Positions 1-64,000 of a stretch of DNA of 64,000 nucleotides are shown here, one piece after another (positions within the stretch are counted from its first letter, which is position 1; each line of letters begins with the position of its first letter). The stretch is from an uncultured Gemmiger sp. (GTDB lineage: Bacteria; Bacillota; Clostridia; Oscillospirales; Ruminococcaceae), in the NCBI GenBank assembly GCA_944388145.1, contig CALXHQ010000007.1, positions 1 to 64,000 on the forward strand, written 5' to 3'. The position numbers were made by a program, and so were the translations under genes. The notes under the pieces were generated by a model that did no database searches, had not been told where the DNA came from, and worked only from the letters and a program-made list of their open reading frames with translations.

Positions 1-233
1 TGGTGGCGGACGATGTACCCGGCGGCTTCCAGCTCCCGCAGCGCCCCGCCGATGGCGTCCACGCCCTCCTTGCAGATCTTCGCCAGACCGCGTGTGGTGT
101 AGTTCCAGTCCTCTGGCAGAGATAACATCATGGACAAAAGCCCCTTGGATTTCAGAGACAGCGCCTTATCACGCAGGTGGTGGTTGCTCATCACGGTATA
201 ATCACGGGTCCGTTCAATACGAAAAACGGCCAT
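1..233 (-). CDS. Replication-initiator-type HTH protein, N-terminal part (partial)
   Basis: The first 77 codons are visible and the gene runs off the left edge. The protein begins MAVFRIERTRDYTVMSNHHL and continues with a winged-helix-like stretch (KALSLKSKGLLSMMLSLPED, then TRGLAKICKEG). This start is typical of the initiator/DnaD-like HTH proteins carried by Firmicutes conjugative elements. The ATG at 231-233 is preceded by a good ribosome site (GAGAGGAG). A terminator lies just upstream, so the gene probably has its own promoter or is read at low level from the par operon. The family is recognised from its N terminus only; its C-terminal domain cannot be seen. Confidence 0.8.
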   Translation of the reverse strand, partial: MAVFRIERTRDYTVMSNHHLRDKALSLKSKGLLSMMLSLPEDWNYTTRGLAKICKEGVDAIGGALRELEAAGYIVRH

Positions 234-263
234 TTCATCACTCCTCTCGGCATTCATGGCATG

Positions 264-295
264 AAAAAAGCCGCAATCTTCAAAGAGACTGCGGC
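264..295 (-). terminator. Rho-independent terminator of the par operon
   Basis: On the minus strand a stem GCCGCAGTCT / AGATTGCGGC with a short loop is followed by six T. It begins 2 bp after the stop of the 61-residue gene and closes the operon that starts with parA. Confidence 0.8.
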
Positions 296-297
296 GG

Positions 298-483
298 TCA
301 GGTGCGGTAGTTCCGGCTGCGCCAGGAATACGGCGGCTTCGGCACAGGGGGCCGGGTAAAAACGTCCTGCGCGGTGCCGAAGGGCAGGCGCTGCATCACC
401 TGGTCGATCTCGGTGCTTTCCATGTCATGCTGGGATTGGCAGTGTTCACGGATGGCCTCTTGAATCTCTCTAACGGTACACAT
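298..483 (-). CDS. Small conserved-element protein, unknown function
   Basis: 61 residues beginning MCTVREIQEAIREH, with a helical N-terminal half and a Pro/Arg-rich tail (RPPVPKPPYSWRSR). The start is preceded by AAAGGAATGAAAT at suitable spacing. It is the last gene of the minus-strand parA-parB-DUF5720 run and is followed immediately by a terminator. No domain is recognised. Small proteins of this size are usual beside parB in Tn1549-like elements; a role in partition or element maintenance is only inferred from position. Confidence 0.6.
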   Translation of the reverse strand: MCTVREIQEAIREHCQSQHDMESTEIDQVMQRLPFGTAQDVFTRPPVPKPPYSWRSRNYRT

Positions 484-513
484 ATTTCATTCCTTTCTTA
501 GCAGGTGGTGGGT

Positions 514-792
514 TTACGGATGACGGCGTTTCTTTTTTGGCTTGAAATCGAGGATATGACCCTCTACAACGTGGGCATACCGCTTAATTTTGATCTGCTG
601 GCTGCGCTGGGCGTCCAGAGCCTGCCGGTAGCCGTCCTCGGTGAGAAACAGGCGAACCTCATCGCCGGGGCTGCCGTAGGGGGTACGGGGCTTGCGGACA
701 GAAAACTCGACCATCCAGCGGGTACTGTCCTGAAATCGCTCCACAGCCAAAATGTTGTGTCCTTTCAGCTCGCGGGCTGAAATATCCCTCAT
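514..792 (-). CDS. DUF5720-like conserved element protein
   Basis: 92 residues from ATG 790-792, which has AAAGGAG seven bases upstream; an upstream in-frame ATG at 840 lies inside parB and has no comparable site. The core reads ELKGHNILAVERFQD, then STRWMVEFSV and VRLFLTEDGYRQAL, the pattern I associate with the DUF5720 proteins of Firmicutes integrative elements. The C terminus is very basic (KPKKKRRH), suggesting nucleic-acid contact. It sits directly downstream of parB in the same operon. Function is unknown; the family call is from memory of its motif and not from a search. Confidence 0.65.
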   Translation of the reverse strand: MRDISARELKGHNILAVERFQDSTRWMVEFSVRKPRTPYGSPGDEVRLFLTEDGYRQALDAQRSQQIKIKRYAHVVEGHILDFKPKKKRRHP

Positions 793-803
793 AGGCGCTC
801 CTT

Positions 804-1739
804 TCATCGCTCCTGGTCTCTCTGGCGCTTGCGCTGCCACGCTTCCAGCAGCTTGATAATGGTCTCCTGCATCCGGGCGGGGGTGTAGCTCCGGGGAAAA
901 TATTTGCGCAGAGTATCGCTGGTGAAAGTGATCTTGTCCAGGTCGCTTTTCTTTTCCTCGCCCATGATGACCCGCATCATGTCGAGGGTCAGGTGGCCCT
1001 CCTGGCTGTACTTTTTCAGCCGCTGGGCCTGGGAGAGCGACGGCGTGGCCTGTTCGCTGTCCATCGCGTCCAGAAGCTGCGTCTGTTCCTCTTTTTTGAG
1101 GAAAGACAGCTCATAGGCCGGGTTGAAGGCAATTTTCTTCTCATCCACCATGTCCAGCAGTTCGGGGATCAGCTCCGTCAGGCGAATATAGCGGAAAATC
1201 TGATTTTTGCTCTGGCCGACCTGTTCGGCCAATACCTCGCTGGACTTCTTTCCAAAATCGTTCCCAAGTTGGGAACAATTTTCTTTGGAGGGGCGTCCGG
1301 CCTGTCGTTTCATGGCTTCCAGCTTCATCTTATAAGCAAAAGCCCGCTCGCTGGGGAGCAGGCTTTCTCGCTGCAAGTTGCTGTCAACCATAATAATGGT
1401 GGCCTGGTTGTCGTCCAGGTCGCGGACAATGACCGGCATGGTATCCTTGCCAGCCAGCTCACTGGCCCGGTGACGCCGGTGCCCGGCAACCAGTTCATAG
1501 CCGCCGTTTGGGTCCGGGCGGGCAATGGCCGGAACCAATACGCCATACTGCCGGATGCTGTCGGCGGTCTCTATCATAGCTTCGTCATCCTTGACCTTGA
1601 AGGGGTGGTCCTTGAACGGGTGCAGCTCCGACAGGGGAATTTCCAGAACCTTCTCCCGCTGGGCGTCGGCGCGGCTTTCCTCGGTGGAAAACAGGTCATC
1701 GACCGAGGCCAGCTCTACTTTTTTCGCGCTGCTTTTCAA
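804..1739 (-). CDS. parB: ParB/RepB/Spo0J-family partition protein
   Basis: 311 residues. The ParB/Srx-type domain occupies roughly residues 31-125, with the nucleotide-binding motif GHRRHRA at 86-92. It is followed by a KorB-like helix-turn-helix around 165-190 ([20 protein letters not shown]). The C-terminal part (RYFPRSY-like segment then [16 protein letters not shown]) is basic and helical. The family binds parS sites, loads as a CTP-dependent clamp and works with ParA to segregate or stabilise the element. The start overlaps the parA 3' end by 44 bp, so the two are probably translationally coupled. It is an element copy, not the chromosomal Spo0J, judged by its neighbours. Confidence 0.9.
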
Positions 1740-2517
1740 GTTTTATCACCTCCCGCGTCAGATTTTTATAGGCTTCCGCCACCTTGCCGCCGGGGTCGTG
1801 GGCAAAGATGCTCTTGCCCTCGGCGCTGATCTCCTTGGCCCGGACTGAATGTGGAATCTCGGTGCCGAACACCTTGATTTTGCTGCCGTAGGTCTCCCGC
1901 AGCAGGGCGGCGATCTCTTTCGCAAAATTGGTTCGGCTGTCCACCATCGTCAGCAGGATGCCGTCGATCTGGAGCTTGGGGTTCAGCTGCCGCTTGACTT
2001 TGCTGATGGTGGACAGCAGCTGTTCCAGGCCCTTGGCGGGCAGATACTCCGCCTGGACGGGGACTATAATCCTGCCCGCAGCGGCCAGCGCGTTGACCGT
2101 GAGCATCCCCAGGGAGGGCTGGCAGTCAATCAGGATATGGGAATACTGTCCCTTCACGCTGTCCAGATACTGCCGCAGGACGGTTTCTCGGCTCATGGCG
2201 TTTACCAGCGACACCTCCATGCCGGACAGCTGGATGTCGGCGGGCATCAGGTCCACGCCCTCCGGGTGGTGCAGGATGCCCTCGCCGAGGCGCAGCGGCT
2301 CGTCCATCAGGATGCGGCCCATCGCGTCCGAGAGTGTAAAGGGCAGTTTGTCCGGCTGGGGGTTGCCCAGGCTGATGGTCAGGCTGGCTTGGGGGTCAGC
2401 GTCCACCAGCAGCACTTTCTTTCCGGCCTGGGCCAGCCCGATGCCTAAGTTGGCGCAGGTAGTCGTTTTGCCGACGCCGCCCTTCTGGTTGGCGACGGCG
2501 ATGATTTGCGTGTTCAT
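1696..2517 (-). CDS. parA: ParA/Soj-family ATPase
   Basis: 273 residues with the deviant Walker A box KGGVGKTTT at residues 12-20, the DADPQAS motif near 40-46 and a Walker B-like [11 protein letters not shown] segment. These are hallmarks of ParA/MinD ATPases that position plasmids and integrative elements together with ParB. The ATG at 2515-2517 has a GGAGGTG site upstream. It overlaps parB by 44 bp. The C-terminal 25 residues ([14 protein letters not shown]) are basic, as in ParA proteins that bind DNA non-specifically. A terminator-like hairpin separates it from the upstream HTH gene. Confidence 0.93.
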
Positions 2518-2544
2518 AGATTATATTCACCTCCCGTATGGGCA

Positions 2545-2573
2545 TAAAAATAGGCACCCATTTCTGAGTGCCT
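2545..2573 (-). terminator. Hairpin terminator/attenuator between the HTH gene and parA
   Basis: Minus strand: stem AGGCACTC / GGGTGCCT with loop AGAAAT, followed by A then five T. It ends transcription of the excisionase-like gene or attenuates read-through into parA. Confidence 0.65.
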
Positions 2574-2601
2574 TTCGATGCCGATATGGAGAAGGGCAGG
2601 G

Positions 2602-2844
2602 CTAAACCTGGACCTTCAGTTGTTCCTTGTACTCCGCATAATGTTCGCTTAGAACATAGTCAATCACCCAATCCTTGGGGATCAGATAAGTCATGCGGAT
2701 GTAATAATGTTTCACGCGATTTTCTCTCATCAGCTTCCGAGCGGTGCTGTCGCCTATCCCGCCTAACATCCCGCGAAACTGTGTAAGCGTCACAACGCTG
2801 GGATAGTCTGCGAAAAGATTTTCGTAATATTTTCGGTTTTTCAT
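2602..2844 (-). CDS. Excisionase-like helix-turn-helix protein
   Basis: 80 residues from ATG 2842-2844, preceded by GGAGGA at 8-9 bases; an ATG ten codons upstream has no such site. The protein has the HTH pattern LTQFRGMLGGIGDSTARKLM followed by VKHYYIRMTYLIPKDWVIDY, the wing typical of MerR-like/excisionase-like DNA-binding proteins on conjugative transposons. It is the gene nearest the tRNA-Leu junction and first in the leftward gene run, a usual place for a factor that controls excision or the par operon. The matching integrase is not at this end, so it should lie outside the window. Confidence 0.75.
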   Translation of the reverse strand: MKNRKYYENLFADYPSVVTLTQFRGMLGGIGDSTARKLMRENRVKHYYIRMTYLIPKDWVIDYVLSEHYAEYKEQLKVQV

Positions 2845-3164
2845 TGAGCATATTCCTCCAAAATGTATTGCCAACAGCGGGGAATATCTGCTACAATGAT
2901 GTTAATTTCGCAGTGGCAGCGCCACTCGAATCATAATTAAGTTCGTGGGTATCCCGCACACATCCCTTCCGCATCCCGCAAACGGCTCAAAAACAGCTCC
3001 AAAGCGGTTAGAATTTGGATGGCTGGGAAATGCCCGGTTTTTAAGGCTTTTGTTCTGGAAATGCCGATTTTATCAGTATTTCAGCGGTTTTTGACCCCTC
3101 AGTAGGTGTCCGAGAAGTCCAGTTGGTTCCACTAGAGGGTAGCAGGTTCGGGATTGTCCCGAAA
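2845..3164. other. Non-coding end of the left-hand integrative element
   Basis: No convincing gene. It holds a perfect AGTGGC-AGC-GCCACT palindrome at 2912-2926 and a TTCGGGA-TTG-TCCCGAA palindrome at 3147-3163 directly beside the tRNA fragment. These are the sort of sites expected for a regulator and for recombinase binding at an element terminus. The promoter of the HTH gene must lie here but I could not choose a clear -35/-10 pair. Confidence 0.5.
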
Positions 3165-3220
3165 ACTCAAAATCCGTTGATGGCAACATCGTGTGGGTTC
3201 GACCCCCACCACCGGCACCA
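3165..3220 (+). pseudogene. 3' fragment of tRNA-Leu(CAA), element attachment site
   Basis: From ACTCAAAATCCG the sequence follows a class II leucine tRNA: anticodon loop CTCAAAA (anticodon CAA), long variable arm TGATGGCAACATC, T arm GGGTTCGACCCCC, acceptor strand and CCA. The 5' half is absent: the bases before ACTCAAAA do not pair with TCCGT and there is no D arm. A break at the anticodon loop is where tyrosine recombinases commonly cross over in tRNA genes. I infer this is the duplicated 3' end left by the element on the left, with the complete tRNA at that element's far end. Confidence 0.85.
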
Positions 3221-3222
3221 AG
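3204..3222 (+). repeat. Left attachment repeat of the phage-like element
   Basis: CCCCACCACCGGCACCAAG, the tRNA-Leu acceptor end plus CCA and two further bases. It is identical over 19 bp to 8866-8884. The flanking bases differ on both sides, so the repeat ends are well defined. Confidence 0.85.
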
Positions 3223-3291
3223 CATGGTTATAAAATCGCTGAATGCCTCAACTGTTATAGTTGCTTTCAGCATCGAACGGTAACCAAACAG

Positions 3292-3340
3292 AGCAAGGCC
3301 CCCAACCTGTCGGAAATCCCGGCAGGTTGGGGGCCTTGCT
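3292..3340. terminator. Very strong hairpin between converging transcripts
   Basis: About 18 bp of near-perfect stem (AGCAAGGCCCCCAACCTG and its complement) around a short loop. No clear T tract follows. It lies 9 bp after the stop that would end the recombinase gene in the excised circle and 9 bp before the stop of the leftward phage membrane-protein remnant, so it is placed as a shared convergent terminator. Confidence 0.65.
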
Positions 3341-3348
3341 GTATTAAA

Positions 3349-3519
3349 TCACTGCTTAAGCTGCTTGACAGCCTGGTTGATGCCGGTGGCCGCCAGACCG
3401 GACACGATGCCCACCGCCACAGCGGTAAGCGGGTCAGTGGCCGGGAAGTCAGGCACCGAGATGAGCCACGCCACAACGCCCAGCGCCGCACCCGCGATGC
3501 CGCAGATGCAAGGAATCCA
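3349..3519 (-). pseudogene. 3' remnant of a small phage membrane (holin-like) protein
   Basis: Read leftward in the frame one step off the minor capsid gene, the DNA encodes IPCICGIAGAALGVVAWLIS, then VPDFPATDPLTAVAVGIVSG and LAATGINQAVKQLKQ, then a stop. It has two hydrophobic segments separated by an acidic loop. No start codon is present, so this is the tail of a gene whose 5' part has been deleted. Small two-segment membrane proteins of this type occur in clostridial prophages; holin-like is only a suggestion. The frame joins the truncated capsid gene near 3500-3525, so one deletion removed everything in between. Confidence 0.55.
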
Positions 3520-4459
3520 TCTGCAACTCCATGCGGCGCTGTCTGGCCTCCAGCCTGCTGGTGGCCTCGATCTTCGCCTTGTCCATGGGTTTGGGCCGGC
3601 GGCTGACGCCCTCTATCCAGGTGCCTACCGTGTGGCGGCAGTTGGGATGAAACAGCCCTGCCTTGACCGCCACGCTCAAAAGCAGATAGCTGCGCCCGTT
3701 GCGGCTGACGCCGTAGCTGCCGCCGGCGGCTGCATTGCTGCTGCCGTGGTAGGGTTGCCACACATCGTCGATGTAGACCAGCCCCTGCCAGGGCAGGCAG
3801 GTCTGGCTGCAGGCGCCGTACTGACTGACCAGCACGGTATCAATGCCCATGCGTTCCCGCTTCTGGGCTTCCCCCAGCAGCATGGCCCGGGTGTTGGAGG
3901 TGCGCAGTGCCATCTCGGCATAGGTGGCGATGTTGACCCGGCGCCCGTTTTTGTACCGGATGCAGGTGATGCCCTGCTCCAGAAAGTCCTTCACCGCCAG
4001 GTCCACCGCCTGCTGCATGGTGACCCCGCCGGTGGTGAAGGCCGCGTCCGCCCGCAGGATGGTGCGCCGGTAGACATCGTCCATGTACCGCAGCGCCGCC
4101 TTCTGTACGTCGGCCTCGGTGGCGGTCATCTCGTCGATGAGGGCACCCACCTTCTCGCCGTTGACCCCGAAAAAAGCCTGCTCGCTGCCGTCCGCCTCGG
4201 CAAACTGCTGCTCCAGCAGGGTGCGGGTCTCCGCGTCGATTTTGCTGGAGAACTCCTCCCCGATCTTCTGGTTCTGCTGCCGGAACCGGTTCAGGCTGCG
4301 CAGCTTCTCGGCCTGCCAGGCGGGCCAGGATTCGGGGACGCCGTTCTGACCGCCCTCGGCTTTCTCCTGGCTTTTGTGGGCGGTCAGGTTGCGCTTGAGG
4401 GACTGGATCAGCCGCAGTTCCAGGTCGGCAAAGAGGTCGGCGATCTCCCGGACGGTCAT
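3449..4459 (-). CDS. Phage minor capsid protein, C-terminally truncated
   Basis: 336 residues. The long helical N-terminal half is followed by LVSQYGACSQTCLPWQGLVY and LFHPNCRHTVGTWIEG, the Cys/His signature of phage minor capsid (gp7/Mu-F-like, Phage_min_cap2) proteins that sit by the portal. It overlaps the portal stop by 4 bp (ATGA), the usual portal-capsid order. After about residue 309 (RRMELQ) family likeness stops and the last residues (MDSLHLRHRGCGAGRC...) are read from another gene in the wrong frame. The gene is therefore truncated by deletion and may be non-functional. Confidence 0.8.
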   Translation of the reverse strand: MTVREIADLFADLELRLIQSLKRNLTAHKSQEKAEGGQNGVPESWPAWQAEKLRSLNRFRQQNQKIGEEFSSKIDAETRTLLEQQFAEADGSEQAFFGVNGEKVGALIDEMTATEADVQKAALRYMDDVYRRTILRADAAFTTGGVTMQQAVDLAVKDFLEQGITCIRYKNGRRVNIATYAEMALRTSNTRAMLLGEAQKRERMGIDTVLVSQYGACSQTCLPWQGLVYIDDVWQPYHGSSNAAAGGSYGVSRNGRSYLLLSVAVKAGLFHPNCRHTVGTWIEGVSRRPKPMDKAKIEATSRLEARQRRMELQMDSLHLRHRGCGAGRCGVAHLGA

Positions 4460-5895
4460 TTCAGGCTATCTCCGCCCAGGGAGGGCTCCTCCTGCTGGGT
4501 GATGCCCCGCTCGGACCGGATGCGTGCCACCTCGGCGTTCTTCCAGTCCTCGTCCTTGCTGAAGCCCCACAGCTCGTCCACCTGGGCCTCCACGCTCATG
4601 ATGCCGGTGGTGGAGGCATTGCCCACCGTCCTGACCCGGCTGTCAAAATCGGGCGCGCCGTACTCGCCAAAGCTGACGCTGGCCTCATAACGGTCCGGGG
4701 CTCTGCCCTCCAGAATGTCCTCCGCGGCCAGGGCGGTCTCGGCCAGGCGGGGCAGGGCCTGCTCCAGCGCGCCGGTGATGGCGTTGCGGGTCATGCCGGT
4801 GATGTCCTTTTTCTCCCGCTGGGCGTCGGCGCTGGACATCTTGCCCACGTCGATGCCCAGGGTGGCCGGGCTCATGATGCCCTGCAGGCAGAGGTCCAGG
4901 GTGGCGGTGTAGCTGGCCAAAAAGGCCTCGTAGCGGATCTCCGGCTGCACCGTGTCGATTTTGTTCTCGGCGTTCTCCCGGGTGTCGGTCTCCAGCTTGA
5001 TGAACTGGGTGCCGAAGGCGTTGACCCGCAGCAGGCTGCCGTCCTTCTCATTGCGGGGGATCAGGCTTTCGGGAATGTACTTCTGCACACGCCCCGCCCG
5101 CACCGCGTCCAGCCACTGGCTGATGATTTCGTCGTGGGCATCGAAGGCGTCGGTCTTTTTGTCAAAGATGGACTGTCCGCGGCCCCGCCACCGGGCGCTG
5201 GGCCAGAACTGCAGCGGCACCGCCAGCATGACACCGGGGTCAAAGGTGACATCCTGCAGCCCGGCGCAGTCCTCTTCGTCCGCAAGCGGCAGTTCCCTGC
5301 CGTCCTGTTCCAGGTGGTAGGTCACGCTGCCGGGGGCGTAGATCTCCCGGAGCATCCGGCCCCGCTGCCCCACCGGCGAGAGAAACTCCACCGCGCAGAT
5401 CCGGCCATGCCGGCGGCGGTATTCCACCCGGTCGGCACCCCAGAACTCCAGGATGGGCCCGTCGGCCACCTGGGGATCGATGCTGATCTTGAAGGCCCCG
5501 TCCCCGGTGACCAGGGTATCGGCCACCGACTGCCCCACCAGATCCGGGAAGGAGTTGTCCCCGGCGATGGCTTTCCAGCGGTCGGCCGCCCGGCGGTTGT
5601 CCCCGAAGTCCAGCTCGGCCAGGTCGGACCTGACCACCCCGGCCAGCGTGTCCACCATGATGCCCGGCAGCCCGCTGTGGGCCTTGCGGATGGTCTCGCT
5701 CTCCGGCGCCGCGGCCCAGAAGCGCGCCCGGCCCACGGCGTCCTCCCCCAGAAGCCGGAACAGCTGGTCGATCTCGGAGGCGTCGCCCCGGTACCAGATG
5801 CGGTTGCGCAGCACGTTGGTGCCGTGGCTCACCGGCTCCTGAATCGTCAGGCCCCGGCCGGCGGCGGGCTGAATTTCCAGCCAACTGCGGATCAT
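4456..5895 (-). CDS. Phage portal protein
   Basis: 479 residues, normal length for portals of siphophages infecting Firmicutes (A118/SPP1-like). It begins MIRSWLEIQPAAGRGLTIQE and contains the portal-type segments GVNVLRN-like THGTNVLRNRIWYRG, FKISIDPQVADGPILEFWGA and a helical C-terminal stem (KMSSADAQREKKDITGMTRN). Portals form the dodecameric DNA gate of the capsid. Here the gene looks intact, while its usual partners terminase and major capsid are missing. Its ATG overlaps the stop of the small HTH gene and its own stop overlaps the minor capsid start, so the three are coupled. Confidence 0.88.
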   Translation of the reverse strand: MIRSWLEIQPAAGRGLTIQEPVSHGTNVLRNRIWYRGDASEIDQLFRLLGEDAVGRARFWAAAPESETIRKAHSGLPGIMVDTLAGVVRSDLAELDFGDNRRAADRWKAIAGDNSFPDLVGQSVADTLVTGDGAFKISIDPQVADGPILEFWGADRVEYRRRHGRICAVEFLSPVGQRGRMLREIYAPGSVTYHLEQDGRELPLADEEDCAGLQDVTFDPGVMLAVPLQFWPSARWRGRGQSIFDKKTDAFDAHDEIISQWLDAVRAGRVQKYIPESLIPRNEKDGSLLRVNAFGTQFIKLETDTRENAENKIDTVQPEIRYEAFLASYTATLDLCLQGIMSPATLGIDVGKMSSADAQREKKDITGMTRNAITGALEQALPRLAETALAAEDILEGRAPDRYEASVSFGEYGAPDFDSRVRTVGNASTTGIMSVEAQVDELWGFSKDEDWKNAEVARIRSERGITQQEEPSLGGDSLK

Positions 5896-6017
5896 TTGCC
5901 CAGCACGGATGCACGCAGCCGCTTTTCGCGGATCATCTGCTTGACTGTCTCCACGCTGAGCTGCATCCGCTCGGCCGCCTGCTCGATGGTGTAAAACACA
6001 TTGGGTTCAATCGCCAT
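5892..6017 (-). CDS. Short excisionase-like HTH protein
   Basis: 41 residues beginning MAIEPNVFYTIEQAAERMQL, followed by SVETVKQMIREKRLRASVLGK. This is the helix-turn-helix of the HTH_17/excisionase family, but the wing that normally follows VLGK is absent because the stop overlaps the portal ATG (ATGA). It may be a truncated regulator joined to the portal by deletion, or a naturally short coupled leader gene. Ribosome site GGCAGGTG upstream of the ATG at 6015-6017. Confidence 0.65.
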   Translation of the reverse strand: MAIEPNVFYTIEQAAERMQLSVETVKQMIREKRLRASVLGK

Positions 6018-6035
6018 TCGGTTCACCTGCCTTTC

Positions 6036-6064
6036 TTGTGCGCCCTCCCTGCCCGTGCTACAAT
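6036..6064 (+). promoter_or_regulatory. Promoter of the YozE-like gene
   Basis: TTGTGC, 17 bp, TACAAT, about 22 bp before the start codon. It faces away from the portal operon. Confidence 0.6.
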
Positions 6065-6086
6065 GTTCGGGAAAGGGGGTGAGGTT

Positions 6087-6314
6087 ATGACGTTCAAAAA
6101 ATGGATAACAGGTTACAAGGGGTTAAATACCCCATTGGGTGACCTGTGCGCCGATATACACAGCGACCGCAAATTCCCGCGCGGTAATCCTTCGCACGAT
6201 ACGATCCTGGCACATCTGCAGCGCCAGGGGGCTTGCTCGGAATGTATCGCCGCTTTTGAAGAAGCGTGGGCCGCTTATTCAAGAGAAAACGGCGGGACAA
6301 CCAGCACGGTTTGA
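6087..6314 (+). CDS. YozE-like SAM-fold protein
   Basis: 75 residues from ATG 6087, with GGGGGTGAGG upstream; earlier in-frame starts lie in the promoter. The protein MTFKKWITGYKGLNTPLGDL then ADIHSDRKFPRGNPSHDTIL and FEEAWAAYSRE matches the YozE family of about 70-residue sterile-alpha-motif-like proteins, including the FP.. motif and the closing EAW..Y. The function of YozE proteins is unknown; they are common on phages and integrative elements. The 3' end overlaps the leftward gene at 6275-6475 by 40 bp. Confidence 0.75.
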   Translation: MTFKKWITGYKGLNTPLGDLCADIHSDRKFPRGNPSHDTILAHLQRQGACSECIAAFEEAWAAYSRENGGTTSTV

Positions 6315-6475
6315 GCTTTGATCTCTGCGAAGTGGCCGTACCCGGTCTGCACCAGCTTGTGGCCGAGCTGGTAAGGGGAACGCGCCGTTGTGCTTATCTT
6401 GAGGCAACCCCTGCTGAGCAGTTCATTGATAAGCTGCTCAGTAGGGATTTTTTTGAGCTCCTCCACTCTTTTCAC
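6275..6475 (-). CDS. Small protein of the repressed leftward operon, unknown
   Basis: 66 residues from a GTG at 6473-6475 beginning MKRVEELKKIPTEQLINELL, with C-terminal FAEIKAQTVLVVPPFSLE. No domain is recognised. It is the first gene downstream of the repressor-controlled leftward promoter (about 140-base leader), where lytic phages keep Cro- or early-gene products. The ribosome site (GGAAAGGGGG) lies very close to the GTG, so the start could be the second GTG three codons on. It overlaps the YozE-like gene tail to tail. Moderate confidence that it is translated. Confidence 0.5.
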   Translation of the reverse strand: MKRVEELKKIPTEQLINELLSRGCLKISTTARSPYQLGHKLVQTGYGHFAEIKAQTVLVVPPFSLE

Positions 6476-6623
6476 CCCCTTTCCGATGGAAACGCCTTGC
6501 CTTTTTGTGTGTGTTGTGGTAAATTTGAAGTGCTAGGACAAATGAATCACAATACAACGCATACTGTGCAGGGGTTTTCCTGTATGGTCTGGTGTTTTTG
6601 TACCTGTTTCCGGGTACAAGAAT

Positions 6624-6652
6624 AGTATATCGTAGCTTTTCACGATTTTCAA
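6624..6652 (-). promoter_or_regulatory. Leftward promoter of the phage operon
   Basis: Minus strand TTGAAA, 17 bp, TATACT. The spacer is filled by the operator at 6630-6645, so a bound repressor would block it. Confidence 0.7.
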
Positions 6653-6675
6653 GCGATACTCGCGAAAAACTACGA
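6630..6675. promoter_or_regulatory. Paired 16-bp repressor operators
   Basis: TCGTAGCTTTTCACGA at 6630-6645 and, inverted, TCGCGAAAAACTACGA at 6660-6675; the half sites agree at 14 of 16 positions and each has a TCG...CGA dyad. Centre spacing is 30 bp. One site lies in the leftward promoter spacer, the other just upstream of the repressor gene. Confidence 0.7.
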
Positions 6676-6709
6676 TTTCGGCATATTGCACACCTTTGGG
6701 AGCTTATCT

Positions 6710-7045
6710 ATGTTTGATTTTGACAGGCTGTATTACCTTAGTAAGCTGCATGGCGTGTCTAAGTCACACTTGTGTGATCTGGCAGGTAAAAACGCCTCTT
6801 ACATCGCCGATCTGAGACGCCAACATCGTGAACCCGCCCAGCAAACGGTAGCAGCATGGGCCGCCGCCCTCCACACCACGCCCGCCTACCTGATGGGCGA
6901 AACGGACGACCCCGGCGAGGGTATAAAAAAAGAGCCCTCCGGCCCTGCGGCCGAAGAGCTGAGCGAAGAAGATCGAGCGTTTATTGCGGCGTTTCGGGCG
7001 GCTTCCCCTGAGAAGCGCCGCGCGATTCTGGAGCTGTTAAAATAG
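6710..7045 (+). CDS. cI-like XRE-family repressor
   Basis: 111 residues from ATG 6710 (GGGAG upstream), beginning MFDFDRLYYLSKLHGVSKSH. The HTH_3 domain covers about residues 5-62 (SKSHLCDLAGKNASYIADLR as the turn region, then TVAAWAAALHTTPAYLMGET). The tail EDRAFIAAFRAASPEKRRAI is helical and resembles the oligomerisation tail of short clostridial phage repressors; there is no LexA-like peptidase domain. It is divergent from the leftward phage operon and faces two inverted operators, so it most likely represses that operon and itself. Confidence 0.82.
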   Translation: MFDFDRLYYLSKLHGVSKSHLCDLAGKNASYIADLRRQHREPAQQTVAAWAAALHTTPAYLMGETDDPGEGIKKEPSGPAAEELSEEDRAFIAAFRAASPEKRRAILELLK

Positions 7046-7121
7046 CCATCACCTTGGCCCGCAGCTGCGGGTCTGCGTGCATTGCCTCCAGCAGGCGCCG
7101 TTCATCCTCTGTAAGTGTCAC
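6981..7121 (-). CDS. 46-residue protein convergent with the repressor, unknown
   Basis: Starts at GTG 7119-7121 with an excellent AGGGGAGG site 8 bases upstream and reads MTLTEDERRLLEAMHADPQL, then RAKVMAILTAPESRG. It is acidic-helical with no known domain. It has its own promoter with a palindromic operator in the spacer. Its 3' end lies antisense to the last 65 bp of the repressor gene, so expression could also act on repressor mRNA. Function unknown; regulatory or recombination-directionality roles are possible from position only. Confidence 0.55.
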   Translation of the reverse strand: MTLTEDERRLLEAMHADPQLRAKVMAILTAPESRGASQGKPPETPQ

Positions 7122-7156
7122 GCCCTCAACCTCCCCTGCAATGTGCCTTTGTGTCC

Positions 7157-7185
7157 AGCATATCACAACCGCCAGTTGTAATCAA
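7157..7185 (-). promoter_or_regulatory. Promoter of the 46-residue gene
   Basis: Minus strand TTGATT, 17 bp, TATGCT. The spacer contains the whole ACAAC-N5-GTTGT palindrome at 7165-7179. Confidence 0.6.
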
Positions 7186-7220
7186 TGCACAATTTTGCCA
7201 AATTGACAACAAATAGTTGT
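7165..7220. promoter_or_regulatory. Twin ACAAC-N5-GTTGT operators between recombinase and small gene
   Basis: Palindromes ACAACCGCCAGTTGT (7165-7179) and ACAACAAATAGTTGT (7206-7220), 41 bp centre to centre, close to four helical turns. The second lies in the spacer of a weak rightward promoter TTGCCA (7195-7200) / TGTATA (7218-7223) that could serve the recombinase. Confidence 0.65.
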
Positions 7221-7304
7221 ATATGGGATTGTACAGCAACCCCCACCGCAAGTCCAAATTATCGGCCTGCCCTTGTGCTATGATAAAAAGAGGTGCGCCC
7301 TGCC

Positions 7305-9008
7305 ATGCCCACAGCGTTCATCCTGACCCGCTACAGCACCGACAACCAGAACCCCGACACCACCGCTGTGCAGGTCAAAAAGTGCGCCGAATACTGCCGC
7401 CAGCATCAACTGTCGATCCTAGACATCTTCTCCGATGAAGCGGTATCCGGCATGCGCCAGCATCGTCCGGAGTATGACCGCATGATGGCGCGGTTCCGCG
7501 CCGGCGCCGGCGCCGATGTGGTGGTGATCTACGACCAGAGCCGGATGTTCCGCGACATGGTGGAGTGGTTCACCTTCCGGCGCGAGCTGCAGGCCCTGGG
7601 CGCCAGGGTTGTCAGCGTAACGCAGCCATTGGTCGGCGGCGACCTGTTAGACCCGTCCGTCTTTATCAACGAAGGCGCAATGGCGCTGTTCAACCAGATG
7701 CACGTCCTGGTCACGCGGCAAAAGGTCGTCGAGAAGATGCGCTTTATGGCCGGCCAGGGGAAGTCCTGCGGCGGTACGCCGCCCCTGGGGTATGACGTGG
7801 ATGCCTCCAAACGGTATGTCATCAATGAATACGAAGCCGAGACCGTGCGGTTGATTTTTCAAATGCACGCGGCCGGGGCCAGCTATAACGCCATCGTGGA
7901 CGAGCTCGCCCGCCAGGGCCGCACCACCAAGAGCGGCAAACCTTTTGGCAAGAACAGCCTGCACGATATATTGCGCAACGAGAAGTACATTGGCAGACTG
8001 ATCTACGGCACCCAGCCACGCGCCCATGGCGGCGCCAAGAGAACCAGCCGACACCGCCCCGACGCGGGGCGCATGGTGGTCGAGGACGCGGTGCCCCGGA
8101 TTATCCCGCAAGAACTATGGGAGAAGGTGCAATCCAGAATGAAAACACGGACAGGGGAAGGCGGCCGCTACTCGGCCAAGCACGAGTATCTGTTGGCCGG
8201 GAAGGTATTTTGCGGCGAGTGCGGCGGCGCCATGGTGATCACCGGCTGCAACCAAAGCAAAGACGGCCGCCAGTACCGCTACTACAACTGCGTGAACAAG
8301 CGGCAAAACCACACCTGCACCGCAAAGGGCATTGGCTCCGTCACGCTGGAGGCTATGGTTGCCGAGGCAGTCAAGCGCCAGCTGGGCACGCAGGATGCCG
8401 CCGAGCGGATCATCCAGGTGGCCATCAAATACCGGGATTCGATCCAACAAGGCGCCGCCCAGAAGAACAGCGCCATAGACAAAGAGCTGAAAGAACTTGA
8501 CAAGAAAATTGCTCGCCTTGTAGACGCCCTGGCCGATGGCATTGCCAGCGATGCGGTGACGGTACGCCTGGGCGAGCTGGAGGACCGCAAGGCCCAGCTG
8601 ACCGCGGCAAAGCGCATGTTAGACAACGCTGAGAATGAGGTCGGCCTTACCGATGAGCAGATTCGCCAAGCAGTAGAACGCCTGGCCGCGGCCAACCTGG
8701 ACAGCCAGGACGGCCTGCGCACCCTGCTGGCCATTGTGCTACGGGTGACCGTGTACGCCGACCACATCGAGGTCGTCACACTGTTCGGCGGTGGCAAGCC
8801 GGGAGACAAACCTGATATTCCAGGTTTGCAAAAAGCCGCCATGGAGTTTATAACCTCGATAGGTGCCCCACCACCGGCACCAAGGCCGAGCCTGGACGCG
8901 ATTTGCGTTCCCAGGTTCGGCCTTTTTTGTTTGCCCCCGGCCCGGCGCGCCCCTTGCCGGGGCAGGGCAGGCAGAAAACGCAGGCCAACATGGTGGTTGG
9001 CTCTTTGA
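7305..9008 (+). CDS. Large serine recombinase (integrase), 3' end crosses the attachment site
   Basis: 567 residues from ATG 7305 (AGAGGT upstream; a GTG four codons earlier is possible). The resolvase domain starts TAFILTRYSTDNQNP with the catalytic Ser in RYST; YDQSRMFRDMVEW carries the conserved Arg pair. The recombinase domain follows (GGTPPLGYDVD...), then a zinc ribbon (CGECGG, and a later C/C pair around NCVNKRQNHTC) and a coiled coil near residues 390-450. It catalyses integration and excision of the element. After IGAPPPAP the frame enters the right repeat and then chromosomal DNA, so the last ~45 residues are host-encoded in the integrated state. Confidence 0.92.
   Translation: MPTAFILTRYSTDNQNPDTTAVQVKKCAEYCRQHQLSILDIFSDEAVSGMRQHRPEYDRMMARFRAGAGADVVVIYDQSRMFRDMVEWFTFRRELQALGARVVSVTQPLVGGDLLDPSVFINEGAMALFNQMHVLVTRQKVVEKMRFMAGQGKSCGGTPPLGYDVDASKRYVINEYEAETVRLIFQMHAAGASYNAIVDELARQGRTTKSGKPFGKNSLHDILRNEKYIGRLIYGTQPRAHGGAKRTSRHRPDAGRMVVEDAVPRIIPQELWEKVQSRMKTRTGEGGRYSAKHEYLLAGKVFCGECGGAMVITGCNQSKDGRQYRYYNCVNKRQNHTCTAKGIGSVTLEAMVAEAVKRQLGTQDAAERIIQVAIKYRDSIQQGAAQKNSAIDKELKELDKKIARLVDALADGIASDAVTVRLGELEDRKAQLTAAKRMLDNAENEVGLTDEQIRQAVERLAAANLDSQDGLRTLLAIVLRVTVYADHIEVVTLFGGGKPGDKPDIPGLQKAAMEFITSIGAPPPAPRPSLDAICVPRFGLFCLPPARRAPCRGRAGRKRRPTWWLAL
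8866..8884 (+). repeat. Right attachment repeat of the phage-like element
   Basis: CCCCACCACCGGCACCAAG, identical to 3204-3222. It lies inside the recombinase reading frame and its last three bases enter the stem of the old tRNA terminator. Confidence 0.85.
8882..8928 (+). terminator. Native terminator of the split tRNA-Leu gene
   Basis: Stem AAGGCCGAGCCTGG / CCAGGTTCGGCCTT followed by T tract. It stands directly after the CCA-bearing right repeat, exactly where the tRNA-Leu transcript would end before the element inserted. Confidence 0.85.
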
Positions 9009-9025
9009 GAGAAGGAGGGTTCCAG

Positions 9026-9754
9026 ATGTCGTTTTGTCCCCACTGCGGCCGCCAGCTTCCGGACTCGCCGCGAGGGTTTTGTCCCCACTGCGGTGCCGAG
9101 CTGCCGCACAGTCCGCCGCCGAATGCTGTGGTCACCGACCCGCCCCAGGAGCCGCTTTCCGATGGTGCGCCCCGGCAGCGGCGCAGGACCAGCCCGCTGC
9201 TGATTGTGCTGCTGGCGCTGCTGGCGGTGTTGCTGTCCGTCAGCGTTGCGATGGGCGCGGTGCTGATCCTGTCGCCCGGGCTGGAGAGCGCCGCCGTTTC
9301 CGCGCCACCCGGGCCGCAGCAGTTTGACCCGCCTGCCCCGGTGAGTTCCCCGTCGCCGACCCCCGCCCCAACGCCGCTTCCCACCGCGCCGCCCACGCCG
9401 GTTCCTGCCGCAGCCCCCACACCGGCCGCGACGGCCGCACCGGTGCCCACCGCAGCGGCCGCACCGGCCAGCCCGGAGAGCGAGTACATCCTGCCCCACT
9501 CGGACACGCAGGCCATCACGCTGGAGGACCTGCAGGGTCTGACCTCCTGGGAGGCCCGTGTGGCCCGCAACGAGATCCTGGCCCGGCATGGCCGCTGCTT
9601 CAACGACCCCCAGCTGCAGGCCCACTTTGACAGCTGTTCCTGGTACCACGGCACCATCGACGCCGACGACTTTGACTACAATGTTCTAAGCCAACTGGAG
9701 CAGCAGAATGTGGAGGTCATCAAGCAATACGAGGCCACCTTGGAGGGGAATTAG
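9026..9754 (+). CDS. Zinc-ribbon, membrane-anchored YARHG-domain protein
   Basis: 242 residues from ATG 9026 (AAGGAGG). The N terminus MSFCPHCGRQLPD plus a second CPHCG forms a double CxxC zinc ribbon. A transmembrane segment follows (LLIVLLALLAVLLSVSVAMG, about residues 54-80), then a long Pro/Ala/Thr-rich spacer. The C-terminal YARHG domain reads ARNEILARHGRCFNDPQLQA...SWYHG. The layout puts the zinc ribbon in the cytoplasm and YARHG outside. YARHG domains are extracellular and of unknown function in Firmicutes. It is the first chromosomal gene after the integration site and ends at a bidirectional terminator. Confidence 0.85.
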   Translation: MSFCPHCGRQLPDSPRGFCPHCGAELPHSPPPNAVVTDPPQEPLSDGAPRQRRRTSPLLIVLLALLAVLLSVSVAMGAVLILSPGLESAAVSAPPGPQQFDPPAPVSSPSPTPAPTPLPTAPPTPVPAAAPTPAATAAPVPTAAAAPASPESEYILPHSDTQAITLEDLQGLTSWEARVARNEILARHGRCFNDPQLQAHFDSCSWYHGTIDADDFDYNVLSQLEQQNVEVIKQYEATLEGN

Positions 9755-9839
9755 CCCCGCCCCCGAACGGCAGAAGCGCCGCACAACCCCATCAGGCAGA
9801 AAAACACGCCGTTTCAAGCAAAAGCCGCCGTCTCAACAC

Positions 9840-9887
9840 AAAAAACGGGCGCGCCGCAGAAGTTTCTTCTGCAGCGCGCCCGTTTTG
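9840..9887. terminator. Bidirectional terminator between YARHG gene and htrA
   Basis: Stem CGGGCGCGC-GCAGAAG with its complement and a 3-base loop; TTTT follows on the plus strand and TTTTTT on the minus strand. Confidence 0.85.
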
Positions 9888-9924
9888 TCTGTGTCTGTCC
9901 GGCCGGGGGCGGATGGCCGCCGGG

Positions 9925-11547
9925 TTATTGCTCCGGCTGGGTGGATTCGGCCGTCTGGCCCTGCTGGGCCGCGTTGGAGGTGCCCAGGGGCACGTCAAAG
10001 CTCATCAGCTTGCCGTCGCGCTCCACCTGGATGTTCACCACGTCGCCCACATTTTTGCCTTGCAGGTAACCGGTCAGGTCGGTATTTTCCGACACTGCCA
10101 CGTCATCCACCGAGACGATGCGGTCGCCCGGCTGGAGGCCAGCACTCTCGGCAGTGCTGCCGGGATTGACCTGAAGCACATACACGCCGTAGGTGCTGAC
10201 GCCGTACTGCATGGCCAACTGCTCCGAGTTGATGTTCAGCACTGTGATGCCCAGCGCCGGGCGGGGCACATATCCGTTCTCGATCAGGTCCTTGGCCACC
10301 TGGGTGGCGGTGTTGATGGGGATGGCAAAGCCCAGGCCTTCGGCCTCACTGTCGTCACTCTTGGCGTTGACGATGCCGATCAGTTCACCGTTGGCGTTGA
10401 ACAGGCCGCCGCCCGAGTTGCCCGGGCTGACCGCGGCGTTGGTCTGGATCAGGGTCATCTGGTTGCCCTCCACCGTGACGGGACGATTCAGGGCGCTGAT
10501 GATACCGTTGGTGACGGTGCCGCCCAGGGTACCCAGCGGGTTGCCCACGGCCACAACCTCCTCGCCCACGGCCAGCTTGTCGCTGTCACCGATGACGGCG
10601 GGGGTCAAGCCGGTGGCGTCAATCTTCAGCACAGCCACGTCAGAGACATCATCCTCGCCCACAACGGTGGCGGTATACTGGTCCTCGCTGCCGTTGAGCT
10701 GAACGTTGATGTTGGTGGCGCCGCTGACCACATGGGCACAGGTGAGGATGTACCCGTCATCCGAGACGATCACGCCGGAGCCTGCACCGCTCTGGACAAA
10801 GCTGCCGCCAAACCAGGAGATGCCCGAGCTGACCATCTGCTCGGTAGTGATCACCACCACACTGGGGCTGACCAGCTGGGCCACATCGGCGGTGGAAAGG
10901 GTGCTGCCGTCGGCGCTGCCCTGGCTGGTGTCGCTGCTGGCGTTGTTCATGTCATCCCGCACAACGGTCTGCATGACCACGCTGCTGCCGGTCAAGCCCA
11001 GGCGGGAGGCCAGCACCGCACCGCCAAAGCCGCTGCCAAAGCCCAGGGCCACCACCACAACGCCTGCCACAATGCGCAGGGCAATTTTCTTGCCGGTGCC
11101 CTTGCCCTGCTTTTTGCGGGGGGGCTGCTGTGCGGGGGCGCTGGTGTAGCTGTACCCGTTGGCCGCACCGTGCATGGTGCTGGTATAGCCGTTACCGGAG
11201 GGGGCATGGTAGCCGTAACCGGGCTGCTGAGGGCCGCCCGCCGGGCCGGCACCCGCGGCGCCGTAAGCCTGGCCGGAGTAGTCGGTGCGGGCGGTGTTTG
11301 CAGTGTTCATGCCGCTGCTGCCCACATTGGGGTAACCGGTGTTTGCACCGGGCGCAGCGTTGGGCGCCTGGGCGCCGTTTTGCTGGCCGGGCTGGGCGCC
11401 CGCCTGGGCCGAAGCCGCCGTGCCGCCCGCCGGGGCGGTCTGGTCGGCCGGACCGGCCGGCTGCTGGGACTGATTGCCGGCGGGGTTCTGGCCGCCGGTG
11501 TTGCTGGCATTATGATAAAGGTTCGAATAATCGTATTCGTTTGCCAT
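9925..11547 (-). CDS. htrA: HtrA/DegP-type serine protease with PDZ domain
   Basis: 540 residues from ATG 11545-11547 (AAAGGA nine bases upstream; the nearer ATG three codons earlier is too close). A long Gln/Ala/Gly/Pro-rich cytoplasmic region (about 1-150) precedes one transmembrane helix. The trypsin-like domain has its triad in ILTCAHVV (His), DVSDVAVLKI (Asp) and SPGNSGGGLF (Ser). One PDZ domain closes the protein (RPALGITVLN...GLQPGDRIVSVDD). It degrades misfolded exported proteins at the outer membrane face. The upstream region carries CssR-like boxes, fitting secretion-stress control. Confidence 0.93.
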   Translation of the reverse strand: MANEYDYSNLYHNASNTGGQNPAGNQSQQPAGPADQTAPAGGTAASAQAGAQPGQQNGAQAPNAAPGANTGYPNVGSSGMNTANTARTDYSGQAYGAAGAGPAGGPQQPGYGYHAPSGNGYTSTMHGAANGYSYTSAPAQQPPRKKQGKGTGKKIALRIVAGVVVVALGFGSGFGGAVLASRLGLTGSSVVMQTVVRDDMNNASSDTSQGSADGSTLSTADVAQLVSPSVVVITTEQMVSSGISWFGGSFVQSGAGSGVIVSDDGYILTCAHVVSGATNINVQLNGSEDQYTATVVGEDDVSDVAVLKIDATGLTPAVIGDSDKLAVGEEVVAVGNPLGTLGGTVTNGIISALNRPVTVEGNQMTLIQTNAAVSPGNSGGGLFNANGELIGIVNAKSDDSEAEGLGFAIPINTATQVAKDLIENGYVPRPALGITVLNINSEQLAMQYGVSTYGVYVLQVNPGSTAESAGLQPGDRIVSVDDVAVSENTDLTGYLQGKNVGDVVNIQVERDGKLMSFDVPLGTSNAAQQGQTAESTQPEQ

Positions 11548-11633
11548 AAAGCTCATCCTTTCTGTATGATGACCGGCTGGGAAGATGCCCGCCGGGCTTT
11601 CTCTCAACCTGTGCCTTCAGTATAGGGGCTAAT

Positions 11634-11674
11634 TGTGAAATACGTTTTTTACCCCCGTGAAATAACTGTGAAAA
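11634..11674 (-). promoter_or_regulatory. CssR-like direct repeats upstream of htrA
   Basis: Minus strand: TTTTCACA (11667-11674), ATTTCACG (11656-11663), ATTTCACA (11634-11641), spaced 11 and 22 bp, so all on one DNA face. TTTTCACA is the octamer described for CssR upstream of Bacillus htrA/htrB. A TATACT -10 follows. No CssRS genes are in the window. Confidence 0.55.
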
Positions 11675-11692
11675 CCTGGCGTTCCGCCCCGG

Positions 11693-11722
11693 TTGACAGC
11701 GCCCCGCCCCAGGCCGTACAAT
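11693..11722 (+). promoter_or_regulatory. Promoter of the GNAT-MnmM gene
   Basis: TTGACA, 18 bp, TACAAT. The expected start of transcription near 11729 lies downstream of the ATG at 11724, which rules that ATG out and supports the GTG at 11748. Confidence 0.75.
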
Positions 11723-11747
11723 AATGCCCAAAGGGAGGTGCATTGCG

Positions 11748-12629
11748 GTGCGCATCGAGTGTAAGCCCGGCATTGGCCGGCAGCAGTACCTGCTGTACAA
11801 GGAGCAGGCGGTCATCGGCCGGGCGGAGGTATCCGGCGGGCAGCTGCAGCAGCTGGAGATCCTGCCCGAGTGGCGCAGCCGGGGCTACGGCAGCTACCTG
11901 CTCAAGGAGGTGCTGCGGGCCGGCGGCGGGTTTGACACCGCGGCCGAAACCCGCTTTACCGCCCCGCTGCCCGACCCGGCCAACCGGGCCGCCTGGGCGC
12001 TGGCCCGCCGGTTCGGCTTTGTGCGCCGGGGCGAGGTTCTCTGCCGCCACCGCCTGCCCGACCTGACGGCGGTGCAGCTGGCCCAGCACCTGCTGACCGA
12101 CCTGCTGCAGCCGGGCGGGCTGTACATCGACGCCACCTGCGGCAACGGCCACGACACGCTGTTTCTCTGCCGGCTGGCGGGGGCGCAGGGGCATGTGATC
12201 GGGCTGGACATCCAACCCATGGCGGTGCAGGCCACCAACACCCTTTTGGCCCAAAACGGCATGGCGCACATCGGCCAGGCCATCCTGGCCGACCACCGGG
12301 ACCTGCTGCGGTACGCACCGGCAGGCTCGGCTGACTGTGTGATGTTCAACTTTGGCTGGTTGCCCGGCGCCCCCCACGCGGTGCATAGCCAAGCCGAGGC
12401 ATCGCTGGCGGCGGTGCGGGCGGCGCTGGAGGCGCTGAAACCCGGCGGTGTGCTGAGCGCGGTGCTGTACAGCGGCAAAGTCATCGGCCAAAGCGAAAAG
12501 CAGGCGGTTTTGGACTATCTGGAGCATCTGCCCCTGGCCCGGTACACGGTGCTGGTCTGTCGGTTTGCCAACTGGGCCGACACCGCGCCCCTGCCCTGCC
12601 TGGTCATCAAGCGCCCCGACACCCGATAA
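11748..12629 (+). CDS. mnmM: GNAT acetyltransferase fused to MnmM/YtqB-like tRNA methyltransferase
   Basis: 293 residues from GTG 11748 with AAAGGGAGG nine bases upstream. Residues about 1-100 are a compact GNAT domain with the acetyl-CoA loop RSRGYGSYLL. Residues about 105-293 match YtqB: LYIDATCGNGHDTLFLCRLA (SAM loop), VIGLDIQPMAVQAT, and MFNFGWLPG, the family's NxGYLPG site. YtqB, renamed MnmM, makes the last methylation of mnm5(s2)U34 in tRNA of Gram-positive bacteria. The fused acetyltransferase has no assigned substrate; an aminomethyl group on the same nucleotide is one possibility. No introns of homology loss are visible, so both halves look intact. Confidence 0.8.
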   Translation: MRIECKPGIGRQQYLLYKEQAVIGRAEVSGGQLQQLEILPEWRSRGYGSYLLKEVLRAGGGFDTAAETRFTAPLPDPANRAAWALARRFGFVRRGEVLCRHRLPDLTAVQLAQHLLTDLLQPGGLYIDATCGNGHDTLFLCRLAGAQGHVIGLDIQPMAVQATNTLLAQNGMAHIGQAILADHRDLLRYAPAGSADCVMFNFGWLPGAPHAVHSQAEASLAAVRAALEALKPGGVLSAVLYSGKVIGQSEKQAVLDYLEHLPLARYTVLVCRFANWADTAPLPCLVIKRPDTR

Positions 12630-12974
12630 GCCGCACAGCCTGTTCAGGACGCCGCAAGCGCAAGCGAATGGCATCCTTGCGCATCAAAAAGGCGGCTGCC
12701 AGAACAGCAGGCCGCCGCGCATAAGATGGTATAACCGCCGCTTTTGCGGCTATTATACCACATTTCCGCACAAGTTGGCTATCCCCCCGGGGATGGCCGC
12801 ATACTTTTCACCAGGGTCTGCCGGAACCGCCCCCCGTACCGGCCATTGCGCATCGGCGCAGCCTCGCGCACCTGCCGGTTTGCGCAGCGCTTTTGCCGGC
12901 GGTTCCGGCCCCTGCACAGAACAGCGCCCGGCGGCTGCGGGCCCGCACCGGGTGCTGTAAACGGAGGGACCCCC
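12630..12974. other. Non-coding gap with two hairpins
   Basis: No gene found. The main features are a perfect TGGTATAA...TTATACCA inverted repeat with inner GCCGC/GCGGC (12727-12760) and a leftward terminator-like hairpin (12686-12716). The part from 12780 to 12960 is GC-rich; I looked for riboswitch cores ahead of ccdA and saw none. Confidence 0.5.
12686..12746 (-). ncRNA. Possible short RNA transcribed leftward
   Basis: An extended -10 (TGGTATAAT, minus strand, 12752-12760) is followed about 60 bases later by a GGCGGC...GCCGCC hairpin with five T. No -35 is evident and there is no open frame, so a small RNA is the simplest reading, with low confidence. Confidence 0.3.
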
Positions 12975-13637
12975 ATGCAATATCTGATCTCGTTTTTGGA
13001 GGGCATCATCACCTTCCTTTCCCCCTGCCTGCTGCCCATGCTGCCCATCTATGTCACCTACTTTGCAGGCGGCGGGCAGCGCTCCACCCGCCGCACCCTG
13101 ACCTGCGCCGCCGGGTTTGTGCTGGGCTTTACGGTGCTGTTTGTGGCCATGGGCGGCCTGGCTGGCACGGTGGGCAGCTTTTTGACCCGGTATCAGACCG
13201 CCGTCAACCTTGTCTGCGGCCTGATCGTGGTGGTGTTCGGCCTGAACTACGCCGGGGTGCTGCAGCTCAACCTGTTCGGCGGCGGCCGCCGCCGGGTGGA
13301 CACCAGCAACCTGAACTTTTTTTCCAGCTTTGTGTTCGGGGTGGTATTCTCGGTGGGATGGACCCCCTGTGTGGGGGCCTTCCTCGGCTCGGCGCTGATG
13401 CTGGCCTCCCAGCGGGGCCACGTGCTGGAGGGCATGGCAATGCTGCTGTGCTACTCGCTGGGGCTGGGGGTGCCGTTTTTGCTCAGCGCCGTGCTGATCG
13501 ACCGGCTGAAATCCACCTTTGACTGGATCAAGCGGCACTATACCGTCATCAATCGGGTCTGCGGCTGGCTGCTGGTGGCCATCGGCCTGCTGATGGCCAC
13601 CGGCCTGCTGGGCCGGCTGCTGACCCTGCTGAGCTGA
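12975..13637 (+). CDS. ccdA: CcdA-type thiol-electron transporter
   Basis: 220 residues, six predicted membrane helices, starting MQYLISFLEGIITFLSPCLL. The two redox cysteines are in the family motifs SPCLLPMLP (helix 1) and GWTPCVGAFLG (helix 4). CcdA passes electrons from cytoplasmic thioredoxin to extracytoplasmic thioredoxin-like partners. The start at 12975 has GGAGGG nine bases upstream; the open frame extends far upstream but without another ribosome site. It is followed after 14 bp by the tlpA-like gene, its expected partner, and both end at one terminator. Confidence 0.92.
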   Translation: MQYLISFLEGIITFLSPCLLPMLPIYVTYFAGGGQRSTRRTLTCAAGFVLGFTVLFVAMGGLAGTVGSFLTRYQTAVNLVCGLIVVVFGLNYAGVLQLNLFGGGRRRVDTSNLNFFSSFVFGVVFSVGWTPCVGAFLGSALMLASQRGHVLEGMAMLLCYSLGLGVPFLLSAVLIDRLKSTFDWIKRHYTVINRVCGWLLVAIGLLMATGLLGRLLTLLS

Positions 13638-13651
13638 AAGGAGCCCTGCCT

Positions 13652-14266
13652 ATGAAACGCAACACCCTGACCGCCCTGCTGATCGCCGCCTTTGTGGTGG
13701 TGTTGGGCGGCGCGCTGCTGCTCTACCGCGGCCTGGCAGGCAGCGCACAGCCCGGCCTGGTGGCGGAGCAGCCCACCGCCGCCCCCGGCGCCACCCCGCT
13801 GCCGGAGAACACCGCCGCCCCCGAGGAGACCGAGCCGCCCCGCACCGAGGCCCCCGACTTTACCGTCTACGACGGGGAGGGCAATGCGGTACAGCTGTCC
13901 GGCTTTGAGGGCAAACCGGTAATTTTGAACTTTTGGGCCAGCTGGTGCGGCCCCTGCCAGAGCGAAATGCCCGACTTTCAGGATGCCTTTGACCGGTACG
14001 GGGAGGACATCCACTTTGTGATGGTCAACTCCACCGACGGGATGCGGGAGACGGTGGACACCGCCGCCGGATTTCTTGAGGACAGCGGCTACACCTTCCC
14101 CGCCTACTACGACACCGACTTTGACGCCTCGGCCACTTACGGCGTATCGGGCCTGCCCACCACCTTCTTCATTGACAGCGAGGGCTATCTGGTGGCCTAT
14201 GCCAGCGGCGCCCTGAACGCCGAAATTTTGCAGCAGGGCATCGACATGATCCTGCCCGCCGCCTGA
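13652..14266 (+). CDS. TlpA/ResA-type extracytoplasmic thiol-disulfide oxidoreductase
   Basis: 204 residues. An N-terminal signal anchor (LTALLIAAFVVVLGGALLLY) is followed by an Ala/Pro/Glu spacer and a thioredoxin-fold domain from about residue 68. The active site is WASWCGPCQSEMP and the cis-Pro loop is GVSGLPTTFF. It reduces disulfides of exported proteins, drawing electrons from CcdA encoded 14 bp upstream. AGGAG ribosome site. The pair without cytochrome genes suggests general exported-protein repair, which is inference. Confidence 0.9.
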   Translation: MKRNTLTALLIAAFVVVLGGALLLYRGLAGSAQPGLVAEQPTAAPGATPLPENTAAPEETEPPRTEAPDFTVYDGEGNAVQLSGFEGKPVILNFWASWCGPCQSEMPDFQDAFDRYGEDIHFVMVNSTDGMRETVDTAAGFLEDSGYTFPAYYDTDFDASATYGVSGLPTTFFIDSEGYLVAYASGALNAEILQQGIDMILPAA

Positions 14267-14281
14267 CCTTGCCCAAAACGC

Positions 14282-14345
14282 AAACAGCGCCCCGGCCGCC
14301 TCCCCGTTCCGGTTCACGGAGGGAGGGCAGCCGGGGCGCTGTTTT
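14282..14345. terminator. Terminator after ccdA-tlpA
   Basis: AAACAGCGCCCCGGC paired with GCCGGGGCGCTGTTTT over a 33-base loop. It also closes the converging YfjL-like operon. Confidence 0.8.
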
Positions 14346-14362
14346 GGGGTGCAGCCGGGCTT

Positions 14363-15088
14363 TCAGGAAATTTGATCCGCAGGCACGCGCCCGCTGGACC
14401 AGGTGTTGCCGGCGCCGTCCTTCTGGTAGGGGGCGTGGGCGTCGTAGATATCCACGCTGTAACTGTCAATGCGGATACCGGCAGCCTCCATGGCCGCCTT
14501 GGCGTCCCGCAGCACCTGCTCGCCCAATTCCCGGCGCGGCTGGTTGTCAAAACCGAACAGTTCCAGATTGACTGCCATGGGCATGGCGGCTCTGTCATAG
14601 GGCATATCCAGTGTAAAGCCCTGCTGAGCCGGGGTACCCTGCCCTTCCGCCCCGTAGCTGAGGACAAAGTCGGTGGCACCGAAGGGGGCAAACCCCGCGG
14701 CCTCCATGGCGGCACGCACATCGGCGGAAAGCGCCGCATCGACACGGGCGCGGGTGTTGTACAGCGATGCCACCGCGGTGTCATAGTCAGTGGAGGTGAC
14801 CACGCCGAAGTTCACCCAGACGTTGAAGCGGGTATCCCGGCTGGCGGAGGACTGCACCGTGACCTGATAGCACCAGCCGGGGGTAAACTGGACTTCTTCC
14901 GCCCGGAAGTCCTGGCCGGGCCAGGTCTCGTTGGCGTAATCCACCGCGTGGCGGACCGAGTAGGTGCGGCTGAGCGGATCCCCCAGCATCGAGGCGGCAA
15001 ACAGCGCCAGCAACACTGCCAGCAGGATGCCGGCCGCAGCGGCCAGGCGGCGAGGCATACGGCGGGCGGCGGCAGTTTCATTTTTCAT
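14363..15088 (-). CDS. YfjL-like membrane-anchored protein
   Basis: 241 residues from ATG 15086-15088 (GAAAGGAAGG upstream). One N-terminal transmembrane helix (AAAAGILLAVLLALFAASML) is followed by an extracytoplasmic part. The stretch VDYANETWPGQDFRAEEVQF and YQVTVQSSASRDTRFNVWVN resembles the N-terminal domain of Bacillus YfjL, of unknown function. It overlaps the anti-sigma gene by 11 bp and is third in the ECF sigma operon, so it may be a target or sensor of that envelope-stress circuit. Confidence 0.65.
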   Translation of the reverse strand: MKNETAAARRMPRRLAAAAGILLAVLLALFAASMLGDPLSRTYSVRHAVDYANETWPGQDFRAEEVQFTPGWCYQVTVQSSASRDTRFNVWVNFGVVTSTDYDTAVASLYNTRARVDAALSADVRAAMEAAGFAPFGATDFVLSYGAEGQGTPAQQGFTLDMPYDRAAMPMAVNLELFGFDNQPRRELGEQVLRDAKAAMEAAGIRIDSYSVDIYDAHAPYQKDGAGNTWSSGRVPADQIS

Positions 15089-15680
15089 GGCGATCCTTCC
15101 TTTCTTTTGCCGCCGGCTCGTTCGGCAGGGCGGCGGGGCGGGCAAATCCGTACTGGATCAGCGCGGCGGCCAGCATCCCCAGCCCGCAGAGCAGCAGGCA
15201 GAACACCGCGATGATCAGGGCGTATCCGGCGTTGTTCCACAGCGCCGCGGGCACATCATAAGCGTTGCGCAGGCTGACGGCCCACAGTTCAACCAGATTG
15301 AACAGGCCGATGACCGCCGCCGTCCCCAGCGGCAGCAGCCGGCGGTGGCGGCCGCCGAAAAACCAGAACAGCGCCCCCAGCACCGGCATCACCAGGGTGT
15401 TCCAGGGCAATCCTTCGCCGGAGCCGGAAAACACCAGCCCCAACCCCAGCCCGGCCGCAAGCAGAGCGCCCATCCACCGGCGCACCTGCCGCCGCAGGCG
15501 GCGCAGCACATGGCGGTCGTCCGGCGGGGGCGGAGCCTCCCCCTGCCAGACCGCCCGGCATGCGGCGCATCCGGCCAGATGCTGTTCCACCGCCCGGCGG
15601 CTGGCCTCGCTGGCCACCCCGTCCCGCACCAGCGGGATCAGGTCCCGGCAGATATCGCAGGCAAGATCCGGTTGTCTCAT
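15078..15680 (-). CDS. Anti-sigma factor with zinc-binding ZAS domain
   Basis: 200 residues. The N-terminal cytoplasmic domain has CDICRDLIPLVRDGVASEAS then VEQHLAGCAAC, the HxxxCxxC zinc anti-sigma (zf-HC2) motif. Four or so membrane helices follow (about 75-190: GALLAAGLGLGLVFSG, LVMPVLGALFWFF, and two later ones). It should hold the ECF sigma factor inactive at the membrane until an envelope signal arrives. The start overlaps the sigma stop by 4 bp (ATGA) with GGAGGG upstream. Confidence 0.85.
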   Translation of the reverse strand: MRQPDLACDICRDLIPLVRDGVASEASRRAVEQHLAGCAACRAVWQGEAPPPPDDRHVLRRLRRQVRRWMGALLAAGLGLGLVFSGSGEGLPWNTLVMPVLGALFWFFGGRHRRLLPLGTAAVIGLFNLVELWAVSLRNAYDVPAALWNNAGYALIIAVFCLLLCGLGMLAAALIQYGFARPAALPNEPAAKERKDRHEK

Positions 15681-16165
15681 AACAATCCCTCCTGATGTAA
15701 CGCTTGTTTGAGCCATTGACGGGTACGGCACTCGATCACGCGGGCCGATCCTGCGCTGATGGCCAGCTGCCGGCCGATTTCCTCAAAGGAATAGCCCTGC
15801 ACCCGCAGTGCCATCACCCGGCGGGCGCGGTCATCCCGGGTGGCCAGCAGCTGCCGCACCCGGTCCAGCAGCTGGCGGGCAGCGGCATGGTCGGACAGGC
15901 GGTCCTCGGTGGTCAGGCCCAGCAGGTCGTCGTAGCTGGCGGTGGGGTGCTGGCGCCGGCGCGATTGCAGCCACAGGTTGCGGGCAATGCCGAACAGCCA
16001 GGTCTTTTCGCTGGACTGGCCGCGGAAGGCCGCCGCCCCCTGCAGCGCCTTGAGGAAGGTCTCGCTGAGCAGGTCCTCCGCCTGTGCGGGGTCCCGGGTC
16101 AGGCTGCACAGATACCGGTAGACGTCCTCCCGGTATGTCCGATAGAGTTCCTCCATTGCCCGCAT
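15677..16165 (-). CDS. ECF-family RNA polymerase sigma factor
   Basis: 162 residues. Region 2 lies at about 5-75 (YREDVYRYLCSLTRDPAQAE, LLSETFLKALQG, KTWLFGIARNLW) and region 4 at about 105-155 (ALRVQGYSFEEIGRQLAISA, then GSARVIECRTRQWL). There is no region 1 or 3, as expected of group IV sigma factors. It directs transcription of envelope-stress genes. It is the first gene of a coupled sigma/anti-sigma/YfjL-like operon. A SigX-like promoter upstream suggests that it activates itself. Confidence 0.9.
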   Translation of the reverse strand: MRAMEELYRTYREDVYRYLCSLTRDPAQAEDLLSETFLKALQGAAAFRGQSSEKTWLFGIARNLWLQSRRRQHPTASYDDLLGLTTEDRLSDHAAARQLLDRVRQLLATRDDRARRVMALRVQGYSFEEIGRQLAISAGSARVIECRTRQWLKQALHQEGLL

Positions 16166-16243
16166 CGCCCATCACCTCCTGTTTTCCGGGTGGTTTCCGG
16201 TCCATCCCCGGCGCTCCTTGGGTGGACCCTGTACGCCCTATCT

Positions 16244-16269
16244 GTCGCTTTTTGGGGGAAAGTGTTACA
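16244..16269 (-). promoter_or_regulatory. Possible autoregulatory ECF promoter
   Basis: Minus strand TGTAAC, 16 bp, CGAC, about 75 bases before the sigma start. This resembles the SigX-type consensus of Bacillus. Confidence 0.45.
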
Positions 16270-16310
16270 GCCCCGGGGGGCAGCTTTCCGGTTGACCGGG
16301 TGCACCAAGC

Positions 16311-16375
16311 AAAAAGCGCCCCCGGCTCCCCCAACCGCACAGGCGGAGGGGAAAGCCGGGGGCGTTCCTTACAAG
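16311..16375 (-). terminator. Terminator of the DUF2798 gene
   Basis: Minus strand: AACGCCCCCGGCT paired with AGCCGGGGGCGCT, then five T. Confidence 0.8.
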
Positions 16376-16390
16376 CAAAGGGGGTTGCAA

Positions 16391-16861
16391 TCAGGCAACG
16401 GGCTGCTGGGCCTTCTTCTCCCGGAAGAGGGCGCGGAAGATCAGCCGGACCAGCGGGCCGCAGTAGCACAGCTGCCACAGCAGGGCGCAGGGCAGGTTCA
16501 TGCCGAAGGTCTGCACCCAGGTGCCGAAGCTGGGCTCCTTGAAGAGCAGGGTGGCGATCAGGCTCATCACCGGGCACATGACGCAGCAGATGCAGAAGCT
16601 GATGGCGCAGGCGATGACGGTGGGGCGGTCAGTGGGCTTGACAAAAGTGAAGGCAAGCTTGTGGGCCAGCTTGTCCACGATGAAGAACTCCAGCAGAAAG
16701 GCGATGGGGGCCATAATCTTCAGCTCGCCCAATGCCATGACAAAGGTCTGGTTGGTGACACCGCCGGTGGCCAGCGCAATGTTGTAGACGATCATGCCAT
16801 AGACCATGAAAAGGGCCATGATGGCAGTGAATACGATATTTTGGAACAGTGTTTTCGGCAT
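16391..16861 (-). CDS. DUF2798 membrane protein
   Basis: 156 residues from ATG 16859-16861 (GGGAGGAAT). About four membrane helices: TLFQNIVFTAIMALFMVYGM, IMAPIAFLLEFFIVDKLAHK, VIACAISFCICCVMCPVMSL and MNLPCALLWQLCYCGPLVRL. The first pair with the KLAHK loop is typical of DUF2798, whose function is unknown. The second half seems to repeat the first two-helix pattern. It stands alone with its own terminator. Confidence 0.75.
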   Translation of the reverse strand: MPKTLFQNIVFTAIMALFMVYGMIVYNIALATGGVTNQTFVMALGELKIMAPIAFLLEFFIVDKLAHKLAFTFVKPTDRPTVIACAISFCICCVMCPVMSLIATLLFKEPSFGTWVQTFGMNLPCALLWQLCYCGPLVRLIFRALFREKKAQQPVA

Positions 16862-17180
16862 GATGATTCCTCCCTGAATGATAAGCCCGGGGTGTGCCCC
16901 GGCAGTGTTGCGTGTTCCGGCCCGCGCCGGGCGAACCCGGACTGCGGGAGACGTGCAGCCTGTGTTGTTCGTTATCACTCAGGGTGGCGAGTGTGCGTTG
17001 CCAATCAAACCATCTGCAAATCCGTATTGTATCACAGCCCGCCGCGCCGTGTAAGTGCGGCGGGCATTTTTCCACGGTTTGCCGGTGCCCCCGTGGAGTG
17101 AGCCGGGTCCATTTTGGGTAATTTGCGCAATTTTGTCCTGCTCATTTTGTGCATTGTGTTCCACACCCAGAGCAACGGGC
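16862..17180. other. Non-coding gap with an orphan rightward terminator
   Basis: No gene is seen. On the plus strand GCCCGCCGC / GCGGCGGGC with ATTTTT (17037-17071) forms a good terminator, yet no rightward gene precedes it. It might end a small RNA or be a leftover. Confidence 0.45.
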
Positions 17181-18023
17181 TCAAAAAGCCAGCACATCCC
17201 CGGTGGAGAGCGGATGCATCACTCCCCCCAGCAGCGGCTCCAGCGCCGCATAGCCCGCGCAGCCGGTGCAGTGGCCGGTGTACACCGCCTGCACGCCGTG
17301 GCGGCGGACCGCATCGGCCAGCGCCTGCATCTGGGCGGCGGTAAAGGCACAGACCTCCCGCCCGTCCCGCTGCCCGCGCATATGCAGCCCGCCCACAAAG
17401 GCCCGGATGGGCCGGCCGGGAAAGCGGGCGGCCACCTCCTCCAGGATCACCGGCAGCCCGGCATGGCTGCAGCTGTTGACCACCACCAGCCCGGCCCCGG
17501 TGGCAAACACGGCGGTCAGCTCGTGGCGGAAATCGTCCGGCTGCGGCTTGTCCCCGCCGGCGCGGTAGAGCTTTTTGGCCGCCCCCACCGCCGCCAGGCC
17601 GGGCGTGGTGTGGGGCAGCAGCGTGACCCCCGGGGCGGGGGCCGCCTCACCGTCCAGCCAGACAAAACGACCGGCGTACCGGGGCAGCACAGTATCCGGC
17701 AGGCCGATGTCATGGCGTGCTGCCCCGTCCCCCGAGAGATAGCGCTCCCCTGCTGCCCGCATGGCGTACACCGGCGCATGGGCGTTGCCGGCAAAAAAGG
17801 CTGCCAACCCGCCGCCGTGATCATAATGCCCGTGGGACAGGATGCCGGCCTCCGCCGCATCCAGCGGCAGACCCAGCCGGGCAGCGTTGGCAGTAAAGGC
17901 GCCGCTGGCGCCCGCATCCAGCAGCCAGGTTCTGCCCCCATGGCGGATGTACAGTGACAGCCCGTGTTCTGCCCTCAGGTCCGTTCGGCGGGTGGTGTTT
18001 TCGATCAAGACGGTGATCTGCAT
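17181..18023 (-). CDS. Metallo-beta-lactamase-fold hydrolase (COG1237-like)
   Basis: 280 residues. It contains the metal-binding motif ILSHGHYDHGGGL near residues 61-73, a later NSCSHAGLPVIL, and the closing YTGHCTGCAGY. This C-terminal HCTG motif is typical of the COG1237 group, related to a methanopterin-pathway enzyme in archaea but of unknown substrate in Firmicutes. The N terminus MQITVLIENTTRR...HGLSLYI is also characteristic. It is a single-gene unit, with an AT-rich regulatory stretch upstream. Confidence 0.82.
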   Translation of the reverse strand: MQITVLIENTTRRTDLRAEHGLSLYIRHGGRTWLLDAGASGAFTANAARLGLPLDAAEAGILSHGHYDHGGGLAAFFAGNAHAPVYAMRAAGERYLSGDGAARHDIGLPDTVLPRYAGRFVWLDGEAAPAPGVTLLPHTTPGLAAVGAAKKLYRAGGDKPQPDDFRHELTAVFATGAGLVVVNSCSHAGLPVILEEVAARFPGRPIRAFVGGLHMRGQRDGREVCAFTAAQMQALADAVRRHGVQAVYTGHCTGCAGYAALEPLLGGVMHPLSTGDVLAF

Positions 18024-18358
18024 CGGAAATGGTCCCTCCTGTTTGCATTGACTGATTTTGCCGGCAGCTCCCGGCAGTGAAACACTTTGAAGGTTTGCGG
18101 GTGGTGAAGTTCTTTCTCTATCTATCTTTTTCGTCGTCCTGTCTCATTCTATATTTATTTATCGTACTCTATATTTATCGTGTACGAAAATCGAGCAGGC
18201 AGGTCACCGCTCATTGGGCGCTTTGGGGCGGTGCAGGTTGTCCTCGGCGGGGATCAGATCGTGTTGCAGAGGGCACCTCCTTGTGGGATGGGTATCTTCT
18301 TCTCCAGTATACGACACGGCGCACCCTCTGCAAAAGGGGTTGGGAGGGTCAACGGGCA
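18024..18358. other. AT-rich regulatory stretch upstream of the hydrolase gene
   Basis: No gene. Within an otherwise GC-rich genome, 18105-18190 is strikingly AT-rich. It has a repeated CTATATTTAT motif (18148 and 18167) and a TCGTAC-N14-GTACGA inverted repeat (18160-18185). TATAGA-type -10 sequences for the leftward hydrolase gene fall here. Confidence 0.5.
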
Positions 18359-18359
18359 C

Positions 18360-18402
18360 AAAAAATGGGCAAAACCCCGGACACTGCGGTTCGGGGCTTT
18401 GC
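18360..18402 (-). terminator. Terminator of the galactanase gene
   Basis: Minus strand: CAAAGCCCCGAAC / GTCCGGGGTTTTG with a 6-base loop, then CCCA and six T. Confidence 0.75.
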
Positions 18403-18458
18403 CTGAAAAGATTGGGAGAATTGCAAGAGGGAATCACGGCAAGCCGGGGCCCGGCGCA

Positions 18459-21176
18459 TCACCTGCGGCGGCGGACCAGACGGGCGGCGCCGCAGCCCAG
18501 CAGGCCGGCGCCGGAGAGCACCAGCAGCACAACCCACAGGGTCAGGTTGGCACTGTCGGAGGTCTGCGGGACCGAGACAGTGGCCACCGGGGTGGCGGTG
18601 GGCTGTGCCGGGGCGGCGGTGGCCGACGGGCCGGCGGCCGTAACGGTGGTATCCGGCCTTGTGGCCGGTGTGGCCGGAGCGGCCGGGGTGGTATCGGGGG
18701 ACGGTTCGGGTTCCGGTTCCGGGGCAGGTTTCTCGGCGGCGGCAAGGTAGAGGTTGTCCACGGAACCCCAGCCACCTTTCTGGATGTCCAGCGCAATCTG
18801 CAACTGCACATCCGCTGCCTCATCCAGAGTGAACTCCATCGAGGCTGTAAGCCAGTTGCCGTAGCCGAGCAGCTCCAACGGCGTACCGGAAGCCAGCAGC
18901 TGGCCCTGGGCGTCCAGCAGGTTGAGGGTGACCTTTTCGCCCGCCATCCCCATAGCAGGTGCCTCAAAGACATAGTGTCCAGCCTCCAGATGCGTCTTAT
19001 AGTTGACAGCGGAGGCAGTGGGGCTCGCCCAATACCAGTGCAGGCAGGAAGCCCCTTCCATCGGGTCCTCGTTGGAGGGCAGCTTGATGCCGTTTCCGCT
19101 GGTGGCAAAGTTACCCAGGTTGACGCTTTCAAAGGTAGCATCCCCCTCGGGCAACAGGTTGGGCGCCTTCACAGTCAGGGTGAAGATGACCGGCGCCGAG
19201 GTCTTGCCCGCATAATCACCGGCGTTGACCGTCTTGGAGAAGCTCACCGTGCCGCTGACGGTGTAGCTGCCCGCCTTGTCCGGGTTCACGGCGGCCTGCT
19301 CGCCGGCGTTCCAGGTGACCGGTTCCGCCACGGTGCCGTCGCTGTAAGCCACGTCGATGGCGGCGGGCAGGGTAAAGCTGTCACCGGCCTCGATGGTCAG
19401 GGTGGGCATCGTGATGCCGTCCACCGAGATGTTTTCGTTGTAGGAACCGGTATAAACCAGCTTCCAGACCTCGGCGCTGGGCAGGGCTGCGCCGTCGGCA
19501 TCAAACAGGGCCTGGTTGTCCACCGCCGAACCGCCGTACCACACCCCCGCGTCGTCGGGATCATACTCGGCGGAGAAGCTGGACGCCCAGCCGGAGCCAT
19601 ATTGCTCCCACTTGACCTTGTTTGCCTCCACCTGCTGATTGTAGGCGCCGTCCGTCAGGCCGGTGGTGTCCCCCACCGTGATCCAGGCGGGCTCCCAGTA
19701 GTAGACGCCCAGGCCGCCCGCCTCGCTGACGGCGGCGATCAGGTCGCGCAGGAAGCTGGCCTGACCCTGTACGCTGAAGGGGTAAGCCATGCCGGTGTCA
19801 TTGTTGCCCACGCGGACGGTGTTGTCATGGCCGTCGGTGTCCGCCAGCGTGAAGGCATAGCTGGTCTCGGCCACCATGACATCCTTGCCGTAGGTGGTTT
19901 GCACCTTCTGCATCTCGCTTTGAAGGTTTTCAAAGCTGCCGTGCCAGTAGGGGTAGTAGGAGGTGGCCAGGATGTCGTAATCCACGCCGTTGTCGTGAAG
20001 GATCTTGCCCCACTGGGTCAGACGGCCCTTTTCAGGGTTGGTGATGTGGATAACCACCCGGATCTCCGGGTCAAAGGCGCGGATGGCGGCAGCGCCCGCG
20101 TTAAACAGGGTACAGACACTGGCGTTATCCGTCTCGCCGATAAAGCCGCCGGTGGTCTCGTTGCCCACCTGCACCATATCGATGTCGGCGCCGGTAGCGG
20201 CGATTTTTTGCAGCGAATCCGTCAGGAAGGTTTGCAGCGCATCGGCTTTTTGCTCCAGGGAGAAGGTTTTCCAAGCCTTGGGGGCCTGCTGCTTGGAGGG
20301 GTCGCACCAGAAGTCGGAGCAGTGGAAGTCGAGCAGCATCTTCAGGCCGGCGGCCTGGCAGCCCTCGGCGATCTGCACGGCAGTTTCCACATCGTTGTTG
20401 CCGCCGCCGTAACCGTTGCCGTCGGCATCATAGGGGTCGTTCCAGATGCGCACCCGCACATGGGTGACGCCGCACTCGGCCAGGAACTTGCAGAAATCGG
20501 TGATGTTATCGATGGTGTTGCCCTCAAAGTCCTGATAGGTTACACCGCTTGCAAACTCAGCCATGGCGGAGGAGATGTCCACGCCCATGATGAAGTCCTC
20601 CGACAGGCCGGGGACATACTCCACCGTGACGTCCGCCGGCACCGGGTCAGGGGTGTCGGGGTCGGGGGTGACCGACGGGGCGGCAACTGTGATGGTGGTG
20701 GTGCAGGATGTAAGTACTGCCCAATCACTGGTCAGATCGTAAATCTCGGTGACCAGATAGTAAGTACCCTCGCTGGGCAGGGTAACGCTGGGGGTCAGGG
20801 TCTTGTCATTGTTCAGGACAGCGTCGGCGTTGCCGTCGGTGTGGTCGTTCCAGTGGTCCGCCCAGGTGGTGACACTGATCTGCTCGGCAGCCAGGTCGGT
20901 GACAGGCTGGCCGTCCTTGGTCACCGTGACCTCCAGGGTGATCGTGTCGCCCGGCTGAACTGTGGCGGTCTGCGCGGTGACGGTAACGCCGTACTGTGAC
21001 GGATCCAGCGCCCGCGTTGTGTACAAGGCAGGCGATGTTTCCGCCGATACGGCGGTCTCGGGTGTTGCGGGCACTTCGGCCGCGGAGGCTGTTCCCACCG
21101 CCAGTGACAGCAGCAGCGCTGTTGCCGTAGCCAGGGCCGCCGCGCGGCGCAGTGCACCGCCAAAAACGTGTTTCAT
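18459..21176 (-). CDS. Wall-anchored endo-beta-1,4-galactanase (GH53)
   Basis: 905 residues from ATG 21174-21176 (AAGGAGG). A signal peptide (about 1-33, ending TASAA) is followed by a beta-sandwich module (60-165) and the GH53 domain (about 188-545). GH53 motifs are VRVRIWNDP, acid/base Glu340 in VQVGNETTG and nucleophile Glu437 in MVAETSY. A bacterial Ig-like domain (around 610-690) and a CBM61-like galactan-binding module (around 705-845) follow, then a Pro/Thr linker. It ends with VPQTSDSAN, a hydrophobic helix and RRRR, a sortase-type signal. It cuts galactan or type I arabinogalactan side chains of pectin outside the cell. Confidence 0.9.
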   Translation of the reverse strand: MKHVFGGALRRAAALATATALLLSLAVGTASAAEVPATPETAVSAETSPALYTTRALDPSQYGVTVTAQTATVQPGDTITLEVTVTKDGQPVTDLAAEQISVTTWADHWNDHTDGNADAVLNNDKTLTPSVTLPSEGTYYLVTEIYDLTSDWAVLTSCTTTITVAAPSVTPDPDTPDPVPADVTVEYVPGLSEDFIMGVDISSAMAEFASGVTYQDFEGNTIDNITDFCKFLAECGVTHVRVRIWNDPYDADGNGYGGGNNDVETAVQIAEGCQAAGLKMLLDFHCSDFWCDPSKQQAPKAWKTFSLEQKADALQTFLTDSLQKIAATGADIDMVQVGNETTGGFIGETDNASVCTLFNAGAAAIRAFDPEIRVVIHITNPEKGRLTQWGKILHDNGVDYDILATSYYPYWHGSFENLQSEMQKVQTTYGKDVMVAETSYAFTLADTDGHDNTVRVGNNDTGMAYPFSVQGQASFLRDLIAAVSEAGGLGVYYWEPAWITVGDTTGLTDGAYNQQVEANKVKWEQYGSGWASSFSAEYDPDDAGVWYGGSAVDNQALFDADGAALPSAEVWKLVYTGSYNENISVDGITMPTLTIEAGDSFTLPAAIDVAYSDGTVAEPVTWNAGEQAAVNPDKAGSYTVSGTVSFSKTVNAGDYAGKTSAPVIFTLTVKAPNLLPEGDATFESVNLGNFATSGNGIKLPSNEDPMEGASCLHWYWASPTASAVNYKTHLEAGHYVFEAPAMGMAGEKVTLNLLDAQGQLLASGTPLELLGYGNWLTASMEFTLDEAADVQLQIALDIQKGGWGSVDNLYLAAAEKPAPEPEPEPSPDTTPAAPATPATRPDTTVTAAGPSATAAPAQPTATPVATVSVPQTSDSANLTLWVVLLVLSGAGLLGCGAARLVRRRR

Positions 21177-21237
21177 TCCAGGTTCCTCCTTACCATCGCT
21201 ATTGGTTCTGTCAGAACTCATCCGCGGCCAGCCTTTT

Positions 21238-21253
21238 GCGCAATACATTGCGC
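21238..21253. promoter_or_regulatory. GCGCAAT palindrome in the galactanase leader
   Basis: GCGCAATACATTGCGC, perfect with a 2-base centre. A leftward TGGTATAAT extended -10 lies at 21287-21295, so the palindrome sits about 30 bases inside the transcript, where a repressor could block elongation. Confidence 0.6.
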
Positions 21254-21354
21254 TACGGTCGCCACAGATGCTGTAATTCGTCCTCAATTATACCACGCAT
21301 CTCGAACTTTTCCACTAATTTTCGCGCATATTTCCAAACTTTGTGCAACATGGT

Positions 21355-21410
21355 GCGCAATATATGCGCAATATTGTATGTATCACCAAAGTCAGGCAGC
21401 GCTATTGCGC
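21355..21410. repeat. Further GCGCAATA motifs upstream of the galactanase gene
   Basis: GCGCAATA at 21355-21362 and 21366-21373 (11 bp apart, one helical turn) and the inverse ATTGCGC at 21404-21410. With the leader palindrome they make a cluster around the promoter. The 333-bp gap holds no gene. Confidence 0.55.
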
Positions 21411-21439
21411 TCCTGGTGCGCACCCCCGGCGGCACATGC

Positions 21440-21483
21440 AAAAAAAGCCTGCACCGCATCAGCGGATGCGGCACAGGCTTTTC
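21440..21483 (-). terminator. Terminator of the helicase-ATPase-TerB operon
   Basis: Minus strand: GCCTGTGCCGCAT / ATGCGGTGCAGGC followed by seven T. It lies just after the helicase stop. Confidence 0.85.
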
Positions 21484-21509
21484 GGGGGGTGGATAGCGCG
21501 GGGCGATGG

Positions 21510-23765
21510 TCATCCGGTCGGTTCGGCGGGGGCAAGGCCTTCGGCCCAGTCCCGCACGCGCTGTTTCATGCCCTCCACGTCCAGCACGCCCAGGGCAAAG
21601 CCTTTGCGCACCAGCTCGGCGGGCAGGTATTCGTCGTACTTTTCAAACGCCGGCACCTCCTTGGGGTAGACCAGCTCCAGCGGGTCAAACTCTTTGGCGG
21701 CCTCCTCGGCGGTGATGCGGTAAAACTCCTGCTCGTCCACCTGCATGGTGAACTGCATGTAGTAGGGCCGGGCCGGGCTGAGGCCCTTCAGGCCCAGCCG
21801 GGCGGCGCAGCGCAGCTTCAAAAAGCGTTCCAGCGCTAAAAAGGCATAGCTGCCCAGCCAGGGGAACAACGCCCACATCCTGCCGCCCAGGTGGACCAGC
21901 GGCCGCCCCGCCATGCCCGCCTTGCGGAAGGTGGCGCGGGCGTCCATCAGGCGGGCGGCAGCATGGCGCATCAGGTAGGGGTAGGCGGTCTCCTCGCACA
22001 GCACCCGGTGCATCCGCTCCAGGATGCGGGTGTGGATATCCCCCGCCACATCGCCGAAGTAGGCCGGAACATTGCCCTTGACCAGCGTGCACCAGACCTC
22101 CCGGCGTTTGTGGTCCACTTCCTCCACCACCCAGACCCGCCCGGCGATGGCGATCTTGTCCCCCACCGGCGGCGGCTTGACGATGGTGCCCAGCTCCTCG
22201 GGGCCGGCGTGCACCGAATACTCGATGTTTTCCTGAAAGACCGCGTAGAACTTGTAATTGTTGACGATGCGCTCGCCGGCCAGGCCCAGGATCAGGCCGC
22301 CGGCCTCGGTACGGCTGATGTGGTCCTGTTCCAGCAGATGGCGCAGCAGCAGGCGGTAATCGTCCTGGCTGACCCGGCGGAAACAGGCAAGGGTCAGCAC
22401 CCGGCTGGCCAACTCACCGGGGGTCATCTCCCCGCAGGCGGCCAGGGTGCTCATCGTCTGGTGGTACAAAAGGCTGTACGGCAGACGGCCGGTGCGGGGC
22501 GGCTCCACAAAGCGCTCCTCCAGATAGAGCTGCACCAACGCGATGCCCTGAACCAGATACCAGGGGATCAGCTCGGGCAGCAGGGCGCGGGCTTCGGGGT
22601 GGTCCTCCCGCATGACAAACCACATCTCGGCGGGGTTGCCCCGGCGGCCGGTGCGGCCCATCCGCTGCAAAAAGCCGGACACGGTGAAGGGCGCGTTGAT
22701 CTGGAAGGCCCGCTCCAGCCTGCCGATGTCGATGCCCAGTTCCAGCGTGGCGGTGGCGCAGACCGACACCAGTGCATCGTCATCCTTCATCTCCTGCTCG
22801 GCGCTTTCCCGGTAGGAGGCGGACAGGTTGCCGTGGTGGATCAGAAAGCGGTCCGGCTCATGGTTTGCCTCGCAGTACTGGCGCAGGCTCTGGCAGACGG
22901 CCTCGCACTCCTCCCGGGAGTTGGTGAAGATCAGGCACTTTTTGCCCCGGGTGTGCTCAAAGATATAGCCGATGCCCGGGTCGGCCGCCTTGGGAGCGGT
23001 GTCGGTGGGCGGCTCGGGGGCAAGGGTTTCGGGCAGGTCGCGGCGGTCCTCGCCGGCCTGGGGCGCAGCGCTGAAAAAGTGCTCCATCGACAGGCGCCAG
23101 ACCTCCCGCCCGCCGTCAAATTGGGGGATGACGGTGCCGCGGCCGCTGCCTTCCGCCAGGAACCTGCCCGCGGCCTGCGGGTCGCCGATGGTGGCGGACA
23201 GGCCGATGCGCCGGGGCTGGCACCCCGCCGTGCGGCACAGCCGCTGGATCAGGCAGAAGGTCTGCAATCCCCGGTCCCCCCGCAGCAGCGAGTGGAGCTC
23301 GTCAATGACAACAAAGCGCAGGTCACCGAAGAGGGACGGCAGTTCCATGTGCTTGTTGATCAGCAGCGACTCCAGCGATTCCGGCGTGATCTGCAAAATG
23401 CCCGCCGGTTTGCACAGCAGTTTGCGTTTTTGGCTTTGCGGGGCATCGCCGTGCCAGCGGGTGACCGGGATGTCTGCCTGGGCGCAAAGCTCGGTCAGGC
23501 GGCCGAACTGGTCGTTGATCAGCGCCTTGAGCGGCGCGATGTACAACGCCCCCACGCTGTGGGGCGGGTCCTCATCCAGCAGAGTCAGAATGGGGAAAAA
23601 GGCAGCCTCGGTCTTGCCGGAGGCCGTGGAGGCGGTCAGCAGCACGTTACTGTCGGTGCCAAAGATGGCGTTGCCGGCGGCGTTCTGCACGCCGCGCAGC
23701 ATCTTCCAGCCGGACCGGTAGATATAGTCCCGGATGAAAGGGGCGTATCGCGCAAAGACGTTCAT
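21510..23765 (-). CDS. Lhr/BrxHI-like superfamily 2 helicase
   Basis: 751 residues. Motifs: Walker A LLTASTASGKTEAAF (about 42-56), DELH box VVIDELHSLL, motif III IGLSATIGD, CLIFTNSREECEA, and motif VI FLQRMGRTGRRG. After the two RecA-like domains comes a long C-terminal part (HISRTEAGGLILGLAGERIV, VVEEVDHKRREVWCTLVKGN) as in Lhr-type helicases. ATP-driven DNA or RNA:DNA unwinding is expected. Its start overlaps the ATPase stop by 4 bp and it is the last gene of a three-gene operon. BREX-type loci pair an Lhr-like helicase (BrxHI) with a BrxD ATPase, as here. Confidence 0.87.
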   Translation of the reverse strand: MNVFARYAPFIRDYIYRSGWKMLRGVQNAAGNAIFGTDSNVLLTASTASGKTEAAFFPILTLLDEDPPHSVGALYIAPLKALINDQFGRLTELCAQADIPVTRWHGDAPQSQKRKLLCKPAGILQITPESLESLLINKHMELPSLFGDLRFVVIDELHSLLRGDRGLQTFCLIQRLCRTAGCQPRRIGLSATIGDPQAAGRFLAEGSGRGTVIPQFDGGREVWRLSMEHFFSAAPQAGEDRRDLPETLAPEPPTDTAPKAADPGIGYIFEHTRGKKCLIFTNSREECEAVCQSLRQYCEANHEPDRFLIHHGNLSASYRESAEQEMKDDDALVSVCATATLELGIDIGRLERAFQINAPFTVSGFLQRMGRTGRRGNPAEMWFVMREDHPEARALLPELIPWYLVQGIALVQLYLEERFVEPPRTGRLPYSLLYHQTMSTLAACGEMTPGELASRVLTLACFRRVSQDDYRLLLRHLLEQDHISRTEAGGLILGLAGERIVNNYKFYAVFQENIEYSVHAGPEELGTIVKPPPVGDKIAIAGRVWVVEEVDHKRREVWCTLVKGNVPAYFGDVAGDIHTRILERMHRVLCEETAYPYLMRHAAARLMDARATFRKAGMAGRPLVHLGGRMWALFPWLGSYAFLALERFLKLRCAARLGLKGLSPARPYYMQFTMQVDEQEFYRITAEEAAKEFDPLELVYPKEVPAFEKYDEYLPAELVRKGFALGVLDVEGMKQRVRDWAEGLAPAEPTG

Positions 23766-25093
23766 ATCGTAAACTCCGCATAGGGGGCGTCGGTCTGGTC
23801 AGAAACGGCTTCCGACGCGGCAAAGGAAAACTCCTCCGACTGGAGCAGCTGGTCCATGGTGGCGGCCGGGTCCTGGTACAGCAGGTCCAGCAGCTCAATG
23901 AAATCGCGGATCACCTCGCGGGGGGTGATGTTCTGGTCGGCGCCAATGCGCCCATATTCCAGCTGGAGAAAGCGGGCCAGGTCGGTGGGCTGCAGGCGGC
24001 GGGGGTAGCCGTACAGGCCGGCATGCAGATCGGCCAGCTTTTCACACAGGACCAGCATCTCCTCCGGCGTCAGGGGGTCCAGGCGGATCACCGGCGCCAG
24101 CAGGTCCCGGGCGCCGGGGCGGGAAAACTTGCCCTCGGTCAGGCGGGAACGCAGCGCCTCGTAGCTGTACACGCCGCGACGCTTGTCCTCCAGCGCCTGG
24201 GGCGTGGCGCCCATCAGGATGCCCAGATACCGCGCCTTGCCCTGGAGGGTATCGTTGTACATGGTCAAAAGCTTTTCATAATTGTACTGGCGGGTGATGG
24301 CGTTGGGGATCTTGTACAGGTTGACCAGCTCGTCGATCATGATCATCATGCCGGTGTAGCCCGCCAGGCGGAAAAAGACCGCAAAAAGCTTGAGGTAGTC
24401 GTACCAGTCATCGTCGGTGATGATGACGTTGACGCCCAGTTCCTCCCGGGCCTCCCGCTTGAGGGTGTACTCGCCCCGGAACCAGCGCACCACCCGGGCC
24501 TTGGTTTCGTCGTCCCCGTCCAGATAGGCGTGGTAGTACAAGGACAGCAGGCGGGCAAACTCAAAGCCGTGGACCAGCTCGCTGACCGCCGCGGTGACCG
24601 CATAGATCTTCCGGTCCACCGCTTGGGTCAGGGCCGGGTCCCCGGGGGCCAGGCCGGTTTCCTGCACAGCCTGGGTCTGTACCGTGCTGATCCACCGGTC
24701 CAGCACCAGCGTCAGGGCGCCGCCCTCGGGCTTTGTCTTGGTGGACAGGTTGCGGATCAGCTCCCGGTAGGTGGCCAGGCCCTGGCCCCGGGTGCCCTGG
24801 AGCCGGCGCTCAGGCGAAAGGTCAGCGTCGGCCACAATGAAGCCCCGGTCCATCACATAGTTGCGGATGGTCTGGAGCAGAAAGCTTTTGCCGGAACCGT
24901 ACCGCCCCACGATGAACCGGAAGGACGCCCCGCCGTCGGCGATGATGTCCACATCCCGCAGCAGCGCCTCAATCTCATTTTTGCGGCCCACCGTAATGTA
25001 AGGCAGGCCGACGCGGGGCACCACGCCCCCCTTGAGCGAGTTGAGGATGGCCTGGGCAATGCGCCGGGGCACGTTTTTGTTCACGTCCGTCAT
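23762..25093 (-). CDS. BrxD/DUF2791-like P-loop ATPase
   Basis: 443 residues. Walker A is FIVGRYGSGKSFLLQ (about residues 60-74) and Walker B MIMIDELVNLYK (about 246-257). RNLSTK, then long helical regions, and SYEALRSRLTEGKFSRPGAR complete the pattern of the DUF2791/BrxD ATP-binding family, which contributes to BREX-type loci and Ter-linked DNA-processing loci. The start overlaps the TerB gene stop by 4 bp. The family has AAA-like architecture and probably loads or powers the neighbouring helicase; this is inferred from gene order, not shown. Confidence 0.82.
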   Translation of the reverse strand: MTDVNKNVPRRIAQAILNSLKGGVVPRVGLPYITVGRKNEIEALLRDVDIIADGGASFRFIVGRYGSGKSFLLQTIRNYVMDRGFIVADADLSPERRLQGTRGQGLATYRELIRNLSTKTKPEGGALTLVLDRWISTVQTQAVQETGLAPGDPALTQAVDRKIYAVTAAVSELVHGFEFARLLSLYYHAYLDGDDETKARVVRWFRGEYTLKREAREELGVNVIITDDDWYDYLKLFAVFFRLAGYTGMMIMIDELVNLYKIPNAITRQYNYEKLLTMYNDTLQGKARYLGILMGATPQALEDKRRGVYSYEALRSRLTEGKFSRPGARDLLAPVIRLDPLTPEEMLVLCEKLADLHAGLYGYPRRLQPTDLARFLQLEYGRIGADQNITPREVIRDFIELLDLLYQDPAATMDQLLQSEEFSFAASEAVSDQTDAPYAEFTI

Positions 25094-26994
25094 GGATTGT
25101 TCCCTCCCATAGTGCGGCTGCCAGCCAGCAATTGTTGTACCTCCTGCCAGTAGTCCTCCACCAGAAGGATCGCCCCGCCGTCGCAGTCCAGCACATTGTC
25201 CCCCACTGCGTCAAATAGCGCCGCGTTGATACCGTCTGCCACCACCGAGGGCATCCGCCGGGCCGCCTGCAGGATGGGCTGCACCGGCTGCCCCTGCAAA
25301 AGCGCCTGCAGCACCTGCTGTTCCACCCCGTCCAGCGCCGCTTCGGGGGCAGGTTGCAGCGCCGCGGGCGCCGGGGCGCCGGGCAGGGGCGCAGGCGGCA
25401 GGGGTGCCTTGGGCTGTGCGGGGGCCGGCTCCGGCTCGCTGTCCGCTTCCTCGCCGGCAAGCAGGCTGCTGCAGGTACGGGCGGCGTCCTGCCGGATGCG
25501 GTCCAGCCCGGTCAGGTCGATGGTGATGCGGGGACGGGCAGCCTCCTGCTCAGCCTGCCGCTCCGCGGCAAGGGCAGCCTCCACCAGGGGAGCAGCCCAG
25601 GCATCGGCGGCCGATTCCCGCAGGTAGTGCCCTGTCTTCAGCGCACGGCGCAGCTGCTGGTCGGACCGGCGCAGCAGGCCGCGGAGCATCTTCCAGTCGA
25701 AGTAAAGGTTCTCGTAACGCTGTTCCCGCCAGTACCCCCTGCGGCATCTGAGGGTGCGGCAGGCATCCAGCGCGTAGTCGGTATCGGGGTGGGGGGACTG
25801 CTGCCAGTAGACCGCGCTTTCCAGCGGCCGCCAGGGAAAGACCTGCCGCTCGCCAAAGCAGGCGGTGAACAGGTCATCGCCCCGGCTGCGGGCCTGGGCG
25901 GTGCCGCAGCGCCACACCCGGGCAAACAGCCGCATCCCCTTTTCCCCCGCCCGCCTGACCACCGGGGACTGGGCCAACTTGCGGCCGGAGAGGGCGTCCA
26001 AAGCGTCAAAAACCTGGCCGTCGGTGCGGGCGTCGCAGCTGCGCAGCACATCCAGGGCGGCATCCCGCTCCAGCAGGGCAGGGTCAGCGTACTGGCGTGC
26101 TTCCTCGGGTGGGAGATCGTGGATAATGGCAAATTCCAGCATCCACTGGTGCAGATGCTTGCGGATGCGCTCCTCCCCGTAGCCGGCGTCCAGAAAGCCG
26201 GTCTCAAAGTCCCGCATACGGGCCAGTGCCTCCCGGGGGGAACCAGCGCCGATGCCGTTGAGCAGCTCGTAGAGATACAGGCAGGCCAGCGACGGGGCGA
26301 TGGGTCGGTATTCCCCCTGGCGAACCCGGGTGCGCCAGGTGAAGTAGCCCCGCAGCTGCCGGACGTTCAGGTCCTGGTAGGTGGGGAAATAGCGGGTGAC
26401 GGCATCGTTGCAGGGATAGTCGTCGGTGTAATCCTCCATAAAGCGGGCCTGCAGGTAAAAGCTGCGGCACTTTTGGGCGAAGGACCCAGCGGAATACTGG
26501 TACAGCTGCCGCATCTGGCGGATCTTTTCGGGCACGTCCTCCTGCTGGGGCAGCCAGGTAGTGTCCGTCACGCGACGCGGCGGCGGGGGCAGCACCACGC
26601 TTACCCCGCTGCCGGTGTGCACCGGGGGCTGCTGCAGCACGACAGTGTAGCTGCCCTGCTGGCCGTCATAGACCGCTTTGTCGAACAGGCGGCAGACGGT
26701 GACCGGGTCGGTGGCGCTGTCAAAGCAGACGCCCACCCATTTGGGGCCTTTCATGCGGAAAGGCAGCGACAGGTAGGGCGGCGGATTGCCGGTCAGGCAG
26801 TCGCGGCCGCACTTGATATCACAGCGCTGGATCTCGGTGCCGGTGTCAAAGTCCCACTGGCGCATCAGCAGGGCCACCCACTTGCCGGTGGCCGGGTCTG
26901 TCAACACCGAAAACCCCGGGAACCCGGCCCACTTGTGCTGTTCCCGCATTTTGAATTTTTCTGCCGCATGTGCGACCAATTCCGCCAGATCCAT
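25090..26994 (-). CDS. TerB-N/TerB-C domain protein
   Basis: 634 residues. The N-terminal 110 residues (HKWAGFPGFSVLTDPATGKW, LLMRQWDFDTGTEIQRCDIK) are a DUF-like beta-rich domain. The middle (SFYLQARFMEDYTDDYPCND, LRGYFTWRTRVRQGEYRPIA, YLYELLNGIG) has the TerB_N signature. A Pro/Ala linker near 525-560 precedes a C-terminal TerB_C domain (VVADGINAALFDAVGDNVLD, ILLVEDYWQEVQQLL). TerB-type helical domains occur in stress and predicted phage-defence loci. It is the first gene of the operon, followed by the ATPase and helicase. No nuclease motif is visible. Confidence 0.82.
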   Translation of the reverse strand: MDLAELVAHAAEKFKMREQHKWAGFPGFSVLTDPATGKWVALLMRQWDFDTGTEIQRCDIKCGRDCLTGNPPPYLSLPFRMKGPKWVGVCFDSATDPVTVCRLFDKAVYDGQQGSYTVVLQQPPVHTGSGVSVVLPPPPRRVTDTTWLPQQEDVPEKIRQMRQLYQYSAGSFAQKCRSFYLQARFMEDYTDDYPCNDAVTRYFPTYQDLNVRQLRGYFTWRTRVRQGEYRPIAPSLACLYLYELLNGIGAGSPREALARMRDFETGFLDAGYGEERIRKHLHQWMLEFAIIHDLPPEEARQYADPALLERDAALDVLRSCDARTDGQVFDALDALSGRKLAQSPVVRRAGEKGMRLFARVWRCGTAQARSRGDDLFTACFGERQVFPWRPLESAVYWQQSPHPDTDYALDACRTLRCRRGYWREQRYENLYFDWKMLRGLLRRSDQQLRRALKTGHYLRESAADAWAAPLVEAALAAERQAEQEAARPRITIDLTGLDRIRQDAARTCSSLLAGEEADSEPEPAPAQPKAPLPPAPLPGAPAPAALQPAPEAALDGVEQQVLQALLQGQPVQPILQAARRMPSVVADGINAALFDAVGDNVLDCDGGAILLVEDYWQEVQQLLAGSRTMGGNNP

Positions 26995-27543
26995 CGCGCA
27001 GTTTCCTTCTTTCTGCCTTTGCGGCGGTTGTAAGATGTCCCGGGTATGTCTGTTCCTTCAGGCCGGAACCAAGCAGACCGGAAAATTTGCCAAAAAGCAG
27101 CGCATGCAAAGCGCGGGGCTGCCGCAGCCCTGGATGGGCGGCAAGCCACCGTGGCGCGGCAGACGCCGCTTTTGTACAGCATTTTTCACAGAATATAGAG
27201 CAGGACCGCGCCGGGATCATACCGGAGATTGTTCGGACACACTTTAGTGTATCACATCACAGCAACAGGCACAATGTGCCGCGGGCGGAAAGTCCCGTTC
27301 ATGGGACTTTTCGCGACTCCCGCCCGGGCCGGCTGCATCTGCGAAGTCCTGCTGTTATTGTACTGTATCCGGCGCTGCCGCACAAGCGGGGCCGGGCAGC
27401 AAAACGCCCCGCAGAGGGCGGCACCGCGGGGGCAGGGGCACCGGGTTCTGCCGTTCGTCCGAATCCACACATAGGCAGGGCAGGAAACGGCAGCCTTGAT
27501 GTTTTTGTATTGTAAGTATCAAAAAGCAACTGTTAAGCAACTG
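26995..27543. other. Non-coding region upstream of the TerB operon
   Basis: No gene recognised. It contains the operon's leftward promoter and about 240 bases of leader, plus an AAGTCCC-N6-GGGACTT hairpin at 27290-27309. The leader shows no riboswitch I can name. Confidence 0.5.
27246..27274 (-). promoter_or_regulatory. Promoter of the TerB-ATPase-helicase operon
   Basis: Minus strand TTGTGC, 17 bp, TACACT. The -10 overlaps an ACACT-TT-AGTGT palindrome (27239-27250). Confidence 0.5.
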
Positions 27544-27571
27544 TTGTCTTTCCCGGGCGCCATGGTATAAT
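27524..27571 (+). promoter_or_regulatory. Promoter and tandem repeat before the acetyltransferase gene
   Basis: TTGTCT (27544-27549), 16 bp, TATAAT (27566-27571). Two copies of AAGCAACTGTT in tandem (27524-27545) abut and overlap the -35, with an 11-bp period that suits a regulator bound on one face. Confidence 0.65.
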
Positions 27572-27630
27572 GGGGGAAAAGCATTCTTGCGGCAGGCAAA
27601 CACCGCCTGACCGAATGGGGAGGACTCACC

Positions 27631-28239
27631 ATGGAAAAGACCGAACGGGAAAAGATGCTGGCCGGGGAACTGTATGATCCGTCCGACGCTGAGCTGACCG
27701 CCCTGCGGCTGAACGCCCGCAAGCTGGCCCGCCGCTACAACAACACGGACGAGGACGACCCCGCGCTGCCGGTGCTGCTGCGCCAGCTGGTGCCCAACGC
27801 CGGCGTGGGGCTGGCCCTGCAGGCGCCGGTCTACTTTGACTACGGCTGCAACACCAGCTTTGGCAACTACTGCACCGCCAACTTTAACCTGACGGTGCTC
27901 GACTGCTGCCTGGTACAGATTGGCGACAATGTGATGATCGGCCCCAACTGCACCCTGGCCGCCCCCATGCATCCCCTGCTGGCGGAGGAGCGCAATCTCC
28001 GCCAGCGGCCGGACGGCAGCCTGTACAACCTGGAGTATGCCAAGCCCATCTTTATCGGCAGCGACTGCTGGCTGGCCTCCAACGTAACGGTATGCGGCGG
28101 CGTGACCATCGGCGAGGGCTGTGTGATCGGTGCGGGCAGCGTGGTCACCCGGGACATCCCTCCCCACTCGCTGGCCGCAGGCGCCCCCTGCCGGGTGATC
28201 CGCCCCCTCACCGAGGCGGACCGGATGAACCTTCGCTGA
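27631..28239 (+). CDS. Maltose/sugar O-acetyltransferase (LbH fold)
   Basis: 202 residues. The N-terminal Mac domain begins EKTEREKMLAGELYDPSDAE, and the left-handed beta-helix has hexapeptide repeats such as VQIGDNVMIGPNCTLAAP and VTIGEGCVIGAGSVVTRDIP. The catalytic His lies in PMHPLL. It transfers acetyl from acetyl-CoA to a free sugar or thiogalactoside, a detoxifying reaction in family members. An HxlR-type regulator follows after 26 bp, probably in the same transcript. Confidence 0.88.
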   Translation: MEKTEREKMLAGELYDPSDAELTALRLNARKLARRYNNTDEDDPALPVLLRQLVPNAGVGLALQAPVYFDYGCNTSFGNYCTANFNLTVLDCCLVQIGDNVMIGPNCTLAAPMHPLLAEERNLRQRPDGSLYNLEYAKPIFIGSDCWLASNVTVCGGVTIGEGCVIGAGSVVTRDIPPHSLAAGAPCRVIRPLTEADRMNLR

Positions 28240-28265
28240 GAACCGCTTTGGAAAGGAAGAGTTCC

Positions 28266-28619
28266 ATGCCCGCACAACCCGATACCGGTCCGCTGCCCAC
28301 CTGCCCGGTGGAGACCACCCTGACGCTGATCGGCAGCAAATGGAAGGTGCTGATTTTGCGGGACCTGATGCCCGGCGCCAAGCGCTTTGGCGAGCTGAAA
28401 AAGTCCATCGGCAGCGTGTCGCAGAAGGTGCTGACCGCCCAGCTGCGGGAGATGGAGGCCCAGGGCCTGGTACACCGGCAGGTGTATGCCGAGGTGCCGC
28501 CCCGGGTGGAGTACAGCCTGACCGGCCTGGGCCGCAGCCTGAAACCCATCCTGGACGCCCTGCAGACTTGGGGGGAAGGCTACAAGGCAAGCCGCGGCAG
28601 CGCCGCCCCGCAAGCCTGA
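28266..28619 (+). CDS. HxlR-family winged-helix regulator
   Basis: 117 residues from ATG 28266 (GGAAAGGAAG); the same frame is open further upstream but inside the acetyltransferase gene. The pattern CPVETTLTLIGSKWKVLILR, then FGELKKSIGSVSQKVLTAQL and EYSLTGLGRSLKPILDAL, is the full HxlR winged helix. A single Cys (residue 13) in the N-terminal CPVE motif is where family members sense electrophiles or oxidants. It probably controls the preceding acetyltransferase gene or a distant target. Confidence 0.9.
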   Translation: MPAQPDTGPLPTCPVETTLTLIGSKWKVLILRDLMPGAKRFGELKKSIGSVSQKVLTAQLREMEAQGLVHRQVYAEVPPRVEYSLTGLGRSLKPILDALQTWGEGYKASRGSAAPQA

Positions 28620-28625
28620 CAAACA

Positions 28626-28672
28626 GCAAAAAACAGACCGGTGCCCCGCTGCTGGGGTGCCGGTCTGTTTTT
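28626..28672. terminator. Bidirectional terminator
   Basis: AAACAGACCGGTGCCCC / GGGGTGCCGGTCTGTTTTT with a 6-base loop, T-rich on both strands. It separates the HxlR gene from the converging GDPD gene. Confidence 0.85.
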
Positions 28673-28743
28673 GTTTGCCGCCTGCCGCAGGGTACCGGTC
28701 AAGCCATTCCGCCGCGGCGCAAAACAGGGTTGGCGGGGCAGCG

Positions 28744-29478
28744 TCAATCCGCCAGGCTGCGGCGGACCCGAACCGCCAGCGCCGGGTCGTTGGTGATCAC
28801 GTCGGCGCCTGCCTGCATCAGCCGGCGCAGGTCCTCCTCCTCGTTGACAGTCCAGACACGCACCGCCAGCCCGCTGTCCAGATAGGTTTTGAGGAAGCCC
28901 GGCATCTTGATGTTCCACAGTCCCGGATGCAGCCCGTTGACCCCGTGGGCCGCGGCGTAGCGCTCCACATCGCAGATGATGTCGGAGTAGAGGTAAGCGG
29001 TCTCGGCCTGCGGGTCCAGCCCGCGCACCCGCTCGATGCTGTAATGGTTGAAGGAGGAGTAGATCACCCGATCCGCCATGCCCATTTTGTGTACCAGCTC
29101 GATGGTTTTCTCCTCAATTCCCGGGTACCACAGGATGCTTGTCTTGAGTTCGATGTTCACAAACATACCGGTGGGACGCACCTGGTCCAGCACCTCCTCC
29201 AGGGCGGGGATGCGGGCGCTGGCAAAACCGGGCATACCGTTGCCGGCGCACAGCGCCTGTAATTCGGTCAGGGTGTGCTCCCCTACCCGGCCGGTACCGT
29301 CGGTGGTGCGGTCCAGCGTCTCGTCATGGATAACCGCCAGCCGGCCGTCCCTGGTCAGGTGAACGTCCAGCTCGATGCCGTCGGCCCCCTGCTCCGCCGC
29401 CAGCGCAAAGGCGGGCAGGGTGTTTTCGGGGGCATAGCGGCTGGCGCCCCGGTGGGCGAAAATTTTGACCTGTTTCAT
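28744..29478 (-). CDS. Glycerophosphodiester phosphodiesterase
   Basis: 244 residues from ATG 29476-29478. GDPD motifs: FAHRGASRYAPENTLPAF, ELDVHLTRDG and HDETLDRTTDGTG carry the catalytic His pair and metal-binding Glu/Asp. VNIELKT, and RVWTVNEEEDLRRLMQAGAD then ITNDP, close the TIM barrel. No signal peptide, so it is cytoplasmic. It hydrolyses glycerophosphodiesters from lipid turnover to glycerol-3-phosphate and an alcohol. It has its own promoter and stands alone. Confidence 0.92.
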   Translation of the reverse strand: MKQVKIFAHRGASRYAPENTLPAFALAAEQGADGIELDVHLTRDGRLAVIHDETLDRTTDGTGRVGEHTLTELQALCAGNGMPGFASARIPALEEVLDQVRPTGMFVNIELKTSILWYPGIEEKTIELVHKMGMADRVIYSSFNHYSIERVRGLDPQAETAYLYSDIICDVERYAAAHGVNGLHPGLWNIKMPGFLKTYLDSGLAVRVWTVNEEEDLRRLMQAGADVITNDPALAVRVRRSLAD

Positions 29479-29545
29479 GGGGGTTCCTTCCTTTCCGGCC
29501 CGCCGCCGGCATGGCAGACAGCGGTGCGTCGTTTGACCTGCCCCC

Positions 29546-29574
29546 ATTGTAGCGCATCTGCCGTCACGCTACAA
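29546..29574 (-). promoter_or_regulatory. Promoter of the GDPD gene
   Basis: Minus strand TTGTAG, 17 bp, TACAAT, about 70 bases before the start. The remainder of the 29479-29822 gap holds only this and the rightward promoter below. Confidence 0.7.
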
Positions 29575-29712
29575 GGTGCCCGTCGATATCCTTTGTGCCG
29601 GTTCGAGGGCGGGCCGGCCCCTTTGCCGGAGGCCTCCGTTTACCCAGGTTAACGAAAATTTGCCATAGGCATCCACAGAGGGAGAAAAATTCCCCTGCTT
29701 CGGCAAACGATA

Positions 29713-29741
29713 TTGAATTTCTGCACTTTTGGTGATAGTAT
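29713..29741 (+). promoter_or_regulatory. Promoter of the zinc-ribbon/VWA cluster
   Basis: TTGAAT, 17 bp, TAGTAT, followed by a TATACATATA stretch. No gene lies between it and 29823. Confidence 0.65.
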
Positions 29742-29822
29742 ATACATATATTTGCGGGGTTCGGCCGCCGATCTTGCGCCGCCTTTGCCCGCAGGTCACA
29801 TCACTTTGGGGAGGAACCGAAT

Positions 29823-30527
29823 ATGGCAATCTGGGATGGCCTCAATGCGCAGGCCAACAGCACAATGGGCCGCGTCGGCTCGATGATGGAGATCAACCGT
29901 CTGAACTCTGTCATCGCCAACGAGGAACGCAACATCAGCAACTATTACTACGAGATCGGCAAGCAGTACGTGACCCGTCATCCGCAGGACTATGATGCCG
30001 AGTATGCGCAGCTGATTGCCGCCATCCGGGAAATCGAAACCAGGATCGATGGCTATCTCCGTCAGATCCTGGCCCTGAAAGGCGTGCAGTTGTGCCCTCA
30101 GTGCGGCGCTGAGGTTCCCATCAATGCAGCCTACTGCAACCATTGCGGCTACAAAATGCCGGAGTATATCCCGGCCGGCATGATCAAATGCACCAATTGC
30201 GGCCAGCTGGTGCGGGAGGGCACCCGCTTCTGCACCCGCTGCGGCACCCCGATAACCGCCCAGCCGGTGGAGCAAGGCCAGCCTGCGGATCAGGGCCAAC
30301 CTGTGGAACCCGTACAGCCCGTACAGCCTGTTCAGCCCGTTCAGCCTCTCCACCCTGTGCAGCCCGTTCAGCCGGTCCAGCCCGACAACTTCACCCAGCC
30401 GGTGGAGCCTGGCGGCCCTGCGGCTGAACCGCAGGAGCAGCCGCAGGCAGGGGTTTGCCCCCATTGCGGTGCCCAGGTCACCCCGGATATGCTGTTCTGT
30501 GTGGAGTGCGGCGCCAAACTGCAGTAA
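29823..30527 (+). CDS. Coiled-coil protein with three zinc ribbons
   Basis: 234 residues. An N-terminal helical part (about 20-85, RLNSVIANEERNISNYYYEI, YAQLIAAIREIETRI) is predicted to coil. Double CxxC zinc ribbons follow: CPQCG/CNHCG, CTNCG/CTRCG and, at the C terminus, CPHCG/CVECG. Between the second and third lies a Val-Gln-Pro repeat tract (about 165-190). There is no membrane segment. Zinc-ribbon hubs of this sort recur in Firmicutes beside membrane proteins of unknown function, as here. Function unknown. Confidence 0.8.
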   Translation: MAIWDGLNAQANSTMGRVGSMMEINRLNSVIANEERNISNYYYEIGKQYVTRHPQDYDAEYAQLIAAIREIETRIDGYLRQILALKGVQLCPQCGAEVPINAAYCNHCGYKMPEYIPAGMIKCTNCGQLVREGTRFCTRCGTPITAQPVEQGQPADQGQPVEPVQPVQPVQPVQPLHPVQPVQPVQPDNFTQPVEPGGPAAEPQEQPQAGVCPHCGAQVTPDMLFCVECGAKLQ

Positions 30528-30575
30528 CAACACGGCAGGCGGGCGGCAGCCCGCTGTTGTGAGGAGGTAATATTT

Positions 30576-30998
30576 ATGCAAAAAACACGACTTGGCATCA
30601 GCGTGGGCCTGATGGGCGCAGCGCTGTACCTGACCGCCTTTTTTGGCGGTATCATCCCCGTGCTGCTTCTGGCCGGCTATGTGCTGCTGTTTGAGGAAAA
30701 CCCCTGGCTGCGCATGGCGGCGGTGAAGGCGGTTGCAGTGCTGCTGGCCTTCGCCTTCCTGACCTCGGCCATCGGGATGATCACCGACCTCACCGACATG
30801 GTGGTGGATTTGTTTGGCATCGCCAGGCTGAGCCTGAGCACGCTGCTGTCCCCCTTCACCAGCTTCATGTCTTTCATCTACGACATCGTGAACTTTATCG
30901 AGAAGCTTCTCTTCTTCGCCCTCGGTGTGACTGCCCTCTTCCAGGGCAACATTCCCGTGCCTGTTGTGGACAACCTGATCCGTAACCACATGGCGTAA
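30576..30998 (+). CDS. Small membrane protein, DUF4870-like arrangement
   Basis: 140 residues with about four hydrophobic segments (LGISVGLMGAALYLTAFFGG, IIPVLLLAGYVLLFEENPWL, VKAVAVLLAFAFLTSAIGMI and a C-terminal FFALGVTALF). An acidic ITDLTDMVVDLFG stretch lies in the middle. The helix-loop GYVLLFEENPWLRMAAVKA is reminiscent of DUF4870-type membrane proteins, though shorter evidence than a search. It follows the zinc-ribbon gene by 48 bp with GGAGG upstream, so the two are probably co-transcribed. Confidence 0.7.
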   Translation: MQKTRLGISVGLMGAALYLTAFFGGIIPVLLLAGYVLLFEENPWLRMAAVKAVAVLLAFAFLTSAIGMITDLTDMVVDLFGIARLSLSTLLSPFTSFMSFIYDIVNFIEKLLFFALGVTALFQGNIPVPVVDNLIRNHMA

Positions 30999-31007
30999 AG
31001 TTCATCC

Positions 31008-31079
31008 AAAGGGCAGCGGGAGCTGCACAGACACATCAGTGCCTTTGATGGGTTGTGCCGGCGTTTCGTCTGCCCTTTT
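31008..31079 (+). terminator. Large hairpin, terminator-like
   Basis: AAAGGGCAG pairs with CTGCCCTTTT across about 53 bases, with weaker inner pairing. It follows the small membrane protein gene and may reduce read-through into the VWA gene. Confidence 0.45.
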
Positions 31080-31194
31080 GTTGTATGTGCGCCCCGGCGG
31101 CAAGGGCCCCTGCGGTTCCCGCCCGGCAGCCCCGGCATTGTCTGCCGCTGCCAAAGGCGGGGTATGGCCCCGCCGCCCACCCGGAGGAGGACCC

Positions 31195-32982
31195 ATGAAC
31201 AGACAATTGCAACACACCACGCGACCGGTGTGGCTGCGGCGGCTGGCCCTGTTGTGGCTGCTGATCTTCTGCCTTGCCATGGCCTGGCAGGCAGGCGGAG
31301 CGCCGCAAAAGCAGCCGCCGGCCGGCCGCACGGTCCACGGTCAGCCGGACCCCGCCACCCTGCCCAGCGGGACCGTGGAGCTGAACGGCCATTACTTTTA
31401 CCTGAACCGCTGCGGCCCCATCACCTGGCAGGACGCCCAGCAGCGCTGCCAGGAAGCGGGCGGGCATCTGGCCACCGTCACCTCACAGCAAGAGGCAGAG
31501 TTGCTGGCCGGCCAGCTGAACGGCGATGAGCGGATGTGGCTGGGCGGTTACCGCAGCGACAGCGGGAGCTGGAACTGGGTCAGCGGCGAATCCTGGCAGT
31601 TTGCCCAGTGGGCGCCCGGCCAGCCGCTGGAGCCGGACCATGCCGCCACCACGGCGCGGTACCTTGCCATTCAGCGGGACGGCTGGCTGGTACAGACCGA
31701 TGAGGATGGCCCCGCCCAGAGCGGTTATATCTGCGAGTGGGAATATGGCAGCTCGGTGATGCCGGCCACCCCCGCCCCGGCGCTGCCGCCGGGCAGTACG
31801 CCGGCCCCCACCCCGGCGCCGGTGATCCCCTCCAGCGCATCGGACCGGGATGTGGTGCTGGTGCTGGATGTATCCGGCTCGATGTACGGCACGCCTTTGG
31901 AGGAGACCAAAAAAGCCTCGATCAACTTTATCTCCACCGTCCTGCAGGAGGGCGCCCGCATCAGCGTGGTGGCTTTTGCCAACGACGCCCAGGTGGTTTC
32001 GGACTTTTCTACCGACGAGACCGTGCTGGTCAACGCGGTGAACGGGCTGGACACCTACGGTGGCACCAATACCGAGGCCGGCCTGCGCAGCGCACAGCTT
32101 TTGCTTTCCGGCAGTGCCGCCAAAAAGAAGATCATTGTGCTGATGAGTGACGGTGAGCCAAACAACGGCCGTGTGGGCGATGACCTGATCGCCTACGCTG
32201 ACAGCATCAAGCAGCAGGACATCCTGATTTATACCCTGGGCTTTTTCGAGAGCCTGAGCTACAAGGCCCCGGCCCAGGCGCTGATGAACGCACTGGCCAG
32301 CGATGGCTGCCACTATGAGGTATCCGACGCTGACAGTCTGGTCTTTTTCTTTGAGGACATTGCCGACCAGATCAACGGCCAGCGCTACATTTACATTCGC
32401 ATTGCCTGCCCGGTGGATGTGACCATCCGCTATGGCGGCGAGACCCTCACCTCCGATGCAGACCGGCAGAACCTGCGCACCGACTTCGGCACCATCACCT
32501 TCGAGGAATCGGAGGAGGCGGAGACAAGCGGCGACGCCTCGCCCGGCGGCAGCGAGGAGGATACCACCGATGACCTGATCAAGGTGGTGCGCCTGAAAGA
32601 GGGCGTGGATTACGACGTTCAGATTGTGGGCACCGGCCGCGGAAGCATGGATTACACCATCGGCTTTATGGACGGCGAGGGCGAGTACAACGATTTTCGC
32701 CGGTTCGAGCGGGTGCGCATCACCCGCAATACCGTCATCGACACGGTGGCCACCGTGTCGGATGAGAGTGTGCTGAACATCGACGAGGACGGCGACGGCC
32801 GGTATGATCTGCGGCTGCGCGCCGAAGCAAACGGGTATGGGGAGGAGGTCAGGACCCCGCTTTGGGTGTACATTGCCATGGGCGGCGGCGCAGCCCTGTT
32901 GCTGCTGGTCCTTGTCCTGATCCTTGTATTGGCAATCCGCAAAAGGAACAAGAAAAAACACATGAGAAGAAAGGTTTGGTGA
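31195..32982 (+). CDS. Membrane protein with C-type lectin and von Willebrand A domains
   Basis: 595 residues from ATG 31195 (GGAGGAGG); the frame is open further upstream without a ribosome site. A signal anchor (LALLWLLIFCLAMAWQAG) is followed by a C-type lectin domain (about 60-185: GHYFYLNRCGPITWQDAQQR, WLGGYRSDSGSWNW, YICEW). A Pro linker precedes the VWA domain (about 218-400) with intact MIDAS: DVSGSMYG, GGTNTEAGL, MSDGEPN. A beta-rich region and a C-terminal transmembrane helix with a basic tail (KRNKKKHMRRK) follow. Predicted surface binding protein; ligand unknown. The downstream zinc-ribbon gene begins 8 bp later. Confidence 0.85.
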   Translation: MNRQLQHTTRPVWLRRLALLWLLIFCLAMAWQAGGAPQKQPPAGRTVHGQPDPATLPSGTVELNGHYFYLNRCGPITWQDAQQRCQEAGGHLATVTSQQEAELLAGQLNGDERMWLGGYRSDSGSWNWVSGESWQFAQWAPGQPLEPDHAATTARYLAIQRDGWLVQTDEDGPAQSGYICEWEYGSSVMPATPAPALPPGSTPAPTPAPVIPSSASDRDVVLVLDVSGSMYGTPLEETKKASINFISTVLQEGARISVVAFANDAQVVSDFSTDETVLVNAVNGLDTYGGTNTEAGLRSAQLLLSGSAAKKKIIVLMSDGEPNNGRVGDDLIAYADSIKQQDILIYTLGFFESLSYKAPAQALMNALASDGCHYEVSDADSLVFFFEDIADQINGQRYIYIRIACPVDVTIRYGGETLTSDADRQNLRTDFGTITFEESEEAETSGDASPGGSEEDTTDDLIKVVRLKEGVDYDVQIVGTGRGSMDYTIGFMDGEGEYNDFRRFERVRITRNTVIDTVATVSDESVLNIDEDGDGRYDLRLRAEANGYGEEVRTPLWVYIAMGGGAALLLLVLVLILVLAIRKRNKKKHMRRKVW

Positions 32983-32989
32983 GCCAGAA

Positions 32990-33766
32990 ATGGCAAAGTA
33001 CTGTGGTAATTGCGGCGCACAGATGCCGGACGACGCCCTGGTTTGCGGCGTTTGCGGCACGCCGTTCGATATGGGCCCTGCCCCCTCCACCGCTCATCCC
33101 GGCCAGGGTGGCGGTCCCGTCGGCGGCGGTCCCGGTGGCGGCGGTCACGCCATGGGCAGGGTCGGCCTTGACGGCCGCGGTGCCGGTATGGGCAACGGTA
33201 TGGGGCCCGGTGTGGGCGCCGGGTTCCGCCCTGCCGCCCAGAGGAAGCTGCCGGTGTTGTGGATTGCCATTGGCGGCGGTGTGCTGGCGCTGATCCTGAT
33301 TATCGTGGCTGCCGTGCTGATCATCCCCAACTTTACCGGGTACCGGGCCCTGCTGCGCCGGACGATGACCTCCTTCGCGGACTATGACATCGACAACATG
33401 ATGGACGATTGCAGCGAAATCTATTACGAATATGCCTCTGAGGATTCGGCTGAAATGTACTTCTCCAGCGTAGTGGGTTCGGTTTTGGACGATCTGGAGG
33501 ACGGCGCCGGCCACAATTACAAGTTCTCCTACAAGGTGAACGAGTACTATGAGATGTCCAACCGTCAGCTGGACCGGATGCTGAACGCCTTGGCCTTCTT
33601 CTCGGATCGTGCGGACATCCTGAGTGACTACGCGGATGAGATTGTGGCCGCCGACGTGACGGTCACCGGCAAAAAGAATTCCCGCGAGACGAGCGAGGAC
33701 GTGCTGGTCGTGATGACCAAGGAGGCCGACGGCTGGAAGCTGTTGGCCATTCAGCGGGATTACTGA
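32990..33766 (+). CDS. Zinc-ribbon membrane protein
   Basis: 258 residues. MAKYCGNCGAQMPDDALVCG and CGTPF form an N-terminal zinc ribbon, followed by a long Gly-rich segment (about 38-82). One transmembrane helix (VLWIAIGGGVLALILIIVAA) leads to an extracytoplasmic alpha/beta domain of about 150 residues (YRALLRRTMTSFADYDIDNM...). The last part VLVVMTKEADGWKLLAIQRDY resembles NTF2-like or DUF4878-type folds, which is a suggestion only. It follows the lectin/VWA gene by 8 bp and ends at a terminator. Confidence 0.78.
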   Translation: MAKYCGNCGAQMPDDALVCGVCGTPFDMGPAPSTAHPGQGGGPVGGGPGGGGHAMGRVGLDGRGAGMGNGMGPGVGAGFRPAAQRKLPVLWIAIGGGVLALILIIVAAVLIIPNFTGYRALLRRTMTSFADYDIDNMMDDCSEIYYEYASEDSAEMYFSSVVGSVLDDLEDGAGHNYKFSYKVNEYYEMSNRQLDRMLNALAFFSDRADILSDYADEIVAADVTVTGKKNSRETSEDVLVVMTKEADGWKLLAIQRDY

Positions 33767-33780
33767 GGTTCCCCTGCCAG

Positions 33781-33814
33781 AGGGCGGGCGGCGCGCAGGC
33801 GCCGCCCGCCTTTT
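33781..33814 (+). terminator. Terminator of the zinc-ribbon/VWA cluster
   Basis: AGGGCGGGCGGCG / CGCCGCCCGCC followed by four T. Confidence 0.8.
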
Positions 33815-33882
33815 GCTGCCGTCAGTTCCCACAAAAGTGGGGTGTCCGCTTTGTGGAACAGGGAGAAGACCTCCCCCACCCC

Positions 33883-33911
33883 TTGCGCAACCCCCCGGAT
33901 TTCCGTATACT
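33883..33911 (+). promoter_or_regulatory. Promoter of the cytidylate-kinase-like gene
   Basis: TTGCGC, 17 bp, TATACT, about 80 bases before the start codon. Confidence 0.65.
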
Positions 33912-33993
33912 GTAAGGTACAAGGAAAAGTATGTCTTATGCTTTTTCCTGTCCGCAGCATCCGGCTGTGAGATTCGATTGCGAGGTGAAACCG

Positions 33994-34596
33994 ATGAAAC
34001 CCATTGTCATCACAATGGCCCGCGAGTATGCCTCCGGCGGCAGCGAGATCGCCCGCCTGGTGGCCGATGAGCTGGGTATCCCCCTGTACAACAAGGAGCT
34101 GATCACCATCGCCGCCAAAAAGAGCGGCTTAACCGAGGAGGCCATCGCCGCCTCGGAGACGCAGCGCAGCGGCAGCCTGATTTACAGCCTGTACATGATG
34201 GGCAACACCATGCCGCTGGCTGACCAGGTCTATATTTTGCAGTCCAACGTCATCAAAGAACTGGCTGAGAAGGGTTCTTGCATCATTTTGGGCCGTTGCG
34301 GCGACTATGTGCTCCGTGACCGGGAAAATGTGCTGCGCACCTTTGTTTTTGCCCCGCTGGAGCAGCGCATCGCTTTTGCCAAGTCCCGCCCCGGCGCCAA
34401 GGACATGGCCGACCGCCTGTGGGAGTCTACCCTGGCCAAGCACGACCGTGCCCGCGCCAGCTATTACAACTATTACACCGAAAACCGCTGGGGCGAGGCC
34501 AAAAACTACGACCTGTGCCTCAACGCCGCGCTGGGCCGGGATGCCTGTGCCAAGCTGATCGTGGACGCGGCCAGGGCCATGCAGGCGCAGCTGTAA
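33994..34596 (+). CDS. Cytidylate-kinase-like protein (Cytidylate_kin2 family)
   Basis: 200 residues from ATG 33994 (GAGGTGAAACC). The nucleotide-binding start VITMAREYASGGSEIARLVA has the REYASGGS loop characteristic of this family, in place of a standard GxxGxGKS. Family features include ELITIAAKKSGLTEEAI, CIILGRCGDYVLRD and NYDLCLNAALG. The substrate is not established for most members; nucleoside monophosphate phosphorylation is presumed. Single-gene unit between its own promoter and a terminator. Confidence 0.87.
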   Translation: MKPIVITMAREYASGGSEIARLVADELGIPLYNKELITIAAKKSGLTEEAIAASETQRSGSLIYSLYMMGNTMPLADQVYILQSNVIKELAEKGSCIILGRCGDYVLRDRENVLRTFVFAPLEQRIAFAKSRPGAKDMADRLWESTLAKHDRARASYYNYYTENRWGEAKNYDLCLNAALGRDACAKLIVDAARAMQAQL

Positions 34597-34626
34597 CTTT
34601 GCGGTACGTTTTTTATTGACGATTCT

Positions 34627-34662
34627 CGGCCGGGAGCCAGGCTCGGTTCCCGGCCGTTATTC
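34627..34662 (+). terminator. Terminator after the kinase gene
   Basis: CGGCCGGGAGCC / GGTTCCCGGCCG with a short loop, then TTATTCT. Confidence 0.7.
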
Positions 34663-34811
34663 TGCCGCTTTGCGGCATATACTAGTGGGTGTTCGGCTCC
34701 TATCCCCCTGCCGCCTCGTTCCTGGATTCGCTTTTCATGCGGACGATCCGGCGAACCGGGAGGATTCCGGCACTCTCTACGGGAACAACACCATTGCAAG
34801 GAGAGAAATGC

Positions 34812-36224
34812 ATGCAAGCAAACTACGACCTGATCATCGTCGGCGCCGGCCCGGCCGGCATCTTTACCGCGCTGGAGCTGCTGCGCAAGGGCAGCCGCGC
34901 CCGTATGCTGCTGGTGGAGAAAGGCAAGCCGGTGGAAAAGCGCCACTGTCCCAAAGCGGAGCTTGGCCACTGTGTCAACTGCAAGCCCACCTGTGCCATC
35001 ACCACCGGCTTTTCGGGGGCGGGGGCCTTCTCGGACGGCAAGCTGTCCCTCTCCCATGAGGTGGGCGGCGAACTGCCCGAGCTGATCGGTGAAGATTTTG
35101 CCCAGAGCCTGATCGACTACACCGACAAAATCTACCTGGAATTCGGCGCCGACCCCCATGTGGAGGGCATCTACGAGGGCCGCGAGATCAAGGACATCCG
35201 CAAGCGGGCCATCCAGGCCGGCCTGCAGCTGGTGGATTGCCCCATCCGCCACCTGGGCACCGAGAAGGCCCAGCAGCTTTATCTGAATATCCAGAACTAT
35301 CTGGCGGACCACGGGGTGGAGATGATGTTCTCCACCGAGTGTGAGAACATCCTGCTGGAAGGCAGCACCTGCACCGGCGTGCGCATCCGGGAGGCGGGCG
35401 GCGCCGAGCACGACCTGCACGCAAAGCAGGTGGTCATTGCAACCGGCCGCCGCGGCGCCGACTGGCTGGAGAAACTCTGCGCCGAGCACGGCATCACCCA
35501 CAAACCCGGCACGGTGGACATCGGCGTGCGGGTGGAATGCCGCAACGAGATCATGGAGACCATCAACAGCGTGCTGTATGAGGGCAAGCTGATCGGCTAT
35601 CCCCGTCCCTGGAAGAACAAGGTGCGTACCTTCTGCCAGAATCCCGGCGGCTTTGTGGCCCAGGAAAACTACGACAACGACCTGGCAGTGGTCAACGGCC
35701 ACAGCTACAAGGACCTGAAAAGCCCCAACACCAACCTTGCCATCCTGTGCAGCCACAATTTTACCGAGCCCTTCAACCAACCCATCGCCTACGCCCAGAA
35801 GGTGGGTGAACTGACCAACATGCTGGGCGCGGGGCACATCCTGGTGCAGCGGTACGGCGATATTTTGGACGGCAAGCGCACCTGGCCGCGGGAGCTGGCC
35901 CGCTCCAACGTCCGCCCCACGCTGAAGGACGCGGTAGCCGGCGACATCACCGCCGCCATGCCCTACCGCGCCATGGTGAACATTATCGAGTTTATCAAGA
36001 TGGTGGACCATGTGGTGCCGGGTTTTGCCGCGCCGGAGACGCTGCTCTACTCCCCGGAGCTGAAGTTCTACTCCAACAAGGTCAAGATGGACACCGACCT
36101 GGAAACCAACATTGCCGGCCTGCACTGCCTGGGGGATTCCTCCGGGTGGACCCGCGGGCTGATGATGGCATCGGTCATGGGCGTACTGATGGGCCGCAAG
36201 CTGATTGAAAACCACGGATTTTGA
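34812..36224 (+). CDS. FAD-dependent dehydrogenase (COG2509 type)
   Basis: 470 residues from ATG 34812 (GAGAGAAATGC, a weak site; other starts upstream are worse). The Rossmann fingerprint is YDLIIVGAGPAGIFTALELL (residues 5-24). Family features include HCVNCKPTCAITTGFSGAGA with its cysteines, ATGRRGADWLE, GIGVRVE-like DIGVRVECRNEI and the closing LGDSSGWTRGLMMASVMGVL. COG2509 proteins are common in Clostridia and have no agreed substrate. It is a single-gene unit. The 275 bases after it are non-coding apart from the bidirectional terminator. Confidence 0.88.
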   Translation: MQANYDLIIVGAGPAGIFTALELLRKGSRARMLLVEKGKPVEKRHCPKAELGHCVNCKPTCAITTGFSGAGAFSDGKLSLSHEVGGELPELIGEDFAQSLIDYTDKIYLEFGADPHVEGIYEGREIKDIRKRAIQAGLQLVDCPIRHLGTEKAQQLYLNIQNYLADHGVEMMFSTECENILLEGSTCTGVRIREAGGAEHDLHAKQVVIATGRRGADWLEKLCAEHGITHKPGTVDIGVRVECRNEIMETINSVLYEGKLIGYPRPWKNKVRTFCQNPGGFVAQENYDNDLAVVNGHSYKDLKSPNTNLAILCSHNFTEPFNQPIAYAQKVGELTNMLGAGHILVQRYGDILDGKRTWPRELARSNVRPTLKDAVAGDITAAMPYRAMVNIIEFIKMVDHVVPGFAAPETLLYSPELKFYSNKVKMDTDLETNIAGLHCLGDSSGWTRGLMMASVMGVLMGRKLIENHGF

Positions 36225-36441
36225 CGTCCTGCCCGGGCGGAAGGAGGAGCGGCGGGGTGGTAGGCTGCGATTTTGCCAACATCCTGCGACAGGCGTTCCC
36301 CTTCCGCCACCGAAAGAAGAACCGAGAAAGATACCACCGGTTTCGATGCGGTGGGCGCACGGCAAAGGGGCCTGCCGGCAACGGGCGGAGCAATGAACGA
36401 CTGACGCCCGCAGACGCCGTTTCGGAGGTCCCCGACACAAA

Positions 36442-36480
36442 GCAACCGCCCGGCCAAGTGCAATGGCCGGGCGGTTGTTC
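36442..36480. terminator. Bidirectional terminator
   Basis: AACCGCCCGGCC / GGCCGGGCGGTT with a 9-base loop, between the dehydrogenase and the converging glycosyltransferase gene. Confidence 0.85.
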
Positions 36481-36499
36481 TGTATCTAGCGGGAACGGG

Positions 36500-37504
36500 T
36501 CAGGTTTTTCTCCCGGCCAGCCTGCCCCAGACGGCGGCCAGCCGGTAGGCAAGCTCCGGGCTGGCGGCAAACAGCCGGACGCGGAACTTTTCAAACTTTG
36601 GCACATGGGGGTCGGCGGAAATTTGGCGCAGCAGTCCCCGCAGCTGGGGCAGGTACTGCCCAAACGCCGCGCGGCTTTCCGGCGGGAGAGGCCCCTCCTG
36701 CCGGGCCATCAGGTACAAAAGGTAAAACCGCTTCCAGTAGTCGGCCAGGCACCACTGGGCAAGGTCGGCTGTGTCCGGCCGGGCCAGAAAATACCGGTAC
36801 CACATCTGCCACAGCCGCAAATCGTCCAAATGCCGCGGCTCAAAACGGGCGGTGGTCAGGCTGCCACTGCGCAGCCGGTAATGATACAGCGGCCGGTCCA
36901 CGCAGGCGATGGTCTGCCCATCGCAGATCCGGTGCATGATGTTGCCGTCATCGCCGTAGCGGAAGCTGGGGTCAAAACGGCGGCCCTGCCACAGTCCGGC
37001 AGCCATCAGCTTGTTCCAGCAGACCATGGGGTAAATGCTGCCCCGGGTGAACAGGTCGTAGAAGAGATCCAGCGCCGGGCGGGCGCCGGGCTGCGTTACC
37101 GCCACCTGCAGGCCGGGCAGCCTGCCGCCATGTTCATCAATGCGGTCGGCATTGCAGCCGGCCATCCTGCAGCCCGCCTGCCGCAGAGCATCCAGCAGGG
37201 CGGCGTAAAAATCCGGCTCCACCAGATCGTCCGAGTCCACAAAACCGACGTAATCGCCGGTGGCTGCATCCAGCCCGGCGTTGCGGGCGCTGGCGGCGCC
37301 GCCGTTGGGCTTGTGGATTACCCGGATGCGCGGGTCGTTTTTGGCCAGCGCATCGCAAAGTTCTCCGCAGCCGTTGGGGCTGCCGTCCTCCACCAGGATC
37401 AGTTCCAGGTTTTTGTGGGTTTGGGCCAGCACGCTTTGCACCGCCAGCGGCAGCAGGTCCCGGGCATCGTAAACCGCCATAATAACACTGATTTTGTCCT
37501 GCAT
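36500..37504 (-). CDS. Family 2 glycosyltransferase
   Basis: 334 residues. The GT-A fold begins ISVIMAVYDARDLLPLAVQS, with ELILVEDGSPNG, then RNAGLDAATGDYVGFVDSDD carrying the DxD metal site. The acceptor part includes WNKLMAAGLW and a helical C-terminal half (LADYWKRFYLLYLMARQEG). No membrane anchor is seen. It probably adds a sugar from a nucleotide-sugar donor to a surface polymer or lipid carrier; donor and acceptor are unknown. It has its own promoter. Confidence 0.9.
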   Translation of the reverse strand: MQDKISVIMAVYDARDLLPLAVQSVLAQTHKNLELILVEDGSPNGCGELCDALAKNDPRIRVIHKPNGGAASARNAGLDAATGDYVGFVDSDDLVEPDFYAALLDALRQAGCRMAGCNADRIDEHGGRLPGLQVAVTQPGARPALDLFYDLFTRGSIYPMVCWNKLMAAGLWQGRRFDPSFRYGDDGNIMHRICDGQTIACVDRPLYHYRLRSGSLTTARFEPRHLDDLRLWQMWYRYFLARPDTADLAQWCLADYWKRFYLLYLMARQEGPLPPESRAAFGQYLPQLRGLLRQISADPHVPKFEKFRVRLFAASPELAYRLAAVWGRLAGRKT

Positions 37505-37544
37505 ACGGGGCAGCCTCCTTCGTTGGGCGCGAAACTTCCCTTGT

Positions 37545-37573
37545 ATTATATCCGATGGGGCGGGCGGTGTCCA
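37545..37573 (-). promoter_or_regulatory. Promoter of the glycosyltransferase gene
   Basis: Minus strand TGGACA, 17 bp, TATAAT, about 40 bases before the start. Confidence 0.65.
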
Positions 37574-37612
37574 CGCTTTCTTGCGCTGTCTCTGTGCGGT
37601 TGTTTTCGTCGT

Positions 37613-38106
37613 TTATCCGGTCAGGGCGTCCAGCAGGGCATCCAGCTCGGCCTTGGTCAGGCCAGTGGCGGTGATGGTGTAATGGATATACCGCATTTCC
37701 TCCGGGGGGCTGCCGGACTTATGCGCCGCCGCCCAGCCCAGAGGGGTGTCGGGGCCGGCGCCGGCGGCCTCGGCGGCGCGGCGTAGGGATTTTCCTGCTC
37801 ATCCGTGCCCTCGGGGGCATAGCCTTCCCCCTCGGTCAGGACGGTCAGCTGGCCGGTGGCAGTGTCATACACCGCCCACTTGCGCAGCAGGGCGGCGCCG
37901 GTTAGCAGCGCCGCAAGCAAAGCCGCGGCGGCCAGCACTGCCGCCAGCCTGCGACGGTTCAGCCGGCGGGCACGGGGCTGTTGTGCCAGCTGCGGGGCGA
38001 TGGCAGGCCACAGGTCGGTCTCGGGTGGCGCCAGGCGCAGCGGATGCTGCCGCAGCCGGGCTTCCTGCTCTGGAGTAAAAATGCGGTCTTGTTCAGGGGT
38101 TGTCAT
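37613..38106 (-). pseudogene. Frameshifted single-pass membrane protein gene
   Basis: From ATG 38104-38106 (GGGAGGAACC) the frame encodes TTPEQDRIFTPEQEARLRQH, a transmembrane segment (RLAAVLAAAALLAALLTGAA) and TDEQENPYA, then becomes Pro-rich nonsense ending near 37657. The neighbouring frame instead continues with DTPLGWAAAHKSGSPPEEMR, YIHYTITATGLTKAELDALL and a stop at 37613-37615. That second half looks like real protein. The join needs a one-step frame change near 37740-37790, in a run of GCC/GCG codons. It may be a genuine frameshift mutation or a sequencing error. Family not recognised. Confidence 0.6.
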
Positions 38107-38324
38107 GGCGGTTCCTCCCTTCTGCCTAAGCCAGCAGCGCAGCCAGCTTGCGCTTGGCGCGGCGGCATCGGCAATGGGGCGCGTTTCCATCCGATCCCTC
38201 CTTTACGGGTCTGCCCGGCCCGGGCCGGGCGGTATTTGCAGGCGGCGGCCATGGCTTTGCGCCGCCTTTCACCCCTGTAACGTCCGGCTGCGTCAGTTTG
38301 TATCACTCTCGGCGGAATTTTACA
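38107..38324. other. Gap between rubredoxin terminator and the frameshifted gene
   Basis: A 28-codon frame upstream and in phase with the frameshifted gene (starting METRPIADAAAP, GGAGGGATCGG before it) could be a longer N terminus. Otherwise no gene and no clear promoter are seen. Confidence 0.35.
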
Positions 38325-38376
38325 CAAAAAAATACGGCGGTCCCGCCCGGACTGCCGGGCAGGGCCGCCGTATTGT
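38325..38376 (-). terminator. Terminator after rubredoxin
   Basis: Minus strand: ATACGGCGG...CCGCCGTAT followed by seven T. Confidence 0.85.
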
Positions 38377-38390
38377 GGCCGGGTTATGGT

Positions 38391-38552
38391 TTAGTCCGTC
38401 TCAGAGAACTGGTCCTTGCCGACGCCGCACAGCGGGCAGACCCAGGTATCGGGCACGTCCTCCCACTTGGTGCCGGGGGCGACACCGTTGTCCGGATCGC
38501 CGGCTGCCTCGTCGTAAATGTAACCACAAACGTCACAGATATAGCGCTTCAT
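38391..38552 (-). CDS. Rubredoxin
   Basis: 53 residues beginning [20 protein letters not shown], then [20 protein letters not shown] and [13 protein letters not shown]. Two CxxCG pairs bind a single iron in the standard rubredoxin fold, and length is exactly that of the family. It is a cytoplasmic one-electron carrier in anaerobes, often serving superoxide or oxygen reduction. The start has AAAGGAG upstream. It is 67 bp downstream of a PNPOx-like flavoprotein gene, which may be its redox partner, and ends the run that begins with dapL. Confidence 0.93.
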
Positions 38553-38619
38553 CGTCAATTCTCCTTTGTTTTGATGTGTATTCCAAAGCGGGCGCGCCCC
38601 GCTTCAGGCAAGGGAAGGG

Positions 38620-39030
38620 TTAATAGCTCATGATGTCCTTGACTGCGCCGGACATCGAGAACAGTTTGGCCGACAGGTGGTCCAGATATACAATGCCCAG
38701 CTTCAGGCCGGTTTCCTCATTGTACATATCGGACAGCTGGGGCATCACCTTGAAGGCCGCCTGCGCCGCCTCGGGGGTGTTGTCAAAGTTGGCGGTACCC
38801 TGCACCCGCAGCCACTCGCCGCGGTCATTGGCGGTGCAGATCTCCAGGTTGGTATTGTCCAGCAATTGCTTGTAAGCGGCCTTGTGCTTGCCGATGGCAA
38901 GGCAGAGGTGGCCGTTGTACCACATGGCAAAGCCCAGCGGCCGCACCCGGGGCAGATACCCGTCCACAGTGGCCAGGTAAAATACCGGGTTGTCCTTCAA
39001 AAACTGCATGATCTCGTTTGCTTCGCTCAT
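38620..39030 (-). CDS. Pyridoxamine 5'-phosphate oxidase-like flavoprotein
   Basis: 136 residues with the split-barrel FMN-binding pattern: MQFLKDNPVFYLATVDGYLP, RVRPLGFAMWYNGHLCLAIG, and AYKQLLDNTNLEICTANDRG. It binds FMN or F420-type flavin as a dimer in characterised relatives; the substrate is unknown here. It lies between dapL (46 bp upstream) and rubredoxin, suggesting a small redox unit read from the dapL promoter. Confidence 0.87.
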   Translation of the reverse strand: MSEANEIMQFLKDNPVFYLATVDGYLPRVRPLGFAMWYNGHLCLAIGKHKAAYKQLLDNTNLEICTANDRGEWLRVQGTANFDNTPEAAQAAFKVMPQLSDMYNEETGLKLGIVYLDHLSAKLFSMSGAVKDIMSY

Positions 39031-39076
39031 GGGGTCATTCCTCCTTCTTTCGTGTGTCGATACAGCCTTTGCGCCG

Positions 39077-40267
39077 TTATTTCAGGGTGGCCAGCGCCTT
39101 CTTCAGCCGCTCGGCCGCCTCTTTGGTCTTGCCGGCGTCGCCGAAGGCGGTCAGGCGGAAGTACCCCTCACCGCAGGGGCCGAAGCCGGAGCCGGGGGTG
39201 CCCACCACGTGGGCGTTCTCCAACAGCCAGTCAAAGAAGTCCCAGCTCTTCATGCCGGCGGGGCAGCGCATCCAAACATAGGGGCTGTTTTTGCCGCCGC
39301 AGTACCAGACGCCCGCCTCGTCCAGCGCGGCGGCGATGACGGCGGCGTTGTTGCGGTAGTAGTCCAGATTGTGCTGAATCTCCTTCATGCCCTCCTCGGT
39401 AAAGACGGCCTCGGCGCCGCGCTGCACAATGTAGGGCACGCCGTTGAACTTGGTGGTCTGGCGGCGCAGCCACATCTTGTTCAGGCTCATGCCGTCGCTG
39501 ACAATGTTGGTGGGCACGATGGTGTAGCCGCAGCGGGTGCCGGTAAAGCCTGCAATTTTCGAAAAGCTGCACACCTCCACCGCCACGTCCTTGGCGCCCT
39601 CCACCTCATAGATGCTGCGGGCACGGCCCGGCTCGGTGACAAAGCACTCGTAGGCGGCATCGTACAGGATGACGGCATTGTGCGCCTTGGCCCACTGGAC
39701 CCACTGGGCCAGCTGGGCGGTGGTGTAGGCGGCACCGGTGGGATTGTTGGGGCTGCACAGATAGACGATGTCAGCGTCGGTGTTCTCATCCGGCATGGGC
39801 AGGAAGTCATTTTCGGCGGTGGCTGCCATGTACTTGACGGTGCGGCCCGCCATGACGTTGTCGTCCACATAGACCGGGTAGACCGGGTCGGGCACCAGCA
39901 CGGTGTTGTTCACGTCAAACAGGTCCAGCAGGTTGCCCAGGTCGCTCTTGGCGCCGTCGGAGACAAAGATCTCCTCCAGCTTCAGGTCGATGCCGCGGCC
40001 GGCGTAGTAATTCTGAATGGCCTGGCGCAGGAAATCATAGCCCTGCTCGGGGCCGTAGCCGCGGAAGGTGGCCTTGTCACCCATCTCGTCCACAGCCTTG
40101 TGCAGCGCGGCGATGACCGGCTTGGCCAGCGGCAGCGTCACATCGCCGATGCCCAGGCGGATGACGTCCGCCTCCGGGTGGGCCGCCTGATAAGCCGCCA
40201 CCTTATGGGCGATGTCGCTGAACAGGTAGCTCTCGGCCACCTCGGAAAAATGTTTGTTCAAATGCAT
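39077..40267 (-). CDS. dapL: LL-diaminopimelate aminotransferase
   Basis: 396 residues. PLP-binding lysine is in SFSKIAGFTGTRCGY; family motifs include VIRLGIGDVTLPLAKPVIAA, YGPEQGYDFLRQAI and CSPNNPTGAAYT. DapL converts tetrahydrodipicolinate plus glutamate directly to LL-diaminopimelate, bypassing succinyl/acetyl intermediates. With dapF encoded 3 kb away it gives the meso-DAP needed for peptidoglycan and lysine. Start at 40265-40267 with GGAGGGGAACC. Promoter just upstream. Confidence 0.95.
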   Translation of the reverse strand: MHLNKHFSEVAESYLFSDIAHKVAAYQAAHPEADVIRLGIGDVTLPLAKPVIAALHKAVDEMGDKATFRGYGPEQGYDFLRQAIQNYYAGRGIDLKLEEIFVSDGAKSDLGNLLDLFDVNNTVLVPDPVYPVYVDDNVMAGRTVKYMAATAENDFLPMPDENTDADIVYLCSPNNPTGAAYTTAQLAQWVQWAKAHNAVILYDAAYECFVTEPGRARSIYEVEGAKDVAVEVCSFSKIAGFTGTRCGYTIVPTNIVSDGMSLNKMWLRRQTTKFNGVPYIVQRGAEAVFTEEGMKEIQHNLDYYRNNAAVIAAALDEAGVWYCGGKNSPYVWMRCPAGMKSWDFFDWLLENAHVVGTPGSGFGPCGEGYFRLTAFGDAGKTKEAAERLKKALATLK

Positions 40268-40322
40268 GATTGGTTCCCCTCCGGCGGCAGTTGCTGCCGC
40301 CCTGTTACATTTTTACAGGTCA

Positions 40323-40351
40323 ATTATAGCACGCTTGCGGAAAATGGAAAA
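40323..40351 (-). promoter_or_regulatory. dapL: Promoter of dapL
   Basis: Minus strand TTTTCC, 17 bp, TATAAT. The leader contains a GGCGGCA-N5-TGCCGCC hairpin before the ribosome site. Confidence 0.5.
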
Positions 40352-40397
40352 GCCCCGCCCCGGCAAAGTTTGCGCCGGGCGCGCCTGCAAAGGCCGG

Positions 40398-41453
40398 TCA
40401 GAACTGCGCCAGCAGGGCCAGCACCGTGTCCAGCTTGCGCTCGGCCACCTGCAAAATCAGGATGTCGCAGCCCGGATCGGCGGCGGTGGCGGCGTTCAGG
40501 CCGTTTTCGTAGGTATCGCGCCAGCACCCGGCAAAGCGCAGGCCCAGATAGTCCATGTAGTATTCGCTGAAGCTGTCCCCCAGCACCCCCACCGTGCGGG
40601 CATCCTGCGGGTAGAGCGCCGCGTAGTTGGCGGCGGTGTACTCCGGGTCGGCGGGCAGGATGGTGTACAGCGCTGCCACGTTGGCCAGGTCACCGGTCTG
40701 GGTACCGTCCTGCACCAGATCGTACCGGTCAAAGGGCAGGGTGTCTAGCCCGGCGGCGGCCAGCGCACCGTCCAGCCCAATCAGCGCGCCGGCGCTGTTC
40801 CAGTGGGTGTCGGTCTTGAAATAGAGCGGCTGTCCCGGGTCCGCCAGCGCCTGGGCGCGCAGGGCCGGATACTGCCAGCTGACCGCTGCCGTGGTGTGTT
40901 CCCGCAGGTAGGCGGCCAGCCGGTCGGTACGGTTCTGCTCGTTCACGATGGGGTAGCCGGCAGGCATGTATTCCCGGTAGACCCGGTCCTTGGAGGGCGT
41001 CAGGTCCAAAACCAGCGTGCAGCCCTGCGCCGCCAAGGCGTCGGACAGGCGCTGCAGGCTTGCCGCCGCGGCGGCAAGCTCCTCCGGCGTGTCGAAGGTG
41101 CCAGGCAGGCCCTGGTAGTTGGCCACCGGCCGGGCGGCGTCGGGGCCGTCCTTGTAGAACAGCCAGCCGTCCCTGCCCGCCAGCACCTGGTCGTTCTCCA
41201 CCTTGCCGAACAGCAGGTAGCTGGCGTTGGCGTTCAGCTCCACCAGCTGGTAGCGGAAGGGGGAATTGTCGGCAATAAAACTGTTCAGGTTGGCAAACAG
41301 CTGCGACGGCGGGCTTTGCAGCACCTGGGGCAGGCCGGTGAGCAGGCGGTTTTCGTGGTTATCGCCCGAGAGCTGCTTGCTGAAGATGTTGAACACGAGA
41401 AAGCTCAGCCCCAGCACCCCGCAGAACAGGATGGCCAGAATCTTTTTGCACAT
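40398..41453 (-). CDS. AlgJ/AlgX-like (DHHW) SGNH-type O-acetylation protein
   Basis: 351 residues. An N-terminal anchor (KKILAILFCGVLGLSFLVFN) is followed by an extracytoplasmic domain with GRDGWLFYKDG, TPSKDRVYREYMPAG, FKTDTHWNSAGAL (DxHW motif) and VGVLGDSFSEYYMDYLG (Ser of the SGNH-like triad). Such proteins act with MBOAT acyltransferases to O-acetylate exported polysaccharides or wall polymers. The MBOAT gene is directly upstream. The gap between the two (148 bp) is GC-rich and has inverted GTTGGCGG/CCGCCAAC elements. Confidence 0.85.
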   Translation of the reverse strand: MCKKILAILFCGVLGLSFLVFNIFSKQLSGDNHENRLLTGLPQVLQSPPSQLFANLNSFIADNSPFRYQLVELNANASYLLFGKVENDQVLAGRDGWLFYKDGPDAARPVANYQGLPGTFDTPEELAAAAASLQRLSDALAAQGCTLVLDLTPSKDRVYREYMPAGYPIVNEQNRTDRLAAYLREHTTAAVSWQYPALRAQALADPGQPLYFKTDTHWNSAGALIGLDGALAAAGLDTLPFDRYDLVQDGTQTGDLANVAALYTILPADPEYTAANYAALYPQDARTVGVLGDSFSEYYMDYLGLRFAGCWRDTYENGLNAATAADPGCDILILQVAERKLDTVLALLAQF

Positions 41454-41601
41454 AGATCAAGTCCTCAAAATCCAATCTCGTTTTCGTTGGCGGACAAGTG
41501 CCAACAACGCCGCCAACCCGCAGCGTTGTCCGCTTTGAGAGCGGAGCCCCCTTGGGGGATACCTGAAAAATCCCCGGCACTTTGGATTTACCAGATACAC
41601 T

Positions 41602-43014
41602 TTAGAACTGCGCATAGATAAAGCCCTGATAGTTGCCTGCCGTCACCAGCACGATGCTGCAAAACAGCAGTGCCAGCAGCACAACGGTGCCGAAGGGCCG
41701 GGGGACTTCCCGGCCCCGCAGCCAGGCTTTGAAGCGGGGCAGCGCCGCCTGCACCGGGCCGCAGAGCGCAGCGGCGGTGAGAAGGAGCAGCGCCTCCCGC
41801 AGGCCGAAGAAGGCGGTGACCGTCATGCCGGCGGCGCCCGTCTGCCAGGCGAACACCCCTGCCAGCTCGGCCAGGGCCTGGCTCAGCCCCGGCGCGCCGA
41901 ACAGAACAAAGCCCACCCAGCTGACCAGCACAAAATAGACGCGACTGACCCAGCGGGGCAGGGTGTCCAGCAGGCGGGACAGCCCCAGCCGCTCGGCGCA
42001 GATCCAGACGCCGTGCCACACGCCGAAGGCCACAAACTGCCAGGCCGCCCCGTGCCAGATGCCGGTACAGAGGAACACGACAAACAGGTTCAGGCAGGTG
42101 CGGGCGGTGCTGCACCGGCTGCCGCCCAGCGGGAAGTAGAGGTACCGCTTAAACCAGGCCCCCAGCGTGATGTGCCATCGCCGCCAGAACTCGCCGATTG
42201 AGCAGGAGAGGAACGGATAGTCAAAGTTTTCCGGCAGTGAGATGCCGAACATCTCGCCAACGCCCACTGCCATGTCGCTGTAACCCGAAAAATCGTAGTA
42301 CAGCTGGAAGGCGTAGGCGGTGCAGCCCAGCAGCAGCACCGGCGCGGGCATCTGGCCTGCCGGCACCGATACCACGCGGTCATGGAAGGCGCCCAGCTGG
42401 TCGGCCAGCATCGCCTTTTTGGCAAGCCCCAGCACAAACCGCTTGATGCCGTAGCAGAACCGGTCCAGTGTGACCCGGCGGGCCGGCCCCATCGGGTCCA
42501 GCGCCGGGGCATGGTCGCCATAGCGCAGGATGGGGCCGGAGACAAAGTGGGCAAAAAAGGCCATGTACAGGAAAAACCGCACCGGGTTGCGCTCGGGGCG
42601 GGTATCGCCGCGGGCCACGTCCACACAGTAGGAGATGCCCTGGAAGGTGTAAAAGCTCAGCCCCAGCGGCAGCGCAAAGCGGATCACCGGCAGGGCGCCG
42701 GGCCAAAGGGCGGCAAGATTCTCCGTCACAAAGCCCGCATACTTAAACACGCCCAGCACCGCCAGGTCGGCGGCCACCGCGGCGGCCAGCAGCGGCCTGC
42801 GCGCCCTGGGGAATTTTGCCAGCGCCAGTCCGGCCAGCCAGTTGAAGGCGGCAAAGCCAACCGCCAGCGCCGTGGCCCGGTAGCCGCCCCACAGGCAGAA
42901 CAGCAGGCTGAGCAGTGCCAGCGCCGCGTTGCGCGCCCGCCGGGGCAGCACAAAAAACACCACCCAGGCCAACGGCAGAAAAAAAAACAGAAATTGTACG
43001 GTGGAAAAATTCAT
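41602..43014 (-). CDS. MBOAT-family membrane O-acyltransferase (AlgI-like)
   Basis: 470 residues, about ten membrane helices. MBOAT landmarks include SCSIGEFWRRWHITLGAWFK and FLCTGIWHGAAWQFVAFGVW with the conserved catalytic His, and the N-terminal FFFLPLAWVVFFVLP. The family passes acyl groups across the membrane to partner enzymes that modify alginate, teichoic acid or other surface sugars. It is followed by the AlgJ/X-like gene and preceded 40 bp by dapF. Substrate unknown. Confidence 0.9.
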   Translation of the reverse strand: MNFSTVQFLFFFLPLAWVVFFVLPRRARNAALALLSLLFCLWGGYRATALAVGFAAFNWLAGLALAKFPRARRPLLAAAVAADLAVLGVFKYAGFVTENLAALWPGALPVIRFALPLGLSFYTFQGISYCVDVARGDTRPERNPVRFFLYMAFFAHFVSGPILRYGDHAPALDPMGPARRVTLDRFCYGIKRFVLGLAKKAMLADQLGAFHDRVVSVPAGQMPAPVLLLGCTAYAFQLYYDFSGYSDMAVGVGEMFGISLPENFDYPFLSCSIGEFWRRWHITLGAWFKRYLYFPLGGSRCSTARTCLNLFVVFLCTGIWHGAAWQFVAFGVWHGVWICAERLGLSRLLDTLPRWVSRVYFVLVSWVGFVLFGAPGLSQALAELAGVFAWQTGAAGMTVTAFFGLREALLLLTAAALCGPVQAALPRFKAWLRGREVPRPFGTVVLLALLFCSIVLVTAGNYQGFIYAQF

Positions 43015-43054
43015 TCAGACACCTCGCGGGTGGAAATTTGCCGGGCGGCAGCCG

Positions 43055-43906
43055 TCAGTCCACTTCCACCACGCCGGTGTAGGCGGTCACGGCCGGGCCG
43101 GCCAGCAGCACGTGGTCGTCGTTCTGCACAGTGATGTGCAGCGTGCCGCCCAAAAGCTCCACCGCCACCGGGGTTTCCCGCGGGCAGATGCCCCGCAGTA
43201 CCAGCGCGGCCGCCGTGGCGCAGGCACCGGTGCCGCAGGCCAGCGTCTCGCCACTGCCCCGCTCCCACACCCGCATCTTGACCCGCGTGGGACTGTACAC
43301 ATAGACAAACTCGGTGTTGGTGCGCTCGGGGAAAACGGGGTGGTGTTCAAACACCGGGCCGATGACCGCCAGCGCACTGCCGGTGGGAACCTCCTCGTCC
43401 GGCCACTGGATGACACAGTGGGGGTTGCCCATGCTGATGCAGGCGGCGTCCCAGGTTTTTCCCGCGGCCTGCAGCGCCACATGCACCAGCGGCCCCTCCC
43501 CCACGTTCACCGCGGGCAGGTCGGCGGCCATGGCGGAAAAGCAGCCCATCTCGGCCTGCCACTGGCCGGCCCCCAGGCGGCGCAGCGTTTTGCGGCCGGA
43601 CAGGGTGTCGATCTCCAGCACATCCCGCGGCAGGCCGTGGGTGTAGAGGAACTCAGCCACACAGCGCACGCCGTTGCCGCACATTTTGCCCTCCGAGCCG
43701 TCGGCGTTGAACATCCGCATGGTGGCGTCCGCGCCCGGGGTAGAGGGCGGGCAGATGCAGATAATGCCGTCCGCCCCGATGGAAAAGTGGCGCCGGGACA
43801 GCTGCACCGACCACTGCGCTATCTTTTCCGGCAGGCCGGTTGTGCGGCAGTCCAGATAGATATAGTCATTGCCGGCGCCGTGCATTTTGGTGAAGGAAAG
43901 TTGCAT
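43055..43906 (-). CDS. dapF: Diaminopimelate epimerase
   Basis: 283 residues from ATG 43904-43906 (AGGAGGGC). The two catalytic cysteines are in GKMCGNGVRC and LACGTGACA; other motifs are FTKMHGAGNDYIYLD, MRMFNADGSEG and SMGNPHCV. DapF interconverts LL- and meso-diaminopimelate, following DapL. The gene has its own strong promoter and is transcribed away from the acyl carrier protein gene, towards the MBOAT gene. Confidence 0.95.
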   Translation of the reverse strand: MQLSFTKMHGAGNDYIYLDCRTTGLPEKIAQWSVQLSRRHFSIGADGIICICPPSTPGADATMRMFNADGSEGKMCGNGVRCVAEFLYTHGLPRDVLEIDTLSGRKTLRRLGAGQWQAEMGCFSAMAADLPAVNVGEGPLVHVALQAAGKTWDAACISMGNPHCVIQWPDEEVPTGSALAVIGPVFEHHPVFPERTNTEFVYVYSPTRVKMRVWERGSGETLACGTGACATAAALVLRGICPRETPVAVELLGGTLHITVQNDDHVLLAGPAVTAYTGVVEVD

Positions 43907-43973
43907 GGGTGTTGCCCTCCTGATCTGCTGTGTGCGGGCAAAGGGGTTCTGCCCGCCAAAATGGATTATCTCT

Positions 43974-44002
43974 ATTATACTGTCCCCGGCCGTTACATAC
44001 AA
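43974..44002 (-). promoter_or_regulatory. dapF: Promoter of dapF
   Basis: Minus strand TTGTAT, 17 bp, TATAAT. Confidence 0.75.
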
Positions 44003-44048
44003 GAAAAAGCTGGCCGCGGCGGCCTGTACAGCGGGGCAAATTCCCGCC

Positions 44049-44077
44049 TTGACAACCGCAGATGGATACGCTATATA
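44049..44077 (+). promoter_or_regulatory. Promoter of the acyl carrier protein gene
   Basis: TTGACA, 17 bp, TATATA, about 75 bases before the start. Confidence 0.75.
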
Positions 44078-44152
44078 TGTTAATAGGAAACATCGGCAAC
44101 CGATGACATCATGCCGCGCCCTGTGCGGGAGAGACAAAAGGAGAATGCACGA

Positions 44153-44389
44153 ATGGAATCCGAAGTTTTTGACCGTATCCGCGAGTATCTGGCCGACCAA
44201 CTGGATGTCGACCCCGACCAGATCACCCCGGACAGCGATATTGTGGAGGATTTCGGCGCAGACAGCCTGGACGTTGTGGACATGATCACCACCCTGTCCG
44301 ACGAGTTTGGCGTTGAGATCCCCGACGAAGAGATCGAAAATTTCCACACGGTGGGGGACGTGGTCCAGTACGTGGAGGACCGGATGTGA
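44153..44389 (+). CDS. acpP: Acyl carrier protein
   Basis: 78 residues from ATG 44153 (AAAAGGAG). The phosphopantetheine Ser is in DFGADSLDVVDMI; the acidic four-helix pattern (RIREYLADQLDVDPDQITPD, then DEFGVEIPDEEIENFHTVGD) is standard. It carries acyl chains for fatty-acid synthesis. It stands alone, with no fab genes beside it, divergent from dapF, and ends at a terminator. Confidence 0.93.
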   Translation: MESEVFDRIREYLADQLDVDPDQITPDSDIVEDFGADSLDVVDMITTLSDEFGVEIPDEEIENFHTVGDVVQYVEDRM

Positions 44390-44396
44390 CACGGTT

Positions 44397-44430
44397 CCCG
44401 CGGCGCCTGGCATGGGCCCGCGGGATTTTT
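44397..44430 (+). terminator. Terminator of acpP
   Basis: CCCGCGG / CCGCGGG around 14 bases, followed by A and five T. Confidence 0.75.
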
Positions 44431-44469
44431 GCTGTTTTTGCGTTTGTTTTGCAGCGGTCGGCATTTTCG

Positions 44470-44499
44470 TTGCCCAGCTGCGGCAGAATGTGATATAAT
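44470..44499 (+). promoter_or_regulatory. proS: Promoter of proS
   Basis: TTGCCC, 18 bp, TATAAT, with a short leader of about 60 bases. Confidence 0.65.
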
Positions 44500-44564
44500 A
44501 GGCTATCGTGAAAAAACAGGCCGCCGGGCAGCGCCCCCACGGCCGGGAAAGTGTGAGGAACGTT

Positions 44565-46004
44565 ATGGCAAACGACAAGAAAAAGCTGGTCGAGGCGATC
44601 ACCGCCCAGGAGGTTGACTTTGCCCAGTGGTATACCGACATCTGCAAAAAGGCCGAGCTGGTGGAGTATTCCAGCGTCAAGGGCTTTGTGGTGCTGCGCC
44701 CCTACGGCTACGCCCTGTGGGAGAATATCCAGAAGGACCTGGACGCCCGCTTCAAGGCCACCGGCCATGAGAACGTGGCCATGCCCATGCTGATCCCCGA
44801 AAGCCTGCTGAAAAAGGAGGGCGAGCTGGTGGAGGGCTTTGCCCCCGAGGTCGCCTGGGTGACCGCCGGCGGCAGTGAACCGCTGGAGGAGCGCCTGGCT
44901 GTGCGCCCCACCAGCGAGACGATGTTCAGCGATCACTTTGCCCATGTGCTGCAAAGCTACCGCGACCTGCCCATGCTGTACAACCAGTGGTGCAGCGTGG
45001 TGCGGTGGGAAAAGACCACCCGCCCCTTCCTGCGCACCCGTGAGTTCTGGTGGCAGGAGGGCCACACCATCCATGAGACCGCTGAGGAGGCCCAGGCCGA
45101 GACATTGCAGCAGCTGAACTGCTACGCCGATTTCTGCGAGCATGACCTGTGCATCCCGGTTTTGAAGGGCCGCAAAACTGACAAGGAAAAGTTTGCCGGC
45201 GCCGAGGCCACCTACACCATCGAGGCGATGATGAAGGACGGCAAGGCGCTGCAGAGCGGCACCAGCCACTACTTCGGCGACAAGTTCAGCCGCGCCTACG
45301 ACGTGACTTTCACTGGCCGGGACAACACCCTGCAGCATCCCTACCAGACCAGCTGGGGCGCCTCCAGCCGGCTGATCGGCGCCATCATCATGACCCATGG
45401 CGATGACGACGGCCTGATCCTGCCGCCGGCCATTGCCCCCATCCAGGTGGTCATCGTGCCCATCGCCGCCCACAAGCCCGGTGTCATGGACAAGGCCCGC
45501 GAGCTGGCCGAAAACCTGAAATCCATCGCTCGCGTCAAGCTGGACGACAGCGACAAGGCTCCCGGCTGGAAGTTCAGCCAGTGGGAAATGAAGGGCGTGC
45601 CGCTGCGCATCGAGGTCGGCCCCCGCGACCTGGAACAGGGCCAGTGCGTGCTGGTCCGCCGCGACAACCGCGAGAAGCAGTTCGTCAAGCTGGAGGATCT
45701 GCCCACCGCCATCCCCGCCGCGCTGGACGCCCTGGCCAAGGCGCTGTACGACCGCGCCCTGGCCAACCGGGAGGCCCGCACCTTCAGCGCCACCACGCTG
45801 GATGAGGTCATCGAGCTGACCAAAAAGCAGACCGGCTTTGTCAAGACTATGTGGTGCGGCGACCTGGCCTGCGAGGAGGCCATGAAGGAGAAGGCCGGCC
45901 TTTCCAGCCGGTGCATGCCTTTCGAGCAGGAGCATCTGTCTGATGTCTGCCCCATCTGCGGCAAGCCCGCCAAGACCATGGTGGTCTGGGGCGTCGCCTA
46001 CTGA
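44565..46004 (+). CDS. proS: Prolyl-tRNA synthetase, short (archaeal/eukaryote-like) form
   Basis: 479 residues from ATG 44565. Class II motifs: [20 protein letters not shown]-like motif 1 region, [13 protein letters not shown], and [19 protein letters not shown] (motif 2). C-terminal residues include [20 protein letters not shown] then [18 protein letters not shown], the zinc-binding and YxY-like end of the ProS3/archaeal-type form, which lacks the bacterial INS editing domain. The enzyme charges tRNA-Pro. The leader is too short for a T-box. Confidence 0.95.
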
Positions 46005-46024
46005 TCGGATCTCTGTGATAACAC

Positions 46025-46079
46025 GGCTCCCCTGCGGAGGTTCCGGCACCTTCGCCGGGCCCCGCGGGGGAGCTTTTTT
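46025..46079 (+). terminator. Terminator of proS
   Basis: GGCTCCCCTGCGG / CCGCGGGGGAGC followed by six T, ending 13 bases before the next start. Confidence 0.8.
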
Positions 46080-46092
46080 GAAGGAATGTACA

Positions 46093-47175
46093 ATGGTTGT
46101 GCTGGTATCGCTTGTACTGTTTGTGTTGGGCATGGTGCTGGCTGCCGTGGGCAGCCGGCTGGCCGGGCGCTGCGCCACCTGGTGTTTTGCCCTGTGCGGA
46201 TTTCCCATGTGGGTGGTGGGCGGCACCGTGGCCAGCCTGTGCGTCGCCCTACCCCAGCTGATGCTGGCTTTTCTGGCGTCGGGGCTGTCCATCACGGCTT
46301 TGGCGGTGGGCGCAGCGCTGGCTGGCGCGGTTGTGGACATCGGCCTGGTGCTGTCCTTCCGGCTGATCCGCCGGGACGTGGTGGTCTTTCGGGGCGAGTT
46401 TGTGCGCAAATGTCTGCTGCTGCTGGCCGCCTGCCTGGTGCTGCTGGTTTTTGTGCGGGACGGCCTGCTCAGCTACACCGGTGTGGGGCTGCTGATGGCC
46501 CTGTTTGTGCTGTTCGTGCTGGAAAGCATCGTCTACCAGCACCACTTTGTTTACAGTGATGCCCCCGGTGCGGAGGAGCTGCTCACGGCGCAGCCGGGCA
46601 AATCCCTTTGTCTGGGCACCATCCGCAGCACTGAGGACGGCACCATGCGCTTTCCCGCCATGAGCATTCTCAACTCGCTGAAAAACCTGGGCGGCATCCT
46701 GCTGGGCGGGGCGCTGCTCACCGCGGGGGCCTACGCGCTGGTGGTGGCGTCGGTGTCTCTGGCCAATCTGACCGGCACCATCCAGGCACTGTGGGCGGCA
46801 GGCATGCTGTCGCTGGGGTTTGCGCTGCCGCTGCTGGCCGAAGCCCTGAGCCATCCGCTGGGCTCGGTGTGGAAGCGCTTTGCCGAGCGCTGCCGCATCT
46901 ATCCGCCCGTTGCCTTCCCCATGCACATTCTCAACGCGGCAATTTTGAACATTACGCTGGTGCTGCCCATTGCCAGCCTGATGTACCGCCGCCGCCTGCC
47001 GGTGGGCGAACAGTTCCGCAGCTACGAGGTTCCCGCCTGCATCCTGATGACACTGGTGCTGCTGGTCCCCGCCCTGGTGCGGCGCAGGCTGTACCGCTGG
47101 CAAGGGGTTGCCTGCCTGGGCATCTATCTGGTCTATCTGGCTGCCGTTCTGCTGGCTCCCCGGGCCGGCGCCTGA
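46093..47175 (+). CDS. Polytopic membrane protein, unknown
   Basis: 360 residues from ATG 46093 (GAAGGAATG). About nine hydrophobic segments, starting VVLVSLVLFVLGMVLAAVGS and including LLLLAACLVLLVFVRDGLLS and ILMTLVLLVPALV. A short soluble region (YSDAPGAEELLTAQPGKSLC) lies near 150-180. No family is recognised. It is alone between terminators. The GC-rich, Leu/Ala-dominated composition fits a real membrane protein and the codon use matches neighbours. Confidence 0.65.
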   Translation: MVVLVSLVLFVLGMVLAAVGSRLAGRCATWCFALCGFPMWVVGGTVASLCVALPQLMLAFLASGLSITALAVGAALAGAVVDIGLVLSFRLIRRDVVVFRGEFVRKCLLLLAACLVLLVFVRDGLLSYTGVGLLMALFVLFVLESIVYQHHFVYSDAPGAEELLTAQPGKSLCLGTIRSTEDGTMRFPAMSILNSLKNLGGILLGGALLTAGAYALVVASVSLANLTGTIQALWAAGMLSLGFALPLLAEALSHPLGSVWKRFAERCRIYPPVAFPMHILNAAILNITLVLPIASLMYRRRLPVGEQFRSYEVPACILMTLVLLVPALVRRRLYRWQGVACLGIYLVYLAAVLLAPRAGA

Positions 47176-47202
47176 GGTTTCCTGCCCCTTTTTTCAACAG
47201 CA

Positions 47203-47251
47203 CAAAAACCGCCCCGCAGCCCGGGATTTCCGGCGCTGCGGGGCGGTTTTG
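47203..47251. terminator. Bidirectional terminator
   Basis: AAAACCGCCCCGCAGC / GCTGCGGGGCGGTTTT with a 14-base loop. Confidence 0.85.
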
Positions 47252-47260
47252 CGGTATCGG

Positions 47261-47335
47261 TCAGTCCTGGGCTTCCACCGTGATGCGGTGGAGTTGCACC
47301 GGGGTATCATCCGGCGTCTGTTTTGCCTGATTCAT
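47261..47335 (-). CDS. Possible 24-residue protein after the epimerase gene
   Basis: Reads MNQAKQTPDDTPVQLHRITV then EAQD and a stop, with GAGG before the ATG. It lies 5 bp after the epimerase stop and 10 bp before the terminator, so it occupies precisely the end of that transcript. Could be a real tiny gene or chance. Confidence 0.3.
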   Translation of the reverse strand: MNQAKQTPDDTPVQLHRITVEAQD

Positions 47336-47340
47336 ACGCC

Positions 47341-48225
47341 TCACCGGTCAAAGGTGGTGGACAGGGTGGTGGACCAGGTCTCCCCCTTCTTCAGGCTGGC
47401 GGCGCAGGGGCGCTGCTCCCACTCCAGGGGGCCGTTCTCCTCGCCGGGCAGGCTGTGCCAGGGTTCGATGCAGACAAACCGGGCCGGCCAGTCGGTCTTG
47501 GACCAGATCAGCACATAAGGGTAGCCCGCAATATCGCAGCTGACGCGGCGGCCGGTATCCTTTTCCACAATGGCCAGCGATTTGCTGCGCAGGTTGACCA
47601 TGCAGTGGCTGTCGTTGGCAAACAGATCCTTCGTCAGGGGGATACGCCGGGTGTTGCGGGCCAGGTAATAGTAGTCGGTGCCGTTGAGCAGACCGTCGGG
47701 ACGGGCGCTGACGCACAGCGGGCTTTCCAGCTCCTCAAAGCGGAACTCGTAATCATCGGCGGTATGCTTGTCGTCAAAGGGGATGGCAAAAGCCGGGTGG
47801 TAGCCAATGCCAAACCGTAGCTGGGGCTCCACCGGGTTTTCCACCGTCAGGGTGTGGTGGACGGTGACCCCCTCGATCACAAAGGTGGAACGCAGCACAA
47901 AGGCGTAGGGCCACAGCGGCAGCGTCTGATTGTCGGCGTGGAGCTCAAACTCCAGCGTGTCTGCGGTCTGTCGGGTCAGGGTGTGCTGCACGTCCCGGGC
48001 AAAACCGTGCTGGCCGCCGGCGTATTCCAACCCTTTGGCAATCATTTTGCCCTGGGTCAGCTTGCCGGTGTAGGGGAACAGGATGGGCGCATGGCGGCCC
48101 CAGACCGCCGGGTCGCCGCACCAGAGCATCTCGGCGCCGGAGTGCTTGTTGATGACGCTGACCGCCTCAGCCCCCTCGCTGTCCACCGTAAGGCGGATGC
48201 TGTCGTTCTCAATGGTATACTGCAT
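47341..48225 (-). CDS. Aldose 1-epimerase family protein (LacX-like)
   Basis: 294 residues from ATG 48223-48225 (GGAGG). The mutarotase fold is seen in AEAVSVINKHSGAEMLWCGD, HGFARDV and RFGIGYHPAFAIPFD with the catalytic His residues, and FVCIEPWHSLPGEENG near the C terminus with the Glu. This LacX-type branch handles free sugars or sugar phosphates of unspecified identity. It has its own promoter. Confidence 0.87.
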   Translation of the reverse strand: MQYTIENDSIRLTVDSEGAEAVSVINKHSGAEMLWCGDPAVWGRHAPILFPYTGKLTQGKMIAKGLEYAGGQHGFARDVQHTLTRQTADTLEFELHADNQTLPLWPYAFVLRSTFVIEGVTVHHTLTVENPVEPQLRFGIGYHPAFAIPFDDKHTADDYEFRFEELESPLCVSARPDGLLNGTDYYYLARNTRRIPLTKDLFANDSHCMVNLRSKSLAIVEKDTGRRVSCDIAGYPYVLIWSKTDWPARFVCIEPWHSLPGEENGPLEWEQRPCAASLKKGETWSTTLSTTFDR

Positions 48226-48308
48226 ATCGGATTCCTCCCAAGCCGGTCTGAGCCGGCAGATATTACTGCATGGCCGCAGCAAAGCGTGATTGCCTGATGA
48301 TTACTTTA

Positions 48309-48337
48309 AGTATACCGCAAACCGGGCAAATTGCAAA
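48309..48337 (-). promoter_or_regulatory. Promoter of the aldose epimerase gene
   Basis: Minus strand TTTGCA, 17 bp, TATACT. Confidence 0.65.
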
Positions 48338-48421
48338 TAGGCAGCCCCGATGGAATGCGCGGCAGTACCGGTACAGATGTTCGGAGCGAAAAAAATTCAC
48401 CGCCCAAGCAGTTTCCAAATA

Positions 48422-48450
48422 TTGACATTTTTGTAAATAAATCGTATACT
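48422..48450 (+). promoter_or_regulatory. Promoter of the AbrB-like gene
   Basis: TTGACA, 17 bp, TATACT: a near-consensus pair in an AT-rich stretch. Confidence 0.8.
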
Positions 48451-48541
48451 ATCCACAAGAAGTAGGGCCGTTCGCGTCGAACAGACCGCACATTTGGCGA
48501 TCGGCGCGGCCGTGCGCAGAACGGGAAAGGAAGTTTGCGCC

Positions 48542-48793
48542 ATGAAATCCACTGGCATTATCCGCACCACCGACAACCTGGGCCGCATTGTGCTGCCCAA
48601 AGAGCTGAGGAAAGCCTTTGGCATTTCCGCCGAGACACCTCTGGAGATTTTTACCGATGGGGACGCCATTGTTCTGCGCAAGTACCGGCCCGCCGGCAGC
48701 TGCGATTTCTGCGGTGAGGTAACCGCCGACACGGTAGAGTACCGGGGCCTGCACATCTGTGCCGCCTGCCGCAGGGCCATCAGCCAGCTGTAA
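48542..48793 (+). CDS. AbrB/MazE/SpoVT-type transition-state regulator
   Basis: 83 residues from ATG 48542 (GGAAAGGAAG). The swapped-hairpin DNA-binding domain reads STGIIRTTDNLGRIVLPKEL then TPLEIFTDGDAIVLRKY. The C-terminal half has CDFCGE and CAACRR, a possible small zinc site, as in clostridial AbrB relatives. AbrB-type proteins bind many promoters and control growth-phase or sporulation transitions. It is divergent in function from, but close to, the XRE gene convergent with it. Confidence 0.9.
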   Translation: MKSTGIIRTTDNLGRIVLPKELRKAFGISAETPLEIFTDGDAIVLRKYRPAGSCDFCGEVTADTVEYRGLHICAACRRAISQL

Positions 48794-48845
48794 ACAAACA
48801 ACGCAGCCGCGGTGGCTGCCGCTGCTGCACTGTCGGGTTTGTAAT

Positions 48846-49541
48846 TCAGCTGGATTTGTGCATGCTGCGCGCCGACTCCTCGCTGTTCTTGATCAGGTTC
48901 AGCAGGCTGGTGGCATGGCGGGGATACTCGGCGGTCAGGCCGGCGGTGGTCATATCCAATGCGGCCACTGCGCGGGGGGCGGCGGGGCCGTTTTCCCCCG
49001 CCAAGACCGCCTGCAGGTCCGCCTCCGCCATATGCATGGCGGCGTCGGTATCGCTTTGCCAGCGGGCGCGGCTGATGCGGAACATGCTGGCCACATTTTT
49101 GGGCGAGGCCTGGTACAGATGCCGGAAAATCCGGTAAACCGCCAGCATCAGATAGTTGCTGACCGCGCCGACCAGGTCCTTGTCCCGGCAGGCGGCCAGT
49201 TTGTCAAAGATGATGTCCAGCGAGTTTTCAATGAGTTTTTTGTACATCACCGGCAGCACACTGCCCCGGTAGACGCTGTCGCTGTGGGCAGTGGCGTCGG
49301 GCAGCTGGTCCACCGAGATGGTCTGGCCGCTGCGCTCGGCGCTGCGGCCAAGAAGATAATCACAGGAAACCCCATAGTAGTCCGCCACCTGCACCACAAA
49401 CTCCAGGCCGCACTCCCGGATTCCCTTCTCATAATGAGAGAGCTGCGCCTGAGAGATGCCCAAATCCTGCGCGGCCTGCTTTTGGGTAAGGCCACGCTCC
49501 TTGCGAAGCAATGTGATGATGCGATTGAATTCGACCGCCAT
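48846..49541 (-). CDS. XRE-family transcriptional regulator with helical C-terminal domain
   Basis: 231 residues. HTH_3 covers about residues 6-65 (IITLLRKERGLTQKQAAQDL, GISQAQLSHYEKGIRECGLE, VSCDYLLGRS). The remainder (about 90-231) is a helical domain with no recognised ligand fold (YKKLIENSLDIIFDKLAACR, RARWQSDTDAAMHMAEADLQ). A palindrome overlaps the -35 of its own promoter, so it probably represses itself. Target genes are unknown. Confidence 0.85.
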   Translation of the reverse strand: MAVEFNRIITLLRKERGLTQKQAAQDLGISQAQLSHYEKGIRECGLEFVVQVADYYGVSCDYLLGRSAERSGQTISVDQLPDATAHSDSVYRGSVLPVMYKKLIENSLDIIFDKLAACRDKDLVGAVSNYLMLAVYRIFRHLYQASPKNVASMFRISRARWQSDTDAAMHMAEADLQAVLAGENGPAAPRAVAALDMTTAGLTAEYPRHATSLLNLIKNSEESARSMHKSS

Positions 49542-49706
49542 GGTTCCTGCCGTCCTTGCCGGGGCGCCGCATGCCCCTGTTATTCAAGAGCAGCCCCGGG
49601 CAGGTCTGCTCCCCCATCATATAGTGCAATACCTCCGGCGGGCCGCCGGAGATGGCGGGAACTGCCCACTTCCGGCAGTACGCCATCATCGTATTACGTG
49701 ATGTAC

Positions 49707-49743
49707 ATTATATCTTTTGAAAAACATTTTGTAAATACAAAAT
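49707..49743 (-). promoter_or_regulatory. Promoter of the XRE gene with overlapping palindrome
   Basis: Minus strand TTTACA (49730-49735), 17 bp, TATAAT (49707-49712). Perfect palindrome ATTTTGTA-AA-TACAAAAT at 49726-49743 overlaps the -35. Confidence 0.7.
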
Positions 49744-50088
49744 CTGCCAAGTTTTGACACCTGTTTTTGACGATTTTTACAACCCGGCGCCGTTTTGGAC
49801 AAGATATAGGCGTTGCCGCAAAAGCAAGGCCACAAATATTGTGGCCGGGAAATTTTGGCAGAAAAGCGGGCCGCACAAATTGTAATAATATTGTAATTAT
49901 TTTTGCGGTTGTTTTCTGATATTCTGTTTTTCGCCCGGCGCCAGGTGCAGGCAGGACCGTCTGCACCGCCGGTCCTGCCCCTCAGGGCGCACCCGGCCGG
50001 CCAAAACGCCGCCCGCTGTTTGTGCCGCCCCGGTTGAGCGGGACCTTGCCGGGATCAGCCTGATACCACCCGAAGGAGGGACCTACCC
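49744..50088. other. AT-rich to GC-rich gap upstream of the phosphatase gene
   Basis: No gene is seen. Around 49880-49930 it is AT-rich (TTGTAATAATATTGTAATTA), where a rightward promoter for the phosphatase may lie, but I cannot fix a pair. Confidence 0.4.
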
Positions 50089-50730
50089 TTGAAATATTAC
50101 AAACTGCACCTGATCCGCCACGGCCTGACCGCCGGCAACCTGGAAGGCCGCTACATCGGCAGCGGCACCGACCTGCCCCTGTGCGGCAAGGGCCGCCAGG
50201 ACCTGCTGGCGCTGAAACAGCAATTTTGCTACCCGCCGGTATCGCTGGTGTTCACCTCGCCGCTGCTGCGGGCCACCCAGACGGCAGATATCCTGTATCC
50301 CGGCGTCAAACAGATTCCGCTGCGGGACCTGCGGGAGATGGATTTCGGCGTGTTTGAGGGCCAGCCGCTGGAGCAGCTGGTGAAGGACCCCGCCTTTGCC
50401 CGCTGGATGGACCCCAACAGCAAGGAGGTCCCCCAGGGAGCCGAGGGCCGGGAGGCTTTTTACCAGCGCACCGGCGGCATGTTGCTGAAGCTGTTTGAGT
50501 ACCTGCTGCGCAGCCACACCCAGGAAGCCGCCTGCATCACCCACGGCGGTGTGATCATGAGCATGCTGGCCCAGCACGCCCTGCCCCAGCGCAAGCCGGA
50601 GGACTGGATGACCGACCCGGGGTGCGGGTACTCGGTGCGCTGCGACGCCGAGATGTGGATGCGCGACCGCCTGGTGGAGGCCTTCGACGTGGTGCCGCTG
50701 GGCTATCTGGACGGTGTGGCAGAGGAATAA
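50089..50730 (+). CDS. Histidine phosphatase family protein
   Basis: 213 residues from a TTG start at 50089 with GAAGGAGGG about 11 bases upstream. The family core is LHLIRHGLTAGNLEGRYIGS (RHG phosphohistidine site), SPLLRATQTADIL, DFGVFEGQPLEQL and CITHGGVIMSML with the second His. Substrates in this phosphoglycerate-mutase-like group range from sugar phosphates to alpha-ribazole phosphate; none is indicated here. Single-gene unit ending at a bidirectional terminator. Confidence 0.88.
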   Translation: MKYYKLHLIRHGLTAGNLEGRYIGSGTDLPLCGKGRQDLLALKQQFCYPPVSLVFTSPLLRATQTADILYPGVKQIPLRDLREMDFGVFEGQPLEQLVKDPAFARWMDPNSKEVPQGAEGREAFYQRTGGMLLKLFEYLLRSHTQEAACITHGGVIMSMLAQHALPQRKPEDWMTDPGCGYSVRCDAEMWMRDRLVEAFDVVPLGYLDGVAEE

Positions 50731-50778
50731 CCCCGGGCGTTTTCTCCCCTGCCGCCCCTTTGCCACGGCGAACAATGC

Positions 50779-50832
50779 AAAACAGTCCCCGCCGCCCTGT
50801 GCATTCTGCCAGGGCGGCGGGGACTGCCTTTG
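50779..50832. terminator. Bidirectional terminator
   Basis: CAGTCCCCGCCGCCCTG / CAGGGCGGCGGGGACTG with a 10-base loop, T-rich beyond both ends. Confidence 0.8.
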
Positions 50833-50850
50833 TATGGGATGGTATCCGGC

Positions 50851-52104
50851 TCAGCCGGCGGCATCCGGCGCCGGGGTGGCCGCCGGGTCAGGCGTGGGCG
50901 TTGCCAGCGAGGCAGCCAGCTGGGCCTGATAGTCGTCGTACTCCTGCTGGGCCTGGGCGGCGGCCTCGTCGCTGACACCGGAGGCCAGCAGTGCCGGCTT
51001 GGCGGGCAGTGCCTGGTCGGTACCGTCCTCTCCCACCACCCGCAGGCCCTGGCCATAGTAGCCGCCCCAGACGGCGATATAGCTCTTGCCGGGGTTGACC
51101 TTCAGGCTGTTGCCCTCCAGATCGGTAAGCACCAGCGGCGCAGTGGCGTCACCCTTTTGCCAGCGGATCTCCTGCCAGGCGCCGTCGGTGAGATACAGGC
51201 CGGTACCGCCGGTCAGATCATACTGGCGGGTGTAGCCGTCATCCTTGATGCCGGAGGAGGCGTACAGCACAAACAGGTTGGTGAAGGACGCCTGCTGCCC
51301 GGCATCCGCATCCATAGCCTGGCTGCCGTCGGGGTTGGTTTTGAAATAGACCCCGTCATTTGCCGAGTAGTAGAAACTCTCGGTGTCGGCGGCGGAGAAG
51401 GTCACGTGCAGCTCGATGCCGTTTCGGGCGGCGGGATCGGGGCGTTCCGCAAAGTCAAACAGCTGGGTGGTCTGGCCGTCAGTGCCGGCGCCGTACAGGT
51501 TCATGCCCGCCTTGACCAGGTCGCCGGTGGTATACCAGCAGTTTTCCTCCCGGTAGCCGCTGGTCTGGCGCCCGTCGTCAAAGGCAAAGGCCGCCGTGCC
51601 GGTGTGAAAACCGTCCACGTCCTGATAGTTCAGCAGATTGACCAGGTTATAGGCATAGACATTCTTATCGATGTAGACCGGCACCGCGTTCAGCGGCAGG
51701 GCAAATTGCAGCATCAGGTCCCGGCCGGGGGCCACCGGCCCTGCCTTGCTGATCTGGTCTGCGCTGGCAAAAATCGCCATCAGGCCGGCGGTGCTGCCCT
51801 CGGTCACGCCGGCCACCAGCACATCGGCCCGGGCGATGCCCCACTGGGGCAGGCTGCCGTCCCCGGTGCGGATCTGCACCGCCACCGGGCGCTGGCCGGT
51901 CAGCGCACCGGTGGGATCGGCCTGGCCGGTGAGCAGGTTGGTGCCCGGCTGGGGCGTCGGGGTGGGGGACGGGGTGGGGGCAGGCGTGGCAGTGGGCGCC
52001 GGGGTGGGGGCAGGCGTGGCCGCCGGCTGGCTGCCGAACAGGCTGCAGCCAGCCAGTGAAAAGGCCATTGCCGCCGCAAGCAATGCGGTCTGGATACGTT
52101 TCAT
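50851..52104 (-). CDS. DUF3048 lipoprotein
   Basis: 417 residues from ATG 52102-52104. Signal peptide with lipobox LAGCSLFG; a Thr/Pro/Ala linker; then the two-lobed DUF3048 (YerB-like) region from TNLLTGQADPTGALTGQRPV to about residue 365 (GWYTTGD.., WQKGDATAPLVLTDLEGNSL). A low-complexity Pro/Ala tail ends the protein. It is anchored outside the membrane; YerB function is unknown. A related gene lies just upstream in the same direction, so the two arose by duplication. Confidence 0.85.
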   Translation of the reverse strand: MKRIQTALLAAAMAFSLAGCSLFGSQPAATPAPTPAPTATPAPTPSPTPTPQPGTNLLTGQADPTGALTGQRPVAVQIRTGDGSLPQWGIARADVLVAGVTEGSTAGLMAIFASADQISKAGPVAPGRDLMLQFALPLNAVPVYIDKNVYAYNLVNLLNYQDVDGFHTGTAAFAFDDGRQTSGYREENCWYTTGDLVKAGMNLYGAGTDGQTTQLFDFAERPDPAARNGIELHVTFSAADTESFYYSANDGVYFKTNPDGSQAMDADAGQQASFTNLFVLYASSGIKDDGYTRQYDLTGGTGLYLTDGAWQEIRWQKGDATAPLVLTDLEGNSLKVNPGKSYIAVWGGYYGQGLRVVGEDGTDQALPAKPALLASGVSDEAAAQAQQEYDDYQAQLAASLATPTPDPAATPAPDAAG

Positions 52105-52171
52105 GCGAGGTACCTCGTTTTGGGGAATGGTGCAGGCCGGGCGACAAAAATCGGCACGGTCCGCAAAACGC

Positions 52172-52224
52172 AAAAAGGGTTGCCGCGGGCGGTTGATGCC
52201 CGCCTGGCACGGCTCCCCTTTTTG
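52172..52224 (-). terminator. Terminator-like hairpin between the two DUF3048 genes
   Basis: Minus strand: GGCGGGC-ATCAA-CCGCCCG core with flanking GCC/GGC, followed by five T. It may separate the two genes' transcripts. Confidence 0.5.
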
Positions 52225-52285
52225 GCTGATCACGGTCCGGTCAGCAGCCGGGCCGAAGGTTGCGGATATTGGTGTGTTTGCCGGA

Positions 52286-53593
52286 TCAATCGACGTAGTC
52301 GTCCACGTTGCCGGTGACGCCCTCGCCGTTCTCCACAGCTTCCTCGTCCACCACGGTCTCGGTGGTAGCTTCGTCGCTGGCCTGCAGGTCGTGCTCGGCC
52401 AGGGTGCCCACATCCAGGTTGGCGGCCTCGTCAATGTCTACCACCGTGACGTAACTCTTGCCGATGTTCACCGGCAGCAGCTGGTCGCTGCACTGGCCGT
52501 CCTCGGTCAGGTAATACAGGCGCAGGGCCTCCAGCGGGGTGCCCTTCTGCCAATAGATCTTCTCAATCTTGCCGCCGTAGCAGTAATAGCCGATGCCTCC
52601 GTTGCCGAAGTCCACATCCTGGATGTCGTGGCTGTCGCCGGGGTAAGCCTCAAAATCGGTGTAGAGGATGACCAGGTTGGTGAAGTTCAGCTGAGTGTCG
52701 TACTCCTCATCGATGGTATCCCGCCAGGAGCCGTCGGTGGAATAGTACTGCTGCATATTGTAGGTGGTGGTGGCGGCGTCGTACAGGAAGCGGGTCTTAT
52801 AGCTGGCACTGTGGGTGATGGCCACATACTCGCCGTCCTGCACCACCGGGCCGTACTTGTCCGAGTAGCCGCTGTCCGGGCTGGCGGACAGGTCGCGGAC
52901 CGGGGTCTCGCTGCGGTAGTCCACAAAGTTGAAGAAGGTGGAGTTGTAGGTGCGGTTCATATCCACACCCTCATCGGCGATATACTTGGCGATGTTCTCG
53001 CCGCTGGTGTACATGGTGTGCTCCAGCGCCAGGCCGTTGCCGTAGCTCTGGCCCTGCCAGTTGACGCGGGACTTGTCCCGGTAGCCGTAGGCGCCGTTGG
53101 TATTGTTCAGGTTGCCGTAGTCGTAGTTCTTGGCGTACTGGGTCATAAAGACGCTTTCACCCTCGTGGATATACAGCGCCTGCCAGGGCAGGATCAGCTG
53201 GAAGAACTGGTCACGGCCGGAACGGACGGGCCCGATCTCCTCAATGTCGTTGTAATCCACAAACAGCGGCATAAAGCGGGTAATGCCGCCCTCCACCTTG
53301 ATCTCAAACAGCATATCCGCCCGGGACAGCCCGCGCTGAGGGCGGGCCGCGGTGATATTGTTGACCATGACCGCCGTGATGCGCTGGCCCTCGGGGTAGT
53401 CGGCGTCTTTGGGTTCACCGGTCAGGACATTGGCCTCGTAGGGGGGCAGGGTGGGTGTGGGGGCCGGGGTGGACTCGGCCTCGGGGGCCTGGCCGCCGGA
53501 TGCCGGCGCCTGGCTTTCCTGGTTTTTGCTGCAGGCAGCCAGCATGGCGCAGGCGGACAGCACCGCCAGGATGCTAAGGAATTTGCGCTTCAT
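52286..53593 (-). CDS. DUF3048 lipoprotein (second copy)
   Basis: 435 residues. Lipobox LAACSKN; linker; DUF3048 with PYEANVLTGEPKDADYPEGQ, NNITAARPQRGLSRADMLFE, PVRSGRDQFFQLILPWQAL and IYWQKGTPLEALRLYYLTED. The last 60 residues are very acidic (ETVVDEEAVENGEGV). It is better conserved than the downstream copy in the RSGRD region. Own promoter 120 bases upstream. Function unknown; extracytoplasmic. Confidence 0.87.
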   Translation of the reverse strand: MKRKFLSILAVLSACAMLAACSKNQESQAPASGGQAPEAESTPAPTPTLPPYEANVLTGEPKDADYPEGQRITAVMVNNITAARPQRGLSRADMLFEIKVEGGITRFMPLFVDYNDIEEIGPVRSGRDQFFQLILPWQALYIHEGESVFMTQYAKNYDYGNLNNTNGAYGYRDKSRVNWQGQSYGNGLALEHTMYTSGENIAKYIADEGVDMNRTYNSTFFNFVDYRSETPVRDLSASPDSGYSDKYGPVVQDGEYVAITHSASYKTRFLYDAATTTYNMQQYYSTDGSWRDTIDEEYDTQLNFTNLVILYTDFEAYPGDSHDIQDVDFGNGGIGYYCYGGKIEKIYWQKGTPLEALRLYYLTEDGQCSDQLLPVNIGKSYVTVVDIDEAANLDVGTLAEHDLQASDEATTETVVDEEAVENGEGVTGNVDDYVD

Positions 53594-53715
53594 GGACAGT
53601 CCTCTTTTCTTTCATTTTCTAACGGGGGATATTCTCTTCAGCGAGACCGGAACCCGCTGCCAATCTTTTTGCGGTGGCACACAGCCGGCAGCAGGGTGCC
53701 GCCGGTGCTTTTTCT

Positions 53716-53744
53716 ATTCTACTTGCTTTGGCCTGATTTGTAAA
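53716..53744 (-). promoter_or_regulatory. Promoter of the DUF3048 gene
   Basis: Minus strand TTTACA, 17 bp, TAGAAT. Confidence 0.65.
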
Positions 53745-53815
53745 GCGCATGGCCAGATTTTTACAACCGGCCATCGCCGCTCTGAACGCCCGCCATGGGT
53801 CTTTTGTGGCGGGGC

Positions 53816-53867
53816 TTGCAGACAGCACACCGGTCTGCTACAATACTGTTATATTTTGCAGACCGGT
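53816..53867 (+). promoter_or_regulatory. Promoter with palindromic operator for the membrane protein gene
   Basis: TTGCAG (53816-53821), 17 bp, TACAAT (53839-53844). Perfect 10-bp inverted arms ACCGGTCTGC (53829-53838) and GCAGACCGGT (53858-53867) bracket the -10. Confidence 0.65.
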
Positions 53868-53961
53868 TTCACGTTTACTTGTGTAAATTCACCAAATTGC
53901 ACAAGCTGCTTTGTCTATTTTGACAAAGTGCTGCGAAAGCCGGCAAAGGAGTGCGAATTGC

Positions 53962-54747
53962 ATGGGATTGTTTTCTTCCTATAACAAACCGGGGCCGGGC
54001 GTTGCCCCCGATGCGCCCCGCAAGCGGGGTCTGGCCCGGCTGATGGAACTGCTGGGCCGGGACATGGGGCCCTTTTTCAAGGCCGGGTTTCTGGCGCTTG
54101 TGGGGGCACTACCCTTCTTGGCGGGCGTGGTATTCTCAGTGATGACCCACTCGCTGCTGATCCTGATGATCGCCGCGGTGCTCGGCGGCATGATCGCCGC
54201 CCCGCAGATCGTGGGCGTGGCCGACACGGTACTGCGCAGCCTGCGGGACGAGCCGGGCTTCTGGTGGCACACCTACCGCCGCAGCTGGAAGCAGAACGCG
54301 GCGGCCTCGCTGCTGCCGGGGGCGGTGTTCGGGCTGATCTTTGGCGGCGAGATCTTTTTGTATATGCATCTGTCCTCCATGGAGGCCGGCACCGGCGTGA
54401 TTATCATGCTGCTGTTGGCGGTCATCCTCTCGCTGGGCGTGTCCAACTACGTCTGGGCGCAGATTGCACTGCTGAACCTGCCCTTTTTAACGCTGCTCAA
54501 AAATGCCATGTTCCTGTTTTTGGCCTACCTGCCCGCCAGCCTGGGCGCCACCGTGGTGCTGGTGCTGTACTGGGGCGCGGCGGTGCTGCTGTTCCCGCTG
54601 TCCTTCCCGGTTTTGCTGCTGACCAATTTTTGGTTGCCGATGGTGCCTGCCCTGCTGATCATCTACAACGGCCTGAACCAGAGCTTTGAGATTGAAAAGA
54701 CCCTGACCGCCCGCCGCAAGGAGCAGGAGGGCACCGGTCAGTCCTGA
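53962..54747 (+). CDS. Polytopic membrane protein (possibly YesL/DUF624-like)
   Basis: 261 residues from ATG 53962 (AAAGGAG 10 bases upstream). Roughly six hydrophobic segments (FLALVGALPFLAGVVFSVMT, LLILMIAAVLGGMIAAPQIV, VIIMLLLAVILSLGVSNYVW and others) with a cytoplasmic TYRRSWKQN loop. The layout and the soluble TYRRSWKQN loop between helices 2 and 3 are like YesL/DUF624 proteins, but length is greater. Substrate and function are unknown. Controlled by an operator-flanked promoter, ending at a strong terminator. Confidence 0.6.
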   Translation: MGLFSSYNKPGPGVAPDAPRKRGLARLMELLGRDMGPFFKAGFLALVGALPFLAGVVFSVMTHSLLILMIAAVLGGMIAAPQIVGVADTVLRSLRDEPGFWWHTYRRSWKQNAAASLLPGAVFGLIFGGEIFLYMHLSSMEAGTGVIIMLLLAVILSLGVSNYVWAQIALLNLPFLTLLKNAMFLFLAYLPASLGATVVLVLYWGAAVLLFPLSFPVLLLTNFWLPMVPALLIIYNGLNQSFEIEKTLTARRKEQEGTGQS

Positions 54748-54768
54748 GCTTGCCCTTCATTTTGTGGA

Positions 54769-54806
54769 AACACGCCGCAGAGGTTTTCTCTGCGGCGTGT
54801 TTTTTT
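54769..54806 (+). terminator. Terminator of the membrane protein gene
   Basis: ACACGCCGCAGAG / CTCTGCGGCGTGT with a 4-base loop, then seven T. Confidence 0.85.
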
Positions 54807-54836
54807 GCCGGTCCCAGCCGGGATACCGGCCCGCGT

Positions 54837-56216
54837 TCATTTCAAAAACATCCGCACCAGCTTTTCCTTCAGGCCGGTGTAGGGCTGGTAACGCATGGGC
54901 AGATCCAGCCAGGTCTTTTTGTCCACAATGCTGCGCAGGTGGCTGAATTCCTCAAAGCCGGCCCTGCCGTGGTAGCCGCCCATACCACTCTCCCCCACGC
55001 CGCCGAAGGGCATGCCGCTGGTGGCCAGGTGGATGATGGTATCGTTGATGCAGCCGCCGCCAAAGCGGCAGCGGGCCAGCACCTGTTTGCGGTTGGCGCG
55101 GCTGGAGGTAAAAAAGTACAGCGCCAGCGGGTGGGGGCGGCTTTCGATGTTGGCGATGGCCTCGTCCAAGGCGTCCCAGGTCAGCACCGGCAGGACGGGG
55201 CCGAAGATTTCCTCCCCCATCACCGGGTCGTCCCAGGTCACATCGGTCATGACGGTGGGGGCGATGCGCAACGCCTGTGCGTCAGCCTGGCCGCCAATGG
55301 CCACCTTGGCCGGGTTGATCAGGCCGGTGATGCGGTCAAAGTGCTTGCGGTTGATGATCTTGCCGTAGTCGTGGTTCTCAAGCGGCTCGGTACCGAACTG
55401 GGCGGTGATTTCCTTTTGGATACAGTCCACCAGCTCGTCCCGGATGGAAGCCTGGCAGTACAGGTAGTCGGGCGCCACGCAGGTCTGGCCGCAGTTGAGG
55501 TACTTGCCAAAGACGATGCGTTTTGCCGCCAGCTTCAGGTCGGCGGTGGCGTCCACAAGGCAGGGGCTCTTGCCGCCCAGCTCCAATGTGACCGGGGTCA
55601 GGTACTCGGCCGCATGGCGCAGCACCTCCCGGCCCACCGCCTTGCCGCCGGTGAAAAAGATCTTGTCAAACCGCTGTTCCAGCAGGGCCTGGTTTTCGGC
55701 CCGGCCGCCGGTGACCACAAAGACGTATTCCGGCGGGAAACACTCGGACAGGATGGTGCGGAGTACCTCACTGGTGGCGGGCGAGTAGGCGCTGGGCTTG
55801 ACCACCGCGGTGTTGCCGGCGGCCAGCGCGTCGATGAGCGGCTCCAGCGTGAGCATCAGCGGGTAGTTCCAGGGGCTCATGATGAGGGTGACGCCGTAGG
55901 GCGACGGGCTGCGGAAACTGCGGGCCGCAAACTGGGAGATGGGGGTGTAGACCGTCCTGTCCCGCATCAGGCCGGCCAGGTGGCGGCGCATCCAGGACAG
56001 CTCCGACAAGGTCATGCCGGTCTCGCACAGATAGCCCTCCATGCGGCTTTTGCCCAGGTCGGCCCTCAGTGCAGCATCGATGTCGGCTTCGTGGCGGAGG
56101 ATGGCGGCTTTCAGCGCGTCAAGCGCTCCGGTGCGAAACGCCCGGGGCAGCGTTTTCCCCGTCGAGAAGAATTGTCTCTGGTTTTGCACCACCTGTGCAA
56201 TTTCCTGCTGTGTCAT
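54837..56216 (-). CDS. Aldehyde dehydrogenase, class 3-like
   Basis: 459 residues. The NAD(P)-binding SPWNYPLMLTLEPLIDALAA region, catalytic Glu in ELGGKSPCLVD and catalytic Cys in NCGQTCVAPDYLY are intact, with the closing TSGMPFGGVGESGMGGYHG. The length and lack of an N-terminal extension fit the class 3 (ALDH3) group, which oxidises medium-chain aldehydes. The upstream alcohol dehydrogenase gene overlaps its first 98 bp, so both are one operon with linked functions. Confidence 0.9.
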   Translation of the reverse strand: MTQQEIAQVVQNQRQFFSTGKTLPRAFRTGALDALKAAILRHEADIDAALRADLGKSRMEGYLCETGMTLSELSWMRRHLAGLMRDRTVYTPISQFAARSFRSPSPYGVTLIMSPWNYPLMLTLEPLIDALAAGNTAVVKPSAYSPATSEVLRTILSECFPPEYVFVVTGGRAENQALLEQRFDKIFFTGGKAVGREVLRHAAEYLTPVTLELGGKSPCLVDATADLKLAAKRIVFGKYLNCGQTCVAPDYLYCQASIRDELVDCIQKEITAQFGTEPLENHDYGKIINRKHFDRITGLINPAKVAIGGQADAQALRIAPTVMTDVTWDDPVMGEEIFGPVLPVLTWDALDEAIANIESRPHPLALYFFTSSRANRKQVLARCRFGGGCINDTIIHLATSGMPFGGVGESGMGGYHGRAGFEEFSHLRSIVDKKTWLDLPMRYQPYTGLKEKLVRMFLK

Positions 56217-57429
56217 TGGCAGTTTCCTCCGTTTTGGGCATGACCAGGCGGTAGAGCGCCTGGAGTTCCTGGGCGTCCATCAGCACCGGCACCGGATAGA
56301 GGGGGTTGCCCTCGTGGTCGGCATTGCGGGCCAGCATGGGCAGGTCCTCCTCCCGGATTCCTTCCAGCGTGCGGGGGATGCCCATATCCGCATTCATTTT
56401 GCGCAGTTTTGCGATAAACTTGGCCGCTGCCTGGGCAGGGGTATCGCGGACCGACGCCACGCCGGTTTCCACCGCCAGGCGGCCCAGCTTTTTGTGGGCG
56501 GCGGGGCCGTAGGCTTCCAGCACCTCGGGCAGCAGCACCGCATTGGCCAGGCCGTGGGCGATGCCGTACTGCCCGCCCAGCGAGTGGGCCACCGCGTGGA
56601 CATACCCCACATAGCTTTTGGTGAAGGCGGTGCCGGCCAGGTAGGCGGCGCGCAGCATTTTGGCGCGGGCGGTGCGGTCGCCGCCGTGCTCATAGGCCAC
56701 CGGCAGGCTTTCCAGGATCAGGCGCACCGCCTCGACGGCGGCCTGCCGGGTGCCCCTGGTGGTGGAACCGCCGATATAGGCCTCCACCGCGTGGGTCATG
56801 GCGTCCATGCCAGTGGTGGCGGTCAGCCGAGGCGGCAGGCCGATGGTGACCTCCGGGTCCAAAAGTGCGTAGGGCGGGATGAGGGCAAAATCGTTGATGG
56901 GGTATTTGTGGTGGGTCTCGCCGTCGGTGATGACGGCGGCCAGCGTGGTTTCGCTGCCGGTGCCGGCGGTGGTGGGCACGGCGATCAGCAGCGGCAGCGG
57001 CCGCATGACGTGGAGCAGCCCCTCCATCCGGTCCAGCTGCCGGTCAGGCCGGGCGATGCGGGCGCCGCATGCCTTGGCGCAGTCCATGCTGGACCCGCCG
57101 CCGAAGGCGATGATGGCCTGGCAGCCGTGGTCCAGATACAGCTTGCGGGCAGCCTCCACATTGGCGACGGTTGGGTTGGCCACGGTGCCGTCAAAGAGAA
57201 TCACGCCGATGAACGCCTCAGCCAGGGCGTCCTCCAGCGGGCGGGTCAGGCCGTGGCTGCGGATGCCCTTGTCGGTGACCAGCAGCACCTGATGGACATT
57301 TTTGCTCACCAGCAGGTCGGCCACGCCCTGCACGCCGTCCAGGAGTTTTGGTTCCCGGTAGGGCAAAAACGGCAGCGCGATGCGGAACACCAGCTGATAG
57401 GCGCGGCAGTAAAGTTTGCGCAGCGGATT
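56119..57429 (-). CDS. Iron-containing alcohol dehydrogenase
   Basis: 436 residues from ATG 57427-57429 (GGAGGTACCTG). Family motifs: GGGSSMDCAKACG (nucleotide site), PTTAGTGSETT, and metal ligands in AMTHAVEAYIGG and AVAHSLGGQYGIAHGLANAV. It reduces an aldehyde or oxidises an alcohol with NAD(P)H. After LYRLVMPK, where relatives end, about 33 more residues (ETANDTAGNCTGGAKPETIL...) read through into the aldehyde dehydrogenase gene, giving a 98-bp overlap. The tail looks like added junk from a lost stop codon. Confidence 0.88.
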   Translation of the reverse strand, partial: NPLRKLYCRAYQLVFRIALPFLPYREPKLLDGVQGVADLLVSKNVHQVLLVTDKGIRSHGLTRPLEDALAEAFIGVILFDGTVANPTVANVEAARKLYLDHGCQAIIAFGGGSSMDCAKACGARIARPDRQLDRMEGLLHVMRPLPLLIAVPTTAGTGSETTLAAVITDGETHHKYPINDFALIPPYALLDPEVTIGLPPRLTATTGMDAMTHAVEAYIGGSTTRGTRQAAVEAVRLILESLPVAYEHGGDRTARAKMLRAAYLAGTAFTKSYVGYVHAVAHSLGGQYGIAHGLANAVLLPEVLEAYGPAAHKKLGRLAVETGVASVRDTPAQAAAKFIAKLRKMNADMGIPRTLEGIREEDLPMLARNADHEGNPLYPVPVLMDAQELQALYRLVMPKTEETANDTAGNCTGGAKPETILLDGENAAPGVSHRSA

Positions 57430-58045
57430 CATGGCAGGTACCTCCATGGGGCGGGATGCCCCAAAACCGGCACGGGGATGCGCCGGGGGTTATCACAATG
57501 TATTGAATTATTTTATCACGGCACCGTGCCGTTTCCTATCCGTACCTTTGCCAAAGTTGTTGCACCGGCCGGGGCAGATTTTGGCGCAATCGCACGCTGC
57601 CGGCCGCCGCACGCAAACACTGCCCGTCTGCGGCGGACAGGCGGGCAGGGTTTGGGCGGGGATGGCAGGATCACGGCGCGGCGGTGACGGCGGTGGCGGC
57701 TATCTTTTCAACCGGTTTGCCTATTAGCCGCAGTCCGGGTGGATTTGTTACAGCGGCGGGCAAAATTTTATGGCAGGTTTTGCAGCCCGCAAAAAAGCCG
57801 CCAGCCCGGAGCGGGCGGCGGCAGGATACCGGTTGGCAGACAGGCACGGCAGCGTGTCCCCGCAAAGCGGGCACACGCATTCGCCCTGGTTGACAGGGTG
57901 GGCAGTTACGCCCGCCGTTGCCGAATGACAAAAGCAACACGCACAACCCCGCCAGGCAGAGAAAAAGCAGCCCGACAGACTATCATAGCTGTCCCCTGTG
58001 AAAGGTGGGCAGCCAACCGCGGGGATACCGGCAAGGCAAAAACGG
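57430..58045. other. Non-coding region between the dehydrogenase and GT-C module operons
   Basis: No convincing gene. A Cys-rich frame around 57850-57930 has no start codon. The dehydrogenase promoter is probably near the AT-rich GATAAAATAATTCAATACATT (minus strand, about 57490-57515) but cannot be assigned. The leftward terminator for the module lies at 57791-57822. Confidence 0.5.
57791..57822 (-). terminator. Terminator of the duplicated membrane module
   Basis: Minus strand: GCCGCC...GGCGGC hairpin followed by six T, about 225 bases after the last gene. Confidence 0.65.
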
Positions 58046-58723
58046 CTATTGCTCTTTTCGCAGGGCGCGCCAGACAGCGCGCAGCCAGCACAGGGCGGCG
58101 GCGGCCAGCGCGGGGTACAAAATCAGGCAGAAAGCCTGGTACCAACTGGGCAGCCAGTAGGCCGCGCCGCCGGGCAGCGCGCCGGCGGCGTTCAGCGTGA
58201 TGGCGTCCCCCGCAAACCGCATGCGGACGGTGGCGTTCTCATCCGGGCTGCAGGGGTCCAGCCGCAGCGATACCAGCGTGGTGCGGGGCAGCGTGTAGAC
58301 ATAGCTGCCGTCGCCGGTCTCGGTGGGGAAAACCCGGTTATCCTGGCTGTAAGGCTGGCCGGGGGCTGTCGTATAGTACAGGCACATTTCCCGCGGTTCG
58401 CCGTCGAACTCGGCGGTATAGCTCAGGGTGCGCACCACCCGGCCGTCCACATTGTCCAAAATGATCTGCGGGTCGCCGCCGGCGGTGGTATACCAGCCGT
58501 CCGCTTCGGCAGTGAGGTCCACCAGCTGGAAATCGCTGACCGGGATGCCCTCCTCGGCCAGGGAACCGTCCGCCCGGGCAATGGTGTCGGCGGCAAAGTT
58601 GGCCGTGCCCAGCGCCAGCCAGGCAATCACCGCCAGCAGGTAGCACAGGATGGCGATGCCGCCCCGGCGTCCGGCCAGCCGGGCAAGGGACGCAAGCGGC
58701 GTGGGAAGATTGCGGGCGTTCAT
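58046..58723 (-). CDS. Bitopic membrane protein of the module, copy 2
   Basis: 225 residues with transmembrane helices near both ends (IAILCYLLAVIAWLALGTAN and FCLILYPALAAAALCWLRAV) and an extracytoplasmic beta-rich middle. Shared features with the upstream copy at 60881-61504: ADGWYTTAGGDPQIILD, LYYTTAPGQPYSQDNRVF and SLRLDP. Its start overlaps the stop of the large protein by 4 bp (ATGA), so the pair is coupled. Partner of the GT-C-like protein, function unknown. Confidence 0.72.
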   Translation of the reverse strand: MNARNLPTPLASLARLAGRRGGIAILCYLLAVIAWLALGTANFAADTIARADGSLAEEGIPVSDFQLVDLTAEADGWYTTAGGDPQIILDNVDGRVVRTLSYTAEFDGEPREMCLYYTTAPGQPYSQDNRVFPTETGDGSYVYTLPRTTLVSLRLDPCSPDENATVRMRFAGDAITLNAAGALPGGAAYWLPSWYQAFCLILYPALAAAALCWLRAVWRALRKEQ

Positions 58724-60804
58724 CGGCTGGGCACCTCCATTTCCACCGGGGCAAAGCCATCGTCGGTCACACGGTAAAGCAGCGTCTCGCCGTTTTGGGC
58801 GGCGGCCAGGCCATCGGTGAACAGCCCGGCATAGCTCGTCACAAAAATATCGTCGATCTGCTGCAGATAGAGTACGGTGCAGCCATTTTCCCGGATGGTG
58901 TCGGCCAGCCGCTGCGCGGTGTAGGGGTGGTAGTAATACTGTTTGACCCCCTCCTCAGCCGGTTTCAAATCGGGCAGGCCGAAGGTGCCGCCGCCGCCCT
59001 CCATGGTGGAGACCACACCGGAATAATCCACCAGGATCGGGTAAAAGTCGAACACGGCCGAGAACCAGCCCTCGCCGTTATCCCCCTGGCTGACATAGAA
59101 CACCCGGTCGTCGGGTTCCAGATAGCTGCAAACCAGCTGGGCCTCGGCCCGCTCGACCCTGCGGTCGGCAAACTCACTGTCCGAAAAGCCCAGCACCGAC
59201 AGCTGGGGCAGTACCAGCTGGTTCAGGCGGAAGAGCATCGCCGCGGCCAGCAGCAGCACCGCCCCCTGCCCTGCCAGCGCAAAGCGGGGCGCGCTGCATT
59301 TGAACGCGACGGCGGGGCCATCCTTCATTCGGAACCGCACCATCTCGGTGTAGGGCTGCAGCACCAGCACCAGGCAGGCCAGCGCGATCAAGAACCAGCC
59401 GATGTAATAGCTGTAAATATAGCGGTTGTAGTCGGTCAGGCTCTCGGCCTGGAAGGGCTTGAAGATAAAGCCGTAGCTCAGCGCCAACATCAGGTTGTAG
59501 CCCAAAAAGCACAGGGTGCTGCACACGGCGGCGCACACCACCCGCAGCCGGGCTTTCAGACAGGGCGCAAGCAGCACCGCCAGCAGGAACACCGCCAAAA
59601 TCAGGATGACCACATTGCGGCCCTGGCCGACCATGCTCATGTTGCCGGCATCCGTCCAGAACTGGGCGCCCATATCGGCGATGGCCTGCAAGAACTGGGG
59701 TTTGCGCTCGGCAAAAAAGCCCTCCACCGGCTGGCCCAGCAGGATCCGGATGCCGTTGACCACCACGTCGGACAGGGCGGCGGTGGTTTCGCCCACGCCG
59801 CCGCCGGAGCTGTTTTTGGCCACCAGGTAGCCCACATACCGCACATTCCACAGGTAGTAGACGGCCAGCGGCGCGGCAAAGCAGGCCGCCGCAAAGCCGG
59901 TGCGCCGCAAAATGCCGCGGCGGAACCGGCCGTCCGGCAAAAGCCAGGCGTCCGCAGCCACCAGCCCCGCGGCCACCAGCGCCAGCACAAAGGTGTTGGC
60001 CTTCAGGTTGGCGGCCAGCGCCAGCACCGGCAGCACCACCCATTTTGGGCCGTTGGAGCGGCGCAGCGCCAGCCACAGCGCCACGGCACCGCCCAGCACA
60101 AGCCCGGCGGGGATGTCGCCGTAGCTGGTCATATAGACGGTGTTTAAGTAGATGGTGTGGTTGTAGGTGGTGAAAAAGTAGGGCACACACCACAGCGCCG
60201 CCGCCAGCGGCACCGCGATGCGGAAGCGGGAAAAATCCAGCGTGCCCAATACCGCCCCGAACACCGCAAAGGCCAGGGCGTTGTAGGCAAGGTAGATCTT
60301 CCAGTCGGCATAGGCGCCAAAAAAGCTGAAAAAGTAGGAGAGCAGCGGCAGGCCGGGGTTCTGGGTGACGGCCCAGGGGGTGCCCAGCGTGGCGTTGGCG
60401 TACAGGCTGTTGTCCACCTTGGTGATCTTGACGGCGGTGGCCCAGAGGTTGAGCTCATCAAAACCGGTGGCCATGGGCTGCCGGATGAAAAAGTAGAGGG
60501 CAAAAGCGGCCGTCAATCCCCAGAACAGCAGCGCGCCCGGGGTGAGCAGCGCCCGGTAATCGGGGCGTCTGGACGGCCTTTTGCGGGGCCACAGCGCCCA
60601 GATACCCAGCCCGGCAAAAGCGGCGTAGAGCAGCCACGCCCCCGCCAGCAGCGGCCCGGCCATGCCCCACAGCGTCAGCCACAGCACCGCCGCGGCCAGC
60701 GCCGCCAGCGGCGCCAGCGCGCTGTGCAGGCCGCATTTCAGCGTGAGGAAGGCGCAGAACAGAAACAATGCCGCCATGGCGGCAAACACACAGAGCAGCT
60801 CCAT
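58720..60804 (-). CDS. Large GT-C-like membrane protein, copy 2
   Basis: 694 residues from ATG 60802-60804 (AAAGGAG). About 13 membrane helices in the first 560 residues, with an acidic first-loop motif ATGFDELNLWATAVKITKVD as in GT-C glycosyltransferases. The C-terminal soluble domain (DDRVFYVSQGDNGEGWFSAV, LYLQQIDDIFVTSYAGLF) is shared with the copy at 61508. It probably transfers a sugar from a lipid carrier outside the membrane; donor and acceptor unknown. Followed by its bitopic partner. Confidence 0.75.
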   Translation of the reverse strand: MELLCVFAAMAALFLFCAFLTLKCGLHSALAPLAALAAAVLWLTLWGMAGPLLAGAWLLYAAFAGLGIWALWPRKRPSRRPDYRALLTPGALLFWGLTAAFALYFFIRQPMATGFDELNLWATAVKITKVDNSLYANATLGTPWAVTQNPGLPLLSYFFSFFGAYADWKIYLAYNALAFAVFGAVLGTLDFSRFRIAVPLAAALWCVPYFFTTYNHTIYLNTVYMTSYGDIPAGLVLGGAVALWLALRRSNGPKWVVLPVLALAANLKANTFVLALVAAGLVAADAWLLPDGRFRRGILRRTGFAAACFAAPLAVYYLWNVRYVGYLVAKNSSGGGVGETTAALSDVVVNGIRILLGQPVEGFFAERKPQFLQAIADMGAQFWTDAGNMSMVGQGRNVVILILAVFLLAVLLAPCLKARLRVVCAAVCSTLCFLGYNLMLALSYGFIFKPFQAESLTDYNRYIYSYYIGWFLIALACLVLVLQPYTEMVRFRMKDGPAVAFKCSAPRFALAGQGAVLLLAAAMLFRLNQLVLPQLSVLGFSDSEFADRRVERAEAQLVCSYLEPDDRVFYVSQGDNGEGWFSAVFDFYPILVDYSGVVSTMEGGGGTFGLPDLKPAEEGVKQYYYHPYTAQRLADTIRENGCTVLYLQQIDDIFVTSYAGLFTDGLAAAQNGETLLYRVTDDGFAPVEMEVPSR

Positions 60805-60880
60805 GGGCAGCTCCTTTCGGATGGGATAAGTTTGGGCGGCAGGCGCCGGGGGAACGGACAGTTTTTCGGGCAGGCAGGCT

Positions 60881-61504
60881 TTAATCCCGCTTTCCCCTGA
60901 CCAGTGCCCAGGCCGCAGCCGCGCAGGCGGGCAGACCCAACAGCAGCAGCCACTGGCCGCCGTCCGGCACAAAGCGGAGCAGCCAGAACCGGGGTGGGTT
61001 CAGCTCCACGCCGGTGAACAGCGTGGCAATGCCGCCCACACTGTCCGGGTCGATGCGCAGGCCGGACACCGTTTTGCCCCCCAGGTCAAACTCGTAGACG
61101 CCGGGTTCCACCGTGCGGGCAAACACCTTCTGCGCCTCGCTGTAATCGGTCTGGCCGGGCAGCAGGTAGTAGAGCGCCACACTGCCGGGGGGCAGCGTCT
61201 GTTTGGCAAGCAGCCGCACCGTCTCAAGATAACCGCCGCCATCATAGAAAATATGGGGGTCGTTGTCGGTGGAAAGGTACCAATCGGGGTTGTCGCCCGG
61301 CGGGGTATCCCACTCCAGATCCTGGTAGTTTTCAAAGCTCTCAAAGGTCAGGTCATCGGCGGTCAGGGTGGTTTGGGGCATGGTGCCGTCCGCCTTGTGG
61401 ATCAGCATCACAGCGCATCTGCCCAGGCAGAACACCACCCAGAAAATCAGCGCCAGGGCGTAGCACAGGCCGAACAGCCGCAGCGTGCGTTTTGTCTCGT
61501 TCAT
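60881..61504 (-). CDS. Bitopic membrane protein of the module, copy 1
   Basis: 207 residues. Helices at both ends (LFGLCYALALIFWVVFCLGR and WLLLLGLPACAAAAWALVRG) enclose an extracytoplasmic domain with DWYLSTDNDPHIFYDGGGYL, ALYYLLPGQTDYSEAQKVFA and GLRIDPDSVGG. It is clearly paralogous to the protein at 58046-58723. It starts 3 bp after the stop of the larger upstream protein, so it is translated with it. Role unknown. Confidence 0.72.
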   Translation of the reverse strand: MNETKRTLRLFGLCYALALIFWVVFCLGRCAVMLIHKADGTMPQTTLTADDLTFESFENYQDLEWDTPPGDNPDWYLSTDNDPHIFYDGGGYLETVRLLAKQTLPPGSVALYYLLPGQTDYSEAQKVFARTVEPGVYEFDLGGKTVSGLRIDPDSVGGIATLFTGVELNPPRFWLLRFVPDGGQWLLLLGLPACAAAAWALVRGKRD

Positions 61505-61507
61505 GGC

Positions 61508-63511
61508 TCAGCCCTCGCTTTCCGCCACCGCCACCGGGGTGAAGGGCACCGCGGCGTCGGGGGTAAACCTGTACAGCGTCATGGGCATGTCGGCGGTCAG
61601 GCCGCCCTCAAACAGTGGGCTGAAAGACCGCTCCAGATAGTCATCCGCCCGGTCGATCAGCAGGTAATCGCAGCCCTTTTCCTGCAGATAGGCCACCAGT
61701 GCCGGCGGCGTGCAGACAGCCTTGTAGTCATACAGCGTCCAGTTTTCGCTCTCCACCAGGTTCATGAAATCGGAGTCCCACCGGCTGGAGGCGTCCTCCC
61801 CGTTGAAAAAGCCGCCGTAGCCGCGGGCCACATGGGCCGTCAGCTCGTAGTTATAGTAGTACCAGCGGGTGGCGTCATCGCCCTGGCTGATGACCAGCAC
61901 CGTGTCGTCCCAGTCCAGCACCTGGTTGGCGGCGGCGGCGCGGTTTTTCACGTCCTGCCGCAGCAGGTAGCGGCTGTCGCTGTTGGTCCAGAAACCGGAT
62001 ACCGGCACACCCCGCCAGGCAAAAAGCACCGCCACACAAGCGGACGCGCCCAGCAGCGCCAAATTGCCCAGCCGGGCAAAGCGGGCGCCGGAACTCTCCC
62101 GCTCCGCGGCCGAGCGGCCCAGCAGGCAGAGCATGGCCAGCATCCACCCCTGCAGGTAGGGACCGATGTACCGGTCAAAATCCTGCAGGGCGTAGGCCTC
62201 CACGTCCGAGAAGTTGTAGCAGTACAAAATCAAGTGGAACAGGTAGAAGGCGGCGAAGCAGAAGGCAAGCCCTGCCCAGGCTGCCGCCACGCGGCGGCGG
62301 GCCGCCCCCCTGCCGGCAAAGAGAAACGCCGCGGCCGCCACCAGGGTGATGGCCGCCACGGCCAGCACCGGCGGCCCGACCAGGCAGACATCCCGGGTAA
62401 AGAAGGCATCCGCCATCAGGCCCATCAGGTCGGCAAATTTCTGGGTGCGGCCGATACCAAAAAGCTGTGCCAGACCGCCAAGCACCACCTGGCCGTAGCT
62501 CAGTCCGCCGCTGCCCACGGAGGCACCGGTGGTTTCCAGGTGGGCGGCGGTGTACCAGTTCCAGCTGAGGAAAGCCGCCAGTACCGGCACCGCAAGCAGC
62601 ACCGCCCGGCCCACTGCGCCGCCGAAAAAGCGGCCGCGGCCCAGCTGTTTCCATGCCCGGCCAAACAGCAGGTCCAGGAAGATCACAAACACGGCGATCA
62701 GCGCGTAGGCAAAGCCCATGTCCTTGGCCAGCGTCAAGAGTGCCAGCGGCAGAGCGGTGAACAGCACGCCCTGCCAGCCCGGCCCCACGGCAAACCACAG
62801 GCCGAGCACGCCGCCGAACAACAGCGCCAGCGGCACATCGGCCATGGCGTTGGCATAGACGGTGCTGGCGGTGCCCACCGGCACCACACTGAAGAAAAAC
62901 GGCAGCAGCACGCCGCCCGCCAGCACGGCAACCGTGTGGGGCCAGCGGCGGCGCGGCATGGCAGAGGCCGCGGCCAGGCAGGCCATCAGCAGCATATCGT
63001 AGGCGGCAAGGCACTGCCACTCACCAAAATCAGGCGCAAAGCCCTGCACAAAGCAGGACACCAGCCCCAGCCCCGGCAGGCCGCTGTACGCCCGCAGGTT
63101 GACAGGGTCGGCGGGATAAAGCATATTCTTTTCTTTGAGCATCTTGGCCGCCATGCCCCAGAAGGTGAACTCGTCCCATTCCACAAACATGGGCTGCAAT
63201 ACGGCAAACAGCAGCCAGACCACCAGTGAGGCCGCCGCAAAAAACAGCAGGCCCGGGCTGGCAGCGGCTGCGCGCAGCCGCTGCACCCCGGCCCGCAGGC
63301 CGAGCAGGACAGCCCCGGCCAGCAGCGCCAGATAGCAAAGCCACAGTGCCCCCTGCAGCACACCCAGGTAACCGCCAATCAGCAGCAGGCAGGCCGCCCC
63401 GGCAAAGATGGGCAGCGGGAACACCGCTGCATCCTGCCCGGTGGCCGCCGCCAGCGCCACGGACGCTGCACAGATGAGCACAAGCACTAGGATACCGGTA
63501 AGCAGGGACAT
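61508..63511 (-). CDS. Large GT-C-like membrane protein, copy 1
   Basis: 667 residues from ATG 63509-63511 (GGAGG). Multiple helices with the motif MFVEWDEFTFWGMAAKMLKE in the first large loop (acidic DE as in GT-C enzymes). The C-terminal soluble domain DDTVLVISQGDDATRWYYYN then LLIDRADDYLERSFSPLFEG corresponds to that of the second copy. Sequence identity between the two copies looks low but order and spacing are the same. Probably a surface-polymer glycosyltransferase. Confidence 0.75.
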   Translation of the reverse strand: MSLLTGILVLVLICAASVALAAATGQDAAVFPLPIFAGAACLLLIGGYLGVLQGALWLCYLALLAGAVLLGLRAGVQRLRAAAASPGLLFFAAASLVVWLLFAVLQPMFVEWDEFTFWGMAAKMLKEKNMLYPADPVNLRAYSGLPGLGLVSCFVQGFAPDFGEWQCLAAYDMLLMACLAAASAMPRRRWPHTVAVLAGGVLLPFFFSVVPVGTASTVYANAMADVPLALLFGGVLGLWFAVGPGWQGVLFTALPLALLTLAKDMGFAYALIAVFVIFLDLLFGRAWKQLGRGRFFGGAVGRAVLLAVPVLAAFLSWNWYTAAHLETTGASVGSGGLSYGQVVLGGLAQLFGIGRTQKFADLMGLMADAFFTRDVCLVGPPVLAVAAITLVAAAAFLFAGRGAARRRVAAAWAGLAFCFAAFYLFHLILYCYNFSDVEAYALQDFDRYIGPYLQGWMLAMLCLLGRSAAERESSGARFARLGNLALLGASACVAVLFAWRGVPVSGFWTNSDSRYLLRQDVKNRAAAANQVLDWDDTVLVISQGDDATRWYYYNYELTAHVARGYGGFFNGEDASSRWDSDFMNLVESENWTLYDYKAVCTPPALVAYLQEKGCDYLLIDRADDYLERSFSPLFEGGLTADMPMTLYRFTPDAAVPFTPVAVAESEG

Positions 63512-63556
63512 GGGCGGGCCTCCTTTCAGGCAGGATCAAGTCGGAAGGGATTGCTT

Positions 63557-64000
63557 TTACCCCGGGATGGTTGCAATAGGGCCGATGAAGTAGTGCTGGA
63601 ACAGCAGCACCGCGCCCAGCGCCGCACAGGGCGCGAAGATGCGCAGCGCCCAGCGCTCGGCCCTGCGGTGGGTAAGGTTTGCCGACAGAGCGCGCCGCAG
63701 CGGCGCCGCCAGCAGCATGGCCGCCAGCAAAAACACCGGCAGGAAATACCGGGCCTGCAGCCCCACAATGCGAACCATCGTCACCGGCGTGTAGGTGATA
63801 TACATGGCGGTCATCATGCCCACGGCGTACACCGCGGCAAACGCCGCCAGCGGCACCACGCGCCGCCGGGTGATGGTCTGCCCCCGCCCGGCCGACAATA
63901 CCGCCGCCACAAGCAGCAGCGCCGGGCCCAGCAGGTTCAGCAGCGGGATGGGCAGGTCTTTCCAGCCGAACAGGCCCAGCTGCCCCACAAAAAAGTCGTT
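63557..64000 (-). CDS. DUF2142-like membrane protein, C-terminal part (partial)
   Basis: The last 147 residues are visible; the gene runs off the right edge. It has three or so helices and the segment MVRIVGLQARYFLPVFLLAA, where (G/A)xxxRYFLP is the C-terminal signature of DUF2142, a group related to GT-C glycosyltransferases. It is upstream of, and probably co-transcribed with, the duplicated membrane module. The frame begins with NDFFVGQLGLFGWKDLPIPL at the boundary. Confidence 0.7.
   Translation of the reverse strand, partial: NDFFVGQLGLFGWKDLPIPLLNLLGPALLLVAAVLSAGRGQTITRRRVVPLAAFAAVYAVGMMTAMYITYTPVTMVRIVGLQARYFLPVFLLAAMLLAAPLRRALSANLTHRRAERWALRIFAPCAALGAVLLFQHYFIGPIATIPG

Follow-up and report, generated by a model that had tools for sequence, protein, structure and literature searches.

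The window, the whole 64,000-nucleotide stretch of an uncultured Gemmiger sp. contig analysed here, carries three intact minus-strand frames at positions 21510 to 26994, sngA, sngB and sngC (Table 1). No internal stops interrupt them, and their GC3 of 0.83 to 0.88 falls within the range of 10 other frames of the window (0.69 to 0.88). As the first-pass annotation had described, both joints are four-base ATGA overlaps; the sngB/sngC overlap of this length also occurs in 53 of the 76 relatives that have both genes among the best 80 relatives. One promoter upstream and one terminator downstream had also been claimed. The terminator proved strong, with an unbroken 18-pair stem (two pairs G-U) followed by a run of seven T, and its stability was matched by none of 200 shuffles. 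The promoter is a weak candidate, the nearest same-strand sigma-70-like match upstream of sngA.

Table 1. Features of the sngABC operon in the window.
Feature	Position	Strand	Details
sngA, first gene	25090..26994	-	634 aa, ATG start
sngB, second gene	23762..25093	-	443 aa, ATG start
sngC, third gene	21510..23765	-	751 aa, ATG start
sngA/sngB overlap	25090..25093	-	4-base ATGA, from open frames
sngB/sngC overlap	23762..23765	-	4-base ATGA, from open frames
Intrinsic terminator of the operon	21443..21482	-	-29.9 kcal/mol, z -6.57
Candidate sigma-70 promoter, weak	27509..27536	-	10/12 match, ~515 bases upstream of sngA
SngB Walker A	24884..24907	-	GRYGSGKS; G66, G68, K69, S70 invariant in 12 homologues
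SngB Walker B	24329..24349	-	MMIMIDE; D254, E255 invariant in 12 homologues
SngC SF2 motif I	23610..23633	-	ASTASGKT, residues 45-52; read off translation; GKT invariant in 12 homologues
SngC SF2 motif II	23292..23303	-	DELH; pattern match and homologue alignment
SngC SF2 motif VI	22644..22667	-	QRMGRTGR; pattern match
SngA TerB_N	25972..26547	-	Residues 150-341; Pfam PF13208, 83.8 bits, cut-off 25
SngA TerB_C	25138..25569	-	Residues 476-619; Pfam PF15615, 58.8 bits, cut-off 26.3
SngA YjbR/DUF419-like domain	26659..26994	-	Residues 1-112; Foldseek and model fold

Profile searches recovered the parts that had been named from the sequence, a TerB-type protein, a BrxD-like ATPase and a Lhr/BrxHI-like helicase, and the PADLOC models for SngA, SngB and SngC matched the window proteins over nearly the full length of each model. 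On the second protein the SngB model scored 632 bits versus 162 for BrxD, and Pfam BrxC_BrxD scored 562 bits; among the matches listed, this protein is 41-42% identical to enterobacterial plasmid forms. On the third, the SngC model scored 924 bits versus 399 for BrxHI, and Pfam DEAD and Helicase_C also matched. The Walker A and B motifs of the ATPase are intact and the SF2 motifs of the helicase complete, as annotated, motifs II, III, V and VI being found by pattern and motif I, whose pattern gave no match, by eye. SngC shares with Lhr the SF2 core and a weak winged-helix match, but falls below the cut-offs of both WH_Lhr (18.4 versus 27) and PRK09751 (79 versus 1496), which we take to be the full-length Lhr model.

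SngA, SngB and SngC homologues thus stand side by side in a single operon, and by sequence the trio is Shango (SngABC), an already known defence system; the three families and their order are the same, including the order on an E. coli plasmid. Shango has been described from Escherichia coli and Pseudomonas (PMC10250203, PMC10952713). PMC10250203 reports anti-phage activity for the P. aeruginosa PA14 system and cites it for E. coli: with PA14 Shango in PAO1, many phages, but not every phage, plated 10-100-fold lower, and liquid cultures were protected. The first-pass annotation had proposed a different identity, a stand-alone DNA-processing or defence module in which TerB takes the place of the usual BREX core. 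SngB and SngC are indeed homologous to the BrxD-BrxHI pair, which is tight in type 2 BREX and in which BrxD is described as an ORC/Cdc6 ATPase that may load BrxHI (PMC12839542), and SngC, BrxHI, DruE and DpdJ have been grouped as potentially a clade of defence helicases in its own right (PMC12278908). However, SngB reaches only 164.2 bits on the BrxD equivalog model NCBIfam NF033438, which needs 350, the SngB and SngC models win by hundreds of bits, and a definition of the trio as Shango already exists. The operon is without PglX, PglZ, BrxC and any other BREX gene, and the scan of window frames likewise turned up no PglZ or BrxC, whereas a separate BREX locus lies on another contig of the same genome. 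The claim that no BREX component is present therefore holds for the trio and its scanned neighbours and fails for the genome, and there is no mutual exclusion with BREX here, since the two coexist. We regard a BREX derivative as highly improbable. What stands of the earlier proposal is a self-contained, defence-type, BREX-independent module; it is not an unknown system, being the published Shango.

The first protein is the most distinctive part of the operon. The PADLOC SngA model matched it at 234 bits over model positions 13-527 of 528, and the TerB_N and TerB_C signatures noted in the first pass both exceed their Pfam cut-offs. The central TerB domain, PF05099, gave no Pfam match in the window SngA or in eight further SngA proteins (one each from loci L239, L049, L066, L045, L031 and L034, and two from L091), and was found in those of L238 and L241. 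The SngA of the E. coli and Roseovarius plasmids has the PF05099 core, whereas none is detectable in the window clade; because a Paenibacillus trio is also without it, we do not count the core as Shango-defining. Aligned by hhalign with two plasmid SngA proteins, the window clade matched over 59 columns, in TerB_C only (probability 23, E 0.00089), so that a cryptic TerB core is conceivable. Compared with 37 SngA proteins of the nearest named loci, the window SngA shows 32-56% identity; with 12 others of the family, 19-29%. The protein (AlphaFold model, mean pLDDT 86) opens with a YjbR-like domain, another difference from the known Shango. In Foldseek the YjbR-like 3h9x was the sole match at E <=0.001 (E 1.6e-5, TMt 0.80); 2fki (yjbR) and 2a1v (DUF419) each had prob 1.00, but E of 0.038 and 0.084. 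Foldseek does not print the aligned range; the domain is placed at residues 1-112 because the model folds separately at its N-terminus and because an SngA homologue of L091 has a Pfam YjbR match, below threshold, at residues 13-106. As SngA has no detectable TerB core, its activity may differ. Tellurite resistance was considered and rejected, as PF05099 was not matched and the scan of window frames found no other ter gene.

The three genes are co-inherited and patchily distributed. Among the best 80 relatives, counted with SngC matches below 200 bits dropped, 74 keep the order A-B-C, which argues that the trio is no chance association; the first-pass annotation had called for such a survey of gene order, and these relatives are filed under several phyla. 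The other six are without one gene within the stretch covered. Four show A and B only: in L126 the start of C is visible at the end of the stretch, in L110 and L127 the stretch stops just past or within B, and in L102 about 970 bases beyond B hold no C. Two show B and C only, L095 (888 bases upstream, with another gene there) and L128 (about 8 kb upstream, no A). SngB was found in one of 35 genomes of the window's own genus and in 15 of the 148 genomes of a draw from the family; in that draw 14 genomes have all three genes, one has A and B, and one, G080, has A alone, near a contig end. Separate conservation of the genes, which had been named as evidence against an independent system, is thus confined in the family draw to two partial sets versus 14 complete ones. 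The three genes keep company closely, though not perfectly.

Relatives also occur on mobile DNA. Of 72,556 plasmid records, 691 have an SngB relative, a count that includes at least one weak match (H25, a BREX-type ATPase), and 542 of the 691 are typed conjugative. The A-B-C order is found on an E. coli plasmid, where insertion sequences flank the trio, and on Paenibacillus and Roseovarius plasmids; some relatives' operons hold further defence-type genes (an EcoRI-type endonuclease together with a methylase, an enzyme of the MmeI type, a PDDEXK nuclease). Phage cargo was rejected, as no relative appeared in 50,697 phage records and none was confirmed in viral contigs at the sensitivity used. 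At the locus itself, PADLOC matched none of 10 other window frames, no repeats were found within either flank, and the only repeat bracketing the operon, D15 (15 bases, 13 alike, at 21490-21504 and 27105-27119), is taken as chance. No clean empty site was found: genome G162 retains GH53 and what lies downstream of it, with another cluster, presumably rnf genes, upstream of GH53 where the window has Shango, and the window's other flank matches other contigs of G162.

These observations lead us to read the locus, with a probability of about 0.88, as a complete Shango anti-phage operon of a Bacillota/gut clade that probably arrived as a cassette and today lies among ordinary metabolic genes. Acquisition as a cassette is our inference, and the anti-phage function is assigned by analogy, phage inhibition having been shown by others for Shango elsewhere; a literature search found no phage assay of the window's clade. 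Points against this explanation are the divergence of SngA, the lack of PADLOC-matched neighbours, of an empty site and of relatives in phage records or viral contigs, and the near-universality of the genes in a sister genus, which is unusual for a defence cassette.

In that sister genus of the same family (the genus of genome G094), outside the window, the same three proteins are separate, almost universal chromosomal genes, which was the less expected result. SngA was found in 43 of 43 genomes, SngB in 37 and SngC in 39; all three occur in 34, eight are without one and one without two. Three of the gaps (six for B, four for C) fall in genomes more than 90% complete, G187, G197 and G208. SngA never shares a contig with SngB or SngC, which are often apart too, and it adjoins an Abi_2 gene in 32 of the 34 genomes examined (SngC floor 150 bits). 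The weakest SngC match counted in this genus was 1.7e-139. In 14 named control genomes, SngB matched one, SngA none, and SngC none at 1e-100; SngC at 1e-80, the threshold for this genus, matched three archaea, and the PglZ model matched two of the 14. Genomes G019 and G122 also have one sng gene elsewhere. In relatives from their genera (SngC floor 100 bits), A adjoins B in 10 of 10 and three of four loci, the fourth (L246) ending at B, and C was not found within 1.5 kb past B in two of the 10, L252 and L254; the fixed, dispersed state is therefore confined to one of the genera surveyed. The literature search found no account of such unlinked, near-universal Shango genes.

Near-universality in one genus, with SngA unlinked and the trees of the unlinked proteins in agreement, would also suit a housekeeping or stress module with which the cell loads a helicase where DNA is damaged or stalled. 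We consider it improbable that this, rather than defence, accounts for the trio, given that one of 35 genomes of the window's genus has it, that relatives lie on plasmids and in several phyla, and that Shango has published phage inhibition (PMC10250203). Moreover, a small rooted tree places the unlinked clade within the operon forms, which makes the dispersed state look derived. We give an even chance to domestication, in which the dispersed proteins would still act together and a mobile defence cassette would thereby have become core chromosomal DNA surveillance.

For the window's Shango operon we propose a mechanism that, as a whole, is tentative. SngB, given its relation to BrxD probably an ORC/Cdc6-type AAA+ ATPase, would load or gate SngC on aberrant (phage) DNA, which SngC would translocate along and unwind, while SngA, as sensor or adaptor, would determine when the two act; the YjbR-like N-terminal module of SngA perhaps replaces the role of the TerB core in proteobacterial SngA. 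Since Pfam recognised no nuclease domain in the trio, direct cutting is less likely than a halt to phage DNA replication or the recruitment of a nuclease from the host.

The window locus is itself ordinary, a further Shango from a clade with a changed SngA. SngA seems able to do without the PF05099 core but retains TerB_N and TerB_C, which narrows the location of its conserved function. If the sister-genus proteins do still act together, defence finders that require adjacent genes would miss dispersed Shango. The sister-genus trio is a natural experiment on whether the three proteins of Shango need one another, and it bears on how a defence system turns into a core function.

The three genes have intact frames and lie in the order SngA-SngB-SngC, with a 4-base ATGA overlap at each of the two joints, as the first-pass annotation had described. 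The single terminator that it proposed was confirmed directly past sngC, as an uninterrupted 18-pair hairpin followed by a run of seven T (z -6.57), and the evidence for the single promoter is weak, the nearest same-strand match lying about 515 bases upstream of sngA. The base composition of the trio is like that of 10 other window frames, and thus GC shows no recent foreign origin. Elsewhere in the window (31039-32982) lies a gene whose product combines a C-type lectin domain with a von Willebrand A domain.

Shango genes in the window and loci compared with them (G, genome; C, contig; L, locus stretch; G000, genome of the window)
Feature	Location	Strand	Description
SngA	25090-26994	minus	ATG start, no internal stops
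SngB	23762-25093	minus	ATG start, no internal stops
SngC	21510-23765	minus	ATG start, no internal stops
BREX locus	G000:C16, L243:6518-18787 + L244:31-1893		BrxA to BrxL genes
Loci of the sister genus (genus of G094)	L031-L033, L129-L237		SngA, SngB, SngC near-universal, SngA unlinked

The best PADLOC models were SngC (924 bits), SngB (632 bits) and SngA (234 bits), each match spanning nearly the whole model; in the same scan BrxHI scored 399 bits and BrxD 162 bits, and SngB fell below the NCBI BrxD equivalog cut-off (164 versus 350 bits). These scores identify the locus as a Shango operon; its SngA is clade-specific. The trio of helicase, ATPase and TerB-type protein had been recognized correctly, but its reading as a BREX-derived module with TerB as the core is not supported, because the SngB and SngC models outscore those of BrxD and BrxHI. 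Shango is an already known type. According to PMC10250203, Shango of Pseudomonas aeruginosa PA14 consists of a TerB-like protein, an ATPase and a helicase; in PAO1 it reduced plating of many phages 10- to 100-fold, left some phages unaffected and also protected liquid cultures, and E. coli Shango is cited there as modestly inhibiting two phages. The Shango locus of an E. coli plasmid has the identical three-gene order and is flanked by insertion sequences.

Pfam matched TerB_N, TerB and TerB_C in SngA from the E. coli and Roseovarius plasmids; in window SngA and eight others scanned (Paenibacillus L239, L049, L066, L045, L031, L034 and two from L091), only TerB_N and TerB_C were matched, and TerB was not. 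The predicted model of window SngA (mean pLDDT 86) has a separate alpha/beta domain at the N-terminus. The top Foldseek match of the model was 3h9x (E 1.6e-5, TM 0.80 by target), followed by weaker matches to E. coli yjbR and to a DUF419 protein, and the N-terminus of one SngA homologue gave a sub-threshold Pfam match to YjbR (20.2 versus 30.1 bits). At L091:2751-7979, tandem SngA-type genes (1092 and 648 aa) lie upstream of sngB-sngC.

PMC12839542 assigns BrxD, a possible loader of BrxHI, to the ORC/Cdc6 AAA+ ATPases and likens the C-terminal domain of BrxHI to that of Lhr; a term search of that paper returned neither TerB nor SngB. PMC12278908 groups SngC with BrxHI, DruE and DpdJ, as a helicase clade that is potentially distinct. 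By analogy with BrxD-BrxHI, SngB may load or gate SngC on aberrant DNA, and SngA would act as a sensor or adaptor. Pfam found no nuclease domain in SngA, SngB or SngC, and so direct DNA cutting by the trio is less likely.

SngB was found in 1/35 genomes of the window's own genus. A draw of 148 family genomes contained SngA in 16, SngB in 15 and SngC in 14, and all 14 SngC-bearing genomes also had A and B; in one genome (G133) A and B share a contig whose end falls in B, and another (G080) had A alone, close to a contig end. In named genomes at least 583 relatives were detected, and the best 80 were analysed; these carry Bacillota, Bacteroidales, Spirochaetales, Chloroflexi, planctomycete and other labels, to be taken with caution because most are metagenome bins. 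The survey of gene order that the first-pass annotation had called for found A-B-C in 74 of these best 80 of at least 583 relatives (two of the 74 with two A-type frames). Of the 80, 76 have both B and C, and the overlap between these two genes is 4 bases in 53 of them.

Some operons contain additional, defence-type genes between those of Shango: an EcoRI-type endonuclease and methylase (L052), an MmeI-type enzyme with a DUF3990 gene (L104), or a PDDEXK nuclease (L109). By eye, frames at L120 resemble the DUF3990 set of L104. On the Roseovarius plasmid, genes for a PD-(D/E)XK nuclease and a UvrD helicase, a pair that we take to be AddAB-like, directly follow Shango (L241:9461-13236). A Desulfomonile plasmid carries, one after another, a gene whose product has no match in Pfam, genes for two BREX-type ATPases and one for a DEAD helicase (L240:5159-10585), possibly a related system.

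A PglZ search of the window's whole genome gave a match on contig C16, where consecutive genes encode BrxA, BrxB, BrxC, PglX, PglZ and BrxL, PglX being split over two frames with a PDC-S31-type gene in between. Shango and BREX thus coexist in one genome on different contigs, and the earlier statement that no BREX component is present holds for the trio and the scanned window frames but not for the genome.

The genes lay apart in three genomes of the family draw (G019, G094 and G122). When all three models were searched in 43 genomes of the sister genus (that of G094), SngA was found in 43, SngC in 39 and SngB in 37 (27, 26 and 25, respectively, of the 27 better genomes), with the full trio in 34/43. 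SngA was on a separate contig from SngB in 37/37 genomes and from SngC in 39/39; B and C were within 300 bases in 13/34, farther apart on the same contig in 12/34 and on different contigs in 9/34. One gene family adjoined SngA in all 11 long-flank neighbourhoods, and its scanned member is Abi_2 (PF07751, 171 bits); further neighbours are presumably der (10/11), plsY (10/11) and gpsA (9/11). Relatives of the Abi_2 gene were present at 28 of 30 short-flank SngA loci, seven of these 30 genomes also being among the 11, and in both loci without one the contig ends on the side where the Abi_2 gene would lie. Taken together, an Abi_2-type gene lies beside SngA in 32 of the 34 genomes examined of the 43. 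With the same query, none of the 80 named loci (the best of at least 583), nor the window, nor any of 18 further loci from the family gave a match.

The protein trees agreed, with Mantel r of 0.89 for A-B (20 genomes), 0.95 for A-C (24) and 0.84 for B-C (23), each restricted to genomes with loci for both proteins, and 0/2000 permutations reached the observed value for any pair. Because SngA is unlinked to B and C, the agreement of the trees suggests that the three descended vertically together. A SngB tree was built from a chosen sample and rooted with two BREX-type ATPases; in it the unlinked clade falls within the operon forms, and the Paenibacillus and proteobacterial forms branch outside. 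One node adjacent to the clade had support of 0.54. Two other genera had SngB in 5/5 and 21/40 genomes, mostly A-linked in the loci examined. The Shango trio appears to have been domesticated in the sister genus, outside the window. We found no mention of such domestication in the literature searched, chiefly papers outside subscription and among them the accessible text of PMC10250203, PMC10952713, PMC12926258, PMC11096173, PMC12278908, PMC10924106, PMC13356809, PMC10121019 and PMC12839542. For specialists, the interest lies in this apparent domestication of the trio in the sister genus rather than in the window locus.
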